In this document: positions 1 to 64,000 of the stretch, one piece after another
How positions within the stretch are numbered: the stretch's first letter is position 1
How the letters are laid out: the number at the start of each line of letters is the position of its first letter
Assembly: GCF_003057965.1 (NCBI RefSeq)
Contig: NZ_CP020921.1
Coordinates: forward strand, 670,916 to 734,915
Direction: 5' to 3'
Origin: Thermodesulfobium acidiphilum
Lineage (GTDB): Bacteria; Thermodesulfobiota; Thermodesulfobiia; Thermodesulfobiales; Thermodesulfobiaceae
Length of the DNA: 64,000 bases
Position numbers and translations under genes: made by a program
The notes under the pieces: model-generated
The model's database searches: none
What the model was told of the DNA's origin: nothing
What the model saw: the letters and a program-made list of their open reading frames with translations, nothing else

Positions 1-2
1 AT

Positions 3-1040
3 ATAGTCTTTTCTATAAAGAAATTCAAAGACTATGGAAAATTATCTGGAAAATCTATAGACGATTTAATTAAAAACTATAGAGTTGATTCATCATCTTA
101 CAAAGAAAATCCTTTGGATTTTGTGTTATGGAAAGCATCAAAGCCAGGTGAGCCTTTTTGGGAAAGCCCATTTGGGCAAGGGAGGCCAGGATGGCACATA
201 GAATGTTCTGCAATGTCTCTGAAACACTTCGGTTCTCCATTTGATATTCATGCTGGTGGGCAAGATTTAATTTTTCCTCATCACGAAAATGAAATTGCAC
301 AATCAGAGGGTTTTACTGGGAAAAAATTTGTAAATTATTGGTTGCATAATGGCTTTGTTACTATATCTGGAGAAAAAATGTCAAAATCTCTTGGAAATTT
401 TAAAACCTTAAGAGATATTTATCAGGAATATGATCCGATGGTTTTAAGGCTTTTTATACTGAGTAGCCATTATAGAAGCCCAGTTGTATTTAATTTAGAA
501 AATTTAATGGCTGCGAAAGAGGCTTGGGATAAAATTAAAAATGCTGTTGACGTATGTTCTTCTCTCGGGCTTATAGGAGAGCTTAAAGTAGCTTTGCCAA
601 ATAATTTTATTGCCGCTTTGTGTGACGATCTAAATACTCCGTTAGCTATTTCTTATATTTTTGAAAAAGTTAGACTTATTAATTCGCTTGTAGATAGTTA
701 TTTGAAATCACAAGCAACGGATGTGAAAAGCACTGTTTCTTCTAATATAAGTGAGGTTTTGTCTATGATTGAAATATTGGGTCTAAAGTATAAGCCTGAT
801 GTTTTATTTTATTCTAAAGAACAGTTGTCTAAAGAATTTGGCTCTTATAATTCTACTGAAGTAAATTTTGAATCATTTGATGAACTTACTACTGAAAACA
901 TTTTTAAACTTCTGAGTTTTAGAGAGTTTTTAAAAAAGAGAGAATTATATGAAAGTGCTGATAAAATAAGGGACTTTTTAAATAAAAAAGGAATTGTAAT
1001 AGAAGATTTGCCAGGAGGCATAAGAGTAAAAAAAAGATGA
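3..1040 (+). CDS. cysS: Cysteinyl-tRNA synthetase (3' part, cut by window edge)
   Basis: Class I cysteinyl-tRNA synthetase, which charges tRNA-Cys in the cytoplasm. The reading frame is open from base 3, and the residues before the first in-frame start-like codon still match the family (the DYGKLSG stretch), so the true start and the HIGH motif lie outside the window. Visible are GRPGWHIECSAM, which carries a zinc-ligand cysteine, the HENEIAQSE segment and the KMSKS loop (about bases 376-393), followed by the helical anticodon-binding C-terminal part. The stop overlaps the start of rlmB by 4 bases, a cysS-rlmB pairing common in low-GC bacteria that suggests translational coupling. Confidence 0.96.
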   Translation: MVFSIKKFKDYGKLSGKSIDDLIKNYRVDSSSYKENPLDFVLWKASKPGEPFWESPFGQGRPGWHIECSAMSLKHFGSPFDIHAGGQDLIFPHHENEIAQSEGFTGKKFVNYWLHNGFVTISGEKMSKSLGNFKTLRDIYQEYDPMVLRLFILSSHYRSPVVFNLENLMAAKEAWDKIKNAVDVCSSLGLIGELKVALPNNFIAALCDDLNTPLAISYIFEKVRLINSLVDSYLKSQATDVKSTVSSNISEVLSMIEILGLKYKPDVLFYSKEQLSKEFGSYNSTEVNFESFDELTTENIFKLLSFREFLKKRELYESADKIRDFLNKKGIVIEDLPGGIRVKKR

Positions 1041-1771
1041 AAAGTGATCTTGTGATTGGTGTACATCCTGTTATTAACGCTATTAAAGAAGGAATAGAAT
1101 TTAGAGAATTGCTTATTGCTAGAAATAAGAGACTGCCATTTATAGAAGAGTTTTTAGAAAAAAATAAAGACAAAAGATCTCTTGTTATTTATAAGAATCT
1201 TTCAGAAATTGAAAGACTTTTCCCTAATTCCCAAGGAATAGTAATGTTTATAAAGAGATTTGAATATGCAGATGAGGAAGAAACTGTTCTTAATGCTATA
1301 AAGTCTAAAAAGGTTCTTTTAGCTTTTTCTGGTATTATGGACGTGCGTAATATTGGTGCTGTAGCTAGAACTGCTCAAGCATCTGGTCTGGTGGGAGGAA
1401 TAATTTTACCAAAACATAGATCGCTTGATATTACTCCTGCTGCTATCAAGGCATCTACGGGCTCACTCTTAAACATACCGGTAGTGCGACTCAGCAATTT
1501 AAGATACTTTGTAAAGGATCTAAAAAAAAGAGGCGTGAACGTTATTGGTGTGGAAAAGAAAGGATCAATTAGGTATGATATGTTGAAATACGATCTTCCT
1601 ATTTGTTGCGTTTTTGGTTCGGAATCTAAATCGCTTTCTGATGTTTTTCTACGAGATCTCGATCAGAGCGTATATATTCCTATGGCTAGTGATTTCAACT
1701 CTTTAAATTTATCTGTAGCCTCTAGTATTTTGTTATACGAAATATTTAGGCAAAAGAATTTTGAGTTATAA
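1037..1771 (+). CDS. rlmB: 23S rRNA 2'-O-ribose methyltransferase, TrmH/RlmB family
   Basis: SPOUT-class methyltransferase of 244 residues, predicted to methylate a guanosine ribose of 23S rRNA using S-adenosylmethionine. The N-terminal substrate-binding part begins with VIGVHPVINAIKEG. The catalytic domain shows motif 1 (DVRNIGAVARTAQASG, about residue 100), the CCVFGSESK motif 2 and the NLSVASSILLYE motif 3 that form the trefoil knot. The start overlaps the cysS stop (ATGA-type), so the two are probably one transcript. RlmB and its tRNA-modifying relatives cannot be separated by sequence alone; the cysS context favours RlmB. Confidence 0.9.
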   Translation: MKSDLVIGVHPVINAIKEGIEFRELLIARNKRLPFIEEFLEKNKDKRSLVIYKNLSEIERLFPNSQGIVMFIKRFEYADEEETVLNAIKSKKVLLAFSGIMDVRNIGAVARTAQASGLVGGIILPKHRSLDITPAAIKASTGSLLNIPVVRLSNLRYFVKDLKKRGVNVIGVEKKGSIRYDMLKYDLPICCVFGSESKSLSDVFLRDLDQSVYIPMASDFNSLNLSVASSILLYEIFRQKNFEL

Positions 1772-1810
1772 TATTATCCTTGATAATTTATTTTAAGGAG
1801 GAATTTTTTA

Positions 1811-2275
1811 ATGCTACCAATACCAACAAAGTACTTTATCTCTTTTGGAAGTTGTAATGCTGATCACCCTCTTAACGCATTTGATGGCGCACTCCTTTCT
1901 GCTGGAGTAGGGAATACTAACCTTGTAAGAGTTAGTAGTATTTTGCCACCGTCTGCTGTGGAAGTAAAGAATTTAGCTTTACCTTATGGCGCGCTAGTTC
2001 CTATTGCTTATGCGAGCAAGGTAAGTACAAATAAGGGGGAAAGAATTGCAGCAGCAGCTGGCATTGGAATACCTAAAGATCCAAGCCTTCCTGGTTTAAT
2101 AATGGAGTATAGTTGTTCTGGAAGCAAAGAGGAAGCTGAAAAAACAGTATTAGAAATGGTTGAAGAGGGTTTTGCAATGAGAGGTTTTAAGCTTTTAGAA
2201 AAGAAGGCTGTGACTACGGATATTGTAGTAGAGAAAGCTGCATGTGCCTTCGCTTGTGTGGTCCTATGGTATTAG
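1811..2275 (+). CDS. Pyruvoyl-dependent arginine decarboxylase
   Basis: Makes agmatine from arginine with a self-generated pyruvoyl group instead of PLP. The 154-residue length and the pattern SFGSCNADHP, then NLVRVSSILPP, are typical of the PvlArgDC family. The proenzyme should cleave itself between Ser42 and Ser43, giving a short beta chain and a pyruvoyl-capped alpha chain. A strong Shine-Dalgarno (AAGGAGGA) precedes the ATG. The gene overlaps speE, so both probably act in spermidine synthesis by the agmatine route. No agmatinase is seen in the window. The family is frequent in archaea and scattered in anaerobic bacteria. Confidence 0.92.
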   Translation: MLPIPTKYFISFGSCNADHPLNAFDGALLSAGVGNTNLVRVSSILPPSAVEVKNLALPYGALVPIAYASKVSTNKGERIAAAAGIGIPKDPSLPGLIMEYSCSGSKEEAEKTVLEMVEEGFAMRGFKLLEKKAVTTDIVVEKAACAFACVVLWY

Positions 2276-3123
2276 GAGATAATAATACACCAATTTTTCA
2301 ATTCAAAGAAGAACATCTTCCAGGTTCTGGCATATATTTTGATGTGATTGATATACTCTTTAGTGCGCATTCGAAATATCAAAGAATTGAAGTATTTCAA
2401 ACTGCTAGTTATGGTAGAGTTCTTCTTGTAGACGGAAAAGTAATGCTTACTGAAAGAGATGAGTTTATCTATCATGAGATGTTAACTCACGTTCCATTGA
2501 GTTTATCAGATAAAATTAAAAATGTTCTAATTATTGGAGGAGGAGATGGTGGTTCTGCAAGGGAGTGTTTAAAATATAAAAATATTAAACGCATAAAACA
2601 AGTTGAAATTGATGAAATGGTTGTAGAAGTGAGCAAAAAATTTTTTCCTACTCTGTCAAGTGCTTTTAGTGATCCTAGATTTGAACTTTGTATTTGTGAT
2701 GGAATAAATTTTGTTAGACAGACTTCAGAAAAGTTTGACTTTGTTATAGTTGATTCAACTGATCCGATAGGGCCTGCTATTGGTTTATTTGAGGGCGAGT
2801 TTTTTGAAAACATAAAAAAAATTCTAACTCCTGAGGGTATTTTGGTTTTTCAGCTTGAATCTCCATGGTGTCATTTGGAATTTATTAGCGAAGTTAGCAA
2901 AAAAGTCAAAAATATCTTTCCGATTTTTAAAAATTATATTGCATTTATACCAACTTATCCTTCTGGGTTGTGGAGTTTTGGTTTTGCATCCTTTAAAATA
3001 GATCCGATAAAGGAATTGCAAAGTGATATATCTATTAGCGGTTTAAAATACTATACATCAGAGATTCACAAGGCATCCTTTGCACTTCCTAAATTTTTTA
3101 AAAATTCTGTAAGAGATATTTAA
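2266..3123 (+). CDS. speE: Polyamine aminopropyltransferase (spermidine synthase family)
   Basis: Transfers an aminopropyl group from decarboxylated SAM to putrescine or agmatine. The Rossmann methyltransferase-like fold is shown by GGGDGGSARE, VEIDEMVVEV (acidic residue of motif II), CDGINFV and the catalytic IVDSTDP loop. The ATG at 2266 is chosen; another in-frame ATG at 2242 would add eight residues, and neither has a good ribosome site, so start certainty is limited. It overlaps the end of the arginine decarboxylase gene and ends 4 bases into the convergent CooT gene. The arginine decarboxylase neighbour makes agmatine a plausible acceptor. Confidence 0.92.
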   Translation: MVLGDNNTPIFQFKEEHLPGSGIYFDVIDILFSAHSKYQRIEVFQTASYGRVLLVDGKVMLTERDEFIYHEMLTHVPLSLSDKIKNVLIIGGGDGGSARECLKYKNIKRIKQVEIDEMVVEVSKKFFPTLSSAFSDPRFELCICDGINFVRQTSEKFDFVIVDSTDPIGPAIGLFEGEFFENIKKILTPEGILVFQLESPWCHLEFISEVSKKVKNIFPIFKNYIAFIPTYPSGLWSFGFASFKIDPIKELQSDISISGLKYYTSEIHKASFALPKFFKNSVRDI

Positions 3124-3314
3124 ATTTTTTGAAAGATTATTTTATGTTGTAACAGGTTTATTTCAAGTAGTTTTGCATGTATTTCTTTTTGTTCGCCAAA
3201 AATATTAACTAGAAACCACAAGTTATCTTCTTCTGGTTTTAAGAGTGCAACGTCTTTAAGGATTAAAGTTTCTTCGCATTCCTGATTTTTATAAAAAGCA
3301 CTGGCTTCACACAT
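3120..3314 (-). CDS. CooT-family nickel-binding protein
   Basis: Small protein of 64 residues beginning MCEASAFY, the invariant Met-Cys start of CooT-type proteins, followed by the beta-rich ILKDVALLKPEED segment. CooT of Rhodospirillum binds nickel through the N-terminal Cys2 as a dimer and helps to mature CO dehydrogenase; many homologues occur in strict anaerobes without a proven role. It lies directly downstream of the DUF3842 gene with only 2 bases between them, and its ribosome site lies inside the end of that gene, so the two are probably one transcript. The role here (CO dehydrogenase or hydrogenase nickel supply) is inference. Confidence 0.8.
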   Translation of the reverse strand: MCEASAFYKNQECEETLILKDVALLKPEEDNLWFLVNIFGEQKEIHAKLLEINLLQHKIIFQKI

Positions 3315-3316
3315 TT

Positions 3317-3760
3317 TTAGCTCGTCCTTTCGATATAATTTTTTAGACGCAAAACTGCGTCTTCAACTTGGTGGGGGAGGGGTTCTTGCTGGGTAAGAGC
3401 AATATCTATATTTGATTGATTAATAGGTAAAAGAATTTTTACTGCTTTTGATTTTGCAACAGCTTCCGACATTTTTTGGGTGAATTCTCCCATCATAGAA
3501 TCGGCTACTAAAATACTAATTGAACCAAGTATATAATCAGCTTCTGGAACATTCTTTATTATTGCGTTTTCACCTGATGCACCTTTATTTGCTTTTGCTT
3601 TAAGCATATTTACTGTGGCAAATGCATTTGTTCCTAGCGCAATTATTTCTATATTTTCAATAATTTCTGATAAAATTTCTCTAATTTTTAGCACTATTTG
3701 TTGACCTATTCCGCCACCTTGTCCATCAACTATAGCTATTTTTATGATATTTTTTTCCAT
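3317..3760 (-). CDS. DUF3842 family protein
   Basis: Protein of 147 residues with an N-terminal beta-strand and glycine-rich loop (IAIVDGQGGGIGQQI), then LGTNAFATVNMLKAKANKGASGENAI, the hallmark of DUF3842. No function is established. The fold resembles a nucleotide-binding Rossmann-like protein, and a hydrophobic segment with LVADSMMGEFT follows. GGAGGGTAA precedes the ATG. The tight pairing with CooT suggests a shared metal-related role, but that is inference. Confidence 0.8.
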   Translation of the reverse strand: MEKNIIKIAIVDGQGGGIGQQIVLKIREILSEIIENIEIIALGTNAFATVNMLKAKANKGASGENAIIKNVPEADYILGSISILVADSMMGEFTQKMSEAVAKSKAVKILLPINQSNIDIALTQQEPLPHQVEDAVLRLKNYIERTS

Positions 3761-3784
3761 TTACCCTCCTTTTTAGCTTCTTTT

Positions 3785-3809
3785 ATTATAACAAATTTTG
3801 TTTTATAAT
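3785..3809. promoter_or_regulatory. Divergent promoter region with partial dyad
   Basis: The 80-base gap between DUF3842 (minus) and the PfkB gene (plus) contains ATTATAACAAA facing TTTTGTTTTATAAT. It gives a TATAAT-type -10 box on each strand (plus-strand copy 3804-3809) within an imperfect palindrome. No good -35 box is seen on either side. A shared operator is possible but unproven. Confidence 0.35.
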
Positions 3810-3843
3810 GTACAAGAATTATAAAAAATAATTGGGAGGATTA

Positions 3844-4791
3844 TTGATTTTTTGTGTTGGAACCATAGTATTTGATACTATACTTGTAGTTAAAAAGTTA
3901 GCATTGGTTAACGATGCAGTTGTAGCTGATGAATACAAAAGGACTTTTGGTGGAGCTGCTGCAAATTGTGCTGTTACAATAAAAAAATTATCTATAGAAT
4001 CAGGCCTTATTTCTGTTGTAGGAAATAATGATTTTCACCACGGATATGAGGGTTATCTTAAAGATTTAATGATAGATACGAAATTTGTATTCAAAGTTCC
4101 AGATGGATATTCTCCAAGAAGCATATTGATTACAAGAGTGCCCGATGGTGCTCAACAAATTTACTTTTATGAGGATAAAATAAACTATGAAAAAATTTTA
4201 GAATCGAATATTTCAAATATATTAAATAATTTAGATAAATGTAAAATACTACACTTTACTACTGGGTATTATGATTTTTATAAGAAATTCTTAATAAAGT
4301 TAAAGGATAGTAAAAAGGATATAGTAATAAGTTTTGACCCAGGGCAACAAACCTTGACTCAACCTGAAAAAGTGATTGAAATACTGCCGTATGTTGATTT
4401 TCTGTTTATGAATGAATTTGAAAACAAAAAATTATGCGATGTTTTAAACGTTGATAATATTATGAAATATAAAAAGTTCAAGCTTTCTTGTGTAAGTTTA
4501 GGTAAGAATGGATGTGAGATTTTTTATAACGGAGTAAATTATAAAATTCCAGCTATTCCTCCAGAAAAATTCGTAGACTCTACAGGAGCAGGAGATAGCC
4601 ACAGAGGCGCTTTTTTGGCTTCATATCTTATGGGATTTGAGTTTATTGATTGTGCTTATATAGCGGCCTCTGTATCATCTTTTGTTTTAGAAAGAGACGG
4701 GGCTCAAACCAATTTGCCAAACCTTGATATGGCAATTGAAAGAGCTAAAAGATTCACTAATTCAAGTTTTAAAGTTTTACATCAATCATAG
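3844..4791 (+). CDS. PfkB-family carbohydrate/nucleoside kinase
   Basis: Ribokinase-like sugar or nucleoside kinase of about 315 residues; the substrate cannot be told from sequence. The N-terminal GGAAANCAV motif binds the sugar and the C-terminal DSTGAGDSHRGAF motif carries the catalytic Asp and the anion hole; the usual Phe after GAGD is replaced by Ser-His. GGGAGGA at 3834-3840 fixes the start region. TTG at 3844 is chosen, although spacing is short, because an upstream TTG at 3832 would lie before the ribosome site. The last 23 bases overlap the convergent gene at 4769. Confidence 0.85.
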   Translation: MIFCVGTIVFDTILVVKKLALVNDAVVADEYKRTFGGAAANCAVTIKKLSIESGLISVVGNNDFHHGYEGYLKDLMIDTKFVFKVPDGYSPRSILITRVPDGAQQIYFYEDKINYEKILESNISNILNNLDKCKILHFTTGYYDFYKKFLIKLKDSKKDIVISFDPGQQTLTQPEKVIEILPYVDFLFMNEFENKKLCDVLNVDNIMKYKKFKLSCVSLGKNGCEIFYNGVNYKIPAIPPEKFVDSTGAGDSHRGAFLASYLMGFEFIDCAYIAASVSSFVLERDGAQTNLPNLDMAIERAKRFTNSSFKVLHQS

Positions 4792-5209
4792 CTGAGACAC
4801 CGACTCCCAATACCCTGTGAAACTGTAGTGGATTAAGAGAGTCAGATGGTATTAGAGCTTTAATTCTAAACTTATCATTGCTAAAATTAAATTCTAACTG
4901 CATAACAGCTTGTACTGTTTGTACTCTTTCGGCAGGGCCGGAAACCTGTGCTGCACCAACATATGTACCGTTCCCTATTGATATAATTGGTACAACTTTT
5001 GTCATTTCCTGAGTAGATATGTTTCTGTTCATAAGGACTGTGTTAATAAAATCATTTATCTGTCTGCCGAAAATTTTGACTGCTATTGCAATTCCCCCAC
5101 CTTCTAAGATGCTACCTAGATTGAATGCATAAAGTTTTGCAGGCGATAGAAGGAATAGGCTGCAAATTAAAGCTGCAATGGTAACCCTTTGGAAAATGAA
5201 TTTTCTCAT
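4769..5209 (-). CDS. Secreted protein of unknown function
   Basis: Protein of 146 residues with a clear signal peptide: MRKFIFQR, a hydrophobic core ALICSLFLL and a likely cleavage after LYA. The mature part has a hydrophobic glycine-rich helix (ILEGGGIAIAVKIFG), then a beta-rich half with GNGTYVGAAQVSGP. I do not recognise the family. GGAGGGATAA precedes the ATG. It is monocistronic, between the PfkB gene (convergent, overlapping) and the aromatic operon (divergent). It is probably periplasmic or attached to the outer face. Confidence 0.6.
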   Translation of the reverse strand: MRKFIFQRVTIAALICSLFLLSPAKLYAFNLGSILEGGGIAIAVKIFGRQINDFINTVLMNRNISTQEMTKVVPIISIGNGTYVGAAQVSGPAERVQTVQAVMQLEFNFSNDKFRIKALIPSDSLNPLQFHRVLGVGVSAMIDVKL

Positions 5210-5267
5210 TTTATCCCTCCTTTTGTTTATATTATATTCTAACTTAGATTACAAATAAATTAAATCT

Positions 5268-5296
5268 TTGACAAAAGCATAAATTTTTTATAGTAT
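5268..5296 (+). promoter_or_regulatory. Promoter of the aromatic amino acid operon
   Basis: TTGACA at 5268-5273, a 17-base spacer and TAGTAT at 5291-5296 form a near-consensus housekeeping promoter. Transcription would start near 5303, leaving only about 25 bases of leader before the DAHP synthase start. No attenuator or T-box hairpin fits in this short leader. Confidence 0.7.
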
Positions 5297-5328
5297 TTTT
5301 AAATCAGTTTTATATGGAGGTAATTTTT

Positions 5329-6339
5329 ATGATTATTGTAATGAAACCGTCAGCAAGTGAAGAAGAGATTAATAGAGTAGTTGAAAAGTTAAAGAGTTTA
5401 GGTTTTGGAGTTCATCTTTCGAGGGGAGAGGTTCATACTATAATCGGTGCAATTGGAGACAAAAAGTTGCTAGTCGAGCCTATTGAAGTGTTACCTGGAG
5501 TTTCTGAGGTTATACCTGTGAGGAAGCCGTATAAAAGGGCTAGTAGAGAATTTCATCCTCTGGATACTATCATAGATATGAAAGACTTTAAAATAGGTGG
5601 AAAACAGCTAGTGATTATGGCTGGCCCGTGTGCTGTTGAAAGTAGAGAGCTATCCTTCGAAGTGGCAAAAGCGATTAAAAGTTTTGGAGCCAATATTTTA
5701 AGAGGAGGCGCATTTAAACCAAGATCTAGCCCATATTCTTTCCAGGGGTTGGGAGAAGAAGGACTGAAATATCTTAGAGAAGCTGCTGATGAGTATGGCT
5801 TAAAGGTCGTTACAGAGGTAATGGACACCAGAGATGTCGAGTTGGTTGCTTCTTATGCTGACATACTTCAAGTAGGGACAAGGAATATGCAAAATTTTCC
5901 ATTGTTAAGAGAAATAGGTGGGTGTTCAAAACCTGTTTTATTAAAAAGAGGGCTATCCTCATCAATTGAAGAATGGTTATTAGCTGCGGAATACATTTTA
6001 GCTGAAGGAAACCAGGACGTAATTATGTGTGAAAGAGGTATTAGAACTTTTGAGAAATATACAAGGAATACTCTTGACTTAAGCGCTGTTCCTCTGATAA
6101 AACAGCTTAGTCATCTCCCAATAATTGTCGATCCAAGCCATGCTACAGGAAAGAGATCTCTTGTAGCTCCGATGGCTAGAGCTGCAATTGCTTCTGGAGC
6201 AGATGGGTTAATGATAGAGGTTCATCCAAGGCCAGAAGAAGCCCTGTCAGATGGTCCTCAATCTCTCAATTTGAGTGAGTTTGAAACGCTTATGAATGAA
6301 ATTCGACCAATAGCAAAAGTATTGAATAGAACGTTGTAA
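5329..6339 (+). CDS. aroF: 3-deoxy-7-phosphoheptulonate synthase (DAHP synthase, type I beta)
   Basis: First step of the shikimate pathway: joins phosphoenolpyruvate and erythrose 4-phosphate. The start at 5329 is set by the GGAGGT at 5316-5321; an upstream in-frame ATG overlaps that site. Residues 1-70 form the ferredoxin-like regulatory domain found in the Thermotoga and Geobacillus enzymes, and the rest is a KDO8P-synthase-like barrel with [36 protein letters not shown] and the metal-binding glutamate in MIEVHP. At 336 residues it has the family's usual length. tyrA follows 6 bases later, then aroA, in one operon. The N-terminal domain suggests feedback control by tyrosine or phenylalanine. 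Confidence 0.95.
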
Positions 6340-6345
6340 AGTATA

Positions 6346-7191
6346 ATGGATTTTAAAAATATTTGTATCATAGGGCTTGGTCTTATTGGGGGTTCTCTAG
6401 CTAAGGCTTTTGCTTCCAATGGGTATAAAGTTTATGGCTACGATTCAAATATAGATACTATAAATCTTGCTAAATCTGATAGATTTTTTAGCCATTTGAA
6501 CGATAAATTGGACTCTAATATTTCTAATTGTGATCTTGTTTTTGTATGTGTAAATATTGAAGAAACTCTAAATGCATTTAAGACTCTTATGCCATATCTT
6601 AAAAACAATTGTATTGTGTGCGACGTAGCTAGCGTAAAATCTCATTTTTTTAATGAAGTTGTTAAAATTATTCCTAAAGAAATTAACTTTATAAGTACTC
6701 ATCCAATGGCTGGCACACAATATAGTGGATATAAGAATTCGTTTAAAGAAATTTTTTTTGATAGACCATTTTTAATAATAAGAAACGAGAATGCTAAACA
6801 TTTGGTTGATGAGCTTGGTAATTTTTTGAAAATTAATCTAAGAGTTAATATTCAATTAATTAGTATTGATGAGCATGATAGTCTTGTTTCTTTAATTAGT
6901 CATTTACCTATGTTTGTAGCCCTATCTTTATCGAGCACCCTAAGGAAATATAATGAAGTTTTCCCATATTTAAATTTGGTTGCTGGTCCTGGTTTTAAGG
7001 ATACTTCTAGATTAGCGCTTCAGGATCCAAATTTTACTTATTCAATATTTAAATTCAACAGGAAAGAGGTTTTGAGAGCTATTAATTCATATATTGATAC
7101 CTTATCCTCTCTTAAAGAATCATTTGAGAAAGATATAGAAAGATTTAGATCAGAAATTGTGGCAGCTAAAGAATTTAGAGGGAGGTTTTAG
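6346..7191 (+). CDS. tyrA: Prephenate (or arogenate) dehydrogenase
   Basis: Oxidative decarboxylation toward tyrosine. The 281 residues comprise an N-terminal NAD(P)-binding Rossmann fold (IIGLGLIGGSLAKAF, residues 8-22) and a helical C-terminal domain. STHPMAG carries the expected substrate histidine, and DEHDS and SHLPM match the family. There is no ACT domain, so feedback control within the protein is not expected. It lies between the DAHP synthase gene and aroA with gaps of 6 and 2 bases. Prephenate versus arogenate specificity cannot be decided here. Confidence 0.92.
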   Translation: MDFKNICIIGLGLIGGSLAKAFASNGYKVYGYDSNIDTINLAKSDRFFSHLNDKLDSNISNCDLVFVCVNIEETLNAFKTLMPYLKNNCIVCDVASVKSHFFNEVVKIIPKEINFISTHPMAGTQYSGYKNSFKEIFFDRPFLIIRNENAKHLVDELGNFLKINLRVNIQLISIDEHDSLVSLISHLPMFVALSLSSTLRKYNEVFPYLNLVAGPGFKDTSRLALQDPNFTYSIFKFNRKEVLRAINSYIDTLSSLKESFEKDIERFRSEIVAAKEFRGRF

Positions 7192-7193
7192 AG

Positions 7194-8474
7194 TTGAAAA
7201 TTTCAGGGAAATTAAAAAAATTTTCTTCAGAAATTTCAGTTCCTTCTGATAAATCTATTACTCATAGACTTTTTATCTTTGCTCTATCAAGCAAAAAAGA
7301 ATCCGTTATTAGAAATCCATTACTTGGTGCTGATACTTTGTCAACATTAACAATTGTTGAACAACTTGGAGGAAAGGTTGAAAGACAAGAAAAAATAATT
7401 ATTATTAAGGGGAAGGGTTTAAGAGATTTTGATGAACCAACAGATATTTTAAACTGTGGAAACTCTGGAACTACAATAAGGCTTTTTTCGGGCTTATTGG
7501 CTTCAGAAAGAAAAGGTTTATTTATTTTAACTGGGGATAATTCTTTAAGAAACAGACCAATGGGCAGAATAATAAGGCCATTATCTATTATGGGGGCCAA
7601 TATATTCTCAAGAAAAAACTTTTTGGCACCTTTAGCAATTGTTGGAAATAAAAGTGGCCTTAATGGAATTAATTATGAAATGCCTATTTCAAGCGCACAG
7701 TTAAAGTCGTGTCTGATCTTAGCTGGACTAAAAGCCAATTCTGATAGTATTATTGTTGAGCCATTTCCTTCTAGAGATCATACCGAGCTTATTTTGTCTT
7801 ATTTGGGTATTAATATAAAAAAAATAAATAATTCAATATACGTTTATCCCTCGGAAGATCTCAACCCTTTTGATCTGACTGTTCCGGGAGATCCTTCATC
7901 TGCAGCATTTTTTGTGGTTCTTGCAATATTAATACCCGGATCTAAATTACTAGTAAGAGAAGTTTGTCTTAATCCCTTAAGGATAGGTTATATTGAGGTA
8001 CTTAAAAGAATGGGAGCAAAAATAACTCTTGAATATAGTTCTTTTAGCCCTGAACCAATTGGAAACATTTTTGTGGAAGGAACGGAAAAGTTAACTGCTA
8101 CGAATATCTTTCCAGAAGAGGTGCCTAAAATTATTGATGAAATACCCATCATTTCAATTGCTATGGCGTTAGCTGAAGGTAAGAGTGAAATTTCAGGTGC
8201 ATTTGACTTGAGAAAGAAAGAAAGCGATAGAATAAATGCAATATGTTTTAACTTGAAAAATATGGGGATTAAGGTTACAGAAAAAGAAGATGGTTTCATT
8301 GTAGAAGGCCCAAATGAAATTAGGTCTTCAAATATCAAAACTTTTGACGATCACAGAATAGCAATGGCTTTTACCATTGCAGCACTTTTGGCGGATGGAG
8401 AAAGTCAAATAGATAATCCCTCATGTTGCTCGATTTCTTTCCCAGATTTCTATGATAAATTAAAAGAGTTGTAA
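7194..8474 (+). CDS. aroA: 3-phosphoshikimate 1-carboxyvinyltransferase (EPSP synthase)
   Basis: Transfers the enolpyruvyl group of PEP to shikimate 3-phosphate. The 426 residues fit the two-domain inverse alpha/beta barrel, with SDKSITHR near the N-terminus, NCGNSGTTIRL, the RDHTE segment, the catalytic KKESDRI region and DDHRIAMAF near the C-terminus. The start is TTG at 7194, set by the GGGAGG ending tyrA 10 bases upstream. It is the last gene of the operon and converges with cca 8 bases further on. Confidence 0.95.
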   Translation: MKISGKLKKFSSEISVPSDKSITHRLFIFALSSKKESVIRNPLLGADTLSTLTIVEQLGGKVERQEKIIIIKGKGLRDFDEPTDILNCGNSGTTIRLFSGLLASERKGLFILTGDNSLRNRPMGRIIRPLSIMGANIFSRKNFLAPLAIVGNKSGLNGINYEMPISSAQLKSCLILAGLKANSDSIIVEPFPSRDHTELILSYLGINIKKINNSIYVYPSEDLNPFDLTVPGDPSSAAFFVVLAILIPGSKLLVREVCLNPLRIGYIEVLKRMGAKITLEYSSFSPEPIGNIFVEGTEKLTATNIFPEEVPKIIDEIPIISIAMALAEGKSEISGAFDLRKKESDRINAICFNLKNMGIKVTEKEDGFIVEGPNEIRSSNIKTFDDHRIAMAFTIAALLADGESQIDNPSCCSISFPDFYDKLKEL

Positions 8475-8482
8475 AATAAAAA

Positions 8483-9925
8483 TTACTTTTTAATTTTCAA
8501 ATTGTTGAATTTTTCTAAAAGAAATGCTTTTGCATCTTCTTCATCTTTAACTTCCCCTCTGATCATAGCACCTTTTAGCATTTTTAATGCTATGCCAACT
8601 GTAGGTCCTGGTTCTAAATTTAATAGTTTCATTATCTCTTTTCCATTTAATGGCAACTTCTTGGGGGGTTCGTAGTAAAGAGAAGTTTTAATTATTTTTT
8701 TGTATAACTTATATCTTTCTAATATATAGGAAAGAGTAATCTTCTGCCCCCTGCTAGATAGCCTGTCTGCCAGGCTAAGAAGAGTAATATTAACGGTATA
8801 AGGATATGTTTTGCTTAAAAATTTTAATATGTGAGCTTCAGGATTTTCTGATGGTATAAATATTGGTTGCATATGATTCTTAACTAAATGTTTTAGTTCT
8901 TTTATCTCTGACTTTGACAGTCTCATTCTTCTAGCAATTTTTTCAACTATTATAGAGCCTTCCTGATCATGATTAAGAAAGCTTGTTTTGTTGGAATCTA
9001 GTTTCATAGTTATCGGTTTTCCAACGTCGTGTAAGAGAGTGGCTAGTTTTAATAATTGTATATTTTTTCTGCCACCACCTATTATGTGATTTAGGTAATA
9101 AGTAAGTTTTTCTAATATATCTTGCCAGATAGGAGATTTGAAGAGCAAAATTCTCTCTAGGCATCTAAGTGCTTCAAAAGAATGTTCAAGACCATTTAAA
9201 TGATGAAATCTTTGAGGTTCTGCACTTACTTTTTCAAGTAGTGTCAACTCTGGAAATATTATTTTCAATATTCCCGCCTTCCAAAGATTATAAAGAACGT
9301 CAGCAGAATTTTTTAGTGCTAAAATTTTGAAAATTTCATCTCGAACCCTTTCTGAGGGAACTTGAGATATTAAAGGAGCTTGTTCCATAATCAAAATGCT
9401 TGTTCTTTCATCTAATTGGAAGTTCATTTCAGCAACAAATCTATAAGCTCTAATAAGCCTTACAGGGTCTTTGATAAAAGCAAGGTCGCTAGTTAATCTA
9501 ATTCTTTTGTTAATTAAGTCTCTAATTCCTTCGGCAGAGTCGAAAAGAGCTCCATCGCTCATTCTTATAGCCATTGAGTTTATTGTAAAATCTCTTTCTA
9601 ATAAATCTTCTTGTAGATTGCTACCCTTTGGTTCTGATATATCTATCTGCAGACCTTCTTTTATTATACGTATTGTTTTTGAGGAATAGTTAGCACCCTT
9701 AAGAAAGAAAAACTTTCCTCCTAAATTATTAACTAGTAATTTGGCTATGTCTGATACAGATCCCTCAGAAACGAGGAAATCGTAATCGTTTATTTCCTTG
9801 CCAATTAATAAATCTCTAACTGCTCCTCCAACTAAAAAAACATTCTCATAAGCATTGTTGTCTAACAGGAAATGAATTTTATTAAGCAAATTATTTTTTT
9901 CTATTAATTCTTTTAAAGAAGTTAT
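8483..9925 (-). CDS. cca: tRNA nucleotidyltransferase / poly(A) polymerase family protein with HD domain
   Basis: Class II nucleotidyltransferase, predicted to add or repair the CCA end of tRNA. The N-terminal part has FLVGGAVRDLL, then DYDFLVSE (the metal-binding DxD-like pair), DFTINSMA and the RLIRAYRF motif; the C-terminal half has an HD phosphohydrolase domain (ATLLHDVGKP). The start is unusual. A promoter (TTGATT, 17 bases, TATAAT, 10004 to 9976) places the transcript start near 9969, and the only strong ribosome site, GGGGGAG at 9937-9931, is followed after 5 bases by ATA at 9925. A TTG at 9964 lies before that site. I therefore annotate ATA (480 residues), with the TTG start (493 residues) as alternative. 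All tRNAs in this window already encode CCA, so the role may be repair. Confidence 0.85.
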   Translation of the reverse strand: MTSLKELIEKNNLLNKIHFLLDNNAYENVFLVGGAVRDLLIGKEINDYDFLVSEGSVSDIAKLLVNNLGGKFFFLKGANYSSKTIRIIKEGLQIDISEPKGSNLQEDLLERDFTINSMAIRMSDGALFDSAEGIRDLINKRIRLTSDLAFIKDPVRLIRAYRFVAEMNFQLDERTSILIMEQAPLISQVPSERVRDEIFKILALKNSADVLYNLWKAGILKIIFPELTLLEKVSAEPQRFHHLNGLEHSFEALRCLERILLFKSPIWQDILEKLTYYLNHIIGGGRKNIQLLKLATLLHDVGKPITMKLDSNKTSFLNHDQEGSIIVEKIARRMRLSKSEIKELKHLVKNHMQPIFIPSENPEAHILKFLSKTYPYTVNITLLSLADRLSSRGQKITLSYILERYKLYKKIIKTSLYYEPPKKLPLNGKEIMKLLNLEPGPTVGIALKMLKGAMIRGEVKDEEDAKAFLLEKFNNLKIKK

Positions 9926-9975
9926 TTTGTCTCCCCCTCTTTTGTTTATATTTACAATATTCAAAAAACATCTAA

Positions 9976-10004
9976 ATTATAAAACATAATTTTGAAAAAA
10001 TCAA
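9976..10004 (-). promoter_or_regulatory. Promoter of the cca gene
   Basis: On the minus strand TTGATT (10004-9999), a 17-base spacer and TATAAT (9981-9976) form a good housekeeping promoter that overlaps the stop codon of the upstream XRE gene. The predicted transcript start, near 9969, gives a leader of about 44 bases that contains the GGGGGAG site. Confidence 0.6.
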
Positions 10005-10369
10005 TTTTTTGATTTGTCTGCTTTTTCCCAATTTTCGAGTTTGAATTTTACAAAATCCAAGATACTTTTTTGCTCTTCTTTTGATAGAACCTTTAAAGCG
10101 TAGAACATCATGCTAAATTCGGGCTCTTCGGAAAACTTTTTTGTTAAATCATCTGTGATATAGCCTGCTCTTAAATATAAGTCTAATTCGTCTATTCCAA
10201 GAACTGATGCTATATTTTTCAAAACTTTTGGAGATGGAGGAGGCATTTTTCCTGATTCAAGCTTGTTTACATAACCAGGATCTATCCCTGATAACAAAGC
10301 AAGCCTTCTCTGATTAATGCCTTTTTGAATTCTTGCTTCCTTTAAAAATTTACCGAATTCATTTGTCAA
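10001..10369 (-). CDS. XRE-family helix-turn-helix transcriptional regulator
   Basis: DNA-binding protein of 122 residues. Residues 5-65 form a Cro/C1-type helix-turn-helix (LKEARIQKGINQRRLALLSG, then YVNKLESGKMPPPSP). The C-terminal half, to residue 122, is helical with KVLSKEEQKSILDFVKFKL, which may mediate dimer formation. TTG is the start, 7 bases after GAGGTG. It follows the CoA-disulfide reductase-like gene by 19 bases and is probably in the same transcript, so it may regulate that redox gene; this is inference. The target is unknown. Confidence 0.85.
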   Translation of the reverse strand: MTNEFGKFLKEARIQKGINQRRLALLSGIDPGYVNKLESGKMPPPSPKVLKNIASVLGIDELDLYLRAGYITDDLTKKFSEEPEFSMMFYALKVLSKEEQKSILDFVKFKLENWEKADKSKN

Positions 10370-10388
10370 ATTCGTTCACCTCTTTGTT

Positions 10389-12086
10389 TTAGTAAAAACC
10401 GCTAACGCCTGCTTCCAGGTTATAGATTTCTTTAAATCCTTTATTTTTCAGCATTACTGATGCCTGGTATGATCTTGAACCTGTTCCACAGAATATAATA
10501 ATTTTTTTATTTTTGATATATTCTAAATCAGAATTATATAAATAATCAATAGGTATATTAATGGCGTTCTTAAATGGTGAAGGAACCCTTTTAAATTCAT
10601 CTTCTGACCTTACATCTAATAATACTACGTTTTCCATATTATTATCTTTTTCAAACATTTCTTTTACTTCTTCGAACGAAATTCCTTTATACATATTGTT
10701 CTTTTTGTTTTCATATATTTGAAAGCCTTGGACCAGAATGTCTACAGAATTTGAAAATGGAGGCGAATAGGATAAATCTAAGTTTAAAACTTTATTATGA
10801 GGAATTTTATTTTGAATGATTGTCGCAGCAACATCAATTGTTTTATCTACACTGGCTTTTTTACCAATACATTGAGCTCCGATTAAATTGTCAGTATTTT
10901 TATCAAAAATTAGTTTGATATTTATTTTATTACTTTCAGTCATATAATGTGGTTTATCGAAGCCGGAATAATAAACTGTTTCAAAATTAATATTCAAATC
11001 CTTTGCCTCTTTTTCGCTCAAGCCGGTTCTAGCAATATTGAAGTCTAATATTTTAACAATTGCAGTACCAATCGCCCCATCAAAGGCTTGAGAGTTGTTT
11101 TTTATAATGTTATTTGCAACAAGTCTTCCCAGTCTATTAGCATAAGTTGCCATTGGTGCGTAAAAGGTTTTGTTTGTTAATAAATTTTTTATTTCTATAC
11201 AGTCACCAACTGCATAAATATCTGGATTTGAGGTTTGTAAAAACTCATTTGTAACTATTGAGCCTCTTGCTGAGATTTCTAGTCCAGCTTTTTTTGCTAT
11301 TTCTGTGTTTGGTCTTACTCCCGAGCAAATGAGAAACATATCTGCATTCACTTCTCTTTTTTCAGAAATGGCTTTAATTGTTTTTTTATTTTCTGAGACA
11401 AATTTTACTATTTTTTCACCTGTATATATTTCTATTCCACTATTGAACATTTGTTTTTTTAAATATAATCCTATTTCTTTGTCTATAAGTGTAGCAAGTG
11501 GCCAATCAAAGATTTCAAAGAGTGAAACATCTATGTTTGAATTGAAAAGTGATGAGGCAACTTCACATCCAATTAAGCCAGAGCCCAAAATACAAACGCT
11601 ATTAACTTCATTCTCTTCTAAATATGACTTAATTTTTATGACATCTGATGGAGACTTAAGTGTAAATAGGTTTTTATCTTCAATTGAAAGTCCTTCTATA
11701 GGAGGTACAATGGCTTGTGAACCGGTGGATATTACAAGTTTATTGTATTGAAATTTAAATTTTTCATTACTAGCATTATTTAAAGCGAGAACAGTTTTTG
11801 ATTTTGGATCAATTTCGGTAACTAAGTAATTTAGCAGTAAATCTATGTTAGCATAATTCTTGAAATAATTTTTATCTCTTAAAGATCCAAATGATGTCTT
11901 TTGTAGGTCATTAAAGTCTTTAACTAATCCTTCCAAATAAAACGGCATTCCGCAGGCAGCAAATGAAGGATAAGTTCCCTTATCAATTACTAAAATCCTC
12001 TGGTTAAAATCTAGCCTTTTTAGTCTCATTGCAGTTTTGAGTCCTGCTGGCCCAGCTCCGATAACGATTACATTAAATTTATCCAA
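10389..12086 (-). CDS. CoA-disulfide / persulfide reductase with C-terminal rhodanese domain
   Basis: FAD- and NAD(P)H-dependent disulfide reductase fused to a rhodanese (about 565 residues). Residues 5-20 are the FAD Rossmann fold (VIVIGAGPAG). SFAACGMPFY carries the single redox-active cysteine of the CoA-disulfide reductase/NADH oxidase group, and CILGSGLIG is the NADH fold. The last 100 residues form a rhodanese domain with the CGTGSRS catalytic loop. Such fusions reduce CoA polysulfides or persulfides in sulfur metabolism. An ATG at 12092 lies only one base after AGGAGG, so the TTG at 12086 (7-base spacing) is the better start. The XRE regulator follows. Confidence 0.85.
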   Translation of the reverse strand: MDKFNVIVIGAGPAGLKTAMRLKRLDFNQRILVIDKGTYPSFAACGMPFYLEGLVKDFNDLQKTSFGSLRDKNYFKNYANIDLLLNYLVTEIDPKSKTVLALNNASNEKFKFQYNKLVISTGSQAIVPPIEGLSIEDKNLFTLKSPSDVIKIKSYLEENEVNSVCILGSGLIGCEVASSLFNSNIDVSLFEIFDWPLATLIDKEIGLYLKKQMFNSGIEIYTGEKIVKFVSENKKTIKAISEKREVNADMFLICSGVRPNTEIAKKAGLEISARGSIVTNEFLQTSNPDIYAVGDCIEIKNLLTNKTFYAPMATYANRLGRLVANNIIKNNSQAFDGAIGTAIVKILDFNIARTGLSEKEAKDLNINFETVYYSGFDKPHYMTESNKINIKLIFDKNTDNLIGAQCIGKKASVDKTIDVAATIIQNKIPHNKVLNLDLSYSPPFSNSVDILVQGFQIYENKKNNMYKGISFEEVKEMFEKDNNMENVVLLDVRSEDEFKRVPSPFKNAINIPIDYLYNSDLEYIKNKKIIIFCGTGSRSYQASVMLKNKGFKEIYNLEAGVSGFY

Positions 12087-12196
12087 GTTCATGCCTCCTA
12101 AAAAATTACTTGATATAAATATTTTATTACAATTTTTTAGTTTTATTACAAATTTTTAATTTTACAACTTTTTTACTTTGTTTAAGCAAATTAAAT

Positions 12197-12202
12197 TATA
12201 AT
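12197..12202 (+). promoter_or_regulatory. -10 box directly before mutS2
   Basis: A perfect TATAAT ends 7 bases before the mutS2 ATG, and there is no Shine-Dalgarno sequence between them. A weak -35 (TTTACT, 12172-12177) lies 19 bases upstream. If used, the transcript would start at or next to the ATG (leaderless). Confidence 0.45.
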
Positions 12203-12209
12203 ATATTTT

Positions 12210-14534
12210 ATGTCATTTAAATTTGATGCTGAAGATTTAGATTATAAAGATGTTCTAAAAAACATTTGCAAAAAAGCACTTTTGCCTTTTGTTATAGAAA
12301 GTATTTTAAATATTAAACCTCTAGAATTTTTTGAACTAAAAACAAGGCAAAAATGCATAGATGATGCAATTAATGTTATTTGGAAATACTCTGATCCTAG
12401 AGAAAGGCTACAGGACATTGCGATTGATTCACTTATTAATTATAAAAATCACCTTCCTTTTTCCTTTAAAAACTATTTTGGACTGTTACTCTTTTTAAGA
12501 GCAGTTAGTTCAATTAGAGAATTTTTTTTGAAAACAGAACTTACTTCTAATTTTTTTTATGATTGTTCGTTAAAGCTAAATTTTCCACAAAAATTTTTTA
12601 ATCTTCTTGTAAATATTTTTGATGATGAAGGTAATATAAAGGATAGTGCAAGTGAAAAATTAGGCGAAATAAGAAAAAGCATAAAAAAACTTGAAAAGGA
12701 ACTTAATGGTTTACTTAATGACTATGTTAGAGGTGAAAACAAAAAGTATTTCCAAGAAAGTATTGTTTTAGAAAGAAATGGTTTTTATTTACTACCTGTA
12801 AAAATTGAATACTTGGATAAGATTCCGGGAACAATTAGGGATACTTCAGCTTCAGGACTTACAGCATATGTTGAGCCGTATATTTGTGCACAGATAGTTA
12901 GTAAGATTAGATTGAAAAAGGAAGAAGAAATAAACGAATTAAAGTCAATACTAATAAGTCTTGATAAAAATTTTTCTGAATATAGAGTATTAATTCAGGA
13001 ATGTATTAATTTTTACGAAACTGTAGACTTTTTTTTCTCTTTAGGAAAATATGCTAAAGAAAATAATTGTGTAAAGCCAGAGTTTGTTGATGAAATGGTA
13101 ATTGATTTTAAAAATACAAAACATCCTCTCCTAAGTAACCCAGTGGGTCAGGATTTTTTTCTAAACGAAAATTTAAGAGGTTTTATATTAACTGGAGCAA
13201 ATGGAGGAGGCAAATCTGTTGCTTTAAAGAACCTTGGTTTGAACGTGTTTTTAGCTCTAAGTGGACTTTTTGTACACGCAAGTAGTGCAAAAATTGGTCC
13301 TTTTAAGGGGTTATATTCAGATTTATGTGATATCCAGGATTTAAGTTTGGGTTTTAGTTCCTTCACCTATCATATAAACAGATTAAAACATTTTTTAGAG
13401 AATGACCTAACAGATTCGATAATTTTAATGGACGAACTTGGTAGTGACACAGATCCTAAAGAGGGTTATGCTCTGGCAAAGTCAATTATTAAATATCTTT
13501 TAAAAAAGGGCGCATTTGTTTGTATAACTACTCATATTGCCGAATTAAAAATAACAAATATTGAAGGTTTTCATATAGCCATAGGTGCAATGGAGTATGA
13601 TAAGAATTCAAATCTCCCCACTTATAGACTTTTGTGGAATTCTGTAGGCAATAGTCATGCTTTAGATGTAGCAAAGAAAATGGGTTTACCTTCGGAAATT
13701 ATTTCTGATGCAAAAAAATATCTTCTTAGCGATCAGGTTTATAATGAAATGATAAAGTTGAGCGAACTTACAGAATTTTATTACAAAAAAATTGAAGATT
13801 TGAACGATAAAGAAAGATCTTTAGAGAAAGAAAAAAATTTTTTAGAGAAGAAATTTAATCAACTTGAAAGTGCTATGAAAGAGCAGTATGAAGAAAAGAT
13901 ATCTCAATTGAATAAAATTTTGTCTTCTGTAGATTTGGTTGCTAAAGAATTGAAAAGAAATTTGAATCAACCAAAAAAAGATTTAGTGCTAGAAAGTTTA
14001 AAGAAATGGGAAGAATTGAGTAGCCTAATTAATGATGAAATTTTAAAAAAGGGAGAGAATCCTAAAGATAATATAGAGATAAATATTGGCGATTATGTTA
14101 ATATATCAACAATGAATATATCAGGAAGGGTAGTAAAAAAACAAGGAAGAAGGAGTTTAGTACAAACAGAAAAATCTAAAATCTGGATTAATAATTCTTT
14201 GTTAACTTTTGAGAGGGATGAGTCTGATAAAAAGCTTGAAAGAGAACGTATTAATACTTTTAATGTCTTGAATAACTTGAAGAGTGTTGGTTCTAATTTT
14301 GAGATTAGTGTTAGAGGCTTGAGGGCTGAAGAAGCAATACAAAAGGTTGAAAAATTTATAGATAAATCATTGATTTCCAATATTCCTTATGTGAGAATTG
14401 TACATGGCAAAGGAGAAGGCATATTAAGAAAAATTATTCATGAAATATTGGAAAAACATCCACAAGTTAAAAGTTTTAACTTAGCCGATCCTCATGAAGG
14501 AGGTGCAGGAGTTACAATTGTGCATTTTAAATAA
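12210..14534 (+). CDS. mutS2: Endonuclease MutS2 with Smr domain
   Basis: MutS-like ATPase lacking the mismatch-recognition domain, 774 residues, the usual MutS2 length. It acts in suppression of recombination or in rescue of collided ribosomes in other bacteria. The core and clamp region is followed by the ATPase (Walker A TGANGGGKS near residue 330, Walker B ILMDELGSDTDP), a long coiled coil of about residues 515-600, a KOW-like linker, and a C-terminal Smr nuclease domain (SVRGLRAEEA, RIVHGKGEGILR). The Walker A loop has GGGKS where most relatives have TGGKT. No ribosome site precedes the ATG. Confidence 0.93.
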   Translation: MSFKFDAEDLDYKDVLKNICKKALLPFVIESILNIKPLEFFELKTRQKCIDDAINVIWKYSDPRERLQDIAIDSLINYKNHLPFSFKNYFGLLLFLRAVSSIREFFLKTELTSNFFYDCSLKLNFPQKFFNLLVNIFDDEGNIKDSASEKLGEIRKSIKKLEKELNGLLNDYVRGENKKYFQESIVLERNGFYLLPVKIEYLDKIPGTIRDTSASGLTAYVEPYICAQIVSKIRLKKEEEINELKSILISLDKNFSEYRVLIQECINFYETVDFFFSLGKYAKENNCVKPEFVDEMVIDFKNTKHPLLSNPVGQDFFLNENLRGFILTGANGGGKSVALKNLGLNVFLALSGLFVHASSAKIGPFKGLYSDLCDIQDLSLGFSSFTYHINRLKHFLENDLTDSIILMDELGSDTDPKEGYALAKSIIKYLLKKGAFVCITTHIAELKITNIEGFHIAIGAMEYDKNSNLPTYRLLWNSVGNSHALDVAKKMGLPSEIISDAKKYLLSDQVYNEMIKLSELTEFYYKKIEDLNDKERSLEKEKNFLEKKFNQLESAMKEQYEEKISQLNKILSSVDLVAKELKRNLNQPKKDLVLESLKKWEELSSLINDEILKKGENPKDNIEINIGDYVNISTMNISGRVVKKQGRRSLVQTEKSKIWINNSLLTFERDESDKKLERERINTFNVLNNLKSVGSNFEISVRGLRAEEAIQKVEKFIDKSLISNIPYVRIVHGKGEGILRKIIHEILEKHPQVKSFNLADPHEGGAGVTIVHFK

Positions 14535-15156
14535 ATTATTTTTTAGAAAAATCTATATTTTGTTGTTTTTATTTCTTATAATAATACCAACAAGTGCTTT
14601 TGCTGATGATTTAATATTCACGCCTTCTCCTTGGCAGCTGGCAAAGCTTCCTTTGAATAGCAGTCTTAACCTGGACTTTTCTTCTGGTGAATTTATTCCA
14701 GGCCAGCAAAACTCAATACAAAGAGTTTCAATTATTGTATTGAGCAATGATAATCCATTCTGGGATTCGGATAAGGCAGCTGTTTATCTTACAGAGGGTG
14801 AAAAAGAAAGATATTATTCTCCAATTCCTGGTAACTTTTTTGGTCCCCCAGAATCAAGATGGTTTTTTATTACCTTTTCAAGGTTGGCTTCATTTAGTAG
14901 TTGTACCGTGAAAGTAATTTTGAAGGGCGCAATTGTGCCAACGGCTAATCTATATTTTTATACTAGCAATGGAATTTATAAAAATACAAAAATAGGTTTT
15001 GGATATTATGACACTGTTAGCTATACTTTTAAATTAGGGCAGCCAGGGGATAGTATTACTTTAGTAATTTTGAATTCACCATCAGATTCAGGTCCTAATA
15101 TGGTATCTAACTGGAGATCTTTGGATTATAAAATAGAAGTTTCAGGAAATCCCTAG
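14518..15156 (+). CDS. Secreted protein of unknown function
   Basis: About 212 residues with a signal peptide (basic NKLFFRK, hydrophobic ILLFLFLIII, cleavage after AFA). The mature part is beta-rich with many aromatic and serine residues and looks like an extracellular beta-sandwich; I do not recognise a family. The TTG at 14518, inside the last codons of mutS2, is chosen because AGGAG lies 6 bases upstream; the ATG at 14494 precedes that site. It overlaps mutS2 by 17 bases, so it is probably translated from the same message. greA follows with its own promoter. Confidence 0.6.
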   Translation: MCILNKLFFRKIYILLFLFLIIIPTSAFADDLIFTPSPWQLAKLPLNSSLNLDFSSGEFIPGQQNSIQRVSIIVLSNDNPFWDSDKAAVYLTEGEKERYYSPIPGNFFGPPESRWFFITFSRLASFSSCTVKVILKGAIVPTANLYFYTSNGIYKNTKIGFGYYDTVSYTFKLGQPGDSITLVILNSPSDSGPNMVSNWRSLDYKIEVSGNP

Positions 15157-15158
15157 TG

Positions 15159-15187
15159 TTTACAATATTCATTCTAGTAACTATAAT
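15159..15187 (+). promoter_or_regulatory. Promoter of greA-lysS operon
   Basis: TTTACA (15159-15164), a 17-base spacer and TATAAT (15182-15187) are followed by a short leader and GGAGGG before the greA start. This promoter likely drives greA, lysS and possibly the genes after them, which are tightly packed. Confidence 0.65.
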
Positions 15188-15216
15188 ACATAGGAATTTT
15201 AGTACAGGAGGGTCAT

Positions 15217-15696
15217 ATGAAAGAAATAATTAATTTGACTCAAGAAGGTTACGATAGATTAAAAAACGAACTCGAATATCTTAGGGATGTTAAATTAAAA
15301 GAAATATCTGAAAGGATTCAAGAAGCAAAAGACTTTGCAGAAGATTTTGGTAACCTTGAATATGAAGAGGCAAAGAGCGAACAAGCTATGGTTCTTGCAA
15401 GAATTAATGAATTAGAAGCTCAGCTTTCCAATGCAAGAATAATTGATAAAGATAAAATAGAAATATCAAGAGTTGGCATAGGTTGTAAAGTCATAGTAAA
15501 GGATCTTAACAAAAAAATTATAAAGGAATATACTATTTTAGAACCTATTGAAGCAGATCCTGTAAATGGAAAGATATCCTTTCAATCTCCAGTAGGAAAA
15601 GCTTTATTTGGGAAACAGGTAGGAGATGAAGTCACTGTTCACACTCCAGGTGGTCAAACAATAAAATTAAAGGTGGTAAGCATTGAAAGGGCATGA
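15217..15696 (+). CDS. greA: Transcription elongation factor GreA (altered tip)
   Basis: Rescues backtracked RNA polymerase by stimulating transcript cleavage. The 159 residues have the N-terminal coiled coil (1-75) and the C-terminal FKBP-like domain (VGKALFGKQVGDEV, then TPGGQTIKLKVVSI). In E. coli GreA the coiled-coil tip reads GDLKENAEY, with Asp41 and Glu44 needed for cleavage. Here the aligned segment reads AEDFGNLEY, so Asp41 is Glu, Leu42 is Asp and Glu44 is Gly. The cleavage activity may be weakened or rearranged. lysS overlaps its end by 14 bases. Confidence 0.9.
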   Translation: MKEIINLTQEGYDRLKNELEYLRDVKLKEISERIQEAKDFAEDFGNLEYEEAKSEQAMVLARINELEAQLSNARIIDKDKIEISRVGIGCKVIVKDLNKKIIKEYTILEPIEADPVNGKISFQSPVGKALFGKQVGDEVTVHTPGGQTIKLKVVSIERA

Positions 15697-17185
15697 TGAA
15701 GAATCTTTTTTAATTGGCAACGACTTAGAAGACGAATGCTATAGGCAAAGACTTGCAAAAATAAATGCACTAAGGGATATGAAAATTGACCCATATCCAG
15801 TTGAGTCTAATTTTGTTGACTATATTTCAAATATAAAGAATAGATTTGAAGAAAATAAGTTATCTAAAACAGAAGAAGTAATAGTAGTTGGACGACTCTT
15901 TTCTAAAAGGCTTCACGGGAAGATGAGTTTTGCTGATATAATAGATTTTAGTGGGAAAATCCAAATACAATTAAAAAAGGATGTTTTAGGTGATCAGTAT
16001 GATCTTTTTAAAAATTATATTGATATAGGAGATTTTGTTCAGGTTTCCGGTAATCTTTTTAGAACTAAAACAGGTGAAATTACTGTTTTAGTTAAAAAGT
16101 TGAAAATATTGTCGAAGTCCTTAAGGACTTTGCCAGAAAAATGGCATGGCTTAAAAAACGTTGAGTTAAGATATAGATTCAGGTATTTGGATCTCATATC
16201 TAACCCAAAAACAAGAGATGTTTTTGTAAAAAGAAGTAAGATAATAAGTTATATTAGAAAGTTTTTTGAAGAGAGAGGTTTTCTGGAAGTTGAAACTCCA
16301 ATGCTACACATAATACCGGGAGGCGCATCTGCAAAACCTTTTGTAACTTATCATAACGTTTTAGAGAAAAATTTGTTTTTGAGAATTGCTCCAGAATTAT
16401 ACTTGAAAAGACTCTTGATTGGTAATTTTCATAAAATTTTTGAAATAAATAGATCTTTCAGAAACGAAGGAGTTTCTGTTAAGCACAATCCAGAGTTTAC
16501 AATGTTAGAAGCCTATCAGGCTTATTCTGATTTGAAGGATATGATGTCCCTTGCAGAGGAGCTTTTATCTTATCTTTGTCAAAACATTTTGGGTACTACA
16601 GATATTGTTTATCAGGGGAAAACTTACAGTTTTAAGCCCCCTTTGAGAAGACTTGATTTTGACGAATCAATCAAAGAATATGTTGGATTAACTGAGGATC
16701 AGCTAAAAGATAAAGCTTTTTTGCAATCCTTTGTAAAGGATTTAGGATGCCAATTTAGCAAGGAATGGGGGCTTGGAAAATTAAAACTTGAAATATTTGA
16801 ACATCTTGTAGAGAAGAAAATTGAAGAACCTACCTTTGTAATTGGTTATCCGGCAGAAGTTTCTCCACTGGCAAAAAAAGATCCATTGAACCCAGAAAAG
16901 GCTCACAGATTTGAGCTGATTGTAGCTGGCAGGGAAATAGGAAATGCTCATAGCGAATTAAACGATCCGATTTATCAAAAAAATATGTTTTTAGAACAGG
17001 CAAGATTGAAAGAAATTGGGGATGAAGAAGCTCAAAGTATGGATGATGATTTTATTTTTGCACTTGAGCATGGCATGCCACCTGCAGGCGGTCTGGGTTT
17101 GGGGATTGATAGAATAGTTATGCTCTTGACCGATTCTCCTTCGATAAGGGATGTTATATTTTTTCCCCATTTAAAACCAAATTAA
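15683..17185 (+). CDS. lysS: Lysyl-tRNA synthetase, class II
   Basis: Charges tRNA-Lys. The 500 residues comprise an OB-fold anticodon-binding domain (about 60-180) and the class II catalytic core with motif 2 (FRNEGVSVKHNPEFTMLEAY), the GREIGNAHSELNDP segment and motif 3 (GLGLGIDRIVML) near the C-terminus. The TTG at 15683 lies within greA after AGGTGG, so the genes are probably translationally coupled. greA-lysS pairing is common in low-GC bacteria. Confidence 0.95.
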   Translation: MKGHDEESFLIGNDLEDECYRQRLAKINALRDMKIDPYPVESNFVDYISNIKNRFEENKLSKTEEVIVVGRLFSKRLHGKMSFADIIDFSGKIQIQLKKDVLGDQYDLFKNYIDIGDFVQVSGNLFRTKTGEITVLVKKLKILSKSLRTLPEKWHGLKNVELRYRFRYLDLISNPKTRDVFVKRSKIISYIRKFFEERGFLEVETPMLHIIPGGASAKPFVTYHNVLEKNLFLRIAPELYLKRLLIGNFHKIFEINRSFRNEGVSVKHNPEFTMLEAYQAYSDLKDMMSLAEELLSYLCQNILGTTDIVYQGKTYSFKPPLRRLDFDESIKEYVGLTEDQLKDKAFLQSFVKDLGCQFSKEWGLGKLKLEIFEHLVEKKIEEPTFVIGYPAEVSPLAKKDPLNPEKAHRFELIVAGREIGNAHSELNDPIYQKNMFLEQARLKEIGDEEAQSMDDDFIFALEHGMPPAGGLGLGIDRIVMLLTDSPSIRDVIFFPHLKPN

Positions 17186-17204
17186 TTATGGAAGGTGAAT
17201 TTAT

Positions 17205-18773
17205 TTGGGATTTGATGAAACTATTGACGATTTAAGATGTCTTATTGACATCTTACCAGATGATTTTAAGTATCCAATATTAGAGCTCAAGAATCTAAAC
17301 GATATTGTAGAAATTGTCCTGGATCTAGGTAGGTATCCTGAAGTAAGATTTTCAGAAGATGCATTTGAAATAACTACTAAACAGGTAACAAGAGAAGATT
17401 TGCAAAACGTGGTAAATAAAGTTGGCGTTTTTTCAGGGGATAATAGGGCAGGTATAGAAAGAACATTGCACAGAATTTCGTGTATTAGAAACAGATCTGG
17501 AGAGATTGTCGGTCTAACGCTCAGAGTAGGTAGGGCTGTTTTTGGTACTATAGATATAATAAAGGATATAGTAGAAAGCAAAGAAAATATACTTTTGATG
17601 GGTCCACCTGGTATTGGTAAAACTACAAAATTGAGAGAAATTGCCAGGGTTTTGTCTGTAGATATGAAAAGAAGGGTAATTGTAATAGATACCTCTAACG
17701 AAATAGGTGGAGACGGAGATATACCTCATCCTGCAATAGGAAAATCAAGAAGAATGCAGGTACCAACCCCTGAGAAACAGCATGCTGTTATGATTGAAGC
17801 TGTGGAAAATCACATGCCACAAGTCATTATAGTAGATGAAATAGGCACAGAATTAGAAGCTCAGGCGGCAAGAACTATAGCGGAAAGAGGAGTTCAACTT
17901 ATTGCAACTGCTCATGGCAACAGTTTGGTAAATCTAATTATGAATCCAACTTTAAGTGACCTTGTAGGAGGGGTTCAAGTAGTAACTTTATCAGATGAAG
18001 AAGCTAAGAGAAGAAGAACACAAAAGACAATACAAGAAAGGAAAACCCAACCAACTTTTAATGTAGTTATAGAACTTATAGATAGGGAAAAGATGGTGAT
18101 CCACAAAAACGTGGATAAAGTTGTAGATCAGCTATTAAAGGGTGAACAAATAACACCAGAAGTACGTTCAAAATCTAGCAATGGGGAAATAATAGTTGAA
18201 GAACACCGTATGGAGTTAAAAGAGGATAGATTTGAAAACAAAAATTCTTATTATAATAATAATTTTGAAGCAAGAAAGAGTTCTGAGGTAAACGTTTGTA
18301 AAGAATTTTTGAATATATTTTCATTTGGGGTTAGTAAAGATATTTTAGAAAGAGTATCAAAGGAGTTAAGAGTTTCAACAAATATAGTAAAGGATTTAAA
18401 CGTTGCTGATGTTGTTATAACCTTAAAAGGTTTTTTGAAGTCAAGAGGTAAATTCTTTGATGAAGTTGAAGGAAAAAATCTTCCTGTATACGTTATGAGG
18501 AGCAATACCATAACACAAGCGAGAAAGGTTTTGTCGGAGATTGTACAGCTTAAACCAGTTAGTTTTGAAGATATGGATTTTGAAAAATTTGAAGCTTTAA
18601 GGGAAGCGGAAGAAGCTATTAAAAAAGTTTTAAGAGATAAAGTTTCAGTCGAATTAAGTCCCAGAAATGCTTATTTCAGAAGACTTCAACATCAACTGGT
18701 AGAAAAATACAATCTTTTTTCAGAAAGTCTGGATGAAGAACCCAGGAGAAGAGTGAAGATCTTTGCAAAATAA
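17205..18773 (+). CDS. Ycf45-like AAA ATPase with R3H domain
   Basis: Protein of 522 residues in three parts. An N-terminal segment resembles the SpoIIIAA type. An AAA ATPase follows, with Walker A LMGPPGIGKTTK (about residue 128), Walker B QVIIVDEIGTE and an ATAHGNSLVNL sensor region. The C-terminal part ends in an R3H nucleic-acid-binding motif (LSPRNAYFRRLQHQLVEKY, then EEPRRRVKI). Related proteins are found in cyanobacteria, plastids (Ycf45) and other bacteria without a firm function. TTG at 17205 follows AGGTG by 7 bases. tmk overlaps its end. Confidence 0.85.
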   Translation: MGFDETIDDLRCLIDILPDDFKYPILELKNLNDIVEIVLDLGRYPEVRFSEDAFEITTKQVTREDLQNVVNKVGVFSGDNRAGIERTLHRISCIRNRSGEIVGLTLRVGRAVFGTIDIIKDIVESKENILLMGPPGIGKTTKLREIARVLSVDMKRRVIVIDTSNEIGGDGDIPHPAIGKSRRMQVPTPEKQHAVMIEAVENHMPQVIIVDEIGTELEAQAARTIAERGVQLIATAHGNSLVNLIMNPTLSDLVGGVQVVTLSDEEAKRRRTQKTIQERKTQPTFNVVIELIDREKMVIHKNVDKVVDQLLKGEQITPEVRSKSSNGEIIVEEHRMELKEDRFENKNSYYNNNFEARKSSEVNVCKEFLNIFSFGVSKDILERVSKELRVSTNIVKDLNVADVVITLKGFLKSRGKFFDEVEGKNLPVYVMRSNTITQARKVLSEIVQLKPVSFEDMDFEKFEALREAEEAIKKVLRDKVSVELSPRNAYFRRLQHQLVEKYNLFSESLDEEPRRRVKIFAK

Positions 18774-19407
18774 TAAAAAGGGTTTATTTATTACTTTTGA
18801 AGGAATTGAAAAGTGTGGTAAAACTACACAGTCAAGATTGCTCTATGAAAAACTGCTATCCTTGGGAGAAGAAGTAGCATATTTTAAGGATCCAGGTGTT
18901 ACAAAAGTGGGAGAGAATTTTAGGGATATTTTGCTATATGGCAAAAATATTTCTGTTGAAACAGAGGTTTTATTATTTGCTGCTTGTAGGGCTCAGCTGG
19001 TAAATGAGTGCATTATTCCAGCGCTAAAGGAAGACAAAATTATTATTTGCGATAGGTTTTCCGACTCTACCTTTGCATATCAAGGTTATGGAAGAAACGT
19101 TAATTTATCATTTTTGGAAAATCTTGATAAATATGCGACAAAAGGGTTAAAGCCTGATGTCACATTTCTCTTTGACTTCTCTTTCTTTGAAGCAAAGGAG
19201 AGGGTTCTGGATAGTAAAGATAGAATGGAAACTGAAAGTGTAGATTTTCATAACAGGGTAAGGATAGGATATCTTATGCTTGCTTCTATGGAACCTGATA
19301 GGTTTTGTATTTTGCATCCAAAATTGAGTAAGGAAAAACTTCATGAAATTATTCTAAAAAAGGTTTTAGAGAGAAAGACTGAAAGAAGATGTTTGAAAAA
19401 AGATTAG
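18763..19407 (+). CDS. tmk: Thymidylate kinase
   Basis: Phosphorylates dTMP to dTDP. The 214 residues include the P-loop FEGIEKCGKTTQS (residues 9-21), the DR motif in ICDRFSDSTFAYQGYGR and the C-terminal helical LID region. Start is TTG at 18763, within the end of the previous gene. The order tmk, holB, ricT resembles the Bacillus tmk-holB-yaaT region. Confidence 0.93.
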   Translation: MQNNKKGLFITFEGIEKCGKTTQSRLLYEKLLSLGEEVAYFKDPGVTKVGENFRDILLYGKNISVETEVLLFAACRAQLVNECIIPALKEDKIIICDRFSDSTFAYQGYGRNVNLSFLENLDKYATKGLKPDVTFLFDFSFFEAKERVLDSKDRMETESVDFHNRVRIGYLMLASMEPDRFCILHPKLSKEKLHEIILKKVLERKTERRCLKKD

Positions 19408-20276
19408 AACAATTAGATAGACTTTTCGACAAAGTTAAAGAATTAGAGCTAAAGTCATTTGTAGTATGGGGCCCAAAGGGTTGTTTTAAAAAACAAATAG
19501 TGCTTAGGCTTTTAGAGAAGATTTATGGTTATAAATTTGATTCATTATACGAGAACAAACCAAACTTTTTTTCATTTGTTTTTGGCAAGCAGGTTGGAAA
19601 TGAATTATTGTCTGATAGGGAATTTTTAAGAGAAATATTGAACGATGTATTGTGGCAGAAGCGAATTAATAATGAAATTATTACAGTTTATGTAGAATTT
19701 GGAAACGATCCTCAAAGAATGAGAGATATTGTTGAAGTACCAGATTTTTTTTTAAAAATAGTAGAAGAGCCGCCCGAGAATACTTATTTTATTTTTTTGT
19801 CTGATTTTCAAATCATATCCACTTTACGGTCTCGATGTATTGAGATCTATGCACCTTTGTTTTCTGATGAAGAAAGTGCAGAATTACTTGTAAGTTTGGA
19901 TAAAAACCTTGAAAATGACGAAGAATTTGCGAATTTAGTTTATGGATGTCCTGGATTACTTTCTGATAAAGATGAAGCAACGTTAAAAGACATAAAAGAA
20001 AAAGTTAAATTAATGAAAGGCTTTATTAAATCAGAAAAATTTGGTAATCAAAGCTATCTGTTTGATAATATTTATAAAGATGTAGAGCCTTATCTTTCTA
20101 TATTCTTTTTTAAATCACAGTTACTTAACTTATTTAAAAAAAGAGAAATAGATTTTGACAAATATCTAAGTATTTTAAATAGAATAAAAATAGCAAATGA
20201 ATTTTATTTGAACAGAGTTAGTCCTTCATCGATATTTTTGATCACTAATTTTTTGTTGGATTCGAAGGAGATTTGA
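19389..20276 (+). CDS. holB: DNA polymerase III delta-prime-like subunit
   Basis: Clamp-loader subunit of about 295 residues, divergent. A degenerate nucleotide loop (VVWGPKGCFKKQ), the PDFFLKIVEEPPENTYFIFLS stretch and the arginine-finger-like TLRSRC motif are typical of delta-prime/HolB. The P-loop lacks GKT, which agrees with a non-hydrolysing subunit. The Zn-binding cysteines of standard DnaX/HolB are not seen. It overlaps tmk and precedes ricT, as in low-GC Gram-positive genomes, which supports the call. Confidence 0.8.
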   Translation: MFEKRLEQLDRLFDKVKELELKSFVVWGPKGCFKKQIVLRLLEKIYGYKFDSLYENKPNFFSFVFGKQVGNELLSDREFLREILNDVLWQKRINNEIITVYVEFGNDPQRMRDIVEVPDFFLKIVEEPPENTYFIFLSDFQIISTLRSRCIEIYAPLFSDEESAELLVSLDKNLENDEEFANLVYGCPGLLSDKDEATLKDIKEKVKLMKGFIKSEKFGNQSYLFDNIYKDVEPYLSIFFFKSQLLNLFKKREIDFDKYLSILNRIKIANEFYLNRVSPSSIFLITNFLLDSKEI

Positions 20277-21083
20277 ATGAACTATTATTATGTTAAGGTA
20301 TTACCATTAAGGAGATTTGGTTATTTTTCGTCAGAAGAAATATTTTCAAAGGGTGATTGTGTTGTAGTTGAAGGAAATTTTGGAATTGAGATGGGAATTG
20401 TCGACTCCATTGTTGAAGGAGCTTTTGAAAATATTGAGAAAGTTAAAAGGATTATAAAATTAGCTAGCAAGGAAGATATTAGCGGAATACAAGAAAGAGA
20501 AGAAAAAGCCAAAGAGATTCTTTCTCTTTCAAAGGAGCTTGCGAGAGAACTAAAACTAGAAATGAAATTTCTTAAGGCTGCATATAATACTGACGGTTCT
20601 AAGGTTACGATTTACTTTACTGCAGATGGAAGAATTGATTTTAGAGAATTAATTAAAGAAATTACAAAAAGGGTAAAAAAAACAAGGGTTGAACTATTTC
20701 AGGTTGGTTCTAGAGATGCAGTAAAGCTACTTGGAGCTATCGGAAGTTGTGGCAGAGAGGTTTGTTGTACTACTTTTTTGGATGAGATTGATACCATTTC
20801 AGTGAAAATGGTTAAGGATCAAGGGCTTCAATTAAACCCTACTAAAATATCTGGCGTATGTGGAAGACTCTTATGTTGTATGGCATATGAATATCCCTTT
20901 TATGCTTCTTGCAAATCTCGTTTTCCGAACATAGATGATTTAATTAAGACTTCAAGAGGTATTGGAAGAGTTATTGAAAATAGATATCTAAAAGATTCGT
21001 TTGTTGTGATGTATGAAGATGGTTTAAAGGAAGAAATTTCTATAGATCAATGGCGCAATAAAAAGGACAATGAAAAGGCGTAG
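20277..21083 (+). CDS. ricT: PSP1-domain protein, RicT/YaaT family
   Basis: Cytoplasmic protein of 268 residues. In Bacillus RicT works with RicA and RicF as an Fe-S complex that helps RNase Y mature messages. Here the PSP1 domain covers about residues 55-190, with GSCGREVCC, GVCGRLLCCMAYE and a further cysteine in YASCKSRFP, the cluster-ligand pattern of the family. It directly abuts holB (start codon adjoining the stop) and overlaps the M48 protease gene by 14 bases. Homologues of RicA and RicF were not seen in this window. Confidence 0.88.
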   Translation: MNYYYVKVLPLRRFGYFSSEEIFSKGDCVVVEGNFGIEMGIVDSIVEGAFENIEKVKRIIKLASKEDISGIQEREEKAKEILSLSKELARELKLEMKFLKAAYNTDGSKVTIYFTADGRIDFRELIKEITKRVKKTRVELFQVGSRDAVKLLGAIGSCGREVCCTTFLDEIDTISVKMVKDQGLQLNPTKISGVCGRLLCCMAYEYPFYASCKSRFPNIDDLIKTSRGIGRVIENRYLKDSFVVMYEDGLKEEISIDQWRNKKDNEKA

Positions 21084-21807
21084 TTTCTTAATTATTTTTT
21101 TTGGCATAGCTTCTTCTCTGGTTTTTCCTGAGGAAGCAAATGCTTCTTTGATTTCCACACAGGAAGAAATAAAAATTGGGAGGGACGCTTCTAAAAGTTT
21201 TGAAAAGAAATATGGATTGTACAACGATCAATATTGGAATCAAAAGGTATCTGAAATAGGTTCACGACTTGTAGCTGTTTGCGATAGAAAGGATTTGCCA
21301 TATAGTTTTAAAATTGTTAATATAAACCAAGTAAACGCTGTTTCTTTTCCGGGTGGATTTATTTATGTATATAAGGGATTGTTAAACTTTGTTAAATCAG
21401 ATGATGAGCTTGCATGTGTATTAGGTCACGAAATTGGCCACGTTTGTAGAAGACATGTTGTTAAAAATATTGAAAAAGAATTTTATGCGGATTTATTGTT
21501 GCAAATTTTTTTTGCGAGAAGTTCTTCTTTAACTAAATATATAGCAAGGCTGACAGAAAACTTAGTGATGCTAGGATATAGTCGCGAAGAGGAGTATGAG
21601 GCAGATCATTATGGGGCGATTTATGCGTATAGGGCTGGGTATAACCCCTGTGCGATGATTACCTTTATGGAAAGGTTGAAAACTTTGGAAAAAAATAGCT
21701 TTGGCAAAGCTTATGAAATTTTTTCTGACCATCCTGCTACAGAAGAGAGGATAAAACGTCTACAGGAATTAGATAAAGAATTAGGGGTGCAATGCAATGT
21801 GGTGTAA
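21070..21807 (+). CDS. M48-family metalloprotease, secreted or periplasmic
   Basis: Zinc peptidase of 245 residues with an N-terminal signal sequence (MKRRSFLIIFFGIASSLVFP, likely cleavage near ANA). The catalytic zinc site is HEIGH (about residue 120), and the third ligand glutamate is in EEEYEADHYG. It resembles BepA/LoiP-type periplasmic M48 proteases that act in envelope quality control. No TPR extension is present, so it is the short form. It overlaps ricT and the following isomerase gene. Confidence 0.88.
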   Translation: MKRRSFLIIFFGIASSLVFPEEANASLISTQEEIKIGRDASKSFEKKYGLYNDQYWNQKVSEIGSRLVAVCDRKDLPYSFKIVNINQVNAVSFPGGFIYVYKGLLNFVKSDDELACVLGHEIGHVCRRHVVKNIEKEFYADLLLQIFFARSSSLTKYIARLTENLVMLGYSREEEYEADHYGAIYAYRAGYNPCAMITFMERLKTLEKNSFGKAYEIFSDHPATEERIKRLQELDKELGVQCNVV

Positions 21808-21836
21808 ATGAGTTTATTTTCAGGAGGGAAAGAATT

Positions 21837-22889
21837 ATGGATAAGAGTGTAATGGACAAATACGTTTCTAACATTGCATATCATATGAAAGATTTTTATA
21901 AAGATTTAACCTTTTATAAAGATGGCAAAATAGATTTACCTGAAATAGAGAACTTGATTTTTTTGGGAATTGGTGGATCCGCAATTTCTCCAAAAATCTT
22001 TACTGAGATTATGAACACTAATAAAAAAGCTTACTTTTTTTCTGCTTTAAGTGGACATGAGATTTTACCAGATCCATCGAAGAGCTTTGTTATGGCTTTT
22101 AGTTACTCCGGAAATACTGTTGAAACGTTAAAAAGTATTGAATTAATTGCAAAAGATGGATTTAAGGGAATTGGGGTTTCATCTGGTGGCAAGATTGTTG
22201 ATCTGTGTAAGGATTTGAACTGGCAACATATTTCAGTACCTAAAGATAGAGCTCCAAGAGCTGCTATGCCTTTTACTCTCTCAATTTTATTTAAATTAGC
22301 CCTTTCCAAGAAATGGACTGAATATAATGAAGGTGATTTCTGGAATGACATAATCGAGTTATCGAATAGTAAAAATAATTTTTTGCCTGAAGTTGATTTT
22401 GAGGATAATATTTCAAAAAGGATTGCGTATAAGCTTTATTCTAAAAAGAATATTATAATTTGGGGAGTGGAATCGATTAGTAAAAATATAGCCTATAGGT
22501 TTAAATCTCAACTAGAGGAGAATGCAAAACAGCTATCTTATTATTCTTATCTACCAGAAGCTTCACATAATCAAATTGTTCCAATCTCACTGGTTAACAA
22601 TAAAGAAGAGTATATCGTTTTAATATTCAGAATTCCTCAATCTGAATCTATTCTGGTTTCTAATATTATAAGTACTGTTAAAACCTTTTTAAATTCTGAA
22701 GGGGTAGAAGTTTTAGAAATATTTGGTTCTGGAAAAAATCACGTTTTGGCAGGACTTGATCTCATATATTCTACTGATTTTGCGAGTTATTATCTTGCAC
22801 TACTTAAAGGGATAGAGCCTGAGCCAATTGAGCCAATTAGCAGAATGAAGGTTATTTTAAATGATAATCTTCGCAAAGTTCTTTTATAG
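21837..22889 (+). CDS. Bifunctional phosphoglucose/phosphomannose isomerase
   Basis: Interconverts glucose 6-phosphate or mannose 6-phosphate and fructose 6-phosphate. The 350 residues contain two SIS domains, with FLGIGGSAIS and FSYSGNTVETL in the first and a conserved ASHNQIVP segment in the C-terminal half. This length and the SYSGNT motif fit the archaeal-type PGI/PMI. The ATG at 21837 has AGGAGGG 6 bases upstream, and an earlier in-frame ATG at 21792 does not. The 3' end overlaps the convergent nth-like gene by 38 bases. Confidence 0.88.
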   Translation: MDKSVMDKYVSNIAYHMKDFYKDLTFYKDGKIDLPEIENLIFLGIGGSAISPKIFTEIMNTNKKAYFFSALSGHEILPDPSKSFVMAFSYSGNTVETLKSIELIAKDGFKGIGVSSGGKIVDLCKDLNWQHISVPKDRAPRAAMPFTLSILFKLALSKKWTEYNEGDFWNDIIELSNSKNNFLPEVDFEDNISKRIAYKLYSKKNIIIWGVESISKNIAYRFKSQLEENAKQLSYYSYLPEASHNQIVPISLVNNKEEYIVLIFRIPQSESILVSNIISTVKTFLNSEGVEVLEIFGSGKNHVLAGLDLIYSTDFASYYLALLKGIEPEPIEPISRMKVILNDNLRKVLL

Positions 22890-23511
22890 GACATATTTGA
22901 CAACTTTGTTTTTTAGCCCTGCAAATATTTCTTCCTAATTCGATTAAATATAGGTGCAGGGCTTTTAATTTTTTCCAATTCTGAACAGATCTTTCTACTT
23001 CAATTTGTATATCCTTTTTGGAAATCCTTTTATTTTTAATCTTCTGGATAATTCTTAAGATATGCGTATCAACAGGAAAGGCGCATTTGTGTAAACCAAA
23101 CAATATTGCGCAGGAAACGGTCTTTAAGCCTATTCCGTCAATGTCAAGAAAAACTTCTATAATTTCAGAAACTTCCTTTTTTCTAAAATTATTTTCAATA
23201 TCTAAATAATTTTTGCTAAGTAGGAATTTTTTACTCAATAAATATAAGGTTTTCGTCTTTTGATTGTTTAAACCAGCTATCTTTATAGAATTCTTAATTT
23301 TGTCATAAAATTCAACCTTTGAAAGATTTTGCAATTCATTATTTATGACTTTTATTAGGTTTTTGTAGGCTTGTATGGAATTTGTATCTGTAGTATTCTG
23401 GGAAAGTATTGCTTTAATCAGCTCATGAAAAAAATCTTCGTCTTTTCTTTCTATTTTTCCAAAATAGTCTTCTAATTTACTTAGTAAATTCTCATAAAAA
23501 TTTTCTTTCAT
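22852..23511 (-). CDS. nth: Endonuclease III-like DNA glycosylase
   Basis: HhH-GPD base-excision glycosylase of 219 residues. The AILSQNTTD segment, the helix-hairpin-helix DIDGIGLKTVSCA and the catalytic aspartate in FPVDTHILR match the family. The [4Fe-4S] motif C-x6-C-x2-C-x5-C is complete at the C-terminus. The usual catalytic lysine of bifunctional Nth, expected just before the GxG in the hairpin, is replaced (DIDGIG), so it may be a monofunctional member such as the thermophilic UV-endonuclease/mismatch-glycosylase group. It stands alone and converges with the isomerase gene. Confidence 0.85.
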   Translation of the reverse strand: MKENFYENLLSKLEDYFGKIERKDEDFFHELIKAILSQNTTDTNSIQAYKNLIKVINNELQNLSKVEFYDKIKNSIKIAGLNNQKTKTLYLLSKKFLLSKNYLDIENNFRKKEVSEIIEVFLDIDGIGLKTVSCAILFGLHKCAFPVDTHILRIIQKIKNKRISKKDIQIEVERSVQNWKKLKALHLYLIELGRNICRAKKQSCQICPIKELCEDYHLK

Positions 23512-23558
23512 TAAGTTATCACCTTCTTTCTAAAAAGTATGATACAATATTCTAAACT

Positions 23559-23649
23559 GGAGGGGTGTCCGAGCGGTTTAAGGAGCCGGTCTTGAAAATC
23601 GGTGTCCCCTTTATTGGGGCCGTGGGTTCGAATCCCACCCCCTCCGCCA
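23559..23649 (+). tRNA. tRNA-Ser (anticodon TGA)
   Basis: The acceptor GGAGGGG (23559) pairs with CCCCTCC (23639-23645). The anticodon loop CTTGAAA gives TGA, a long variable arm CCCC/GGGG is present, the T-arm is GTGGG-TTCGAAT-CCCAC, and CCA is encoded. TACAAT at 23543-23548 is a plausible -10 box. Confidence 0.97.
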
Positions 23650-23685
23650 TTTTTATTTTTAAATAAATGATCTAGGTATTTTTTG

Positions 23686-23731
23686 TTAATGTTAAATATT
23701 ATAAGTGAAATAGCAATTTTCTTAACATTAA
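23686..23731. repeat. Perfect 10-bp inverted repeat in tRNA spacer
   Basis: TTAATGTTAA (23686-23695) and TTAACATTAA (23722-23731) are exact inverted copies 26 bases apart. Two further small dyads follow: TGTCA/TGACA (23758-23762, 23771-23775) and GGACA/TGTCC (23795-23799, 23807-23811). The 224-base gap between the tRNA genes holds no open reading frame that I can support. Confidence 0.5.
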
Positions 23732-23834
23732 ATAGTACTCTCTTTAAAGTTTATGGGTGTCAGTTTATAGTGACAAAGTTGCTGCCTTCTTAAAGGACAA
23801 TATCACTGTCCGTTAAAAAAATCACATTAAATAG

Positions 23835-23863
23835 TTGACTTTATAAGATTTTATATTTATACT
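23835..23863 (+). promoter_or_regulatory. Promoter of tRNA-Leu (and probably csp)
   Basis: TTGACT (23835-23840), a 17-base spacer and TATACT (23858-23863) lie 10 bases upstream of the mature tRNA 5' end. This is a near-consensus promoter. Confidence 0.75.
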
Positions 23864-23873
23864 AATAAAAAGT

Positions 23874-23960
23874 GCCGAGGTGGCGGAATGGCAGACGCGC
23901 TAGTTTGAGGGGCTAGTGAACGCTTCGTTCGTCAGGGTTCAAGTCCCTGTCTCGGCACCA
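23874..23960 (+). tRNA. tRNA-Leu (anticodon GAG)
   Basis: The acceptor GCCGAGG (23874) pairs with TCTCGGC, and the anticodon stem CTAGT/GCTAG encloses the loop TTGAGGG, giving GAG. There is a long variable arm (GAACGCTTCGTTC), a T-arm CAGGG-TTCAAGT-CCCTG, and an encoded CCA. No terminator is seen between it and the cold shock gene. Confidence 0.97.
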
Positions 23961-24108
23961 AGGGCTTGCCTGCAATTTACTATTGGGTGGGTTCTTAAAG
24001 GGAGGTGAACTTTGCTCTAGGTTTCTTGATCTAAAGAGAAGAAGAGTTAGGTAGAAGAGAATAGAAAAAAAATTAAACTTTTGAAAGGGTTTTAGGAGGT
24101 TATTTATC

Positions 24109-24315
24109 ATGTTTTTAGGAAAAGTAAAGTGGTTTAACAATGAAAAGGGTTATGGATTTATTTCAAAGGATGACGGGAGCGGCGATGTCTTTGTCCATTA
24201 TAGTGCAATCCAGGGCAAAGGGTTCAGAACCTTAGAGCAAGGTCAAGCTGTTCAGTTTGAAATTGTAGATGGTCCAAAAGGACCACAGGCATCTAACGTT
24301 ACCAAGGTATCATAA
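24109..24315 (+). CDS. Cold shock protein (CspA family)
   Basis: RNA-binding cold shock protein of 68 residues with RNP1 ([10 protein letters not shown]) and RNP2 (VFVHYSAI), ending SNVTKVS. It acts as an RNA chaperone. AGGAGGT precedes the ATG. The 148-base gap after tRNA-Leu would form its leader. This leader also holds a strong unused GGAGGTG (24001-24007) followed by a two-codon TTG-CTC-TAG. A strong terminator follows the gene. Confidence 0.95.
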
Positions 24316-24366
24316 ATAAGATATTATTGTCCTTAAAATAATAATTTTTTAATAGTTAAACTTTTC

Positions 24367-24397
24367 AAAAGCCCCGGGGAGGGGCTTTTGTTTTCTT
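24367..24397 (+). terminator. Rho-independent terminator after csp
   Basis: The stem AAAAGCCCC / GGGGCTTTT (24367-24375 with 24381-24389), loop GGGGA, is followed by GTTTTCTT. It ends the tRNA-Leu/csp transcription unit. Confidence 0.85.
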
Positions 24398-24488
24398 AAT
24401 TTAATATTCTGTATAAAACATAAAAACAATTATAAAAAGCTTTATAAGTACTAAATATTATTAAAATTAAGTTTATAGGAGGATAAAT

Positions 24489-25028
24489 ATGCAAATAGTC
24501 GTAAAAGATAAGGGTGTAAATTTATCAGAAGATCTTAAGAATTATACTACAAACAAGATATCAAAATTAGAAAAATTTTTCAAAAAAATAATTGAAGTCC
24601 AGGTTGTTCTTTCTAAAACAAGCGCTAAAAAAAATAAGCAAATTTTTTCGGCGGAAGTTACAATTTTTGCGGCTGGTTCAACAATTAGGGCTCAAGAGAG
24701 ATCGGAAGATTTAAGGACAGCAATAGATTTGGTTTATGATAAACTGGAAAGACAAATTTCTAAGTATAAGGAAAAGCTTGTGCAAAGGCACAGGAATTTG
24801 ATGAATGAAAACTTCTTAGTACAAAAAGGTGAAGAAGTAGTGCATGAAAATAAAATAGTTAAAACAAAAAGGTTTCCTTTAAAGCCAATTACACCAGAAG
24901 AGGCTATAATAGATATGGAACTATTGGGTCATAATTTTTATGTTTTTATTAATTCTCAAACTATGGATACAAACGTAGTTTATAGAAGAAATGAAGGTGG
25001 ATACGGTTTAATTGAGCCAGAAAAATAA
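24489..25028 (+). CDS. hpf: Ribosome hibernation-promoting factor, long form
   Basis: Binds the 30S subunit and forms inactive 100S ribosomes under stress. The 179 residues have the N-terminal HPF/RaiA fold (1-105) and the C-terminal dimerisation domain (about 120-179), with KRFPLKPITPEEAIIDMELLGHNFYVF as the conserved stretch in split form (KRFPLKP, then LGHNFYVF). It has its own leader after the csp terminator. hpf directly upstream of secA and prfB is the standard order in Firmicutes-like genomes. Confidence 0.93.
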   Translation: MQIVVKDKGVNLSEDLKNYTTNKISKLEKFFKKIIEVQVVLSKTSAKKNKQIFSAEVTIFAAGSTIRAQERSEDLRTAIDLVYDKLERQISKYKEKLVQRHRNLMNENFLVQKGEEVVHENKIVKTKRFPLKPITPEEAIIDMELLGHNFYVFINSQTMDTNVVYRRNEGGYGLIEPEK

Positions 25029-25046
25029 ATTTTTTGAGGAATATAA

Positions 25047-27563
25047 ATGTTTAATAAGCTTTTAAGTAAAATTCTTGGTTCTAGTAAAGAAAATGAATTA
25101 AAGAAATATTATGAAATTGTTGCAACTATTAATAATAAAGAAGAAGAAATAAAGAAATTAACTAGGGAAGATTTTCTACAGATAACTAATAATTATAGAG
25201 AAGCGCTAAAAGAGTACAAAGAGAAAGATTTCCCAAATGAAATTCTTATTAATTCATTTGCAATGGTAAGAGAAGCATCTCTAAGAACTTTAGGGCTCAG
25301 GCACTTTGACGTTCAACTTATTGGTGGTTTGGTACTAAATGACGGCAAGATTGCTGAAATGGCTACGGGTGAAGGCAAAACCCTTGCTGCTACAACTGCT
25401 GCTTATCTTAATGCGTTGAGTGGGAAAGGCGTTCATATTGTTACAGTCAATGACTATCTTGCAAAAAGAGATGCTGAGTGGATGAAACCTGTTTACGAAT
25501 ATTTAGGAGTTTCTGTAGGGTATTTACAAAATAATTTCGATAATGAAAAGAGAAAAGCTGCATATAATTGCGATATAACATATGGCGTGAACCATGAATT
25601 TGGTTTTGACTATCTAAGAGATAATATGGCTTTATCTGTGGCTGATCAGGTTCAGAGAGGTTTGAATTATGCAATTGTTGACGAAGTAGACAGCATTCTA
25701 ATCGATGAGGCCAGGACCCCTCTTATCATATCTGGAAGAGCTGCTCAAAAAACAGAGCTGTATAATAGGCTCAATCCTATAGCTCTCAGACTGAAGCCTG
25801 AAGAGGATTTTACACCTGATGAGAAGACTAAAACTCTTTCTTTGACTGAAGTTGGAGTTGCTAAAGCTGAGAAATTATTGGGAATAGATAATCTTTTTGA
25901 CGTTAAGTACATTGATGTGCTTCACGTTCTTACTCAATTATTAAGAGCTCATCACCTGTTTAAAAGAGAAAAAGATTATGTGGTCAAAGATGGAGAGGTA
26001 ATTATTGTAGATGAGTTTACCGGAAGGCTTATGCATGGGAGGAGATATTCTGATGGATTGCATCAGGCTATTGAGGCAAAGGAACACGTAAGGGTTAGAG
26101 AAGAAACACAGACTATAGCTACCATTACTATTCAAAACTATTTTAGATCTTATGCAAAATTGGCAGGTATGACAGGTACTGCAAAAACGGATGAGGCTGA
26201 GTTTATAAAGATCTACAACTTGATGGTAGTAGAGATTCCAACGAACAAACCTGTAATTAGAGTCGATTTTCCTGATGTAATATATAAAAATGAAGAAGCA
26301 AAATTGAGAGCCTTGATAAGGGAAATTCAAGAATGTTTTGAAAGAGGTCAGCCAGTTTTGGTTGGCACAACATCTATTGAGAAATCAGAAAAACTTAGCC
26401 TGCTTTTAAAGAAAAAGGGAATACCTCATCATGTGTTGAATGCAAAGTATCATGAAAAAGAAGCAGAAATAATTTCACATGCTGGTGAAAAGAAATCAGT
26501 AACTATTGCTACAAATATGGCTGGTAGAGGTGTGGATATTGTAATTGATGATGAGGTAAGACAACTTGGAGGACTTCATGTAATAGGCACATCAAGACAT
26601 GAAAGCAGGAGAATTGATAATCAGTTAAGAGGTCGAGCAGGTAGACAGGGAGATCCTGGTTCATCTAGATTTTATCTATCCTTAGATGACGATCTCTTGA
26701 GATTGTTTGGTTCTGATAGGCTTGTTGCTTTGATGGACAAGCTGAACATAGATGAAAACGAGCCAATTGAACATAAATGGGTTACAAAAGCCGTAGAAAA
26801 TGCACAGAAAAAAGTAGAAGAAAACAACTTTGCAATAAGAAAACAACTAATTGAGTATGACGATGTTTTAAATAGACAAAGAGAATATATATATTCTGAA
26901 AGGCAAAAACTTTTAACCCGTGATGATTGTAAGGACATAATTGTTGGTTGGATAGAGCAAATTGTTGAAAAGTATGTAGATGAATCGTTTCCGAAAAAAA
27001 CAATTAATGAAGAAGGCTTGTCAGTTCTTAAAGAATCTCTTCAAGAAATAATAAAACTAGATGATGACGCTTTTGATAGCTGTAAGGACATAACTGAATT
27101 AAAAAGTAAGCTTAAATTAGTTTTGAAAGAAAAATATAGTCTTAGAGAGTCGGAGCTCGGTTCAGAATTATTGAGGTCTTTAGAGAAATATATAGCTTTA
27201 AGAATTATAGATGAAAAGTGGATGGAATATTTACAAGATAATGATTCTTTGAGAGAAGGTATAGGACTTAGGGCTTACGGTCAAAAAGATCCTCTTGTGG
27301 AATATAAGATAGAAGCATCGAAATTGTTTCAGGAAACTGCTACTCTTATAAAAAAAGATACTCTAAAATTTTTGTTCAACGTAATTGTTGAAAAAAAGGA
27401 AGATTTGAGTGATAAAAAAGAGGCTCCCCAAGGGAAAACCAATATAAACAATGCTAACAATAACCAAAAAAATAATAAAAAGAAAAAGATTGGCAGAAAT
27501 GATCCTTGTCCTTGTGGTAGCGGAAAAAAATATAAACATTGTTGTGGAAGGAATGAAACATGA
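25047..27563 (+). CDS. secA: Protein translocase ATPase SecA
   Basis: Motor of the Sec export pathway, 838 residues. Walker A is MATGEGKTLAA (about residue 105) and the DEAD box lies in IVDEVDSILIDEARTPLI. The helicase motif GRAGRQGDPGSS and the C-terminal zinc site CPCGSGKKYKHCCG are present. A lysine- and asparagine-rich linker (about 790-815) precedes the zinc site. The stop overlaps the prfB start (ATGA). Confidence 0.97.
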   Translation: MFNKLLSKILGSSKENELKKYYEIVATINNKEEEIKKLTREDFLQITNNYREALKEYKEKDFPNEILINSFAMVREASLRTLGLRHFDVQLIGGLVLNDGKIAEMATGEGKTLAATTAAYLNALSGKGVHIVTVNDYLAKRDAEWMKPVYEYLGVSVGYLQNNFDNEKRKAAYNCDITYGVNHEFGFDYLRDNMALSVADQVQRGLNYAIVDEVDSILIDEARTPLIISGRAAQKTELYNRLNPIALRLKPEEDFTPDEKTKTLSLTEVGVAKAEKLLGIDNLFDVKYIDVLHVLTQLLRAHHLFKREKDYVVKDGEVIIVDEFTGRLMHGRRYSDGLHQAIEAKEHVRVREETQTIATITIQNYFRSYAKLAGMTGTAKTDEAEFIKIYNLMVVEIPTNKPVIRVDFPDVIYKNEEAKLRALIREIQECFERGQPVLVGTTSIEKSEKLSLLLKKKGIPHHVLNAKYHEKEAEIISHAGEKKSVTIATNMAGRGVDIVIDDEVRQLGGLHVIGTSRHESRRIDNQLRGRAGRQGDPGSSRFYLSLDDDLLRLFGSDRLVALMDKLNIDENEPIEHKWVTKAVENAQKKVEENNFAIRKQLIEYDDVLNRQREYIYSERQKLLTRDDCKDIIVGWIEQIVEKYVDESFPKKTINEEGLSVLKESLQEIIKLDDDAFDSCKDITELKSKLKLVLKEKYSLRESELGSELLRSLEKYIALRIIDEKWMEYLQDNDSLREGIGLRAYGQKDPLVEYKIEASKLFQETATLIKKDTLKFLFNVIVEKKEDLSDKKEAPQGKTNINNANNNQKNNKKKKIGRNDPCPCGSGKKYKHCCGRNET

Positions 27564-28652
27564 TAGAGTACGACATTAATTCTTTGAATGAGAGAATCTT
27601 AAAAATTCGTGACTGCCTTTGACCTGGACAACAAGATAAAAAAGTTAGAAAACATAAGAAATGAACTTTCAAATCCTGAAATTTGGCAGGATGTTCAAAA
27701 GTCTTCGAATCTAACTCAGTTAGCTGATAGTCTCCAGAAAAGTATTGATGAATGGAATAATTTAAATTCTAGTTTTGAAGATTTTTTGTTTTGGACTGAA
27801 TTTCAGGGCGAAGATGTAGAAAATGAAATTACTGAAAGCTATAAGAATTTAATTAAAATTCTTGAAGAAATGGAAATTAGAGCCCTTTTGTCCGGAAAAT
27901 ACGATAGTTATAATGCAATGCTTTCTATAAGTGCTGGAGCAGGTGGAGTGGATGCGCAAGATTTTGCAGAAATGCTTCTTAGAATGTATATTCGTTGGGG
28001 AGAAAAGAATAAATATTCTGTAGAATTAGTGGATCAAAGTCCTGGCGATGAAGCGGGTATCAGATCTGCTACGATTTTTTTTAAAGGGAAATATTCTTAT
28101 GGTTTTCTGAAATCTGAGCAAGGCGTTCATAGACTAATAAGGCTTTCTCCTTTTGATTTCAATAACAGAAGACATACATCATTTGTTTTGGTAGAGGTTA
28201 CTCCACTAATTGAAAACGTTAAAGAAGTTAACGTAAAAAATGAAGATATAAAAATAGAAACCTTTAGGGCTTCTGGGGCTGGTGGTCAACACGTGAACAA
28301 AACTGATTCAGCAGTAAGAATTACGCATTTGCCAACAGGAATTGTTGTAACTTGTAGAAATGAAAGGAGTCAATTTCAGAATAAAGAGGCAGCGATGAAA
28401 ATTCTTATTTCAAGGCTTAATAGCCTTTATGAAGAAAAACAAAAGGATAAGATGAATGAATTCAAGGGCGAAACTGATGCTTCATGGGGAAAACAAATAA
28501 GAACCTATGTTATGCATCCATATACAATGGTAAAAGATCATAGAACTAATGTAGAGTTTGGAGATGTTTATGGGGTTTTGGACGGAAATATTGATGAATT
28601 TCAAAAAGCTTTTTTGCTTAAAGAATCAAAAGAAAAAAATCAGGGTGATTAG
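27560..28652 (+). CDS. prfB: Peptide chain release factor 2, programmed +1 frameshift
   Basis: Recognises UGA and UAA stops. The gene starts with ATG at 27560, overlapping the secA stop. It reads 20 codons to CTT-TGA-C at 27617-27623, where a +1 shift at the in-frame UGA joins the main frame (GAC CTG GAC onward). The main part has the RF2 recognition tripeptide SPF (RLSPFDF) and the catalytic GGQ in GAGGQHVNKTDSAV. The shift site lacks the AGGGGG-type internal Shine-Dalgarno usual before CTT. The frameshift controls RF2 levels by RF2 itself. Confidence 0.95.
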
Positions 28653-30578
28653 ATGACTAATAGAAAACTTCTCTTTCTTACAGGACTCTTTATGCTTGCT
28701 GTTTCTGGTTTATTTTCCTTTATCGTTTCTTCGATCAGGTCAGATGTAGAGGTGAAAGCGGACAAACATATATCTATTGTAATTGATTATGAAGGATTTA
28801 GGGATTTAGCTGAACTAACTGATTATCCTTTTGATAAGTTTTTGACTGAGCTTAGAAAAGAGGGGGTTACTGCTGTGGCCCTTAAAGAATCCAACCTCAA
28901 ATCTCTGGTTGAGAGGGGGGAGGTTTTTCTGGTTCATCCAGATGAAAAATCAATTAAGGATGGAATAATATGGGTAGCTGAGTTTAGAGATCCTGAACTT
29001 GCTAAGGAAGTATTTGATAAATTAACAAATAAATACAACAGCCTGCTCAAAAAAACTTATTTGAAAGGATCTTCTATATATTCTTCTGATGAAGATTTGC
29101 CATCTTTGTATTTTGGTTTCCTTAATAAAGAAATAAATTTTTGTAAGAAGTTAGGCTTTTATATTGTATTAAGACCAATAAACGATTATCGCTTTTACTC
29201 TAATAAAGAAGATTTTGAAAGATGGGTAAACCAGTATCCTAAAAATGTGTGGATGATAATTTTTGGTGAAAGAGAGGTTTTAGGATACCCAAACTTTATC
29301 AATATTTATGCTAAGATCCTGGAAAAGAATAACATACGCTTTGGTTATGTGGAATTTGCCAAACAAAGAGGCATTGATGAATTAGCTAGGATGATTCCAT
29401 ATCAAGTGTTAAGAGTTCATGCAATTACCAACAATGAAATACCAGGCGCTAACGTCATTTATTCAGATTCCAAATTTGAGTCTGGCAAAAAGATAAAATA
29501 CTCGGATGCTATCCCTCGTTGGGGAAGGGCTATTAAAGAGAGAAACATAAAGGTACTATATGTAAATCCGTGGGGTGAACCGTTGAAGGGCAATCTTATC
29601 AATACGAACTTGGAGTATATAAAAAATATTGTTCAGGAAATAAGGCTTCAAGGATTTGTGCCTGGAAAAGCTCTCTGGAATGCACACGATGAGTTTTATT
29701 TTAAACCAATAAGACTTATATGGATTTTTGGCATATTTTTCTGTTTGGGATGTCTTTTGCTTTTAATGTTTTCTGTTAATTTGGATACCCGAAAGATATT
29801 AATTTTTTCGTCTGTTCTTTTAATAATAAATGTTTTGTTGTTTATTTTTGGCAAATTTAACTTTATAGCGTGGGAAACTGCTTTGATGAGTTCTACTTTC
29901 CCGCCAATATATCTATATAATAGAATCAAAACCTCCAGCTGGATATCCTTTTTGTTGAATTTTATAATGGTATTTTTAATTTCAATTTTGGGAGCTTTGC
30001 TGACAAATAATATCTATTTGTCTGCAACTTCCGTTATTGGAATTAATATCTTTCCTTTGATTAAGTTACTTTTAGTTTTACCGATATTACTTTTAGGTTT
30101 AAGAATATTTTTTAGGACTATCAATATTAAGGAATATATTAACGAGCTTATGAAGCCGATGAGAAGGGTAGAATTTGCGGCATTAATAGTTTTTTTGATA
30201 ATTTTGATAATATATGTCTTAAGATCTGGAAATCAAAACCCAATTGGTTTATTGCCTGATGAAGAACATATAAGAATATTTTTAGAAAAAACTCTTTTTG
30301 TAAGACCCAGATTTAAAGAATTGATAGGGTATTCGATGCTTATTTTCTCTTTCTATTTGTATAGATTAAAAAATATTAATTTCTTCAAATTTTTCTTTTT
30401 GATTTCTTCTGTAGCATTTATATCTCTAACAGATACATTTTTGCACATTCATATTCCAATATATATTAGTATAATTAGATGTTTGGAAGGGCTCTTTTTG
30501 GGTTCAGTTTTGGGATTTATTTTTTGTTTTGGACTTAATATCTTATTAAAACTATATAAAACGAGGTTTGATAAATGA
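28653..30578 (+). CDS. DUF5693 family multi-spanning membrane protein
   Basis: Membrane protein of 641 residues. One N-terminal helix (LLFLTGLFMLAVSGLFSFIV) is followed by an extracytoplasmic domain of about 310 residues, then eight or so hydrophobic helices from about residue 348 to the end. The outer domain resembles a TIM-barrel-like fold (DUF5693: FDKFLTELRKEGVTAVALKE). In Firmicutes this family sits near cell-wall pyruvyl-transfer genes; its role is unknown. It starts adjacent to the prfB stop and overlaps cmk by 4 bases. Confidence 0.75.
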   Translation: MTNRKLLFLTGLFMLAVSGLFSFIVSSIRSDVEVKADKHISIVIDYEGFRDLAELTDYPFDKFLTELRKEGVTAVALKESNLKSLVERGEVFLVHPDEKSIKDGIIWVAEFRDPELAKEVFDKLTNKYNSLLKKTYLKGSSIYSSDEDLPSLYFGFLNKEINFCKKLGFYIVLRPINDYRFYSNKEDFERWVNQYPKNVWMIIFGEREVLGYPNFINIYAKILEKNNIRFGYVEFAKQRGIDELARMIPYQVLRVHAITNNEIPGANVIYSDSKFESGKKIKYSDAIPRWGRAIKERNIKVLYVNPWGEPLKGNLINTNLEYIKNIVQEIRLQGFVPGKALWNAHDEFYFKPIRLIWIFGIFFCLGCLLLLMFSVNLDTRKILIFSSVLLIINVLLFIFGKFNFIAWETALMSSTFPPIYLYNRIKTSSWISFLLNFIMVFLISILGALLTNNIYLSATSVIGINIFPLIKLLLVLPILLLGLRIFFRTINIKEYINELMKPMRRVEFAALIVFLIILIIYVLRSGNQNPIGLLPDEEHIRIFLEKTLFVRPRFKELIGYSMLIFSFYLYRLKNINFFKFFFLISSVAFISLTDTFLHIHIPIYISIIRCLEGLFLGSVLGFIFCFGLNILLKLYKTRFDK

Positions 30579-31237
30579 TAATAGCAATTGATGGTCCTGC
30601 TGGAGCTGGTAAAAGCACTGTAGCGCGTGAACTATCAAAGAGATTGAATTACAAGTATTTAGATACTGGAGCAATGTATAGAGCTATTACATTTGAGCTA
30701 ATAAACAGAAAGTTAGAAGACTCAAAAGATCTGGAAAATATTTTTAAAAAAATAATAGATTCTATTGAGCTAGATTTTGTTGATGGAAATATTGTATTGA
30801 ACGGAAGAATTTTAACAAAAGAAATAAGAGATCCAATTATAGATAAACATGTTTCGAAAGCGGCTTCGAGTAAAGTAGTGAGATTATTTCTTTTGTCTGA
30901 ACAGAGGAAATTAGCAACTAATTCACCAAATATTATTTTAGAAGGTCGCGATACAACTACTGTTGTGTGTCCTGATGCTCAAGTAAAAATATTTCTAACG
31001 GCTTCACTTGAAGAGAGGGCAAGAAGAAGGTATAAGGAGTTACTTAAAAAAGATATTAAAATTGACTTCGAAGAGGTAAAAAAACAGATTGAGAAAAGAG
31101 ATGAGTCTGATATGAACAGAGAAATAGGCCCTCTTAAGGTTGCAGAAGATGCAGTAATAATTGATTCAACCGAAAGGGATGTAGAATGGGTTGTTGATAA
31201 AATTTTTTCAATTGTTGGAGATAAAAAAAATACCTAA
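30575..31237 (+). CDS. cmk: Cytidylate kinase
   Basis: Phosphorylates CMP and dCMP. The 220 residues start with the P-loop IAIDGPAGAGKSTVARELS, followed by YLDTGAMYRAIT, GRDTTTVVCPDA and a LID with EERARRRYKEL. It overlaps the DUF5693 gene by 4 bases and is followed after 36 bases by the transketolase genes. Length and motifs fit the family. Confidence 0.96.
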   Translation: MIIAIDGPAGAGKSTVARELSKRLNYKYLDTGAMYRAITFELINRKLEDSKDLENIFKKIIDSIELDFVDGNIVLNGRILTKEIRDPIIDKHVSKAASSKVVRLFLLSEQRKLATNSPNIILEGRDTTTVVCPDAQVKIFLTASLEERARRRYKELLKKDIKIDFEEVKKQIEKRDESDMNREIGPLKVAEDAVIIDSTERDVEWVVDKIFSIVGDKKNT

Positions 31238-31273
31238 GGTATAATTGATTACAAAATGAAAGGAGAATGGATT

Positions 31274-32104
31274 TTGGATGACTTGCTATTAAGAGAACGT
31301 GCAGTAAATATAAGAGAGTCAATAATTGAAATGATTACTGCTGCAAAATCAGGACATCCAGGTGGTTCGCTTTCTAGTGTAGAAATAATGGTTTCGTTAT
31401 TTTTTGGTGGGGTTATGAGTTATGATCCTAAAAATCCCCAATTAGAATCGAGAGATAGATTTTTCCTTTCTAAAGGTCATGCTGCTCCAGTTTTGTATTC
31501 TACTCTTGCAGAAGCTGGTTATTTTGATAAATCTGGATTAAACACTTTAAGACAACTAAATAGTCCGTTTCAGGGGCATCCAGATATGAGAAAATTGCCA
31601 GGAATAGAGGCATCAACAGGTTCTTTAGGGCAGGGTTTATCTATTTCTGTGGGTTGTGCTTTGGGATTAAGGTTAAAGGGTTTAAATTCTCATGTCTTTA
31701 CTCTGTTAGGAGACGGAGAGTTAGAAGAAGGTCAAATTTGGGAAGCTGCAATGGCAGCAAGCCATTTTAAGTTAGATAATCTGACTGCAATTGTTGATAG
31801 AAATAGACTTCAAATAGATGGTTTTACAGAAGAGATAATGTCTTTGGAGCCGTTGACTGATAAATGGCGTGCCTTTGGTTGGAATGTCTTAGAATTAAAC
31901 GGACACAGCTTTGACGAACTAATACCTGCTCTTAAAAAAGCAAAAAAGAGAGGTGATAAAAAACCTCAAGTAATTATTGCTCATACCATAAAGGGCAAGG
32001 GGGTTTCCTTTATGGAAAATGTATGCGATTTTCATGGGAAAGCTCCAAGTGAAGAACAGGCAAAGATAGCATATTCTGAAATAAAAGAGTGTGATGTACA
32101 ATGA
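31274..32104 (+). CDS. Transketolase, N-terminal (thiamine diphosphate-binding) subunit
   Basis: First half of a split transketolase, 276 residues, moving two-carbon ketol units in pentose phosphate or Calvin-type carbon exchange. KSGHPGGSLSSVE, SKGHAAPVLYS and the ThDP motif GDGELEEGQIWEA (ending in DRNRLQIDG) are visible. The TTG at 31274 is 7 bases after AAAGGAGA, whereas the upstream ATG at 31256 precedes that site. It overlaps the second subunit gene by 4 bases. Split forms are common in archaea and anaerobes. Confidence 0.93.
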   Translation: MDDLLLRERAVNIRESIIEMITAAKSGHPGGSLSSVEIMVSLFFGGVMSYDPKNPQLESRDRFFLSKGHAAPVLYSTLAEAGYFDKSGLNTLRQLNSPFQGHPDMRKLPGIEASTGSLGQGLSISVGCALGLRLKGLNSHVFTLLGDGELEEGQIWEAAMAASHFKLDNLTAIVDRNRLQIDGFTEEIMSLEPLTDKWRAFGWNVLELNGHSFDELIPALKKAKKRGDKKPQVIIAHTIKGKGVSFMENVCDFHGKAPSEEQAKIAYSEIKECDVQ

Positions 32105-33024
32105 AGGCGACCAGAGAAGCTTATGGAGAAGCGTTATTGGAGTTAGGCAGGTCAAATGATAAGGTAGTAGCTTTAGATGCCGACCTTTCTAAATCTACTA
32201 AAACTTCGCTTTTTGCAAAGGAATTTCCTGAGAGATTTTTTAATGTTGGAATAGCTGAGCAAAATTTAATAGGCGTAGCTGCAGGATTATCCCTTGCAGG
32301 ATTTGTTCCATATGCAAGCACCTTTGCAATATTTGCTACAGGTAGAGCGTGGGAGCAAATTAGAAACACTGTTGCCTATCCATCTTTAAACGTTAAAATA
32401 TGTGCATCTCATGCAGGAATTACTGTAGGAGAGGATGGGGCATCACACCAATCTATAGAAGACATAGCTTTGATGTCAGTGATTCCTAATATGACAGTAT
32501 TAGTTCCTGCTGATTCTATAGAAACAAAATCAATGGTTAATTGGGCATATCAGTATAATGGCCCTGTATATATAAGATTGGGGAGAATGGGAGTTCCAGA
32601 TATTTTGTCTGAGAATTATAATTTCGATACAAAACCGTTTGTTCTAAAAAAGGGGAAAAGAATAGTGATATTTGCTACAGGAATAATGTTGTGGAAGTGT
32701 CTTGAAGCAATTGAGCTATTGAAGCCTTATAATGTAGAGCCAACTTTGGTAAATGTTTCTTGTATAAAGCCATTTCCTGAAGAATCTATAATAGAAATAG
32801 CAAAAGAGCACGAAATAGTATTTACTGCTGAAGAACACAATGTTATAAACGGACTCGGATCTATGATATCATCAACTCTTTCAAGGAACTATCCAATGAA
32901 AGTATACTTTATTGGCATTGATGATAGATTTGGCACATCAGGAAAGCCAAACGATTTATTAAGTTATTATGGTTTGGATGCAAACAGTATAAAAGAGAAA
33001 TTGTTATTATTAGGATTAAAATGA
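32101..33024 (+). CDS. Transketolase, C-terminal subunit
   Basis: Second half of the split transketolase, 307 residues, with the pyrimidine-binding domain (VVALDADLSKSTKT, GIAEQNLIGVAAGLS, catalytic glutamate in IAEQN) and the C-terminal regulatory-type domain. HAGITVGEDGASHQSIED is characteristic of the family. It overlaps the N-terminal subunit gene by 4 bases and ftsE by 4 bases, suggesting one transcript from cmk to ftsX. Confidence 0.93.
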   Translation: MKATREAYGEALLELGRSNDKVVALDADLSKSTKTSLFAKEFPERFFNVGIAEQNLIGVAAGLSLAGFVPYASTFAIFATGRAWEQIRNTVAYPSLNVKICASHAGITVGEDGASHQSIEDIALMSVIPNMTVLVPADSIETKSMVNWAYQYNGPVYIRLGRMGVPDILSENYNFDTKPFVLKKGKRIVIFATGIMLWKCLEAIELLKPYNVEPTLVNVSCIKPFPEESIIEIAKEHEIVFTAEEHNVINGLGSMISSTLSRNYPMKVYFIGIDDRFGTSGKPNDLLSYYGLDANSIKEKLLLLGLK

Positions 33025-33716
33025 ATCCAGCTATAGTTTTTAAAAACGTTTCAAAGATTTATCACGGTCAAATATATGGTCTGAAAGACATAAATCTTGA
33101 AGTAGAAAAGGGGGACTTTGTTTTTGTCACCGGTCATAGTGGGGCCGGAAAATCAACTTTGTTAAAGCTGTTATATAGAGCATTGCTTCCTTCTACTGGT
33201 GAGGTTTATGTCAATAACATGAATTTATTAAAATTAAAGCAAAAGGATATTCCGCTGTTTAGGAGAACGCTGGGAGTTGTTTTTCAGGATGTAAAGCTAT
33301 TGCCAAGGAAAACAGCAATTGAAAACATATCTTTGTGTCTTGAAATGTTAGGCTTATCTGATAGAGAGGTTAAAAAGAGGGCATATAAATCTTTAGAACT
33401 TGTTAAATTGAGCTCAAAGTCTAGAGCTTTTCCAAACGAACTTTCAGGAGGGGAGCAACAAAGGCTTGCAATTGCAAGAGCTATATCGTATTATCCAACA
33501 CTTCTAATTGCAGATGAGCCAACGGGGAATATAGATCTTAAGACTTCATGGGAGATAATGTCTATTTTTGAAAACTTGAATAGAATGGGTATGACGATTT
33601 TGATAACAACTCACAATCCAATTATTGTTAGTAAGATGAACAAAAGGGTAGTTCAATTGAAAAATGGTCAGATTGAATCTGATAGTCTCTGGGATAAACC
33701 CTTAATTTATGAGTAA
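33021..33716 (+). CDS. ftsE: Cell division ATP-binding protein FtsE
   Basis: ABC ATPase of 231 residues that partners FtsX to control peptidoglycan hydrolases at the septum. Walker A GHSGAGKSTLLK (about 37-48), the Q-loop in VVFQDVKLLP, the signature LSGGEQQRLAIARA, Walker B LLIADEPTGN and the H-loop TTHN are all intact. The start overlaps the transketolase stop and the end overlaps ftsX. Confidence 0.95.
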   Translation: MNPAIVFKNVSKIYHGQIYGLKDINLEVEKGDFVFVTGHSGAGKSTLLKLLYRALLPSTGEVYVNNMNLLKLKQKDIPLFRRTLGVVFQDVKLLPRKTAIENISLCLEMLGLSDREVKKRAYKSLELVKLSSKSRAFPNELSGGEQQRLAIARAISYYPTLLIADEPTGNIDLKTSWEIMSIFENLNRMGMTILITTHNPIIVSKMNKRVVQLKNGQIESDSLWDKPLIYE

Positions 33717-34605
33717 ATTCAGAATATATTTAAGAGAAGCAATTATTTCTTTGAGTAGGGGTGGGGGGATGGCTATAGCTTCTATTATTTCTATCTCTTT
33801 TACAATGATAATATTTGGATTGATTTTAATGCTTTTTTTGTCTTTATTCCAGGCCTCAACCAAGATAGGAGATCAGTTAGAACTACTTGTATTCTTGAAA
33901 GATAACGTATCAAGTCAGGATATAAATAGTCTGATTGGAACAATTTCAAATATGGAAGGTGTCTCTTCTGTTGAGTTCGTTTCAAAACACGATGCGTGGG
34001 AAAAATTCAAGAAGTATTTTCAAAACAAAATTAATGTTTCTGACATAAAAAACCCTTTACCGGATACTATAAAAGTGAGAGTAAAAAGTCCGGATTACAT
34101 TGCAGGACTTGCAAAAGTTATATCACAGTTTCCGCAGGTAGATGAGACAAGGTATCCACAACAACTTTTGAATGCTCTGAATGCTCTGGTTCAAAAAATT
34201 ACTCTTATAGGTTTACTTTTGCTCATTGGTTTTGCTCTTGCATCTCTTGTAGTTATTTCAAGCACTATAAAGGTATCTGTTCTTGCAAGAAGGGAAGAAC
34301 TTGAAATACTGGAGCTGGTAGGCGCTGAACCGAATTTTATTAGAATGCCGTATATCCTTGAAGGCAGCTTTATAGGCCTTCTTTCTTCGCTTTTAGCAAT
34401 TTTTTTCTTTATTATTTTATCGATCTTTTTAAGTTTTGCTATAGTAAATACTGCTCCTCCCTGGTCATTTTTCTGGCCATTAGATACGTCTTTGTGGATT
34501 CTAATGTGTATGGTTGTTGTAATTGTAGGAACGTTTATAGGTTTTTTGGGAAGCTTAATTTCACTTAAAGACGTTGGAAAATTTTCTGTTACTAAAGACT
34601 TTTAA
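33709..34605 (+). CDS. ftsX: Cell division protein FtsX
   Basis: Membrane partner of FtsE, 298 residues, with four transmembrane helices (about 20-45, 165-190, 215-245, 260-288) and a large outer loop after the first helix. The conserved segment ELEILELVGAEPNFIRMPYILEG (quoted in part: EILELVGAEPNFIR) matches the FtsX family. It overlaps ftsE by 8 bases and converges with udg, overlapping by 4 bases. Confidence 0.94.
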   Translation: MSKFRIYLREAIISLSRGGGMAIASIISISFTMIIFGLILMLFLSLFQASTKIGDQLELLVFLKDNVSSQDINSLIGTISNMEGVSSVEFVSKHDAWEKFKKYFQNKINVSDIKNPLPDTIKVRVKSPDYIAGLAKVISQFPQVDETRYPQQLLNALNALVQKITLIGLLLLIGFALASLVVISSTIKVSVLARREELEILELVGAEPNFIRMPYILEGSFIGLLSSLLAIFFFIILSIFLSFAIVNTAPPWSFFWPLDTSLWILMCMVVVIVGTFIGFLGSLISLKDVGKFSVTKDF

Positions 34606-35240
34606 CTTTTATTTTCTTCTATAAAATGTTTTACCTTCTGGATATCTTTCCATGTTAGCCATCGTGGAGACCCAACGCTTCTACTGGCATTCCTGAGCAA
34701 ATAAGAGGGGTGAAACATTGGTATGTAATATCTATTGTCCTGTAATATTATTTCGCCTCTAATTTTTGTAATGGAAGAAAAATTTTTTAAAATTGTTTTA
34801 CATGCAACTGCACCCAATAAAATTATTATTTTTGGATCTAAGATTTTTATTTGAGCATCTAAGAAAGGTCGGCACTGTTCAATTTCTTCTGGGAATGGAT
34901 TCCTATTGCCTGGAGGTCTACATTTCACAACATTTGTAATATATATTTCGTCTCTGTTTAGGCCCACAGATTCAAAAATTTTAGTTAATAGTTGACCTGC
35001 TTTTCCTACGAAGGGCCGTCCTTGTATGTCTTCTGTTTCTCCCGGTCCCTCACCAATAACCATAATTTCAGGATTCATAGGCCCCTCTCCAAAGACAACA
35101 TTTTTGCGAGTTTCACTTAATTTACATCTCTTGCACGTTTTTGTTTCAATTAATATATCACTAAGTTCTAGTTTGCTTAAGTTTTCTTTTTGGTTATTTT
35201 CTTGCTCTTCAAGATTATCAAACAAACTGGGTATATACAA
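34602..35240 (-). CDS. udg: Uracil-DNA glycosylase, family 4 (Fe-S type)
   Basis: Removes uracil from DNA, typical of thermophiles. The 212 residues carry CKRCKLSETR (two cluster cysteines), GEGPGETEDIQGRPFVGKAG (motif 1), the CRPPGNRNP segment and MFHPSYLLR (motif 2). Further cysteines in VVKCRPP and EQCRPF complete the [4Fe-4S] set. Start is TTG at 35240, after GGAGGAAATATC. The gene is divergent from the methyltransferase gene. Confidence 0.92.
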   Translation of the reverse strand: MYIPSLFDNLEEQENNQKENLSKLELSDILIETKTCKRCKLSETRKNVVFGEGPMNPEIMVIGEGPGETEDIQGRPFVGKAGQLLTKIFESVGLNRDEIYITNVVKCRPPGNRNPFPEEIEQCRPFLDAQIKILDPKIIILLGAVACKTILKNFSSITKIRGEIILQDNRYYIPMFHPSYLLRNASRSVGSPRWLTWKDIQKVKHFIEENKS

Positions 35241-35331
35241 GATATTTCCTCCAGATTTAAAATTTTAAGTCAAACTATATAAATTATATGTTAAAATAAC
35301 AAACCATGAAACAAAGAAAGGATTGATTTAG

Positions 35332-35862
35332 ATTATAAAATTTCTTGTTAAAAAAAGAACAAAACTTTTGTATTTGCTTTTTGTTTTAATAATTTTTTTG
35401 TCACGTCCAACAATGGTATCTTTGATCGCAGGAGCTATTTTTTCAATTTTAGGTTTGTTACTAAGAGCATGGGCTGCTGCAACTATAAATAAAGTAAAAG
35501 TTCTTTCTACTGATGGTCCATATTCTTTAGTAAGAAATCCACTTTATCTGGGGAGTTTTCTGGCTGGTTCTGGGGTAATGATATCAAGTGGAAGTTTTTT
35601 CTTGCTTGTTATATTTGTTATTGGTTTTTTGTTTATACATTTTCACAAAATGAAAGAAGAGGAAGAAGAACTTTATAGAGAACATAAAGAAAAATTTCTT
35701 GAATATAAAGAAAGAGTTCCTGCTTTTTTACCAAACTTTTTAAATTTTAAAATGGCTCCTATTTCTTTCAAAAGATATATGGCAAATAACGAATACAGAG
35801 CACCTTTAACAGTGATAGCTATATATATATTTTTAATTTTGAAATATATATTTTTTAATTAG
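35332..35862 (+). CDS. ICMT/PEMT-family membrane methyltransferase
   Basis: Small integral-membrane methyltransferase of the isoprenylcysteine/phospholipid type, about 176 residues. Hydrophobic helices occur near the N-terminus, near residue 35 and near residue 85, with a last one at the C-terminus. The signature GPYSLVRNPLYLGSFLAGSG and the EEEELYREHKEKFLEYKERVP segment match the family. The start is unusual: AAAGGA at 35317-35322 is followed by a stop (TAG) and then ATT at 35332. The next in-frame ATG/GTG/TTG is TTG at 35368, inside the first hydrophobic helix. Starting at ATT restores a basic stretch (KFLVKKRTK) before the helix. The substrate is unknown. Confidence 0.75.
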   Translation: MIKFLVKKRTKLLYLLFVLIIFLSRPTMVSLIAGAIFSILGLLLRAWAAATINKVKVLSTDGPYSLVRNPLYLGSFLAGSGVMISSGSFFLLVIFVIGFLFIHFHKMKEEEEELYREHKEKFLEYKERVPAFLPNFLNFKMAPISFKRYMANNEYRAPLTVIAIYIFLILKYIFFN

Positions 35863-35874
35863 GGAGAGAGATAA

Positions 35875-36870
35875 ATGAATATATTAATTACTGGTGGTGC
35901 AGGCTTTATAGGCAGCGAGTTTGTGAGACAATCAGTTGAAAGGGGTTATAAAGTTAGCGTAATCGATAAGCTAACTTATGCAGGTTCTATGGACCGAATT
36001 AACTCAGTTGTTAAAGAAATTAGATTTTATAAAGATGATATTAAGAACGAAGATTCTATAAAGAAAATTATAAAAACAGATAAGATCGAAGCTATTATAA
36101 ACTTTGCAGCTGAGACTCACGTGGATAGATCTATTCTTAAACCAGATGAATTTATTAGCACAAATATCTGTGGCACTACCAGCATATTAAATTCTCTGGC
36201 AAATTCTGATGTTTTGTTGTTACACGTGTCTACTGATGAAGTTTATGGTGAGCTTGGAAAGGAAGGAAAATTTTCTGAAGATTCACCACTTAGACCGAAC
36301 TCTCCCTATTCCGCCAGTAAGGCAAGTGCAGATTTACTGATAAAAGCTTATGCAAGGACCTTTTCCCTTAGAACTCGAATAGTTAGACCTTCAAACAACT
36401 ACGGAATGTGGCAGTTTCCTGAAAAATTAATTCCGGTAGTAATATATAAAGCTTTAAACAATCAAAAAGTTCCTATATATGCTGATGGAAGCAATATTAG
36501 AGAATGGACATACGTAAAAGATTGCTGCAGCGCAATTTTTAAAGTCTTAAATGATGGTAAAGATTCTAATATTTATAACATTGGCAGTGGAGAAGAGATG
36601 ACCAATCTTAATCTTGTTAAAAAAATATTAAGTATTTTAGGCAAGTCAGATGAGCTTATTGAGTTTGTAAAGGATAGACCAGGACATGATTTTCGATATT
36701 CGCTGAATACTGAAAAAATTTCAAAAGAATTGGGATGGAAACCGTCTTTTTCAGTAGATGATGGCTTAAAGGAAACCGTCCAATGGTATGTAGAAAATTA
36801 TGCATGGTTGGAAAAGGAAGTTTCAAATTTAAAGGAGTATTGGAATAAAGTTTACAGATCTAAATCGTAG
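35875..36870 (+). CDS. rfbB: dTDP-glucose 4,6-dehydratase-like enzyme
   Basis: Extended short-chain dehydrogenase of 331 residues, forming a 4-keto-6-deoxy sugar nucleotide for surface polysaccharide. The NAD site TGGAGFIGSEFV (residues 6-17), NFAAETHVDRS, the STDEVYG catalytic Thr-Asp-Glu and the YSASKAS YxxxK motif match RmlB/RfbB. No other dTDP-rhamnose genes are adjacent, so a related nucleotide-sugar dehydratase is possible. GGGAGAGA precedes the ATG. Confidence 0.87.
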   Translation: MNILITGGAGFIGSEFVRQSVERGYKVSVIDKLTYAGSMDRINSVVKEIRFYKDDIKNEDSIKKIIKTDKIEAIINFAAETHVDRSILKPDEFISTNICGTTSILNSLANSDVLLLHVSTDEVYGELGKEGKFSEDSPLRPNSPYSASKASADLLIKAYARTFSLRTRIVRPSNNYGMWQFPEKLIPVVIYKALNNQKVPIYADGSNIREWTYVKDCCSAIFKVLNDGKDSNIYNIGSGEEMTNLNLVKKILSILGKSDELIEFVKDRPGHDFRYSLNTEKISKELGWKPSFSVDDGLKETVQWYVENYAWLEKEVSNLKEYWNKVYRSKS

Positions 36871-37811
36871 TTAATATTGCATTTTTTTATAAAATTCTGC
36901 AAATCCTCAGGTAATGGAGCCTGGAAGCTTACTACTTCTTTTGTGACCGGGTGTAAAAATTCTATTTTTAGTGCGTGTAGAGCAATTTCAGGGCAATTTT
37001 TAAAGCTTTTTGTTGAATACTTTTTATCACCTACTATGGGATGGCCTATATAGGACATATGAACTCTTATTTGATGTGTTCTTCCTGTATAGATATTTAC
37101 TTTCAAGAGAGAAACTGTTTGATTTTCAAAGGTTCCCTTACCAATAATAGAGTACTCAGTAAAAGCTACCTTTCCTGATAAATCTACTTCCATTTTTTGC
37201 CTATGAATTTTTGAGCGTTTAATAGGCATTGAAATAAAGCCTTCTTTATAATTTAGGTCTCCATGAACTAAAGCTAAATAAGTTTTTTTTACCTGACGGT
37301 TTTTAAATTGTTCTGAAAGTTGTCTCATTATTTTTTCTGATTTTGCTATTATCAGTACGCCAGTAGTTTCTTTGTCGAGTCTATGAACAATTCCAGGTCT
37401 TTCTTGATCTGTAAACTCATCTTTGTGAATTGAATTAATAAGTGCATTGAGTATAGTATTTCTGAAATTCCCAGCTCCAGGATGCACCACCATGTTCCTT
37501 TCTTTGTTTATGATTATGATGTAGTAGTCTTCATATAGGATCTTTATATTTAATTTATCGTGCTCTATTGACATGGTTTTTTTAGGTTTTAGAAGGAGAG
37601 TTACTTTGTCATATGGTCTAACAGTGAAAGACGGTTTTTTGACGGACTTATTGTTTACTTTTACAAAGCCCTCTTTAATTAGTTTCGAATAATAATTTCT
37701 TGATTCTTCTTTTATGGTTTTGTAAAGAAACTGATCAAGTCTTTCTTTATCAAAAGTTGGGAGGGCAAAGAGTTCTATTTGATTAGAATTTATTTTCTTT
37801 TCATCGTACAT
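36852..37811 (-). CDS. RluD-family pseudouridine synthase
   Basis: Ribosomal RNA pseudouridine synthase of 319 residues. An S4 RNA-binding domain at about 16-75 (RLDQFLYKTIKEE, then GFVKVNNKSV) is followed by the catalytic domain with GIVHRLDKETTGVLI, which carries the catalytic aspartate, and GRTHQIRVHMSYIGHPIVGD. It overlaps the end of the convergent rfbB gene by 19 bases. The NFACT gene lies 22 bases upstream on the same strand. Confidence 0.92.
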   Translation of the reverse strand: MYDEKKINSNQIELFALPTFDKERLDQFLYKTIKEESRNYYSKLIKEGFVKVNNKSVKKPSFTVRPYDKVTLLLKPKKTMSIEHDKLNIKILYEDYYIIIINKERNMVVHPGAGNFRNTILNALINSIHKDEFTDQERPGIVHRLDKETTGVLIIAKSEKIMRQLSEQFKNRQVKKTYLALVHGDLNYKEGFISMPIKRSKIHRQKMEVDLSGKVAFTEYSIIGKGTFENQTVSLLKVNIYTGRTHQIRVHMSYIGHPIVGDKKYSTKSFKNCPEIALHALKIEFLHPVTKEVVSFQAPLPEDLQNFIKKCNINYDLDL

Positions 37812-37833
37812 AGTTTAAAATTTTATTAAAATC

Positions 37834-39372
37834 CTAAAAATTTTCTTCCTGTTCTGGTGATACAAAGATTGTCTTTTCATTTCTGTAAAATATGGTTCCG
37901 TTTTTCTTTCCCTTTGGTTTTGTAAGATATTTTACTTGCGTAAAAACTACTTCAACTTCTTTTTCTCTCTTGGCTTTTGAAAAATGAGCACATATTTGTG
38001 CAGCTTTTTTAATGTCAACTTGGCTTAATTCCTTTTTTGTAGTTTTTAAAATCACGTAACTTCCAGGATAATTTCTTGTATGAAACCACCAATCGTTTGG
38101 ATTTGAAATTTTTAAAAGATTAATGTTAGAATTAGCATTTTTTCCAACTAATGCAATAGTATAATCGTCAAAATCAATTTTTATGTAATCTTTTGGCCTA
38201 TCTTTTTCTTTATGACTTTTTTCTTTAGTACTCTTTTCTACTCTTGAATTATCAGTATTTTCAGCTTTAACTCTTTGTATTTGTGATTCTAAAGAATTTA
38301 TCATTTTTTCAATTTTTAATAGGGCGCTCTTCATCTTTTTTGATTTTTCGAATAAATCGTTTGCAAGTTTGCCTGGAGTTTTGCTTAGATTTCCAATTAT
38401 TTTGTCGTTAAAAACGTACTGGTTATTTATGATTTCGATTTTATCTAAATTATTTAAAATATTTTGAGCTTTTGAGTGTATATCTTTCCAGCGTAAATTT
38501 TTTTCATAATCTTTTCTAACGTTTTCAAGTTTTTTTTCCAGATATGCTATTTTTTTCTTTCTTTGTAATTCTAATTCTCTTTTTTTCTTCTCTTCATTTA
38601 TTTCAATAATTTTATTTATGCCAACTGAGTAGATATTTTCTAAAATAGAGCTTTTATCAAAATTTAAAGACAAAATTAGTTCGTTGTTTAATACCTTTGA
38701 ATTTAGGTTTTCAAAATCAGCATTTATCCATTGGATCACCTTTTGAGGAGTCCAATCCTTTACCTCTTCAATAACGTTTTTTGGAATGCCGAACGTCTTT
38801 TCTGATAAGGCTTTTTCAATACCCAGCTCTGATAGGATTTCGAAAGTAATTTCTTTTGGCTCAAGCTTTTTGGTGGACTTTTCAGGATATTGATACTCTA
38901 ATGCGGGAAGAATCTTTCTTTTCAATGGGTCGTCGGGAATTATTTCTTTATAAGAGGTTTTAATAATATTGTCTACCAGTGCGATTGCGTTTGATTTGTT
39001 TGTGATCAACTCAAGAACAACGTCTACTTTGGGAAGCTTCCCTACAGGAAAGTCATTTGAAAAAGATATTTTTAAAACTTTATCAAATCTGTTTATTGTA
39101 ATTTCAGATATCTCAGACCCTATTAGATGTTTGTTCAAGAAATCGTAAAAAGGATGTTTATATGGTTCTAGTTTTGTAATCTTTTCCTTTGAAATACCTA
39201 TAAAAGGAATGCTATTTACAAGAGATATAAAGAAGAAGATAGCACCTTCTTCCTTGTTCCAGAGATTTAGAACAAAACAGTCCTTGTAAAATAGCAACTT
39301 GCTAACCTGTCTTTTAACTAATCTATCTCTTGCTTCTAAAAAGCCTAAATAAAGCGCTAAGGTACTAAACAG
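37834..39372 (-). CDS. rqcH: NFACT family protein (RqcH/FbpA-like)
   Basis: Ribosome-associated quality-control factor that adds C-terminal alanine tails to stalled chains in other bacteria; older name fibronectin-binding protein. There is an N-terminal NFACT-N domain, a helix-hairpin-helix part, a long coiled coil (about 240-370) and the C-terminal NFACT-R domain (WWFHTRNYPGSYVILK). A TTG at 39297 would begin inside the N-terminal domain. The 25 codons before it (LALYLGFLEARDRLVKRQVSK in two parts: LALYLGFLEARD, RLVKRQVSK) align with the start of relatives such as Bacillus YloA. The only near-start codon there is CTG at 39372, with GGAG 10 bases upstream. The length is then about 512 residues, on the short side. 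Confidence 0.82.
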   Translation of the reverse strand: MFSTLALYLGFLEARDRLVKRQVSKLLFYKDCFVLNLWNKEEGAIFFFISLVNSIPFIGISKEKITKLEPYKHPFYDFLNKHLIGSEISEITINRFDKVLKISFSNDFPVGKLPKVDVVLELITNKSNAIALVDNIIKTSYKEIIPDDPLKRKILPALEYQYPEKSTKKLEPKEITFEILSELGIEKALSEKTFGIPKNVIEEVKDWTPQKVIQWINADFENLNSKVLNNELILSLNFDKSSILENIYSVGINKIIEINEEKKKRELELQRKKKIAYLEKKLENVRKDYEKNLRWKDIHSKAQNILNNLDKIEIINNQYVFNDKIIGNLSKTPGKLANDLFEKSKKMKSALLKIEKMINSLESQIQRVKAENTDNSRVEKSTKEKSHKEKDRPKDYIKIDFDDYTIALVGKNANSNINLLKISNPNDWWFHTRNYPGSYVILKTTKKELSQVDIKKAAQICAHFSKAKREKEVEVVFTQVKYLTKPKGKKNGTIFYRNEKTIFVSPEQEENF

Positions 39373-40144
39373 TTTTTATGTACTCCATTATTAGTTTGGC
39401 AGCTTTCAACCCAGATTTTATCATTCCGCCAAATATTGGCCCCATTCTACTTCCGCCGTCCACGTTGTTGGCTGCCATCCCAGAGACAAATAGACCGTTT
39501 GCTAACATTTTTGTATTGTTTACCGTATCTTCTTCTCCTTGAACTGCGTTCATAAAGTGCTCTTTCCTAAGAGGTAACTGAACTCTTTTTGAATAGATGT
39601 TTGCAGCTATGGCATCGTGGCCTGTGGCGTCAAGAACTGCTTTTGTTTGAAAAACCATCGGATCCACATGAAGACCTGCTATTTCTATACCTGTATTATT
39701 CACAACTACGCCTGTGATTGCATTATTTGTATACTCTAAATCTACAACGGTCATCAGATTGAAAAGCTTAACGTTCTGAGTTTTGAGCGCTTTAGCGATT
39801 AGTTGACTTGCAAAAAGACAGGAGTCTACCACAAGCGCATCTAGGTCTTCTACAAAAGGAATTTCTAGTTCATTTAGATAGTCTTTTAGATCTTTTTGTA
39901 TAACGACTTTGTTAAAGGACATAGAGCCACCCCACGTACCCCCGCCAGGTGATAGCTTTCTTTCCATAATTACTACTTTATATCCTGAATTTCCCAGCTC
40001 TCTTGCAGCGGTTAGGCCAGATGGTCCTCCTCCTACGATTATAACGTCAGAGGTAAGCGCGTCAGTAATGCTTTCGAAATAATGTTTTAAAATTAATTTG
40101 CTGACATTTACGTCTGTAACAGGATTAAGAAAGTGTTTTGTCAT
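39365..40144 (-). CDS. thi4: Thi4-type thiazole synthase, probably sulfide-dependent
   Basis: Makes the adenylated thiazole precursor of thiamine from NAD and glycine. The 259 residues contain the FAD/NAD-type loop DVIIVGGGPSGLTAAREL (about 33-50), GGGTWGGSMSFN, LDATGHDA and the C-terminal DGGSRMGPIFGGMIKSG. Only one cysteine is present (DSCLFA), none in the loop after TGHDA where eukaryotic Thi4 keeps its sacrificial cysteine. It should therefore use free sulfide and turn over repeatedly, as in methanogens. It overlaps the NFACT start region. No TPP riboswitch is visible upstream. Confidence 0.88.
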   Translation of the reverse strand: MTKHFLNPVTDVNVSKLILKHYFESITDALTSDVIIVGGGPSGLTAARELGNSGYKVVIMERKLSPGGGTWGGSMSFNKVVIQKDLKDYLNELEIPFVEDLDALVVDSCLFASQLIAKALKTQNVKLFNLMTVVDLEYTNNAITGVVVNNTGIEIAGLHVDPMVFQTKAVLDATGHDAIAANIYSKRVQLPLRKEHFMNAVQGEEDTVNNTKMLANGLFVSGMAANNVDGGSRMGPIFGGMIKSGLKAAKLIMEYIKTV

Positions 40145-40494
40145 TATTTCCTCCTCAAAAAATTTTGTACTAAATTATAAATGATACAATATATTTGGGA
40201 TTTTTTCATGCTGATGTCATAGAGATTAAGTGATAAATTATGCTGCCTATATATCTATGCTAACAAAGAACTGAGGAAAAACTCTTAATATTAATATATT
40301 AGAGATATTATATGTCATAAAAGATATATAGATTTAGAAGAGCTTTTGATATACTTTACGCTATAAATGTAAATCATTTGGAGAATGGAAAATAAAAACT
40401 ATATTAATTCAAGTGTAAAAAATTCTATAAAAAGATACTTGAGTAGTAAGCATAAAATAAAGATTTCTTAAAAATTTAGAAAGGAGAGGTCAGT
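40145..40494. other. Divergent intergenic region, no gene supported
   Basis: 350 AT-rich bases separate thi4 (minus) from the MBL hydrolase gene (plus). A TATAAT on the minus strand (40179-40174) could serve thi4. A 28-codon frame at 40385-40471 has no proper ribosome site. No riboswitch signature such as the TPP CTGAGA/ACCTGAT core was found. Confidence 0.5.
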
Positions 40495-41328
40495 ATGGAT
40501 TTAAGAATTACTATTTTAGCTGAAAATAGTGTAGCGCTTCCATTTGGTGTTATTGGTGAACACGGTTTTAGCGCTTTAGTAGAAACCCCTAACTTTAACT
40601 TTTTATTTGATACTGGTCAAGGTAAGGCTTTGTTAAATAATTCAATTGCTTTAAAAAAAGATTTAGCCAGTATAAAGTTTTTGTATATATCCCATGGGCA
40701 TTATGATCATGTAGGCGGTATTGCTGATCTTTTAAAAATTAAGTCTCCACTTGAAACATATGCGCATCCAGATATATTTTCTAATAGGTATTGGTCAATT
40801 GGCAATACAAGAAGATATATAGGGATACCATTTAGCCGATTTTATCTTGAAAGTCTTGGCGTTAAATTTAATTTTCATAGAGAATTTACAGAGATAGAGA
40901 AGGGTATTTTTTCGTCTGGAGAAGTTGAACGTAAAACAAAATTTGAGAAGATTGATAAAGAAATGAAAGTTGTAAACGCCAATGGTGAACTGGTTCAAGA
41001 TGAGATTTGGGATGATTTTTCTTTAGCTATAGAAACGCCAAAAGGTCTTGTGGTTCTATTAGGTTGTGCTCACGCTGGCATAATAAACATTTTAAATCAC
41101 TTTATAAATAAAACAGGTAAAAAAGAAATATATGCTGTAATAGGGGGAACCCACTTAGGCTTTGCTTCGCAAGAGCAGATTAACAGTGTCCTCGAGGTGA
41201 TTGAAAAATACAATATACAGAAATTGGGTGCCTCTCATTGCACGGGCATGGAAGTTGGAGCAAAATTGTATAACAAGCTCAAGGATAGATTTTTCTTTGC
41301 AAGTGCTGGTAGCGTATTTGAACTATAA
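40495..41328 (+). CDS. Metallo-beta-lactamase-fold hydrolase
   Basis: MBL-fold protein of 277 residues with the metal motif SHGHYDHVGG (about residue 65), the later GCAHAGI and GGTHLGF histidines and a final SHCTG. It resembles the group annotated as dihydropterin-ribofuranosylaminobenzene-phosphate synthase-like MBL enzymes, common in anaerobes, whose substrate is not known. AAAGGAGAGG precedes the ATG. It is monocistronic. Confidence 0.85.
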   Translation: MDLRITILAENSVALPFGVIGEHGFSALVETPNFNFLFDTGQGKALLNNSIALKKDLASIKFLYISHGHYDHVGGIADLLKIKSPLETYAHPDIFSNRYWSIGNTRRYIGIPFSRFYLESLGVKFNFHREFTEIEKGIFSSGEVERKTKFEKIDKEMKVVNANGELVQDEIWDDFSLAIETPKGLVVLLGCAHAGIINILNHFINKTGKKEIYAVIGGTHLGFASQEQINSVLEVIEKYNIQKLGASHCTGMEVGAKLYNKLKDRFFFASAGSVFEL

Positions 41329-41496
41329 AAACTTTTGAAAAAATTTGGTAAAAATGAGACTGTTTGTATATTTTTGTCTAGCTTAGAGTTATAACGTTAA
41401 ATTTTTAAGTTTTTTATGCTCTCAATCTTAAAGATAGCTTTTGTTATATTTTTTTTGATCAATTTCTATCTGTAATACCTTAATCCACCTTTAAAG

Positions 41497-41525
41497 TTGC
41501 AAAAAAATTCTAAGTCCTTTATAAT
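41497..41525 (+). promoter_or_regulatory. Promoter of tRNA-Ala and cfa
   Basis: TTGCAA (41497-41502), 17 bases and TATAAT (41520-41525) lie 9 bases before the tRNA. No terminator lies between the tRNA and cfa, so this promoter probably drives both. Confidence 0.7.
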
Positions 41526-41534
41526 AATTGCAGT

Positions 41535-41610
41535 GGGCCTGTGGCGCAGTTGGGAGCGTGCCTCAATGGCATTGAGGAGGTCAGGGGTTCGAATCCCCTC
41601 AGGTCCACCA
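41535..41610 (+). tRNA. tRNA-Ala (anticodon GGC)
   Basis: The 76-base cloverleaf has acceptor GGGCCTG/CAGGTCC, including the G3-U70 pair that identifies tRNA-Ala. The anticodon stem CCTCA/TGAGG encloses loop ATGGCAT (GGC). The T-arm is AGGGG-TTCGAAT-CCCCT and CCA is encoded. The stop-free frame that runs through it on the plus strand is not coding. Confidence 0.97.
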
Positions 41611-41625
41611 AGTGGAGACTATATT

Positions 41626-42822
41626 ATGAGTAAAGCTGAGTGTGAATTATATTTTAAAAAAATAGATTCAAAAGGCTTCAGGGTAAAGTATTGGGACGAA
41701 GAAGTTGTAGATTACGGCAAAGGTGAACCCAATTTTACCATAACCTTTAAGAAAGATCTGGCAGATTTTTCTATAAAAGAAGGAGACTTAACAGAGCTAA
41801 TAGAAGATAACGCTGAAGAAATTATAGATATTGATGGAAAGATAGATGATATATGCGCTGCGTTTGGTTTTAATCAGGAGACTGATACCTTTAAAACTAT
41901 AAAAAGACAAATTTTATTATCCATTGCTGAACTATTAATAAACGTCAGGAAAGAAAGACAAAAAAAAGAAGTCCAATCTCACTATGATCTTGGTAACGAC
42001 TTTTTCTCTTTATGGCTGGATGACACTATGACTTATTCATGCGCATACTTTAAGGATCCAAATATGAGCTTACGCGATGCCCAGATAGAAAAGATAAATC
42101 ACACTCTTAAAAAATTAGACTTGAAAAAGGATGAAAGGCTTCTCGACATAGGAAGTGGCTGGGGTCATTTAATACTAAAAGCTGCACAGGAATATGGAGT
42201 AAAGTGTATGGGAATAACCTTAAGTGAGGAGCAATTTAGGGCGACTAAGGATCTTATAAAAAGATCAGGACTTGAAGATAGAGTTGAAGTAAGACTTATG
42301 AACTATCTTGACCTTGATGAAAATAAATTGCAATTTGATAAGATAGTTAGCGTTGGGATGTTTGAACATGTTGGGAAAGAGAATTTAGAGAAATACTTTG
42401 AGAAGATCAATAAACTTCTTGTTGATAAAGGTTTATCTCTACTGCATACGATAACCTTGCCTGAAGTTTCCGAAGAAGATTCTTTTAGCATCTGGTTAAA
42501 GAAATATATTTTTCCTGGTGGTTATATTCCAGAGTTGAGAGAATTGGTTAGTATTTTGCCCAAATATGACTTTCATCTTATGCATCTTGAAAGCTTAAGA
42601 ATGAATTACGCCTTGACGCTTGATAAATGGTATGAAAATTATTCTCTTCACGCCAAAGAGATAGAAGAAAAATTTGGGAGACAATTTATGCGTCGTTGGG
42701 GGTTTTATCTAAAAGGTTGTGCAAACGCTTTCAGAACATCTGGCCTTGATGTTCATCAACTTCTCTTTTCAAAGGGCCTCAATAACGATATGCCTTTGAC
42801 GTTCGAGTATATATACAAATAA
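41626..42822 (+). CDS. cfa: Cyclopropane-fatty-acyl-phospholipid synthase
   Basis: Adds a methylene bridge from SAM to unsaturated acyl chains of membrane lipids. Of 398 residues, the first 110 are a lipid-binding-like domain and the rest a SAM methyltransferase with YDLGNDFFSLWLDDTMTYSCAYF, LDIGSGWGHLILKAA (SAM loop) and GMFEHVG. The ATG at 41626 follows TGGAG by 8 bases. It begins 15 bases after the tRNA-Ala CCA end and is probably transcribed from the tRNA promoter. This modification protects membranes against acid and stationary-phase stress. Confidence 0.93.
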   Translation: MSKAECELYFKKIDSKGFRVKYWDEEVVDYGKGEPNFTITFKKDLADFSIKEGDLTELIEDNAEEIIDIDGKIDDICAAFGFNQETDTFKTIKRQILLSIAELLINVRKERQKKEVQSHYDLGNDFFSLWLDDTMTYSCAYFKDPNMSLRDAQIEKINHTLKKLDLKKDERLLDIGSGWGHLILKAAQEYGVKCMGITLSEEQFRATKDLIKRSGLEDRVEVRLMNYLDLDENKLQFDKIVSVGMFEHVGKENLEKYFEKINKLLVDKGLSLLHTITLPEVSEEDSFSIWLKKYIFPGGYIPELRELVSILPKYDFHLMHLESLRMNYALTLDKWYENYSLHAKEIEEKFGRQFMRRWGFYLKGCANAFRTSGLDVHQLLFSKGLNNDMPLTFEYIYK

Positions 42823-42986
42823 TTTCGGTATATATTTTTCTCAAGAAATCTGCAAAATTTTTCCAACTGTCATTGATTGTTACCAAATTATTAAATAAGT
42901 GAATTTAGGGTAGTTTTTTGATACTGCTAATGGTCTTTAGTAAAATTTTAATTTAAATATGATTGTTATTTTTAAGGAGATTTAAA

Positions 42987-43602
42987 ATGGGTAACGAGCG
43001 CGAATGGAAATGTAAAAGGTGTGCTAGTTTGCCTGTTATAAGTAATGAAGAAGAAACAGTTATGTTTCGCTGTGATGTGGATTTGTTACAAAATAAACTT
43101 TATAATACTCTTAATGAAATTGGGATTTGAACTGATAAATGATGGCGAAACGCTAAAAATTGAAACAAAAAATTTCAACAGTTTTTAGAGTTTTTTCGAC
43201 GCAACCGTATTCAGAGATTGAGCAAGAAGGTATTCATGTTTTATTTCTGAAAAAAGATGAGACTTTAAAATTTTCCGCTTTGTCAAACACTAAAACTCTT
43301 AAAAAATGGCTTTTTCTATTAAACAACGTAGATTTTATAAATATATTTGAAAACAAGTCATTAACCACATACTTTCAGCCTATTCTGGAACTAAATAATA
43401 TGCAAATAAAGGCTTATGAGTGCTTAACAAGAGGTGTCAAGGCTGATGGAAACCTTATGGCGCCCAATCTACTTTTAAACTTGCAATAGAGAATGATCTT
43501 TTGTTCTTTCTTGATAGACTATGTAGAGAAAATGCGATAAAGACTGCTACGGTTAAAAACATTAATTGCGATTTATTTATTAACAAGGATAGATCTAACT
43601 GA
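42987..43602 (+). pseudogene. EAL-domain protein remnant, multiply frameshifted
   Basis: Broken gene for a cyclic-di-GMP phosphodiesterase-like protein. It starts with a good ribosome site and ATG (MGNEREWKCKRCASLP, a CxxC segment). The sense then moves through three further frames: ELINDGETLKIE from 43129, FRVFSTQPYSEIEQEG from about 43180, and KLAIENDLLFFLDRL from about 43474. The EAL start is clear (LTTYFQPILELNNMQIKAYECLTRG), but the EAL signature ends at CDLFINKD, where an unrelated fragment begins. At least three frameshifts and a 3' truncation make it inactive. Confidence 0.8.
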
Positions 43603-43718
43603 TACTTCTTGTATCCCTTTGTCAGCTTTTCATTGTCTATTAGCTTTACAGAATCTAAATCAATGTGTTCTCTGATATCCTTTGGAAAGAACCTGCTTAT
43701 AAAAGTTCTCGTATCCAA
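43599..43718 (-). pseudogene. Rpn-family nuclease/transposase fragment
   Basis: On the minus strand RTFISRFFPKDIREHIDLDSV and KLIDNEKLTKGYKKYQ match the N-terminal region of Rpn (PD-(D/E)XK, YhgA-like) recombination-promoting nucleases. Only about 40 residues survive, wedged between the EAL remnant and the restriction-modification remnant. The surrounding open frame is accidental. Confidence 0.6.
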
Positions 43719-45091
43719 TTCATTTGAAGAGATAGAAGGAAAGATAAAGCAAATTAAGCACAAGTTCTTTCAGGCAAAAACAAGAAACAATAAGATGAAT
43801 CTTCAAAAAAGAGACAAAGAACTAAGGAAAAGGTTATCTGAAATGCTAAATAAAGTTATTCCATTTGAAGACTCTGAGAAAATAGCTAACTTTGATATCT
43901 TTGACCAGAATTCAAGCGCTGATTGGTTTGACCCTGAGTGGATGTTTGGCTTAAGAGATGGCTTTGATATTGTAATCGGAAATCCACCGTATGGAATTAA
44001 AGTCTCTCAAGTTGATCTTTCAAAATATAAATTTAGTGATTCAAAGAATAATTCAGCATCTCTTTTCATTGAGTTTGGTTTTAAGATAACCAAGAATAAT
44101 GGGGTTGTAATCTATATAGTTCCAAAGTCTTTAGCTTATTCTGATGGTTGGTCGAAAACAAGGAAATTTTTGATACTTGAAAATAAATTAAATTCAATAA
44201 TTGATGTTAGTAAAGCATTTGAACACGTTAAGCTAGAACAGGTGATAATTTGTTTTTCAAAATTTCAGCAAAAACAATATAGTATTTCAACAGGTGAGGG
44301 TTGGTTTGATTGTATAAAAAAAATAGGAGAAATTGGAAATTTTTTTGCTCTAAATTTAGATATTTTACCTATTTATATCAATAATACTAAGAAAAACATT
44401 TTAGAAAAGATCAAAGATAAAACTTTATTGCTTGGACAAATTTCTGAAACATGTAGGGAGATGCCTTTTCAGAAAAAAATTAGTAAAAATGGAATTCCGA
44501 TCTTAAGAAGAAGAAATATTGGAAAATATTATATTCATGGAAACCTTGATTTTGTTACGATTTCAAAAGATGAATTGAACATGCCAAAACTAAAAAAACT
44601 TTTAGAAAAAACACCTAAAATTTTGTCTCAAAATATTGTGGCTCATATAATGAATCCTGTAGATAAAGTGCTTATTATGTCTACTATTGACTTTGATGGA
44701 AGTTTAACCTTAGAATACGGTAATGAATACATATATAAAAAATGAATTTAAAGATATTTTTTCATATAGTTATATTTTGGGAATTTTGAACTCTAAATTA
44801 TCAGAATGGTTTTATTACTGGTTTGTTTATAATAGGGCCATAAGAACTATGCATTTTGATAAATATTATATTGGCAAACTTCCAATAAAAAAAATTGATA
44901 CATCCAATCAAAATATTGTTTCTGAAATAGAATCAAAGGTTGAAGATATTCTTACTATTAAACAAAAAGATAGTAGTTCAGATACCTCTCAACTTCAAAG
45001 AGAAATAGATGGATTGGTTTATCAGCTTTATGACTTAATTAAGGGTGAAATAAAAATCATCGAGAAGGGGGTTTATAATAGGGATAGATGA
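43718..45091 (+). pseudogene. Type IIG restriction-modification protein remnant (Eco57I-like)
   Basis: C-terminal part of an adenine-specific methyltransferase/endonuclease. The N-terminal nuclease and SAM-binding motif I are missing. What remains starts at FEEIEGKIKQIKHKFFQAKT, then SADWFDPEWMFG, the catalytic motif IV IGNPPYG and the VVIYIVPKSLAYSDGW segment. The frame breaks in an A-run near 44735 and continues in another frame with a TaqI-like specificity domain (YSYILGILNSKLSEWF) to QREIDGLVYQLYDL. One frameshift may be a sequence error, but the 5' truncation by the Rpn fragment is not. Confidence 0.82.
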
Positions 45092-46859
45092 AATTTCTGA
45101 AGAAAAGAACTTAAATAAAATATACGATGCATTTTTATTTGGTTTTTTTACTGATTTTCTAAAATCAAGCGAGGATTTGCCAGATTCAAGCTTAAAGGAT
45201 TTTTGTCGTTTAGAATCTTTGTTCTGGTTAAATAATTTCGATGAATATTACGAATATATAAAAGAATTAAGTTCTAAAGATAAAAATATAGGATATTTGC
45301 TTGAATTTAATTTTAAACTTTTTGCTCTTGAATATATTCCAAAACTTTATGTGGAAAAGTTTAAAGAGAATAAAACCTACGAATATAAAGAGGAATTTAA
45401 AAGTCTTTTACCTGAATTTTATCGTATTTTAGAAAAGCCAATAGACAGAGTAGCTTCTCCTTTTTATTTAGAAGTTTTACTCAATATATTTATTATATAT
45501 TTAGGTATTGCTGAAAAACTATTTGATGTCAAAAAGCTTCCACTTTCCGATCATATAAGACTAAAAACAAACATTTTTACAAAACTTCAGCAGATAGAAT
45601 CAGAATTTCAAAATCAAAGTTTTAATACAGAAGAAGATAAAATCTGGCAAACTCTTATTTACAAAGGATTAGCTAATGTTTACTCTTATTATGATGAGTT
45701 TTCACATATAGAAAGGCTATACTATGAAAAATCTTTGACAATTAGATCGAATGTGTTTGCTTTGTTAGATATGATTGATTATATTTTCGATGATGATGAA
45801 AAAGAATATGAAGCATGGAATTATCTTAAAAATTTTGAGAAATATTTTAATTATGAAAAATCGTTAGATGAAACAGAATATTTTATTTTTTTTGATAAGA
45901 AAACACAATTTTCAGGATATCAAAGTAATCAAGAAATAAAGGATAGTTATATAAGAGCTATCAGATCAATTGAGAAAATGAAATATAAAACAATTTATGA
46001 AAGTTATTTTTACTATAATTTAGCCCTATTTTTAGAGGACGAAGAAGATTATTTAAGAAGTGAAGAAAATCTTAATAAGTCATTAGAAATACTAAAAAAT
46101 GCTTGTCAAATACCCGATCTAAGTTATAAATCAGATATAAAAAACAGAGAGAATTTGATTTATTTTTTAGATGATTTTGAAGATTATCTTTATGAGATAT
46201 GTTTTTGCCAAATTAATTTAAATAAAGTAGAAAGTTACGAAGAAACTCTTGCAAATATGGAAAACATTAAGGACGAATTAAGTTCTCAGGACTATTATGA
46301 CGAAAAAACTGATATTTCCTATGATATAACTCTTTTAAGGTCAAAAATTCTTGAAAATATAGAGAAATATGATGATTTGATCAAGATAATTGAGAATTGT
46401 TTAAACGAAAACAGAAATCTGCTTTCTGATGAACAAAAATCAGAATTAAAGGCGAGACTTGCTGTTGCATATTTAAAAGTTGATAATTTAGATAAATATA
46501 ATAAATTGGTAAAAGAGGCTATTGATTTGGATTCTAATAATAGAACTGTATTAGAAATAGCGGTAAAGAGAGATTATTTAAAAACTAAGTTTTTATCAAA
46601 GAAGCATTGGTATGAAATAATCAAAAGCTTTTCAATTCCATTTGTTATTTTTACACTAATTATTATACCTTTATTTAAAATCCATTTAATTCCTGAATTG
46701 TATGGCTTAATTTATAATTTACTTATTATAATTGCAATAGCTTGTTGTTTGCCGCCCGTAATTGCATTTATTTATCCGATTGTTTCAAGGATATCAATAG
46801 GTAATACTGTAATAGATTTTGAACTACCTCACAAGGAAAGAAAATCCGATTTGCACTAA
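45078..46859 (+). CDS. TPR-like protein with C-terminal membrane anchor, unknown function
   Basis: Intact protein of about 590 residues, rich in Asp, Glu, Lys and Tyr and almost all helical. Several TPR-like helix pairs are visible (LANVYSYYDEFSHIERLYYEKS, shown partly as ANVYSYYDEF and RLYYEKS; YYNLALFLEDEEDY; ARLAVAYLKVDNLDKYNKLV). Two hydrophobic helices follow near the C-terminus (FSIPFVIFTLIIIPLF; LIIIAIACCLPPVIAFIYP) and a short tail. The frame is open above the TTG at 45177. GGGGG at 45067-45071 followed 6 bases later by ATA at 45078 would give a sensible N-terminus (IGIDEISEEKN). It overlaps the decayed restriction-modification gene. The family is not recognised. Confidence 0.6.
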   Translation: MGIDEISEEKNLNKIYDAFLFGFFTDFLKSSEDLPDSSLKDFCRLESLFWLNNFDEYYEYIKELSSKDKNIGYLLEFNFKLFALEYIPKLYVEKFKENKTYEYKEEFKSLLPEFYRILEKPIDRVASPFYLEVLLNIFIIYLGIAEKLFDVKKLPLSDHIRLKTNIFTKLQQIESEFQNQSFNTEEDKIWQTLIYKGLANVYSYYDEFSHIERLYYEKSLTIRSNVFALLDMIDYIFDDDEKEYEAWNYLKNFEKYFNYEKSLDETEYFIFFDKKTQFSGYQSNQEIKDSYIRAIRSIEKMKYKTIYESYFYYNLALFLEDEEDYLRSEENLNKSLEILKNACQIPDLSYKSDIKNRENLIYFLDDFEDYLYEICFCQINLNKVESYEETLANMENIKDELSSQDYYDEKTDISYDITLLRSKILENIEKYDDLIKIIENCLNENRNLLSDEQKSELKARLAVAYLKVDNLDKYNKLVKEAIDLDSNNRTVLEIAVKRDYLKTKFLSKKHWYEIIKSFSIPFVIFTLIIIPLFKIHLIPELYGLIYNLLIIIAIACCLPPVIAFIYPIVSRISIGNTVIDFELPHKERKSDLH

Positions 46860-46875
46860 ATAAGCCAAAATCAAT

Positions 46876-46892
46876 AACCAAAATCCAATCTA
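46876..46892. repeat. 17-bp direct repeat, left copy
   Basis: AACCAAAATCCAATCTA occurs here and again, identically, at 48282-48298, flanking 1.39 kb of decayed sequence between the TPR-like gene and icd. ACTAAATAAG also occurs next to each copy (46855-46864 and 48307-48316). Confidence 0.6.
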
Positions 46893-46919
46893 ACATTATC
46901 CCTCCCCTCATTGATAAAA

Positions 46920-47170
46920 ATGTCAAGTGTTTCAAGTATTGAAGATTGTAAAACAATTGGTCAAAAAGTTCAAAAAAGGTATAGTAAAACATGATGTTGT
47001 ATGGAAGAGAAGAGTATCTAAAAAAAATAGAAAAACAAAAACAATTGATCCTATAAAATAAACCTAAGGACAATATTGGGAAAAATGAATTTGAACGTTT
47101 TCGTTCTTATGAGAAGAATTTGTTCAGGATTTCTACTATCTTTGGAATAAATTATTTGCTATCTAAGTAA
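46920..47170 (+). pseudogene. Small unrecognised broken gene
   Basis: Codon-like sequence runs from MSSVSSIEDCKTIGQKVQKR (46920), shifts frame at ATGATG near 46992, continues MLYGREEYLKKIEKQKQ, meets one TAA at 47054, and goes on in the same frame with NEFERFRSYEKNLFRIS to a stop at 47170. I do not recognise the protein. It converges with the nuclease pseudogene. Confidence 0.4.
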
Positions 47171-48028
47171 GTATTGTTTCTATTGTATTCTTTATTTACA
47201 CGTTCCTTAAAAAATTTTATAAAATCTGGAAATGTTTCTTCTTTTATAATATCCTGTACATTAAAAATATGAAGATAAGCATGCCTGGAAGAATATATTC
47301 CCAATCTTTTAATTTCACAATTTGATGGCAAACCGTCAATACCGCCAATTTTATAAAGTATATAATATCCAAGTAATTGATTTAAATATTCTTGAGTTAA
47401 TATAAAATTTTTTGTAGTTTTAATATCTATGATTGCATTATCTATTACTATATCACAATCTGCTCCTCTAATAAGTTAAGATGCTTAACCAAATGTTGGA
47501 TTTAATATATATTGTTTTTGATATAAAATATTCAGGTTTTACTATTGATATTAAATTTTTTAGATCTTCTATATCTTTTTCATCAATATTTCCTAAATCT
47601 TTATCTACCAATCCAGCTCTATATATATAATATCTATTTGACCTAACAACAATGTTATTTTGAGTAAATTTGAATTAATTTCGCCTTTATTAATAAAATC
47701 TTCGTAAACTTTTTTTGCTTCGTGTATAATTTTCGCTGTTTTTTTATAAATTGAAGTACCAAATAATGGATCATCTACTCTATATTCTAATAAACGAAGA
47801 GATGACATAGCTACCCATTCGTGTTCTATAGCATTTGGATTTTTATTTTTTATATAAAAACGAAGTAAATAATCAAATGCTGTTCCAACCAATGGATAAT
47901 TTAGTTGATAAGGGAGGGAATAATAATTCTGACTTAGTTTTTAATGAAGGCACTTTAAAAAATTTTAAAAGTTTCTTTAATTTCTTTGTTCTTATAAAAA
48001 AGATGTTAGACTCAAAATATACCTCCAT
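47152..48028 (-). pseudogene. PD-(D/E)XK-like nuclease pseudogene
   Basis: Minus-strand gene starting at ATG 48028 (MEVYFESNIFFIRTKK). It shifts frame near 47925 to YYSLPYQLNYPLVGTAFDYL, reads through EHEWVAMSSLRLLEYRVDD, shifts again near 47630 (RAGLVDKDLGNIDEKD), and then shows two in-frame TAA codons around 47475. It recovers as GADCDIVIDNAIIDIKTTK, which has the D-x(n)-D-x-K spacing of PD-(D/E)XK nucleases, and ends at NTYLDSK. Once about 285 residues, probably a defence or restriction nuclease, it is now inactive. Confidence 0.65.
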
Positions 48029-48363
48029 AAATTTTAAATTTTGATTATTGGTAAAAAAATTTATACAAAAATATAGGTTTACTAGTCTATAAAGATTAAT
48101 TCCAATTTTTTTCTGTAAATTTGTCCTTTGATAGAATCAATTGAAATTGATCTTACTTCAAGGTTGTAAATCTCATTTACTCAATGTCAATAACAACTCC
48201 TTATTTACTCTTATGGAAAACAAAAAGTAACCTGATCTTTGATAAAAGGATAGAAAATCAAATTCGTACTAATTAATTTAAAACCAAAATCCAATCTACC
48301 CCAATCACTAAATAAGTTTATAATATTTTGTGATGAAAAAATAAATTTGAAGGGAAGATTGCG
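48029..48363. other. Decayed region before icd
   Basis: 335 bases without an intact gene. On the minus strand, 48082-48179 reads NEIYNLEVRSISIDSIKGQI in frame, preceded after a one-base shift by VVIDIE, so it looks like the end of another decayed gene that I cannot name. The right copy of the 17-bp repeat lies at 48282-48298. TATAAT at 48319-48324 may be the icd -10 box. Confidence 0.4.
48282..48298. repeat. 17-bp direct repeat, right copy
   Basis: Identical to 46876-46892; it marks the right border of the decayed segment and lies 65 bases upstream of icd. Confidence 0.6.
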
Positions 48364-50601
48364 ATGAACGACAAAGTGAAGGTAACCTGGACTATTACTG
48401 ATGAAGCGCCATATCTTGCTACATTTTCCTTGCTCCCCATAGTAAAGAAATTTTTTGATGTGTCAGATATCGAGATAGATATAAAGGATATCTCTCTTTC
48501 GTCAAGGATATTGGCCAATTTTTCTGACTTTCTAACTGAAGAGCAAAGGGTCTCTGACGATCTTTCTATTCTTGGTGAACTTGTAAACCAGCCAGATACC
48601 ATTCTCATAAAGCTGCCAAACATAAGCGCTTCTCTTCCACAACTGAAGATTGCCATAAAGGAATTGCAGTCAAAAGGATACAATCTGCCTGATTATCCAG
48701 ATGAGCTAAAATCAGATTGGGATGAGCAGATAAGAGAGAGATATTCCAGAGTATTGGGCAGCGCTGTGAACCCGGTATTAAGGCAGGGGAACAATATTCG
48801 CGCGGTCCCTAGGTCTATCAAAGAAACAGCCAAAAAATTTCCTGAGTTGATGGGACTTCCTTTAAAGGAGTGGAGTTCATCTTCTAAGACTCACGTTTCA
48901 CACATGACTGATGGGGATTTTTATGGCCATGAAAAATCAATAACTCTTTCAAAGAATACCAAAGTAAGGATAGAGTTTATAGATAAAAGCGGCAGTGTTT
49001 TCGTCTTTAGAGAGCTGAATCTTTTGGACAAAGAGATATTTGACGGTTCATTTATAAGCATAAAGGCCTTGTCTGATTTTTACGAAGATCAGATAAAGGA
49101 TGCAAAGAGAGAGGATATATTGTGGTCGTTACACCTTAAAGCCACCATGATGAAGATATCCGATCCAGTATTATTTGGCCATGCTATCAGGACATACTTT
49201 AAGGAAGTATTTGCAAAGCATCAAGACACTTTCAATGAGATAGGAGTCAATCCAAACAATGGATTAAGCGATATCCTTTCAAAGCTAAAAAAATTATCTG
49301 ATGACAAGAGAACTGAAATAGAGAAAGATATAGAGGCTACTTATGAGAAAAATCCAGGTTTGTATATGGTAGATTCAAACAAAGGGATTACAAATCTTCA
49401 TATGCCTAATCTTGTCCTTATAGACGCCTCAATTCCAACCATCATTAGAGACGGAGGAAAAGCCTGGGGTCCAGATGGTATGCTTCATGACGTAAAGATA
49501 GTTATTCCTGATAGGTCGTACGCTACCATATATGCTGAAATAGTTGAAGATTGTAAGAAAAATGGAGCTTTTGACAGAACTACTATGGGAACTGTTATAG
49601 ATATCGGTCTGATAGCAATGAAAGCTGAAGAGTACGGATCTCATGACAAGACTTTTATAGCTCCTGATGATGGAGTTTTCAGAGTGGTAGATACTGAAGA
49701 CGGCCAAATTCTTATGCAGCACTCTGTAGAAAAGGGTGACATATGGAGAGGTTGCCAGGTAAAGGATGTGGCTATCAGAAACTGGGTTCAAATTGCTGTA
49801 GAAGAAACTAAGAAAAATAATCTTCCTGCCATATTCTGGCTGGATGAAAACAGACCTCATGATAAAGAGGAGATCAAAAAGGTTAGAGAATATTTGAAAA
49901 CTTATGACCTAACAGGTCTGGATATAAAGATAATGAAGCCCTTGGATGCAATGAAAGCTACTCTAAAGATGATTAGGAAAGGACAGGATGTGATTGCAGT
50001 AACTGGGAATATATTAAGAGATTATCTTTCTGATCTCTTTCCTATATTGGAAGTAGGAACCAGCGCAAAAGTATTTTCTATAATCCCCCTTCTTTCAGGT
50101 GGTCGCATGTTTGAGACTGGTGCAGGAGGTAGCGCACCAAAGCATGTAGAGCAATTTCTGGAAAAAAATCACTTGAGATGGGATTCTATTGCAGAATTTG
50201 TAGCCATTTCTCAAAGTCTGAGGTTTATTTTTGATAAGTATAACCTTAGAAAAGCTTTTGTTTTAGGCAATGCCTGTGAAGGTGCAATATCTGATATACT
50301 CTCAAATAAAAAATGGCCGTCGAGGAAGGTTGGGGAGATAGACAATAGAGGAGAACACTATTATTTCATGAAATATTGGGCCAATCATCTTTCGAATCAG
50401 AAAGAGGATATTGACATAAAAGAAAAATTTTTAAAAGTAAAGATTGAACTTGATAAAAATGAAGACAAGATTAACGAAGAGCTTTTGAGCGTTCAAGGTA
50501 AAAAGGTTGAGATAAATGGCTATTATAGGCCAGATAAGGACATAGTAGAAAGGCTAATGCGTCCAAGCTCGATTTTAAACAATATAGTGGACAATATATA
50601 A
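48364..50601 (+). CDS. icd: Isocitrate dehydrogenase, monomeric NADP type
   Basis: Interconverts isocitrate and 2-oxoglutarate plus CO2. The 745 residues and the opening [19 protein letters not shown] are typical of the monomeric enzyme. The substrate motif [18 protein letters not shown] keeps the Ser, Asn and two Arg that bind isocitrate (the family usually has NSDRRAP here). [28 protein letters not shown] and [11 protein letters not shown] also match. GGGAAG precedes the ATG, and a hairpin terminator follows. It begins a run of genes covering citrate to succinate, usable in either direction. Confidence 0.95.
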
Positions 50602-50615
50602 AAATCAAAATCTAT

Positions 50616-50680
50616 GTTGGCCGCTAAACTTAGCGCAAGTTTTACCGTGGCGTCCATTTAGCGGTCAACTTTATTATTTA
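50616..50680 (+). terminator. Terminator after icd
   Basis: GTTGGCCGCTAAA (50616-50628) pairs with TTTAGCGGTCAAC (50657-50669), 13 pairs with one G-T, followed by TTTATTATTTATTTT. It separates icd from the convergent pseudogene. Confidence 0.7.
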
Positions 50681-50910
50681 TTTTCTGGCAAGAATTTCTT
50701 TTCTAGATCTCTAATTTCGGGGAATCCTATTAATTTATTAAACTCTTGAAATGGGAAAATCCTGTCCTGCAGGTTTTTATTTGTGCCATCTTTATAAAGT
50801 TGATTAAGCGTTTCATAAAGAGCTTTTGCAGCTGCATAAATAGTTGGCACAGGAACACTTATCCTTGAAAATCCCATATCTTCAAGTTCTTTAAAGCTAA
50901 GAAGTGGAGT
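50674..50910 (-). pseudogene. Isocitrate lyase/PEP mutase family, C-terminal fragment
   Basis: Minus-strand remnant reading TPLLSFKELEDMGFSRISVP, then TIYAAAKALYETLNQL and a FNKLIGFPEIRDLEKKF tail, which is the C-terminal part of an isocitrate-lyase/PEP-mutase barrel protein. The matching N-terminal part lies at 51200-51566, with IS1634-type sequence between them and about 90 residues of the barrel missing. Confidence 0.75.
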
Positions 50911-51006
50911 CCATTATCTATCCCATTATCCTAAAAAACCCTTAAATGTAGTGCCTACTGAAAATATTACTCCTGACTTTATTGTATAAAATGCTATAAT
51001 TTTTCT

Positions 51007-51198
51007 ATGTTTGTAAGAATAAAAACAACACCCAAAAGCCCAAGAAAGTCTGTTCAGATTGTTACATCTTATAGAATAGGCGGCAAGGTCAAACAGAGGA
51101 TTGTAAAGCATGTAGGCATAGCGCGAGACGATAAATAATTAGAGGAGCTTAAATCTTTAGCCTATTCTATAAAGGTAAAACTTGAAACAGAAAATCAT
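51007..51198 (+). mobile_element. IS1634-type transposase remnant
   Basis: ATG at 51007 begins MFVRIKTTPKSPRKSVQIVT, followed by GGKVKQRIVKHVGIARDD, the characteristic N-terminus of IS1634-family DDE transposases. An in-frame TAA at 51136 interrupts it, after which LEELKSLAYSIKVKLETEN continues in frame. Everything beyond, including the catalytic DDE core, is missing. A CTATAAT box (50994-51000) precedes it. It interrupts the isocitrate-lyase-family gene. Confidence 0.75.
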
Positions 51199-51199
51199 C

Positions 51200-51566
51200 T
51201 CCCTATGGCCACATCTTTTTGGCTATATCTGATCTTCGAGGTTTATTCCAGCTATACCCGCTTGTTCGAATTCCTGGACTATTCTAATAACGTTTAGAGA
51301 GTTCCCATATCTCGTGTCTTTATTTGCCATTACTGGAATATTTACAGCATTACAGATGTTATGGGTATGGCGCAAAACTTCGTCAAAACTCAAAAGGCCT
51401 ATATCTGGTTTTCCGAGTAAACTTGCGCTAAATCCATATCCTGACAACTGTACAGCTTTAAAGCCAGCAAGTTCTACCATCTTGCAGAAAGACAATCATA
51501 GGCACCAGGCATTACTAAAATTTCCTTTGCTTTTATTAAATCTAAAAGTACTTTTGCTTTAGACAT
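51200..51566 (-). pseudogene. Isocitrate lyase/PEP mutase family, N-terminal fragment
   Basis: Starts at ATG 51566 after GGAGCT with KAKVLLDLIKAKEILVMPGA, then shifts frame near 51480 to MVELAGFKAVQLSGYGFSAS. The metal motif expected as ADGDTGYG reads ANKDTRYG, so it is mutated. After NLEDQI a second shift leads to PKRCGH (51205-51222), the catalytic-cysteine loop of 2-methylisocitrate/isocitrate lyases. It is broken by frameshifts, point changes and the insertion. Confidence 0.78.
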
Positions 51567-51687
51567 TTTTTAGCTCCTCATTTAAGAATTATTTAGATTA
51601 TACTTAGATATTTTAACTATCTTCTAGTATTATATTAAAAATATCTTTTATAATTAATTAACAGAAAATTGAAAGGACGTGAAAGGT

Positions 51688-52941
51688 TTGGCCAAAACTA
51701 TGGTACAAAAGATCTTTGAAAGGAAGATTGAAAGTGATGTAAAATCAGGGATGATGATAATTGTGCCTGTTGATCTGGTTTACGTTCAGGATGGTACAGG
51801 ACCTTTATCCTTTAGACAATTTGAAAAGCTTGAAAAGGATAGTCTGGCATTTTCCGAGAATACCGCTATATTTTTAGATCATGCTGCTCCTTCCCCAAGA
51901 AAGGAGTTATCAAATGATCATATATATTTAAGAACAATGGCTTCAAAATTGGGTTGTAAAATATACGATGTGGGAGAAGGCGTTTGTCATCAAATAGCAA
52001 TAGAGTCTCTTGTAAGGCCCTTTGACATAGTTGTTGGTGCAGATTCCCACACGTGTACAGGTGGTGCTCTTGGAGCTTTTGCTACTGGTATGGGTTCTAC
52101 CGATATAGCTGTGTCTATGGGACTTGGAAAGAACTGGTTTAGAATTCCTGAGAGTATACTCATAAAACTTATTGGCAAGATGCCTAAATACATCACTGGA
52201 AAGGATATTATTATATCCATTGTAAAGTATTTCGGATCGAATGGTGCTAGCTATCAAGCGCTGGAATTTTCAGGAGATATAGAAAATATTTCAATTTATG
52301 ATAGATTGACGATATCAAATATGGCAATTGAGTGTGGTGCAAAGGTTGGGATATTCCCATCTGATGAGGTTACGAGAGAATTTCTTGAAAAAAACAATCG
52401 ATTTGAAGACTTTAAAGAATTAAAGCCTGATCCGGATGCGGAATACATCGATAGACTGGAGTTCAAACTTGATGAGATTGAGCCGATGGTGAGCGTCCCT
52501 CATTATGTGCACACTGCAAGGAGAGCAAAGAATCTAAAAGATATAAAAATAAATCAGGTTTTTTTAGGCTCTTGCACGAATGGCAGGCTGGAGGATTTAA
52601 GGATGGCTGCAAAGATATTGAAGGGAAAGAGCGTCGCAAAGGGCGTAAGGCTGATAGTGGTTCCCGCATCAAAGAAAGTATATCTGGATGCTATCAAAGA
52701 AGGTATTATTGAAACTTTGGTAAATTCTGGGGCGAGCATAATGGCACCAGGATGTGGACCCTGTGTAGGCGTTCATGAAGGAATCTTGGGCGACAACGAA
52801 GTAGCACTTGCCACGTCAAATAGAAATTTTCGTGGCAGAATGGGAAACCCTGATTCATATATATACCTGTCTTCGCCACTTACAGCAGCAGCCTCTGCGA
52901 TTACAGGATATATTACCGATCCAAGAGAGTTTGACATTTAG
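51688..52941 (+). CDS. LeuC-type aconitase-family hydro-lyase, large subunit (probable aconitase)
   Basis: Large subunit of a two-subunit [4Fe-4S] hydro-lyase of the isopropylmalate isomerase/homoaconitase group, about 417 residues. DHAAPSPRKE, VVGADSHTCTGGALGAFATGMGS (partly quoted: ADSHTCTGGALG), GSCTNGRLEDLR and GCGPCVGVH hold the cluster cysteines and active-site residues. The TTG at 51688 gives the usual MAKTMVQKIF start, 10 bases after AAAGGA; GTG at 51679 overlaps that site. leuA and leuB are not nearby; icd, kor and suc genes are, so it probably isomerises citrate and isocitrate. The exact substrate is inference. Confidence 0.85.
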   Translation: MAKTMVQKIFERKIESDVKSGMMIIVPVDLVYVQDGTGPLSFRQFEKLEKDSLAFSENTAIFLDHAAPSPRKELSNDHIYLRTMASKLGCKIYDVGEGVCHQIAIESLVRPFDIVVGADSHTCTGGALGAFATGMGSTDIAVSMGLGKNWFRIPESILIKLIGKMPKYITGKDIIISIVKYFGSNGASYQALEFSGDIENISIYDRLTISNMAIECGAKVGIFPSDEVTREFLEKNNRFEDFKELKPDPDAEYIDRLEFKLDEIEPMVSVPHYVHTARRAKNLKDIKINQVFLGSCTNGRLEDLRMAAKILKGKSVAKGVRLIVVPASKKVYLDAIKEGIIETLVNSGASIMAPGCGPCVGVHEGILGDNEVALATSNRNFRGRMGNPDSYIYLSSPLTAAASAITGYITDPREFDI

Positions 52942-52977
52942 TTATCAGGAGTAAATTTATTTTAGGAGGACTGAAAA

Positions 52978-53481
52978 TTGATTATATCGGGAAGAGTAAT
53001 AAAAGTTCAAGACAATATATCCACAGATCATATAATTCCGGGAAGATATTTTCATTTAAGATCAGATCTGAAAAAGCTATCTGAACATACCCTTGAAGAT
53101 GTAGTGGAAAACTTTTACGAAAAAGCAAAGAACGGTGTAATACTGGTGGGCGGTAGCAATTTTGGCATAGGTTCCTCAAGAGAGCATGCTCCTATAGTAT
53201 TAAAAATGAGCGGTGTAAAGGCAGTAGTAGCAAAATCCTTTGCCAGAATATTTTTCAGAAATGCTATCAATATTGGTCTTCCTGTAATTATTGTAGATAC
53301 ATCAAAAATTTTTGATGGAGACGACATCACAATAGATCTCGAAAAGGGCGTTTTAAGAGAAAGGAGAGATAGTTATAAGCTAAATTTTCCTCCCCTGGAT
53401 ATCAGAATTCAATCAATAATAGATGAAGGCGGAATTGTAAATTACATAAAAAAACATGGCGACATTTCGTTTGAGATGTAA
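52978..53481 (+). CDS. LeuD-type aconitase-family hydro-lyase, small subunit
   Basis: Swivel-domain partner of the large subunit, 167 residues. DNISTDHIIPGRYFHLRSD includes the substrate-specificity loop, and GSNFGIGSSREHAPIVLK is the conserved active-site segment. TTG is the start, after AGGAGGACTGAAAA. The specificity loop reads YFHLR instead of the YLR-type of LeuD, in keeping with a non-leucine role, but I cannot assign it firmly. It follows the large subunit gene by 36 bases. Confidence 0.85.
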   Translation: MIISGRVIKVQDNISTDHIIPGRYFHLRSDLKKLSEHTLEDVVENFYEKAKNGVILVGGSNFGIGSSREHAPIVLKMSGVKAVVAKSFARIFFRNAINIGLPVIIVDTSKIFDGDDITIDLEKGVLRERRDSYKLNFPPLDIRIQSIIDEGGIVNYIKKHGDISFEM

Positions 53482-53641
53482 ATAGCCTAATAAAATCACC
53501 TAATACAATAGAAACAAAAGTTTTTTTAATGGATATTATAAAATATGTAAATAAGGTAATAGTACTTTTAGTAATATAATTTTGTATATAGCTTATTTAT
53601 TAACAATACAAAACATTATATTTTGTTTGAAAGGGGAAGTT

Positions 53642-53857
53642 ATGTCACAAAGTTCTCGTCTAGAACCTGTGGTAAACAGGGCTTTTTGCAAGGGGTGCGG
53701 GATATGTATAGAATTTTGTCCGGCAAACATTCTTGAATTCGATGAGCAGAGAAAGTGTAGAGTAACTGATCCCGAGAAGTGTATAAATTGCTATCAGTGT
53801 GAGTTAAGATGTCCAGATTTTGCGATAGAACTTGTTGAAAAAGGTGAAAAAAAATGA
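53642..53857 (+). CDS. korD: 2-oxoglutarate:ferredoxin oxidoreductase, delta (ferredoxin) subunit
   Basis: Protein of 71 residues with two [4Fe-4S] motifs: CKGCGICIEFCP and CINCYQCELRCP. It passes electrons from the ThDP subunit to ferredoxin. The ATG at 53642 follows AAAGGGGAAG. It overlaps korA by 4 bases and begins the korDABC set. Confidence 0.92.
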   Translation: MSQSSRLEPVVNRAFCKGCGICIEFCPANILEFDEQRKCRVTDPEKCINCYQCELRCPDFAIELVEKGEKK

Positions 53858-54990
53858 GCGCAAAACTAATTCAGGGTAATGAAGCAGTGGTTTACGGAGC
53901 AATTAAAGCAGGACTAAAATTTTTTGCAGGATATCCAATTACTCCTTCTACAGAGATAGCAGAAATGTGTGCAAGAGATCTACCAAAGGTTGGGGGAGTT
54001 TTTATCCAGATGGAGGATGAAATATCTTCGATAGCGGCTTGTATTGGTGCATCATTAGGCGGGTTTAGAGCTATGAGTGCAACTAGTGGTCCTGGTTTTT
54101 CTCTTATGCAGGAAAATATTGGTTATGCAATAATGGCAGAAGTGTCAGTTATCATTGTAAATGTACAGAGAATGGGGCCAAGTACAGGAATAGCGACAGC
54201 ACCATCTCAATCTGATTATATGCAGGTAAGATGGGGGACACATGGAGATCATCCAATGGTTTCATTTGCACCATTTTCTGTTGAAGAATGTTTTACTGAA
54301 GTTGTAAGAGCGTTTTATTGGTCTGAGAGGATTTCATCTGTAGTAGTTTTACTTCTTGATGAGGTAGTAGCTCACATGAGAGAAGGTATAGACATTGATA
54401 ATATTAAAGATGTTGTTCAGATTCCCGAACGTGGTCCATTTCCTGAGGAAAAAGAAGGATATCGACCTTATAGAGTTGAGATAGATAAGGGAGCAAAATT
54501 GCCACCTCTTGGAACAGGCTACAGGTTCAACGTTACAGGTCTAGTGCACGATGAGTTAGGCTTTCCTGTAGAGAATCCTGAAAAAACAGAGTTCTTGATT
54601 AAAAGATTGCACAATAAAGTAGATGCAGTTGAAGATGAGATAACTTCTTATGACGAAAGGTATACAGAAGATGCTGAAGTGATAGTTATTTCTTATGGTT
54701 CGGTTGCCAGATCAAGTTTACGTGCTGTAAGAGAACTTAGAAAGAACAACGTTAGAGTTGGCTTTTTTAGACCAATTACGGTATGGCCATTTCCCTCGAA
54801 AAGAGTGAGGGAACTATCAAAGAACGTTAAAAATATAATTGTGGCAGAAATGAGTATGGGCCAAATGGTACTTGAGGTAAGGAGATCGATTGTAGAAAAT
54901 TGTAATGTAACTTTGATTCAAGGCATAAAAGGAGAGCTTATTACTCCAGATATCATATACAACACTGTAAATGAGGTGATCTCAAAATGA
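53854..54990 (+). CDS. korA: 2-oxoglutarate:ferredoxin oxidoreductase, alpha subunit
   Basis: 378-residue subunit with a pyrimidine-binding domain: GNEAVVYGAIKAGLKFFAGYPITPSTEIAE (quoted in part as FFAGYPITPSTE), IGASLGGFRAMSATSGPG and the C-terminal transketolase-like domain (VISYGSVARSSLRAVREL). The order and small size of the neighbouring subunits fit the Kor type and not pyruvate oxidoreductase. It overlaps korD and korB by 4 bases each. Confidence 0.92.
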   Translation: MSAKLIQGNEAVVYGAIKAGLKFFAGYPITPSTEIAEMCARDLPKVGGVFIQMEDEISSIAACIGASLGGFRAMSATSGPGFSLMQENIGYAIMAEVSVIIVNVQRMGPSTGIATAPSQSDYMQVRWGTHGDHPMVSFAPFSVEECFTEVVRAFYWSERISSVVVLLLDEVVAHMREGIDIDNIKDVVQIPERGPFPEEKEGYRPYRVEIDKGAKLPPLGTGYRFNVTGLVHDELGFPVENPEKTEFLIKRLHNKVDAVEDEITSYDERYTEDAEVIVISYGSVARSSLRAVRELRKNNVRVGFFRPITVWPFPSKRVRELSKNVKNIIVAEMSMGQMVLEVRRSIVENCNVTLIQGIKGELITPDIIYNTVNEVISK

Positions 54991-55814
54991 TTGGGGAGCT
55001 TGTTAAAAGATATCTAAGAATGGATAGATTGCCTCATATGTGGTGCCCTGGTTGTGGACACGGTATTGCCCTTGGTGCGCTTCTCAGGGCTTTTGATAGG
55101 GTAAAGATTGATAAGGATAGGACAGTTATACTCTCTGGCATCGGTTGTGCTTCTAGAGTAGTGGGATACTTAGATTTTAGTACTGTTCATACTACTCACG
55201 GTAGGGCTCTAGCTTTTGCAACCGGATTGAGGCTTGTTAGAGATGACGTAAAAGTCATCGTGATAATGGGCGATGGAGATGCTTTGGCTATTGGCGGCAA
55301 TCACTTTATACACGCCTGTCGAAGAAATATTGATATAACTGCAATTGTTTTAAATAATCAGATATATGGTATGACAGGTGGACAAAGTTCACCTACTACT
55401 CCCCAATCTATGTTATCTACTACCACGCCGTATGGAAATTTTGCACGAGCATTTGATTTTTGTAATCTCGCTATCGGTGCAGGAGCCACTTATGTGGCAA
55501 GGGCTACTACATATCATGTCTCACTTATGACTGAACTTTATGCGAGCGCTATAAAACATCACGGTTTTTCTTTTGTAGAAACTTTTACACAGTGTCCAGT
55601 GAATTATGGGAGAAGAAATAAGTTTCCTGATCCTGCTTCGATGCTCAAATATATGAAAGATATTTCTGTGCCATTTAAGGTGGCTCAGAATATGGGAAGC
55701 GATGAGTTACAAGGAAAGATTGTGATAGGTGAACTAATAAAAGAAAAAGAAGATGTAGAGCTAAATAAAGTAGTTAGAGAGCGCATAATGAAATTTAGAG
55801 GAGGTGCCCAGTGA
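54987..55814 (+). CDS. korB: 2-oxoglutarate:ferredoxin oxidoreductase, beta subunit
   Basis: ThDP-binding subunit of 275 residues with MWCPGCGHGIALGAL, SGIGCASR, the ThDP motif GDGDALAIGGNH to NNQIYGMTGGQ and a conserved TQCPVNYGRRN. It catalyses decarboxylation of 2-oxoglutarate to succinyl-CoA, or the reverse with reduced ferredoxin. It overlaps the neighbouring kor genes by 4 bases. Confidence 0.93.
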   Translation: MIGELVKRYLRMDRLPHMWCPGCGHGIALGALLRAFDRVKIDKDRTVILSGIGCASRVVGYLDFSTVHTTHGRALAFATGLRLVRDDVKVIVIMGDGDALAIGGNHFIHACRRNIDITAIVLNNQIYGMTGGQSSPTTPQSMLSTTTPYGNFARAFDFCNLAIGAGATYVARATTYHVSLMTELYASAIKHHGFSFVETFTQCPVNYGRRNKFPDPASMLKYMKDISVPFKVAQNMGSDELQGKIVIGELIKEKEDVELNKVVRERIMKFRGGAQ

Positions 55815-56380
55815 CAAAGGAACTAAGATTTGCCGGAACTGGGGGTCAGGGTCTGATACTTGCAGCTATCATATATGCTGAGGCTGCCCTCTACGATGGA
55901 TACAGGGTTTTACAGAGCCAATCGTATGGACCAGAGTCAAGAGGAGGGGCAAGTAAGGCAGACTGCATCATTTCTGATACAGAGATAGATTATCCGAAAG
56001 TATATCTAGCTGACTTTTTGCTTGCTATGTCACAAAAGGCATATGATAAATATAAAAAAGACGTTAAAAATGGTTCTGTTATATTGTTCGATTCTACTTA
56101 CGTTGAAGTGGAAAAAAGAGAAGAAAATATTATTTATTTCAGTGCTCCTATATCAAAAACGGTAAGAGATAGGATAGGCAAAGAACTAGCATCAAACATA
56201 GCTGCCCTTGGAACCATTTCTGTTGTATATCCTTTAATTGGCGAAGAAACCTTATTGAAAGCTATTTTAAACAGGGTGCCAAAAGCAACAATAGAGTTGA
56301 ACAAAAGCGCATTTGATATAGGGAAACAATTAGGCAAGGAGATCTTGGAGGCTAAAGGTTCTATAGAATTTGTATTTTAA
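55811..56380 (+). CDS. korC: 2-oxoglutarate:ferredoxin oxidoreductase, gamma subunit
   Basis: 189-residue CoA-side subunit with FAGTGGQGLILAAII, QSQSYGPESRGGASKADCIIS (quoted in part: YGPESRGGASKAD) and a Rossmann-like fold. GTG is the start, after GAGGTGCCCA. Last gene of the kor set; sucC starts 14 bases later. Confidence 0.92.
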   Translation: MTKELRFAGTGGQGLILAAIIYAEAALYDGYRVLQSQSYGPESRGGASKADCIISDTEIDYPKVYLADFLLAMSQKAYDKYKKDVKNGSVILFDSTYVEVEKREENIIYFSAPISKTVRDRIGKELASNIAALGTISVVYPLIGEETLLKAILNRVPKATIELNKSAFDIGKQLGKEILEAKGSIEFVF

Positions 56381-56394
56381 TAAGGGGTGAATTA

Positions 56395-57492
56395 ATGAGA
56401 CTTTTTGAATATCAGGCTAAAAGTATTTTAAATCAATATTTGAAAGTACCAGAAGGGGTCCTTGTTGAAAAAGAAAATATGGGGCAAATGATTAAGAAAT
56501 TAAATTTACCATGCATTCTAAAGGCACAGGTAAAAGTTGGAGGTAGAGGGAAGGCTGGGGGAGTTTTGAAAGTAAAGGATTTAAATGAGTTAAAAAGTAG
56601 TCTTGAAAAACTTTTTTCTATGGAAATAAAAGGGGAGAAAGTTAACAAAGTGCTTGCAGAAGAGCTAATAGATATTGACAGAGAACTTTATTTTAGCGTG
56701 ATTTTCTATAGACCTTCTAGAAGATATATGATGGTTTTTTGCAAAGAAGGCGGAGTTGACATAGAGCAGCTTGCTGAGGTAAAACCTGATGCTATTAATA
56801 AAGTTAAGATAGATCCAATTATAGGTTTAAAGGATTTTATGATAAGAAACTTGATAAAAGATTTTGAACTTTATAGCATATTAAACCAGTTTATAAAAAG
56901 TGCGTATAAAATTTTTGTTGAAAAAGACCTTGTAATACTTGAAATAAATCCTCTTGTTATCACGAAAGATAAAGAACTAATTTGTGCAGATGCAAAGGTG
57001 GAGTTTGACGATAATGCCCTTTATAAGCATCCCGAATTTGAGGCTTTTCTTGAACAATCTGAAATAAAGGCAAGAAATTTAGGCTTTTCATTCGTACCTT
57101 TAGAGGGAGATATTGGAATTTTAGGAAATGGTGCAGGATTAGTTTTAGCTACTATTGACTCTGTAACCAGAGCAGGTGGAAAATGTGCTAACTTTTTAGA
57201 TATTGGAGGCGGAGCAAAAGCTGAGAGGGTTAAAAGCGCACTTAAATTTTTAGTAGAGCAAAGGCAACCGAAAGGTATCTTAATAAACGTATTTGGTGGA
57301 ATTACAAGAGCTGATGAAGTAGCAAAAGGCTTATTAGAATTTGAGGAAGAGCAGAAATTAAATCTTCCAGTAGTAGTAAGGCTTTCTGGAACTAAAGCTG
57401 AAGAGGGATTAGAAATGCTTCGGGGAAGATTTGAAATAGTTTCGTCTTTGAGAGATGGTGCTAAAAAGATAGTAGAGTTAGTTAATCAATAA
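56395..57492 (+). CDS. sucC: Succinyl-CoA ligase, beta subunit
   Basis: ATP-grasp subunit of 365 residues: LFEYQAKSIL start, KAQVKVGGRGKAGGV nucleotide-binding region, ADAKVEFDDNALY metal-site segment and the C-terminal GILINVFGGITRADEVA. It interconverts succinyl-CoA and succinate with ATP or GTP. With korDABC it links 2-oxoglutarate and succinate. AAGGGGTG precedes the ATG. Confidence 0.95.
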   Translation: MRLFEYQAKSILNQYLKVPEGVLVEKENMGQMIKKLNLPCILKAQVKVGGRGKAGGVLKVKDLNELKSSLEKLFSMEIKGEKVNKVLAEELIDIDRELYFSVIFYRPSRRYMMVFCKEGGVDIEQLAEVKPDAINKVKIDPIIGLKDFMIRNLIKDFELYSILNQFIKSAYKIFVEKDLVILEINPLVITKDKELICADAKVEFDDNALYKHPEFEAFLEQSEIKARNLGFSFVPLEGDIGILGNGAGLVLATIDSVTRAGGKCANFLDIGGGAKAERVKSALKFLVEQRQPKGILINVFGGITRADEVAKGLLEFEEEQKLNLPVVVRLSGTKAEEGLEMLRGRFEIVSSLRDGAKKIVELVNQ

Positions 57493-57514
57493 ATCGTTTG
57501 TTGGAGGTGTCAAT

Positions 57515-58474
57515 TTGAGTATTCTTTTAGATAAAAGAAGTAAAATTCTGGTACAGGGTATTACGGGCAGAGAAGGTTCTTTTCATGCAGAACAGATGTT
57601 AAACTACCCGAGCAAAGTCGTAGCAGGGGTTACTCCAAAAAAGGGCGGGACTTTATTTTTAGATAAAATACCAATTTTTGACTCTGTTGAAGAAGCAGTA
57701 AAAAAGACCGGCGCAAATGTTAGTGTAATTTTTGTTCCTCCATTTGCATGTCAGGATGCTATATTTGAAGCAATATTTGCGAAAATTAAATTAATAATAT
57801 GCATTACAGAAGGCGTAAGTTTACATGAGATGGCAGATGTATATAGCTTTTTAAAAACAAAAAAAGATATAAGGCTAATTGGCCCTAATTGCCCAGGATT
57901 GATAGTGCCAGGTGTATGTAAAGCAGGAATTATGCCTGCAAATGCCTTTATGCCAGGTTCTGTAGGAATAGTATCAAGATCAGGCACACTCACTTATGAA
58001 ATTTCTTATATGCTGACCTCCAATGGGATTGGTCAGTCCACTGTAGTTGGGATCGGTGGGGATCCTGTTATTGGTACAACATTTAAAGACATTCTCATGC
58101 TTTTTGAAAGAGATTCTCAAACTGAATTGGTATTTTTAATTGGGGAAATTGGCGGTACTGACGAAGAAGACGCATGTGAATTTATTAGAGAAATGACGAA
58201 GCCTGTTGTAGCTTTTATTTCTGGTGCAAGTGCGCCTGAAGGTAAGAGAATGGGACATGCGGGGGCAATTGTTTATGGAAAGATGGGTAGCGTCCAGAGC
58301 AAGATAGAAACCTTCAGATCGACAGGAGTGCTGGTAGCTGAAAGCATTGACGATCTTTTAAGTATTGCAAAAAGATCTCTAGGAGTGGTGAGAACTTCAA
58401 AAGAATCAAAGCAACACTTATTCGAATATTATATTTCGCAAATTGAAGGAAGAGATTTTAGCGGTAGATTTTGA
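57515..58474 (+). CDS. sucD: Succinyl-CoA ligase, alpha subunit
   Basis: CoA-binding subunit of 319 residues with [28 protein letters not shown] and the phosphohistidine in [10 protein letters not shown]. The C-terminus is about 25-30 residues longer than in E. coli. TTG is the start, after GGAGGTG. It ends 1 base before the convergent hypE stop. Confidence 0.94.
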
Positions 58475-59485
58475 TTAACATATTCTGGGCAAGTTTTCAC
58501 CTATTGGCATATCCAGGAATCTTTTGCCGCCTATCTTTGTGTTAAGAATAACTCTTCGTGATACCTTATTAGTTGCTGTGCCTATTATAGCAGCATCCTT
58601 TCCAAGTGGATGAGACTTTAGCATGTTTAGTAGTTCCTCAGCGATATCTGGAGAACATGCTATGAGCATCTTCCCTTCGCAAGTCATAGTAAACGGGTCA
58701 AGACCTAAAGGATCAAGAAGACCATAGATTTCATCCTTTATTGGGACCTTTGCTTCATCTACTTCAATGCAAATATTTGAAGATGAAGCAAACTCGTTTA
58801 AGACTGTAGAAAGGCCTCCTCTTGTGGGATCCCTCATTGCGTGTATTTCGTTTTGAAACCTTTCTACTGCAGGTAAAATAAGCTTGTCAAGGCAGGCGCA
58901 GTCGCTTTTTATGTTTGACTTTAGGGGAAAATCTTCTCTAGCAAGCATAATAGCGCAGCCGTGATCAGCAATAGTTCCTGTAATGATGAAAACGTCGTTT
59001 TCTTTGATATTTCTAGAGTTAATTGATAAAGTAGATTTTTTTTGTCCTACACCGGATACGCTTAAGTAAACTCCATCTCCTTGCCCTTTGGGGACTACTT
59101 TTGTGTCTCCTGCAACAACCTTTACGTTGCATTCATCTGATGCTTTTTTAATTTCATTAGCAAGTTCTTTAATTAGACTAATTTCGACTCCTTCTTCTAT
59201 TATCCATCCTAGAGTTAGATAAAGAGGTTTTGACCCCATAGCTACTAGGTCATTGATAGTACCGTATATAGCAAGTAGCGAAAGATTTCCACCAGGAAAA
59301 AAGATTGGCTTTACTAGATGAACATCAGTGCAAAAGGTAAGTTCGTTTTCTCTACCTGAAAAATCTAAAACTGCAGCATCATCAAACTTTAAAGGCTTTT
59401 CTAGATATATTGAGAAAACATTTTCAATTAATTCTGAGGTAAGTCTCCCACCCGCTCCATGCGCAAGCGTAATTATATTCGACAT
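58475..59485 (-). CDS. hypE: Hydrogenase maturation factor HypE
   Basis: Makes the cyanide ligand of [NiFe]-hydrogenases by dehydrating thiocarbamate carried on its C-terminal cysteine. The 336 residues show AHGAGGRLTSELI at the N-terminus, DAAVLDFS, VVAGDTKVVPKG and the essential PRIC end, which is intact. GGGAGG precedes the ATG. It is the last gene of hypC-hypD-hypE. No hydrogenase structural gene lies in the window. Confidence 0.95.
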   Translation of the reverse strand: MSNIITLAHGAGGRLTSELIENVFSIYLEKPLKFDDAAVLDFSGRENELTFCTDVHLVKPIFFPGGNLSLLAIYGTINDLVAMGSKPLYLTLGWIIEEGVEISLIKELANEIKKASDECNVKVVAGDTKVVPKGQGDGVYLSVSGVGQKKSTLSINSRNIKENDVFIITGTIADHGCAIMLAREDFPLKSNIKSDCACLDKLILPAVERFQNEIHAMRDPTRGGLSTVLNEFASSSNICIEVDEAKVPIKDEIYGLLDPLGLDPFTMTCEGKMLIACSPDIAEELLNMLKSHPLGKDAAIIGTATNKVSRRVILNTKIGGKRFLDMPIGENLPRIC

Positions 59486-59532
59486 TAGTTTCCTCCCATA
59501 TCAATGATTTGGTGTTAAAAGGTATTTTTTAT

Positions 59533-60612
59533 TTATATTTTTCCATACTTATAATGAGCTGCACATGAACCTTCGGTAGATACCATGCATGGACCTACTG
59601 GCCTAATAGGAGTACAAGCTTTTCCAAAGAGTGGGCATTCATATGGTTCTATTAATCCCTGTAGAACTTCTCCACACCTGCAGCCTGGTGGATCGGGGCT
59701 TTTTTTACTTTTGAGATTAAATTTCGTTTTGGCACAAAATTTTTTATATTCATCTCTAAATCCTAGCCCACTATTTGGTATTGTTCCCATGCCTCTCCAC
59801 TCAGCGTCTTCAGTAACGAATACTTCGTTTATAAAATTCATGGCGTTAACGTTTCCTTCATCCTTTACTGCTCTGCTATAGTTGTTTACTACTTTTGGTT
59901 GATTGTCTTTTTGCATTTTTAGTAACTCTAATATAGCTGAAAGTATATCAACTGGATCAAATCCTGCTACCACTCCACCCTTATTAAATTTTTTTAAGAT
60001 ACCCCTATAAGGTTTTGTCCCGATTACAGTACTTACGTGGCCAGGATAAATGAAGCCATCAATTTTTGGATTTGTAGATAGGAGTGCATCAAGCGCTGGA
60101 GGAACAACTTTGTGGAATGAGAGAACACTGAAGTTATCAATATTTTGTTCTTTTGCTTTTTTTATAGTAGCTGCTATCGTTGGAGCTGTTGTTTCAAAGC
60201 CTATTCCGAGGAAAATAACTTCAGTTTCGGGATGCTCTGCAGCATACTTCAAGGCATCTAAAGGTCCATAAACGACCTCTACATGTTTGCCTTCAGATCT
60301 TGCTTGAGCTAGATTTGACTTTGATCCAGGGACTTTTAGCATATCACCAAAAGTTGTTATACAGATATTTGGGATCGAAGCAGCTAAAATAGCAAGATCA
60401 CAGTCACCCTGCGATGTTACGCAAACTGGACAACCAGGTCCTGAAATGTGTTTGATGTTTTTGGGAAGTAGAAATTTAATTCCAGATCTTAAGATACTTA
60501 CTGTATGTGTTCCGCAAACCTCCATAAAGGTATATGGAAAATCAAATTCTTTTATTTGATCTAATATTTTTTGTGATATTTCTGGAGATTTGAACTCATC
60601 AAGCCAATTCAA
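59533..60612 (-). CDS. hypD: Hydrogenase maturation factor HypD
   Basis: Fe-S scaffold on which, with HypC, the Fe(CN)2CO group is assembled. About 359 residues with CGTHT, GPGCPVCVTSQGD, FAGFDPVDIL-like VAGFDPVDIL, and a C-terminal cysteine-rich part (CRCGEVLQG, ECPLFGKACTP, GPCMVSTEGSCAAHY). The TTG at 60612 is preferred (AGGA 8 bases upstream); TTG at 60627 is an alternative. It overlaps the end of hypC. Confidence 0.95.
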   Translation of the reverse strand: MNWLDEFKSPEISQKILDQIKEFDFPYTFMEVCGTHTVSILRSGIKFLLPKNIKHISGPGCPVCVTSQGDCDLAILAASIPNICITTFGDMLKVPGSKSNLAQARSEGKHVEVVYGPLDALKYAAEHPETEVIFLGIGFETTAPTIAATIKKAKEQNIDNFSVLSFHKVVPPALDALLSTNPKIDGFIYPGHVSTVIGTKPYRGILKKFNKGGVVAGFDPVDILSAILELLKMQKDNQPKVVNNYSRAVKDEGNVNAMNFINEVFVTEDAEWRGMGTIPNSGLGFRDEYKKFCAKTKFNLKSKKSPDPPGCRCGEVLQGLIEPYECPLFGKACTPIRPVGPCMVSTEGSCAAHYKYGKI

Positions 60613-60868
60613 TGCTTTTTTCCTCAACTAATTTTGGTTCTTTTTTTTCGGGAGACAAATCTTCAAGTTCTTTCCATAGTTTTAAGGCTTCAAGTGCTGA
60701 TTCTTCATCAAGAATCTCCATTGCAAATCCTGCATGCACCAGTACATAATCTCCTACTTTAACTTCTGGTAGAAAAGCTGTACAGGCCTTGGTTTCTGTT
60801 CCCATATAATCGACAGTAGCCATGTCGTTTTCGATCGATTTGACTTTCATTGGAACAGCTAAACACAT
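60599..60868 (-). CDS. hypC: Hydrogenase maturation chaperone HypC
   Basis: HypC/HybG-type chaperone of 89 residues starting MCLAVPMKV; the N-terminal Cys2 contacts HypD and the hydrogenase large subunit. DYVLVHAGFAMEILDEESA is the conserved centre. The C-terminal 20 residues are a charged extension. AGGAGGACA precedes the ATG. First gene of the hypCDE operon. Confidence 0.95.
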   Translation of the reverse strand: MCLAVPMKVKSIENDMATVDYMGTETKACTAFLPEVKVGDYVLVHAGFAMEILDEESALEALKLWKELEDLSPEKKEPKLVEEKSIELA

Positions 60869-60929
60869 AATGTCCTCCTAAAATTACTAATATATACTTA
60901 TTTTTATAAGTAACAACTATTATTCTACT

Positions 60930-60943
60930 ACACTAATTAGTGT
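60930..60943. promoter_or_regulatory. Palindrome between hypC and argD
   Basis: ACACTAATTAGTGT is a perfect 14-bp palindrome in the 141-base divergent gap. A smaller inverted repeat, ACTTAT/ATAAGT, lies at 60896-60911, closer to hypC. TATAAT at 60974-60979 is a likely argD -10 box. The palindrome could be an operator for one or both units. Confidence 0.4.
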
Positions 60944-61009
60944 TAAATCAACAGTAATATTTTAACTTTATTGTATAATTATTAAATCAAATAATCAAAG
61001 AGGTGTGTT

Positions 61010-62200
61010 ATGAAATCTGAAGAGTGGATAGAGCTGGAACACAAGGTTCATTTGCAAACTTATAAAAGATATCCTGTAGTTTTGGCAAGCGGTGAGGGGG
61101 TGTATTTAAAAGACATTGAGGACAAGAAATATCTTGATTTTATAGGAGGTATATCAGTTTGTTCTCTTGGTCACTCTCATCCAGAAATTGCAGAAATTCT
61201 TCATAAACAAGCTCATACACTGATTCATGCAAGCAATTTATTTTATCACCCAAATCAAATCCTTCTTGCAAAGAAATTAGTAGACCTTTCTGGTCTGGGA
61301 AAGGTATTTTTCTGTAATTCTGGGGCAGAAGCAAATGAAGGTGCTCTAAAGATAGCTAGAGCTTACCACTTTTCTAAAGGCATTCCTGAAAAGAATAAAT
61401 TTCTTGCTTTTGAAGGTTCATTTCATGGCAGAACCTTTGGTGCACTTTCTGTGACAGGTCAAGAGAAATATCAGGAGCCATTTAGGCCACTTGTGCCTGG
61501 TGTAGTTTTTGGGCCTATGGACAATCTGGATAAATTTTTAGATATATTAGAAAATGAAGAGAATTTAGCGGCTGTAATAATGGAAACAATGCCTGTTGAG
61601 GGTATGGGCATTTTCGTTTTGCCAAAAAAATTCGTAAAGAGAGTCAGAGAAATATGCGATCAAAAGGATATTCTACTTATCTTAGATGAAGTGCAAGCAG
61701 GCATAGCGAGAACTGGAAAGATGTTTTGTTATGAACACTATGAAATAACTCCTGATATTGTCAGCCTTGCAAAGGGACTGGGTACAGGTGTTCCTATTGG
61801 TGCAGTATTAGCGAGGGATAGCGTAGCATCGCATTTGAAATATGGACAACACGCTACTACTTTTGGAGGATCCCCTTTAATTTGCTCTGTTAGCTTAAAA
61901 GTTCTTGAGATTATAGAAAGAGATAAAATTGTTGAACATGTGGCAAAATTGGGAAAGTTGGCCGATGAAGTTTTTGACAAATGGTTGAAAGAAGGATTAC
62001 TAAAGGATTATAGAGGAATGGGCCTTCTTTGGGGGATCGATCCTGTGAAAAAGACAGAAGAAGTTTTTAATAGAGCGTTTGAATTAGGCCTTTTTGTTAA
62101 TATGTTGGGGACTGATACCTTGAGAATTGCTCCACCTTTGATTATTTCAAATGAGGAATTTGAAAAGGGTTTGAATATTCTTGAGATAGCTTTAAAATAG
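61010..62200 (+). CDS. argD: Acetylornithine/class-III aminotransferase
   Basis: PLP enzyme of 396 residues in arginine synthesis (and possibly lysine). FIGGISVCSLGHSHPE, FFCNSGAEANEGALKIAR, ILDEVQAGIARTGKMF and the PLP lysine in SLAKGLGTGVPIGA are clear. Length and motifs fit ArgD; related ornithine or aminobutyrate aminotransferases cannot be excluded. GAGGTGTG precedes the ATG, and a strong terminator follows. Confidence 0.88.
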   Translation: MKSEEWIELEHKVHLQTYKRYPVVLASGEGVYLKDIEDKKYLDFIGGISVCSLGHSHPEIAEILHKQAHTLIHASNLFYHPNQILLAKKLVDLSGLGKVFFCNSGAEANEGALKIARAYHFSKGIPEKNKFLAFEGSFHGRTFGALSVTGQEKYQEPFRPLVPGVVFGPMDNLDKFLDILENEENLAAVIMETMPVEGMGIFVLPKKFVKRVREICDQKDILLILDEVQAGIARTGKMFCYEHYEITPDIVSLAKGLGTGVPIGAVLARDSVASHLKYGQHATTFGGSPLICSVSLKVLEIIERDKIVEHVAKLGKLADEVFDKWLKEGLLKDYRGMGLLWGIDPVKKTEEVFNRAFELGLFVNMLGTDTLRIAPPLIISNEEFEKGLNILEIALK

Positions 62201-62215
62201 ATATATAGACAATAA

Positions 62216-62260
62216 AAAACACACCCTCTTTATAATTTCTTCGAGGGTGTGTTTTAAAAT
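62216..62260. terminator. Bidirectional terminator between argD and the aminotransferase gene
   Basis: AAAACACACCCTC (62216-62228) pairs perfectly with GAGGGTGTGTTTT (62243-62255), with a 14-base loop and T or A runs on both sides, so it can end both convergent units. Confidence 0.85.
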
Positions 62261-62267
62261 TCTAAGA

Positions 62268-63437
62268 TTAGAAAATCTCTGATAATCTCTTGATGCCGAC
62301 CTCTATCATATCGTTTTGTGCATTAGAAAAATTTAATCTCATTGTGTTTTCTCCGCCACCATTGGCATAGAAGCAAAATCCCGGAACGTATGCTACGTTT
62401 TTTTCAATAGCTTTAGTAAACAATTCTTTAGTATTATATTTTTCCTGTAATTGAACCCAGATAAATAATCCGCCCTCAGGTTTGGTCCAATCAGATCCCT
62501 CTGGAAAATATTTTTCTATAGCATCTAACATCAATTTGCATCTTTCACCATAAATCTTCTTTATTTTTGGGATTTGGATGTCAAGAATGTTATTTTTACA
62601 TAACTCATAAACTACCATGTGAATAAAAGGACTGGAGCAAAGATCTGTGCCTTGCTTTGCTTCAACTAATTTTATCATTATATTATCTGGTGCTACTATC
62701 CAGCCAATTCTTACGCCGGGAGATAAAACTTTTGAAAAGGTGCCCAGATAAATTACGTTATCGTTAGTATCAAATGATTTTATAGGACTAAGGCTTTCTC
62801 CTGTATATCTTAAATCTCCGTAAGGGTCGTCTTCAATTATTAAAGTGCCTGTTTTGTTTGCAACTTCAATCACTTCTTTTCTTCTATCAAGTGACAATGT
62901 AACCCCTGCTGGATTGTGAAAATTTGGTAAAAGATAAACAAATTTTGGGTTGTATTTTTTTACTTTCTCTTCCAAAAAATTTGTTAAGGTGCCATTTTTA
63001 TCTATTGGTATGGTAATGAATTTTGTTTCATAGGCTGTAAATGCCTGTATTGCTCCAAGATATGAAGGTTCTTCTAAAAGAATATGATCACCAGGATCGC
63101 ACATTACCTTTGCTATCAGGTCAAGTGCTTGCTGAGATCCGTTGGTTAAAAGTATATTTTTTGCATTACATTTTATGCCCTTTTTTGAAAGATATGAAGC
63201 TAAAAATTCTCTTAGAGGAGGATATCCTTCGGTAATTGTATACTGCAGGGCCTGTATCCCATTATCTTTAAGAACCTTGTTTGATGCTTCTCTGAACTCT
63301 TCAACTGGAAAAGTTTCTGGACCTGGTAACCCACCAGCAAAGGATATTAAATCCTTTTTAGCTGTAAGTTTTAAAAGTTCTCTTATAACGGAGCTTTCAA
63401 ATAAATTTGTTCTTTTTGCCATCCTTTCATTCCACAT
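62268..63437 (-). CDS. Class I PLP-dependent aminotransferase (LysN/2-aminoadipate-like)
   Basis: 389-residue fold-type I aminotransferase. ISFAGGLPGPETFP, LQYTITEGYPPLREFLA, NPAGVTLSLDRRKE, EDDPYGDLRY and the PLP lysine in GTFSKVLSPGVRIGW are typical of the group with 2-aminoadipate, aromatic and branched-chain members. The amino donor and acceptor cannot be decided. It converges with argD across the terminator. Confidence 0.88.
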   Translation of the reverse strand: MWNERMAKRTNLFESSVIRELLKLTAKKDLISFAGGLPGPETFPVEEFREASNKVLKDNGIQALQYTITEGYPPLREFLASYLSKKGIKCNAKNILLTNGSQQALDLIAKVMCDPGDHILLEEPSYLGAIQAFTAYETKFITIPIDKNGTLTNFLEEKVKKYNPKFVYLLPNFHNPAGVTLSLDRRKEVIEVANKTGTLIIEDDPYGDLRYTGESLSPIKSFDTNDNVIYLGTFSKVLSPGVRIGWIVAPDNIMIKLVEAKQGTDLCSSPFIHMVVYELCKNNILDIQIPKIKKIYGERCKLMLDAIEKYFPEGSDWTKPEGGLFIWVQLQEKYNTKELFTKAIEKNVAYVPGFCFYANGGGENTMRLNFSNAQNDMIEVGIKRLSEIF

Positions 63438-63635
63438 TTAAAAACCTCCACCTGTTTATTTGGTATTTCTTTATACCCGATGGTAATAGTCAAATCAATA
63501 GATACATGACTTTATTATATTAGAAATTTTATAAAAAGGTAATTTTTTGTAATTAATATAATTTATTGCAGTTATATATATTATATAAATAAATGTTTTA
63601 TATACTTATTTTGGGAAACATAGAGAAAACCGTAT

Positions 63636-63673
63636 TGACAAACTATATATAGTGTGACAAACTATATATAGTT
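63636..63673. promoter_or_regulatory. Tandem NrdR-box-like operators
   Basis: The 18-base unit TGACAAACTATATATAGT occurs twice in tandem at 19-base period (63636 and 63655). Each contains the palindrome ACTATATATAGT (63642-63653, 63661-63672), very close to the core of the NrdR box. They lie about 50 bases upstream of the zinc-ribbon/ATP-cone gene. Confidence 0.65.
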
Positions 63674-63720
63674 ATTACTTGAGTTTATTTTTTAAAAATT
63701 TAGAAAGAAGGGGTAGGAAG

Positions 63721-64000
63721 ATGAAATGTCCTTATTGTGATTCGAACGATTCTAAAGTTATCGACACTCGATTTGTAGAAGAAAGTGGTGTTATAAGAAG
63801 GAAGAGAGAATGCCTTTCTTGTGGGAAGAGGTTTGTTACCCATGAAATTTACGAAGAGGGTTCGAAAAAAAATATAGATAACAATTCTGATGAAACTGTA
63901 ATACTTTCTCCTGAATATGTAAAAAAGAGAGATGGCAGGGTTGTACCATTTGATATCTTTAGAATTGAAAGGGCAATTGCAAAAGCTTTCAAAGCTGTTG
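63721..64000 (+). CDS. nrdR: NrdR-type zinc ribbon plus ATP cone (5' part, cut by window edge)
   Basis: The visible 93 residues start MKCPYCDSNDSKVIDTRF, then CLSCGKRFVTHE, the zinc ribbon of the ribonucleotide reductase repressor NrdR. A linker longer than in NrdR (about residues 46-65) leads to an ATP cone, KKRDGRVVPFDIFRIERAIAK. In NrdR the cone follows almost at once and reads differently; the ERAIAKAFKAV wording is closer to ribonucleotide reductases. It is either NrdR with a long linker or a zinc-ribbon/ATP-cone fusion to a reductase. GGTAGGAAG precedes the ATG. Confidence 0.7.
   Translation, partial: MKCPYCDSNDSKVIDTRFVEESGVIRRKRECLSCGKRFVTHEIYEEGSKKNIDNNSDETVILSPEYVKKRDGRVVPFDIFRIERAIAKAFKAV

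Follow-up and report, generated by a model that had tools for sequence, protein, structure and literature searches.

Structure of the cca locus

Bacterial gene finders assume that translation begins at ATG, GTG or TTG, and the cca locus raises the question of whether its product, a class II tRNA nucleotidyltransferase, is translated from an AUA codon. The locus lies in a window of 64,000 nucleotides (the whole stretch of DNA analysed) within a closed genome of 1.77 Mb. Three relatives of the same genus, probably Thermodesulfobium, were compared with it; all other genomes are distant. The features of the locus are listed below by coordinate.

8483..9925, minus strand: coding sequence of a class II tRNA nucleotidyltransferase, 480 aa from ATA (Pfam PF01743, PF12627, PF01966)
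9887..9889, minus strand: TTG, codon 13 counted from ATA, the sole canonical rival start
9923..9925, minus strand: ATA, predicted cca start codon, present in 4/4 genomes
9937-9931, minus strand: Shine-Dalgarno (SD) core GGGGGAG, with ATA 5 nt further on
9931..9943, minus strand: extended SD block AAAAGAGGGGGAG, identical in 4/4 genomes of the genus
9962..9964, minus strand: TTG at which the mechanical ORF begins; not accepted as the cca start
9976..10004, minus strand: predicted promoter-like site TTGATT-17-TATAAT (10/12 matches in a consensus scan)
10001..10369, minus strand: upstream gene for a small HTH_3 (Cro/C1-type) DNA-binding protein (Pfam HTH_3, E=1.9e-13)

The first-pass annotation, which was made from the letters of the window, had placed a promoter at 10004-9976, and the scan finds the promoter-like site there. 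Its -35 box, 17-nt spacer and -10 box are also legible in all three relatives, and a transcript start near 9969 would be expected from it. The stop of the HTH_3 gene overlaps the -35 box, and an HTH_3 coding sequence precedes cca in the relatives as well. The ATA that had been noted at a suitable distance behind GGGGGAG is in frame, being codon 14 of the mechanical ORF (TTG 9964 to 8483). Since ATA is one base from ATG, it could in principle be a miscalled or mutated ATG, the product of a sequencing error or of gene decay. This reading has next to no probability and is refuted by the agreement of four separate genomes on ATA and by the reading frame of 480 codons, which is intact and gap-free in all of them.

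The start codon of cca

The block AAAAGAGGGGGAG, a spacer A[AC]AA[AG] and the sequence ATA ACT TCT TTA AA are retained in all four genomes of the genus, an outcome of the comparison of start regions in close relatives that had been proposed as a check. The region between the -10 box and the SD block differs among the same genomes by indels and substitutions, and a conserved SD, spacer and ATA beside such variable sequence are unlikely to be a chance arrangement. The conservation of one ATA is weak evidence when taken alone, because 11 of the 30 ATA codons of cca are ATA in all four genomes. Based on the duplex energy with the anti-SD tail, which was taken as standard in the calculation, the pairing before ATA amounts to -11.5 to -11.7 kcal/mol; the corresponding values are -1.6 kcal/mol at TTG 9964 and -0.1 to -1.3 kcal/mol at TTG 9889 in three relatives. 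Also, ATA is the only codon within the usual SD spacing range that is one position away from AUG.

Concerning the canonical alternatives, the window sequence contains no in-frame ATG, GTG or TTG between TTG 9964 and TTG 9889, in agreement with the first-pass annotation. TTG 9964, which had already been judged an unlikely start, is private to the genome of the window and was rejected on this ground and on its low SD energy. In the other three genomes no start codon of any kind aligns with it, and the frame runs to a stop with no ATG, GTG or TTG upstream of ATA. An ATG of relatives at this place, which the first-pass annotation had named as a refutation of the ATA start, is not seen.

The in-frame TTG 9889 deserves more attention, as it is kept in all four genomes while the codon next to it varies, UUG starts are common in the genus (61/308 and 49/240 picks in the two samples described below), and the catalytic motif sits downstream of it. 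If translation began there, the SD-like block and the ATA would belong to a leader that is conserved but not translated, or to a standby site. We consider this very unlikely: TTG 9889 has no SD of its own, the strong SD before ATA would be left with no role, and most homologues have a longer N-terminus than this start would give. From ATA to the GG of the nucleotidyltransferase motif there are 32 codons, and from TTG 9889 there are 20; in homologues from other phyla this distance is usually about 27-34 codons (central range), which supports the ATA start.

The pattern of silent change also favours ATA. Third positions vary in 2/12 of the codons counted from ATA and in 303/480 gene-wide (P=0.0014), and silent change is likewise suppressed in codons 2-12 of 198 ordinary genes that start with ATG in this genus (0.20 vs 0.29); codons 1-12 of cca thus behave as codons near ordinary starts of the genus do. 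The strong evidence for the predicted ATA start is its SD together with the lack of alternative starts. It is highly probable that cca is translated from AUA (9925), as one of a set of genes of the genus that would use AUA, AUU, AUC or CUG behind strong SDs; actual initiation at this codon is what we infer from the aligned sequences.

Predicted near-cognate starts in the genus

Orthologous pairs from genomes G000 and G001 were examined in two samples (about 400 and 390 kb; 308 + 240 = 548 pairs), which total ~790 kb of G000, roughly 45% of the 1.77-Mb genome. Sample 2 was scanned by the rule of sample 1. In sample 1, a strong SD core is conserved in 107 pairs, and in 85 of the 107 a canonical start at the expected spacing is conserved as well. 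Across both samples, a strong conserved SD is followed by ATA, ATT, ATC or CTG, with no usable canonical start, in approximately 11 of the 548 pairs (nine of them strong cases), a rate of 2% that stands without a matched background from an SD-using genus. The G050/G062 pair was uninformative as a background control because its infC starts with ATG and most of its genes are without SDs; it looks cyanobacterial. Internal Gly-Gly motifs, longer spacings and genes with an ATG beyond the scanned range were removed by hand, and a PAS protein (s2A590), rsmI (A88/A89) and a weak-SD membrane protein (A2) were discarded as false positives of the scan. The candidate starts outside cca are the following.

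infC (IF3), G000:C1 near 274042 and L112-L115: ATA after GGAGGTGA in 4/4 genomes
MscS-type channel, sample 1: ATA, 8 nt past GGAGG, 4/4 genomes
PRK07757 N-acetyltransferase, sample 1: ATT, 4/4 genomes
CodY orthologue (NF003170, above cut-off), L139:11682-12500, minus strand: CTG behind GGGGGTGA, 4/4 genomes
Protein of unknown family, sample 1: ATT; in two genomes ATC, at a site that is less clear
SMC, L232:6576-9752, minus strand: ATT, two genomes checked
LL-diaminopimelate aminotransferase (DapL), L235:2196-3359, minus strand: ATC, two genomes checked
YebC, L237:7994-8752, minus strand: ATT, 4/4 genomes
RNase PH, L233:12633-13355, plus strand: ATT, two genomes checked
Prenyl synthase overlapping the end of smc, sample 2: CTG, a weaker case, two genomes checked

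The predicted near-cognate starts coincide with the first positions of the family models or lie no more than about two residues away (residue to profile position: YebC 2 to 2, SMC 2 to 1, aminotransferase 2 to 3, CodY 3 to 3, RNase PH 6 to 4). An SD followed by a near-cognate codon recurs in genes whose N-terminus is set by the family model, for example in YebC, which argues further against TTG 9889 in cca. In 154 genes that do not conserve a canonical start together with an SD, AUA, AUU, AUC or CUG (10% of codon usage) stand at the right SD distance 11 times; other codons (84% of usage) stand there 16 times, several of these being neighbours in the same genes. The enrichment of near-cognate codons behind such orphan SDs has a binomial P of 7e-5, calculated from counts that are not fully independent. 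As the same arrangement is seen in unrelated genes, the rare start would be a trait of the organism and not of cca, and the genus-wide set is a more interesting point than cca alone. Given the start codons that gene finders assume, the N-termini of tens of genes here, including those of IF3, SMC and YebC, are probably wrong.

A possible further near-cognate start is present in a PEMT-family methyltransferase (window 35332-35859, plus strand, and L137:6247-6774), in which the first in-frame codons to follow a stop, ATT ATA, have a weaker SD (AAAGG) ahead of them in two genomes.

Distribution outside the genus

The N-terminus of YebC is almost invariant (M[AS]GHSKW), so that its start codon can be surveyed by pattern. 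The version starting with ATG, GTG or TTG was found in 288 of 386 surveyed genomes and in 0/4 of the genus; the ATT/ATC/ATA version was found in all four genomes of the genus, always as ATT. The survey of 386 genomes contained no genuine ATT/ATC/ATA version of YebC outside the genus, the four non-genus matches being chance hits in unrelated sequence. Among the papers searched, the one that names both Thermodesulfobium and a start codon treats another subject.

The first-pass annotation had suggested, with the AUU start of E. coli pcnB in mind, that a rare start in the nucleotidyltransferase family may serve to control expression. On this reading the ATA would have evolved specifically for cca, in parallel to pcnB. 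The expression of pcnB is limited by its start codon (Binns and Masters 2002, as cited in PMC13009471), and little enzyme may suffice here because 16/16 checked tRNA genes encode CCA. We regard this reading as unlikely, since none of 77 homologous cca-type loci outside the genus has a convincing non-canonical start and the feature is common to unrelated genes of the genus. The ATA start proposed in the first-pass annotation is thus supported, and the idea of family-specific control is not.

Identity of the enzyme

The product contains the class II head and RNA-binding domains, PF01743 (PolyA_pol) and PF12627 (PolyA_pol_RNAbd), both above cut-off, and an HD domain (PF01966). Its closest solved structure is 3wfo (E=7.5e-53), with 4wbz far behind (2.9e-23); we take these to be the CC-adding and the A-adding enzyme of Aquifex, respectively. 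The product aligns to 3wfo without a long insert, and, by inspection only, it lacks the DGR-type loop between the second strand and the RRDFT-like motif. Aquifex has a pair of CC-adding and A-adding enzymes, and the structure of the former has been solved (PMC3925840); a short flexible loop is the proposed hallmark of CC-adding enzymes (PMC3925840, PMC7014341). A paralogue of 879 aa that resembles A-adding enzymes (L139:6893-9529, minus strand) aligns end to end with NF041569 (E=1.3e-146) but scores 490 bits, below the curated cut-off of 1440. The best match to 3wfo, the absence of the DGR-type loop and this paralogue make a CC-adding enzyme likelier than a CCA-adding one, and the cca product is probably a CC-adding tRNA nucleotidyltransferase. 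The A-adding-like paralogue suggests a CC-adding cca although CCA is encoded by all 16 of the tRNA genes checked.

Proposed mechanism of initiation

The extended SD would position the 30S subunit at the AUA of cca, and strong pairing with the anti-SD could keep it there long enough for a start codon with one mismatch to be accepted. The ordinary initiator tRNA-fMet (anticodon CAU) would pair with two of the three bases of AUA, and IF3 would discriminate against starts of this type, giving a low, IF3-responsive yield. The initiator tRNA is normal (CAU, C1-A72 mismatch, GGG/CCC anticodon stem), and no odd second initiator tRNA was seen in the sampled regions. The cca leader shows no structured RNA (fold z-scores of -0.8 and +0.6, no Rfam match). 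Selection by IF3 against codons of this kind is known from both E. coli and Streptomyces (PMC5472188). In S. aureus, AUA and AUU starts with extended SDs give ~10% of the AUG yield in poor medium, and the non-canonical start of ccpN gives up to 30% in rich medium (PMC13009471). By analogy, we infer a low yield and IF3 sensitivity for cca, and limited expression is plausible. With CCA encoded by the 16/16 tRNA genes, low output would be tolerable, as the enzyme would repair tRNA ends and not build them.

The gene for IF3 also appears to start at AUA here, so IF3 could set its own level as well as that of the other near-cognate genes. The position of E. coli R116 is D in the IF3 of all four genomes of the genus (L112-L115), and basic in 12 other IF3 sequences (E. 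coli, Geobacillus, Thermus and two further genera). We suggest tentatively, with a confidence slightly short of even, that the genus has relaxed start discrimination, perhaps through its diverged IF3, with ~2% of its genes, core genes included, starting at AUA, AUU, AUC or CUG behind strong SDs; automatic annotation would then set such starts wrongly or overlook them.

Comparison with known systems

The closest parallel is found in S. aureus, where infC, ccpN and citZ have, like cca, AUA behind an extended SD, and the AUA of ccpN is conserved among relatives as that of cca is within the genus (PMC13009471). The four non-canonical sites of S. aureus were identified by initiation profiling (PMC13009471), whereas the ~11 candidates presented here come from sequence only, in roughly 45% of the genome, and include core genes. 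E. coli pcnB shares with cca the nucleotidyltransferase superfamily and a near-cognate AUN start, and its AUU was the second chromosomal AUU start to be published (Binns and Masters 2002, cited in PMC13009471). It differs in encoding a poly(A) polymerase and in starting with AUU; the enzyme studied here is probably CC-adding, starts with a predicted AUA and shares this feature with unrelated genes. Streptomyces sigR has a GTC start and is kept low under IF3 control, which cca may resemble; sigR differs in its codon and in being a single regulatory gene, for which the balance with an anti-sigma factor is important (PMC5472188). If the near-cognate starts are true, the genus would offer a natural setting in which to study how strong SD pairing and IF3 govern the accuracy of start-codon choice, and to ask whether AUN starts serve regulation or are drift that is tolerated.

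The classic case of a non-canonical start is infC, which in E. coli starts with AUU and is subject to autoregulation by IF3. The infC of the genus differs in its predicted AUA, found in 4/4 genomes, and in encoding the diverged IF3 with D at R116. In G000, G002 and G003, and not in G001, the SD of infC also precedes an out-of-frame mini-ORF, ATG TTA TAA, that overlaps the start. The infC of an unrelated genus, that of G013 (L164-L166), has an apparent ATT start after AAAGGAGGGTATC.
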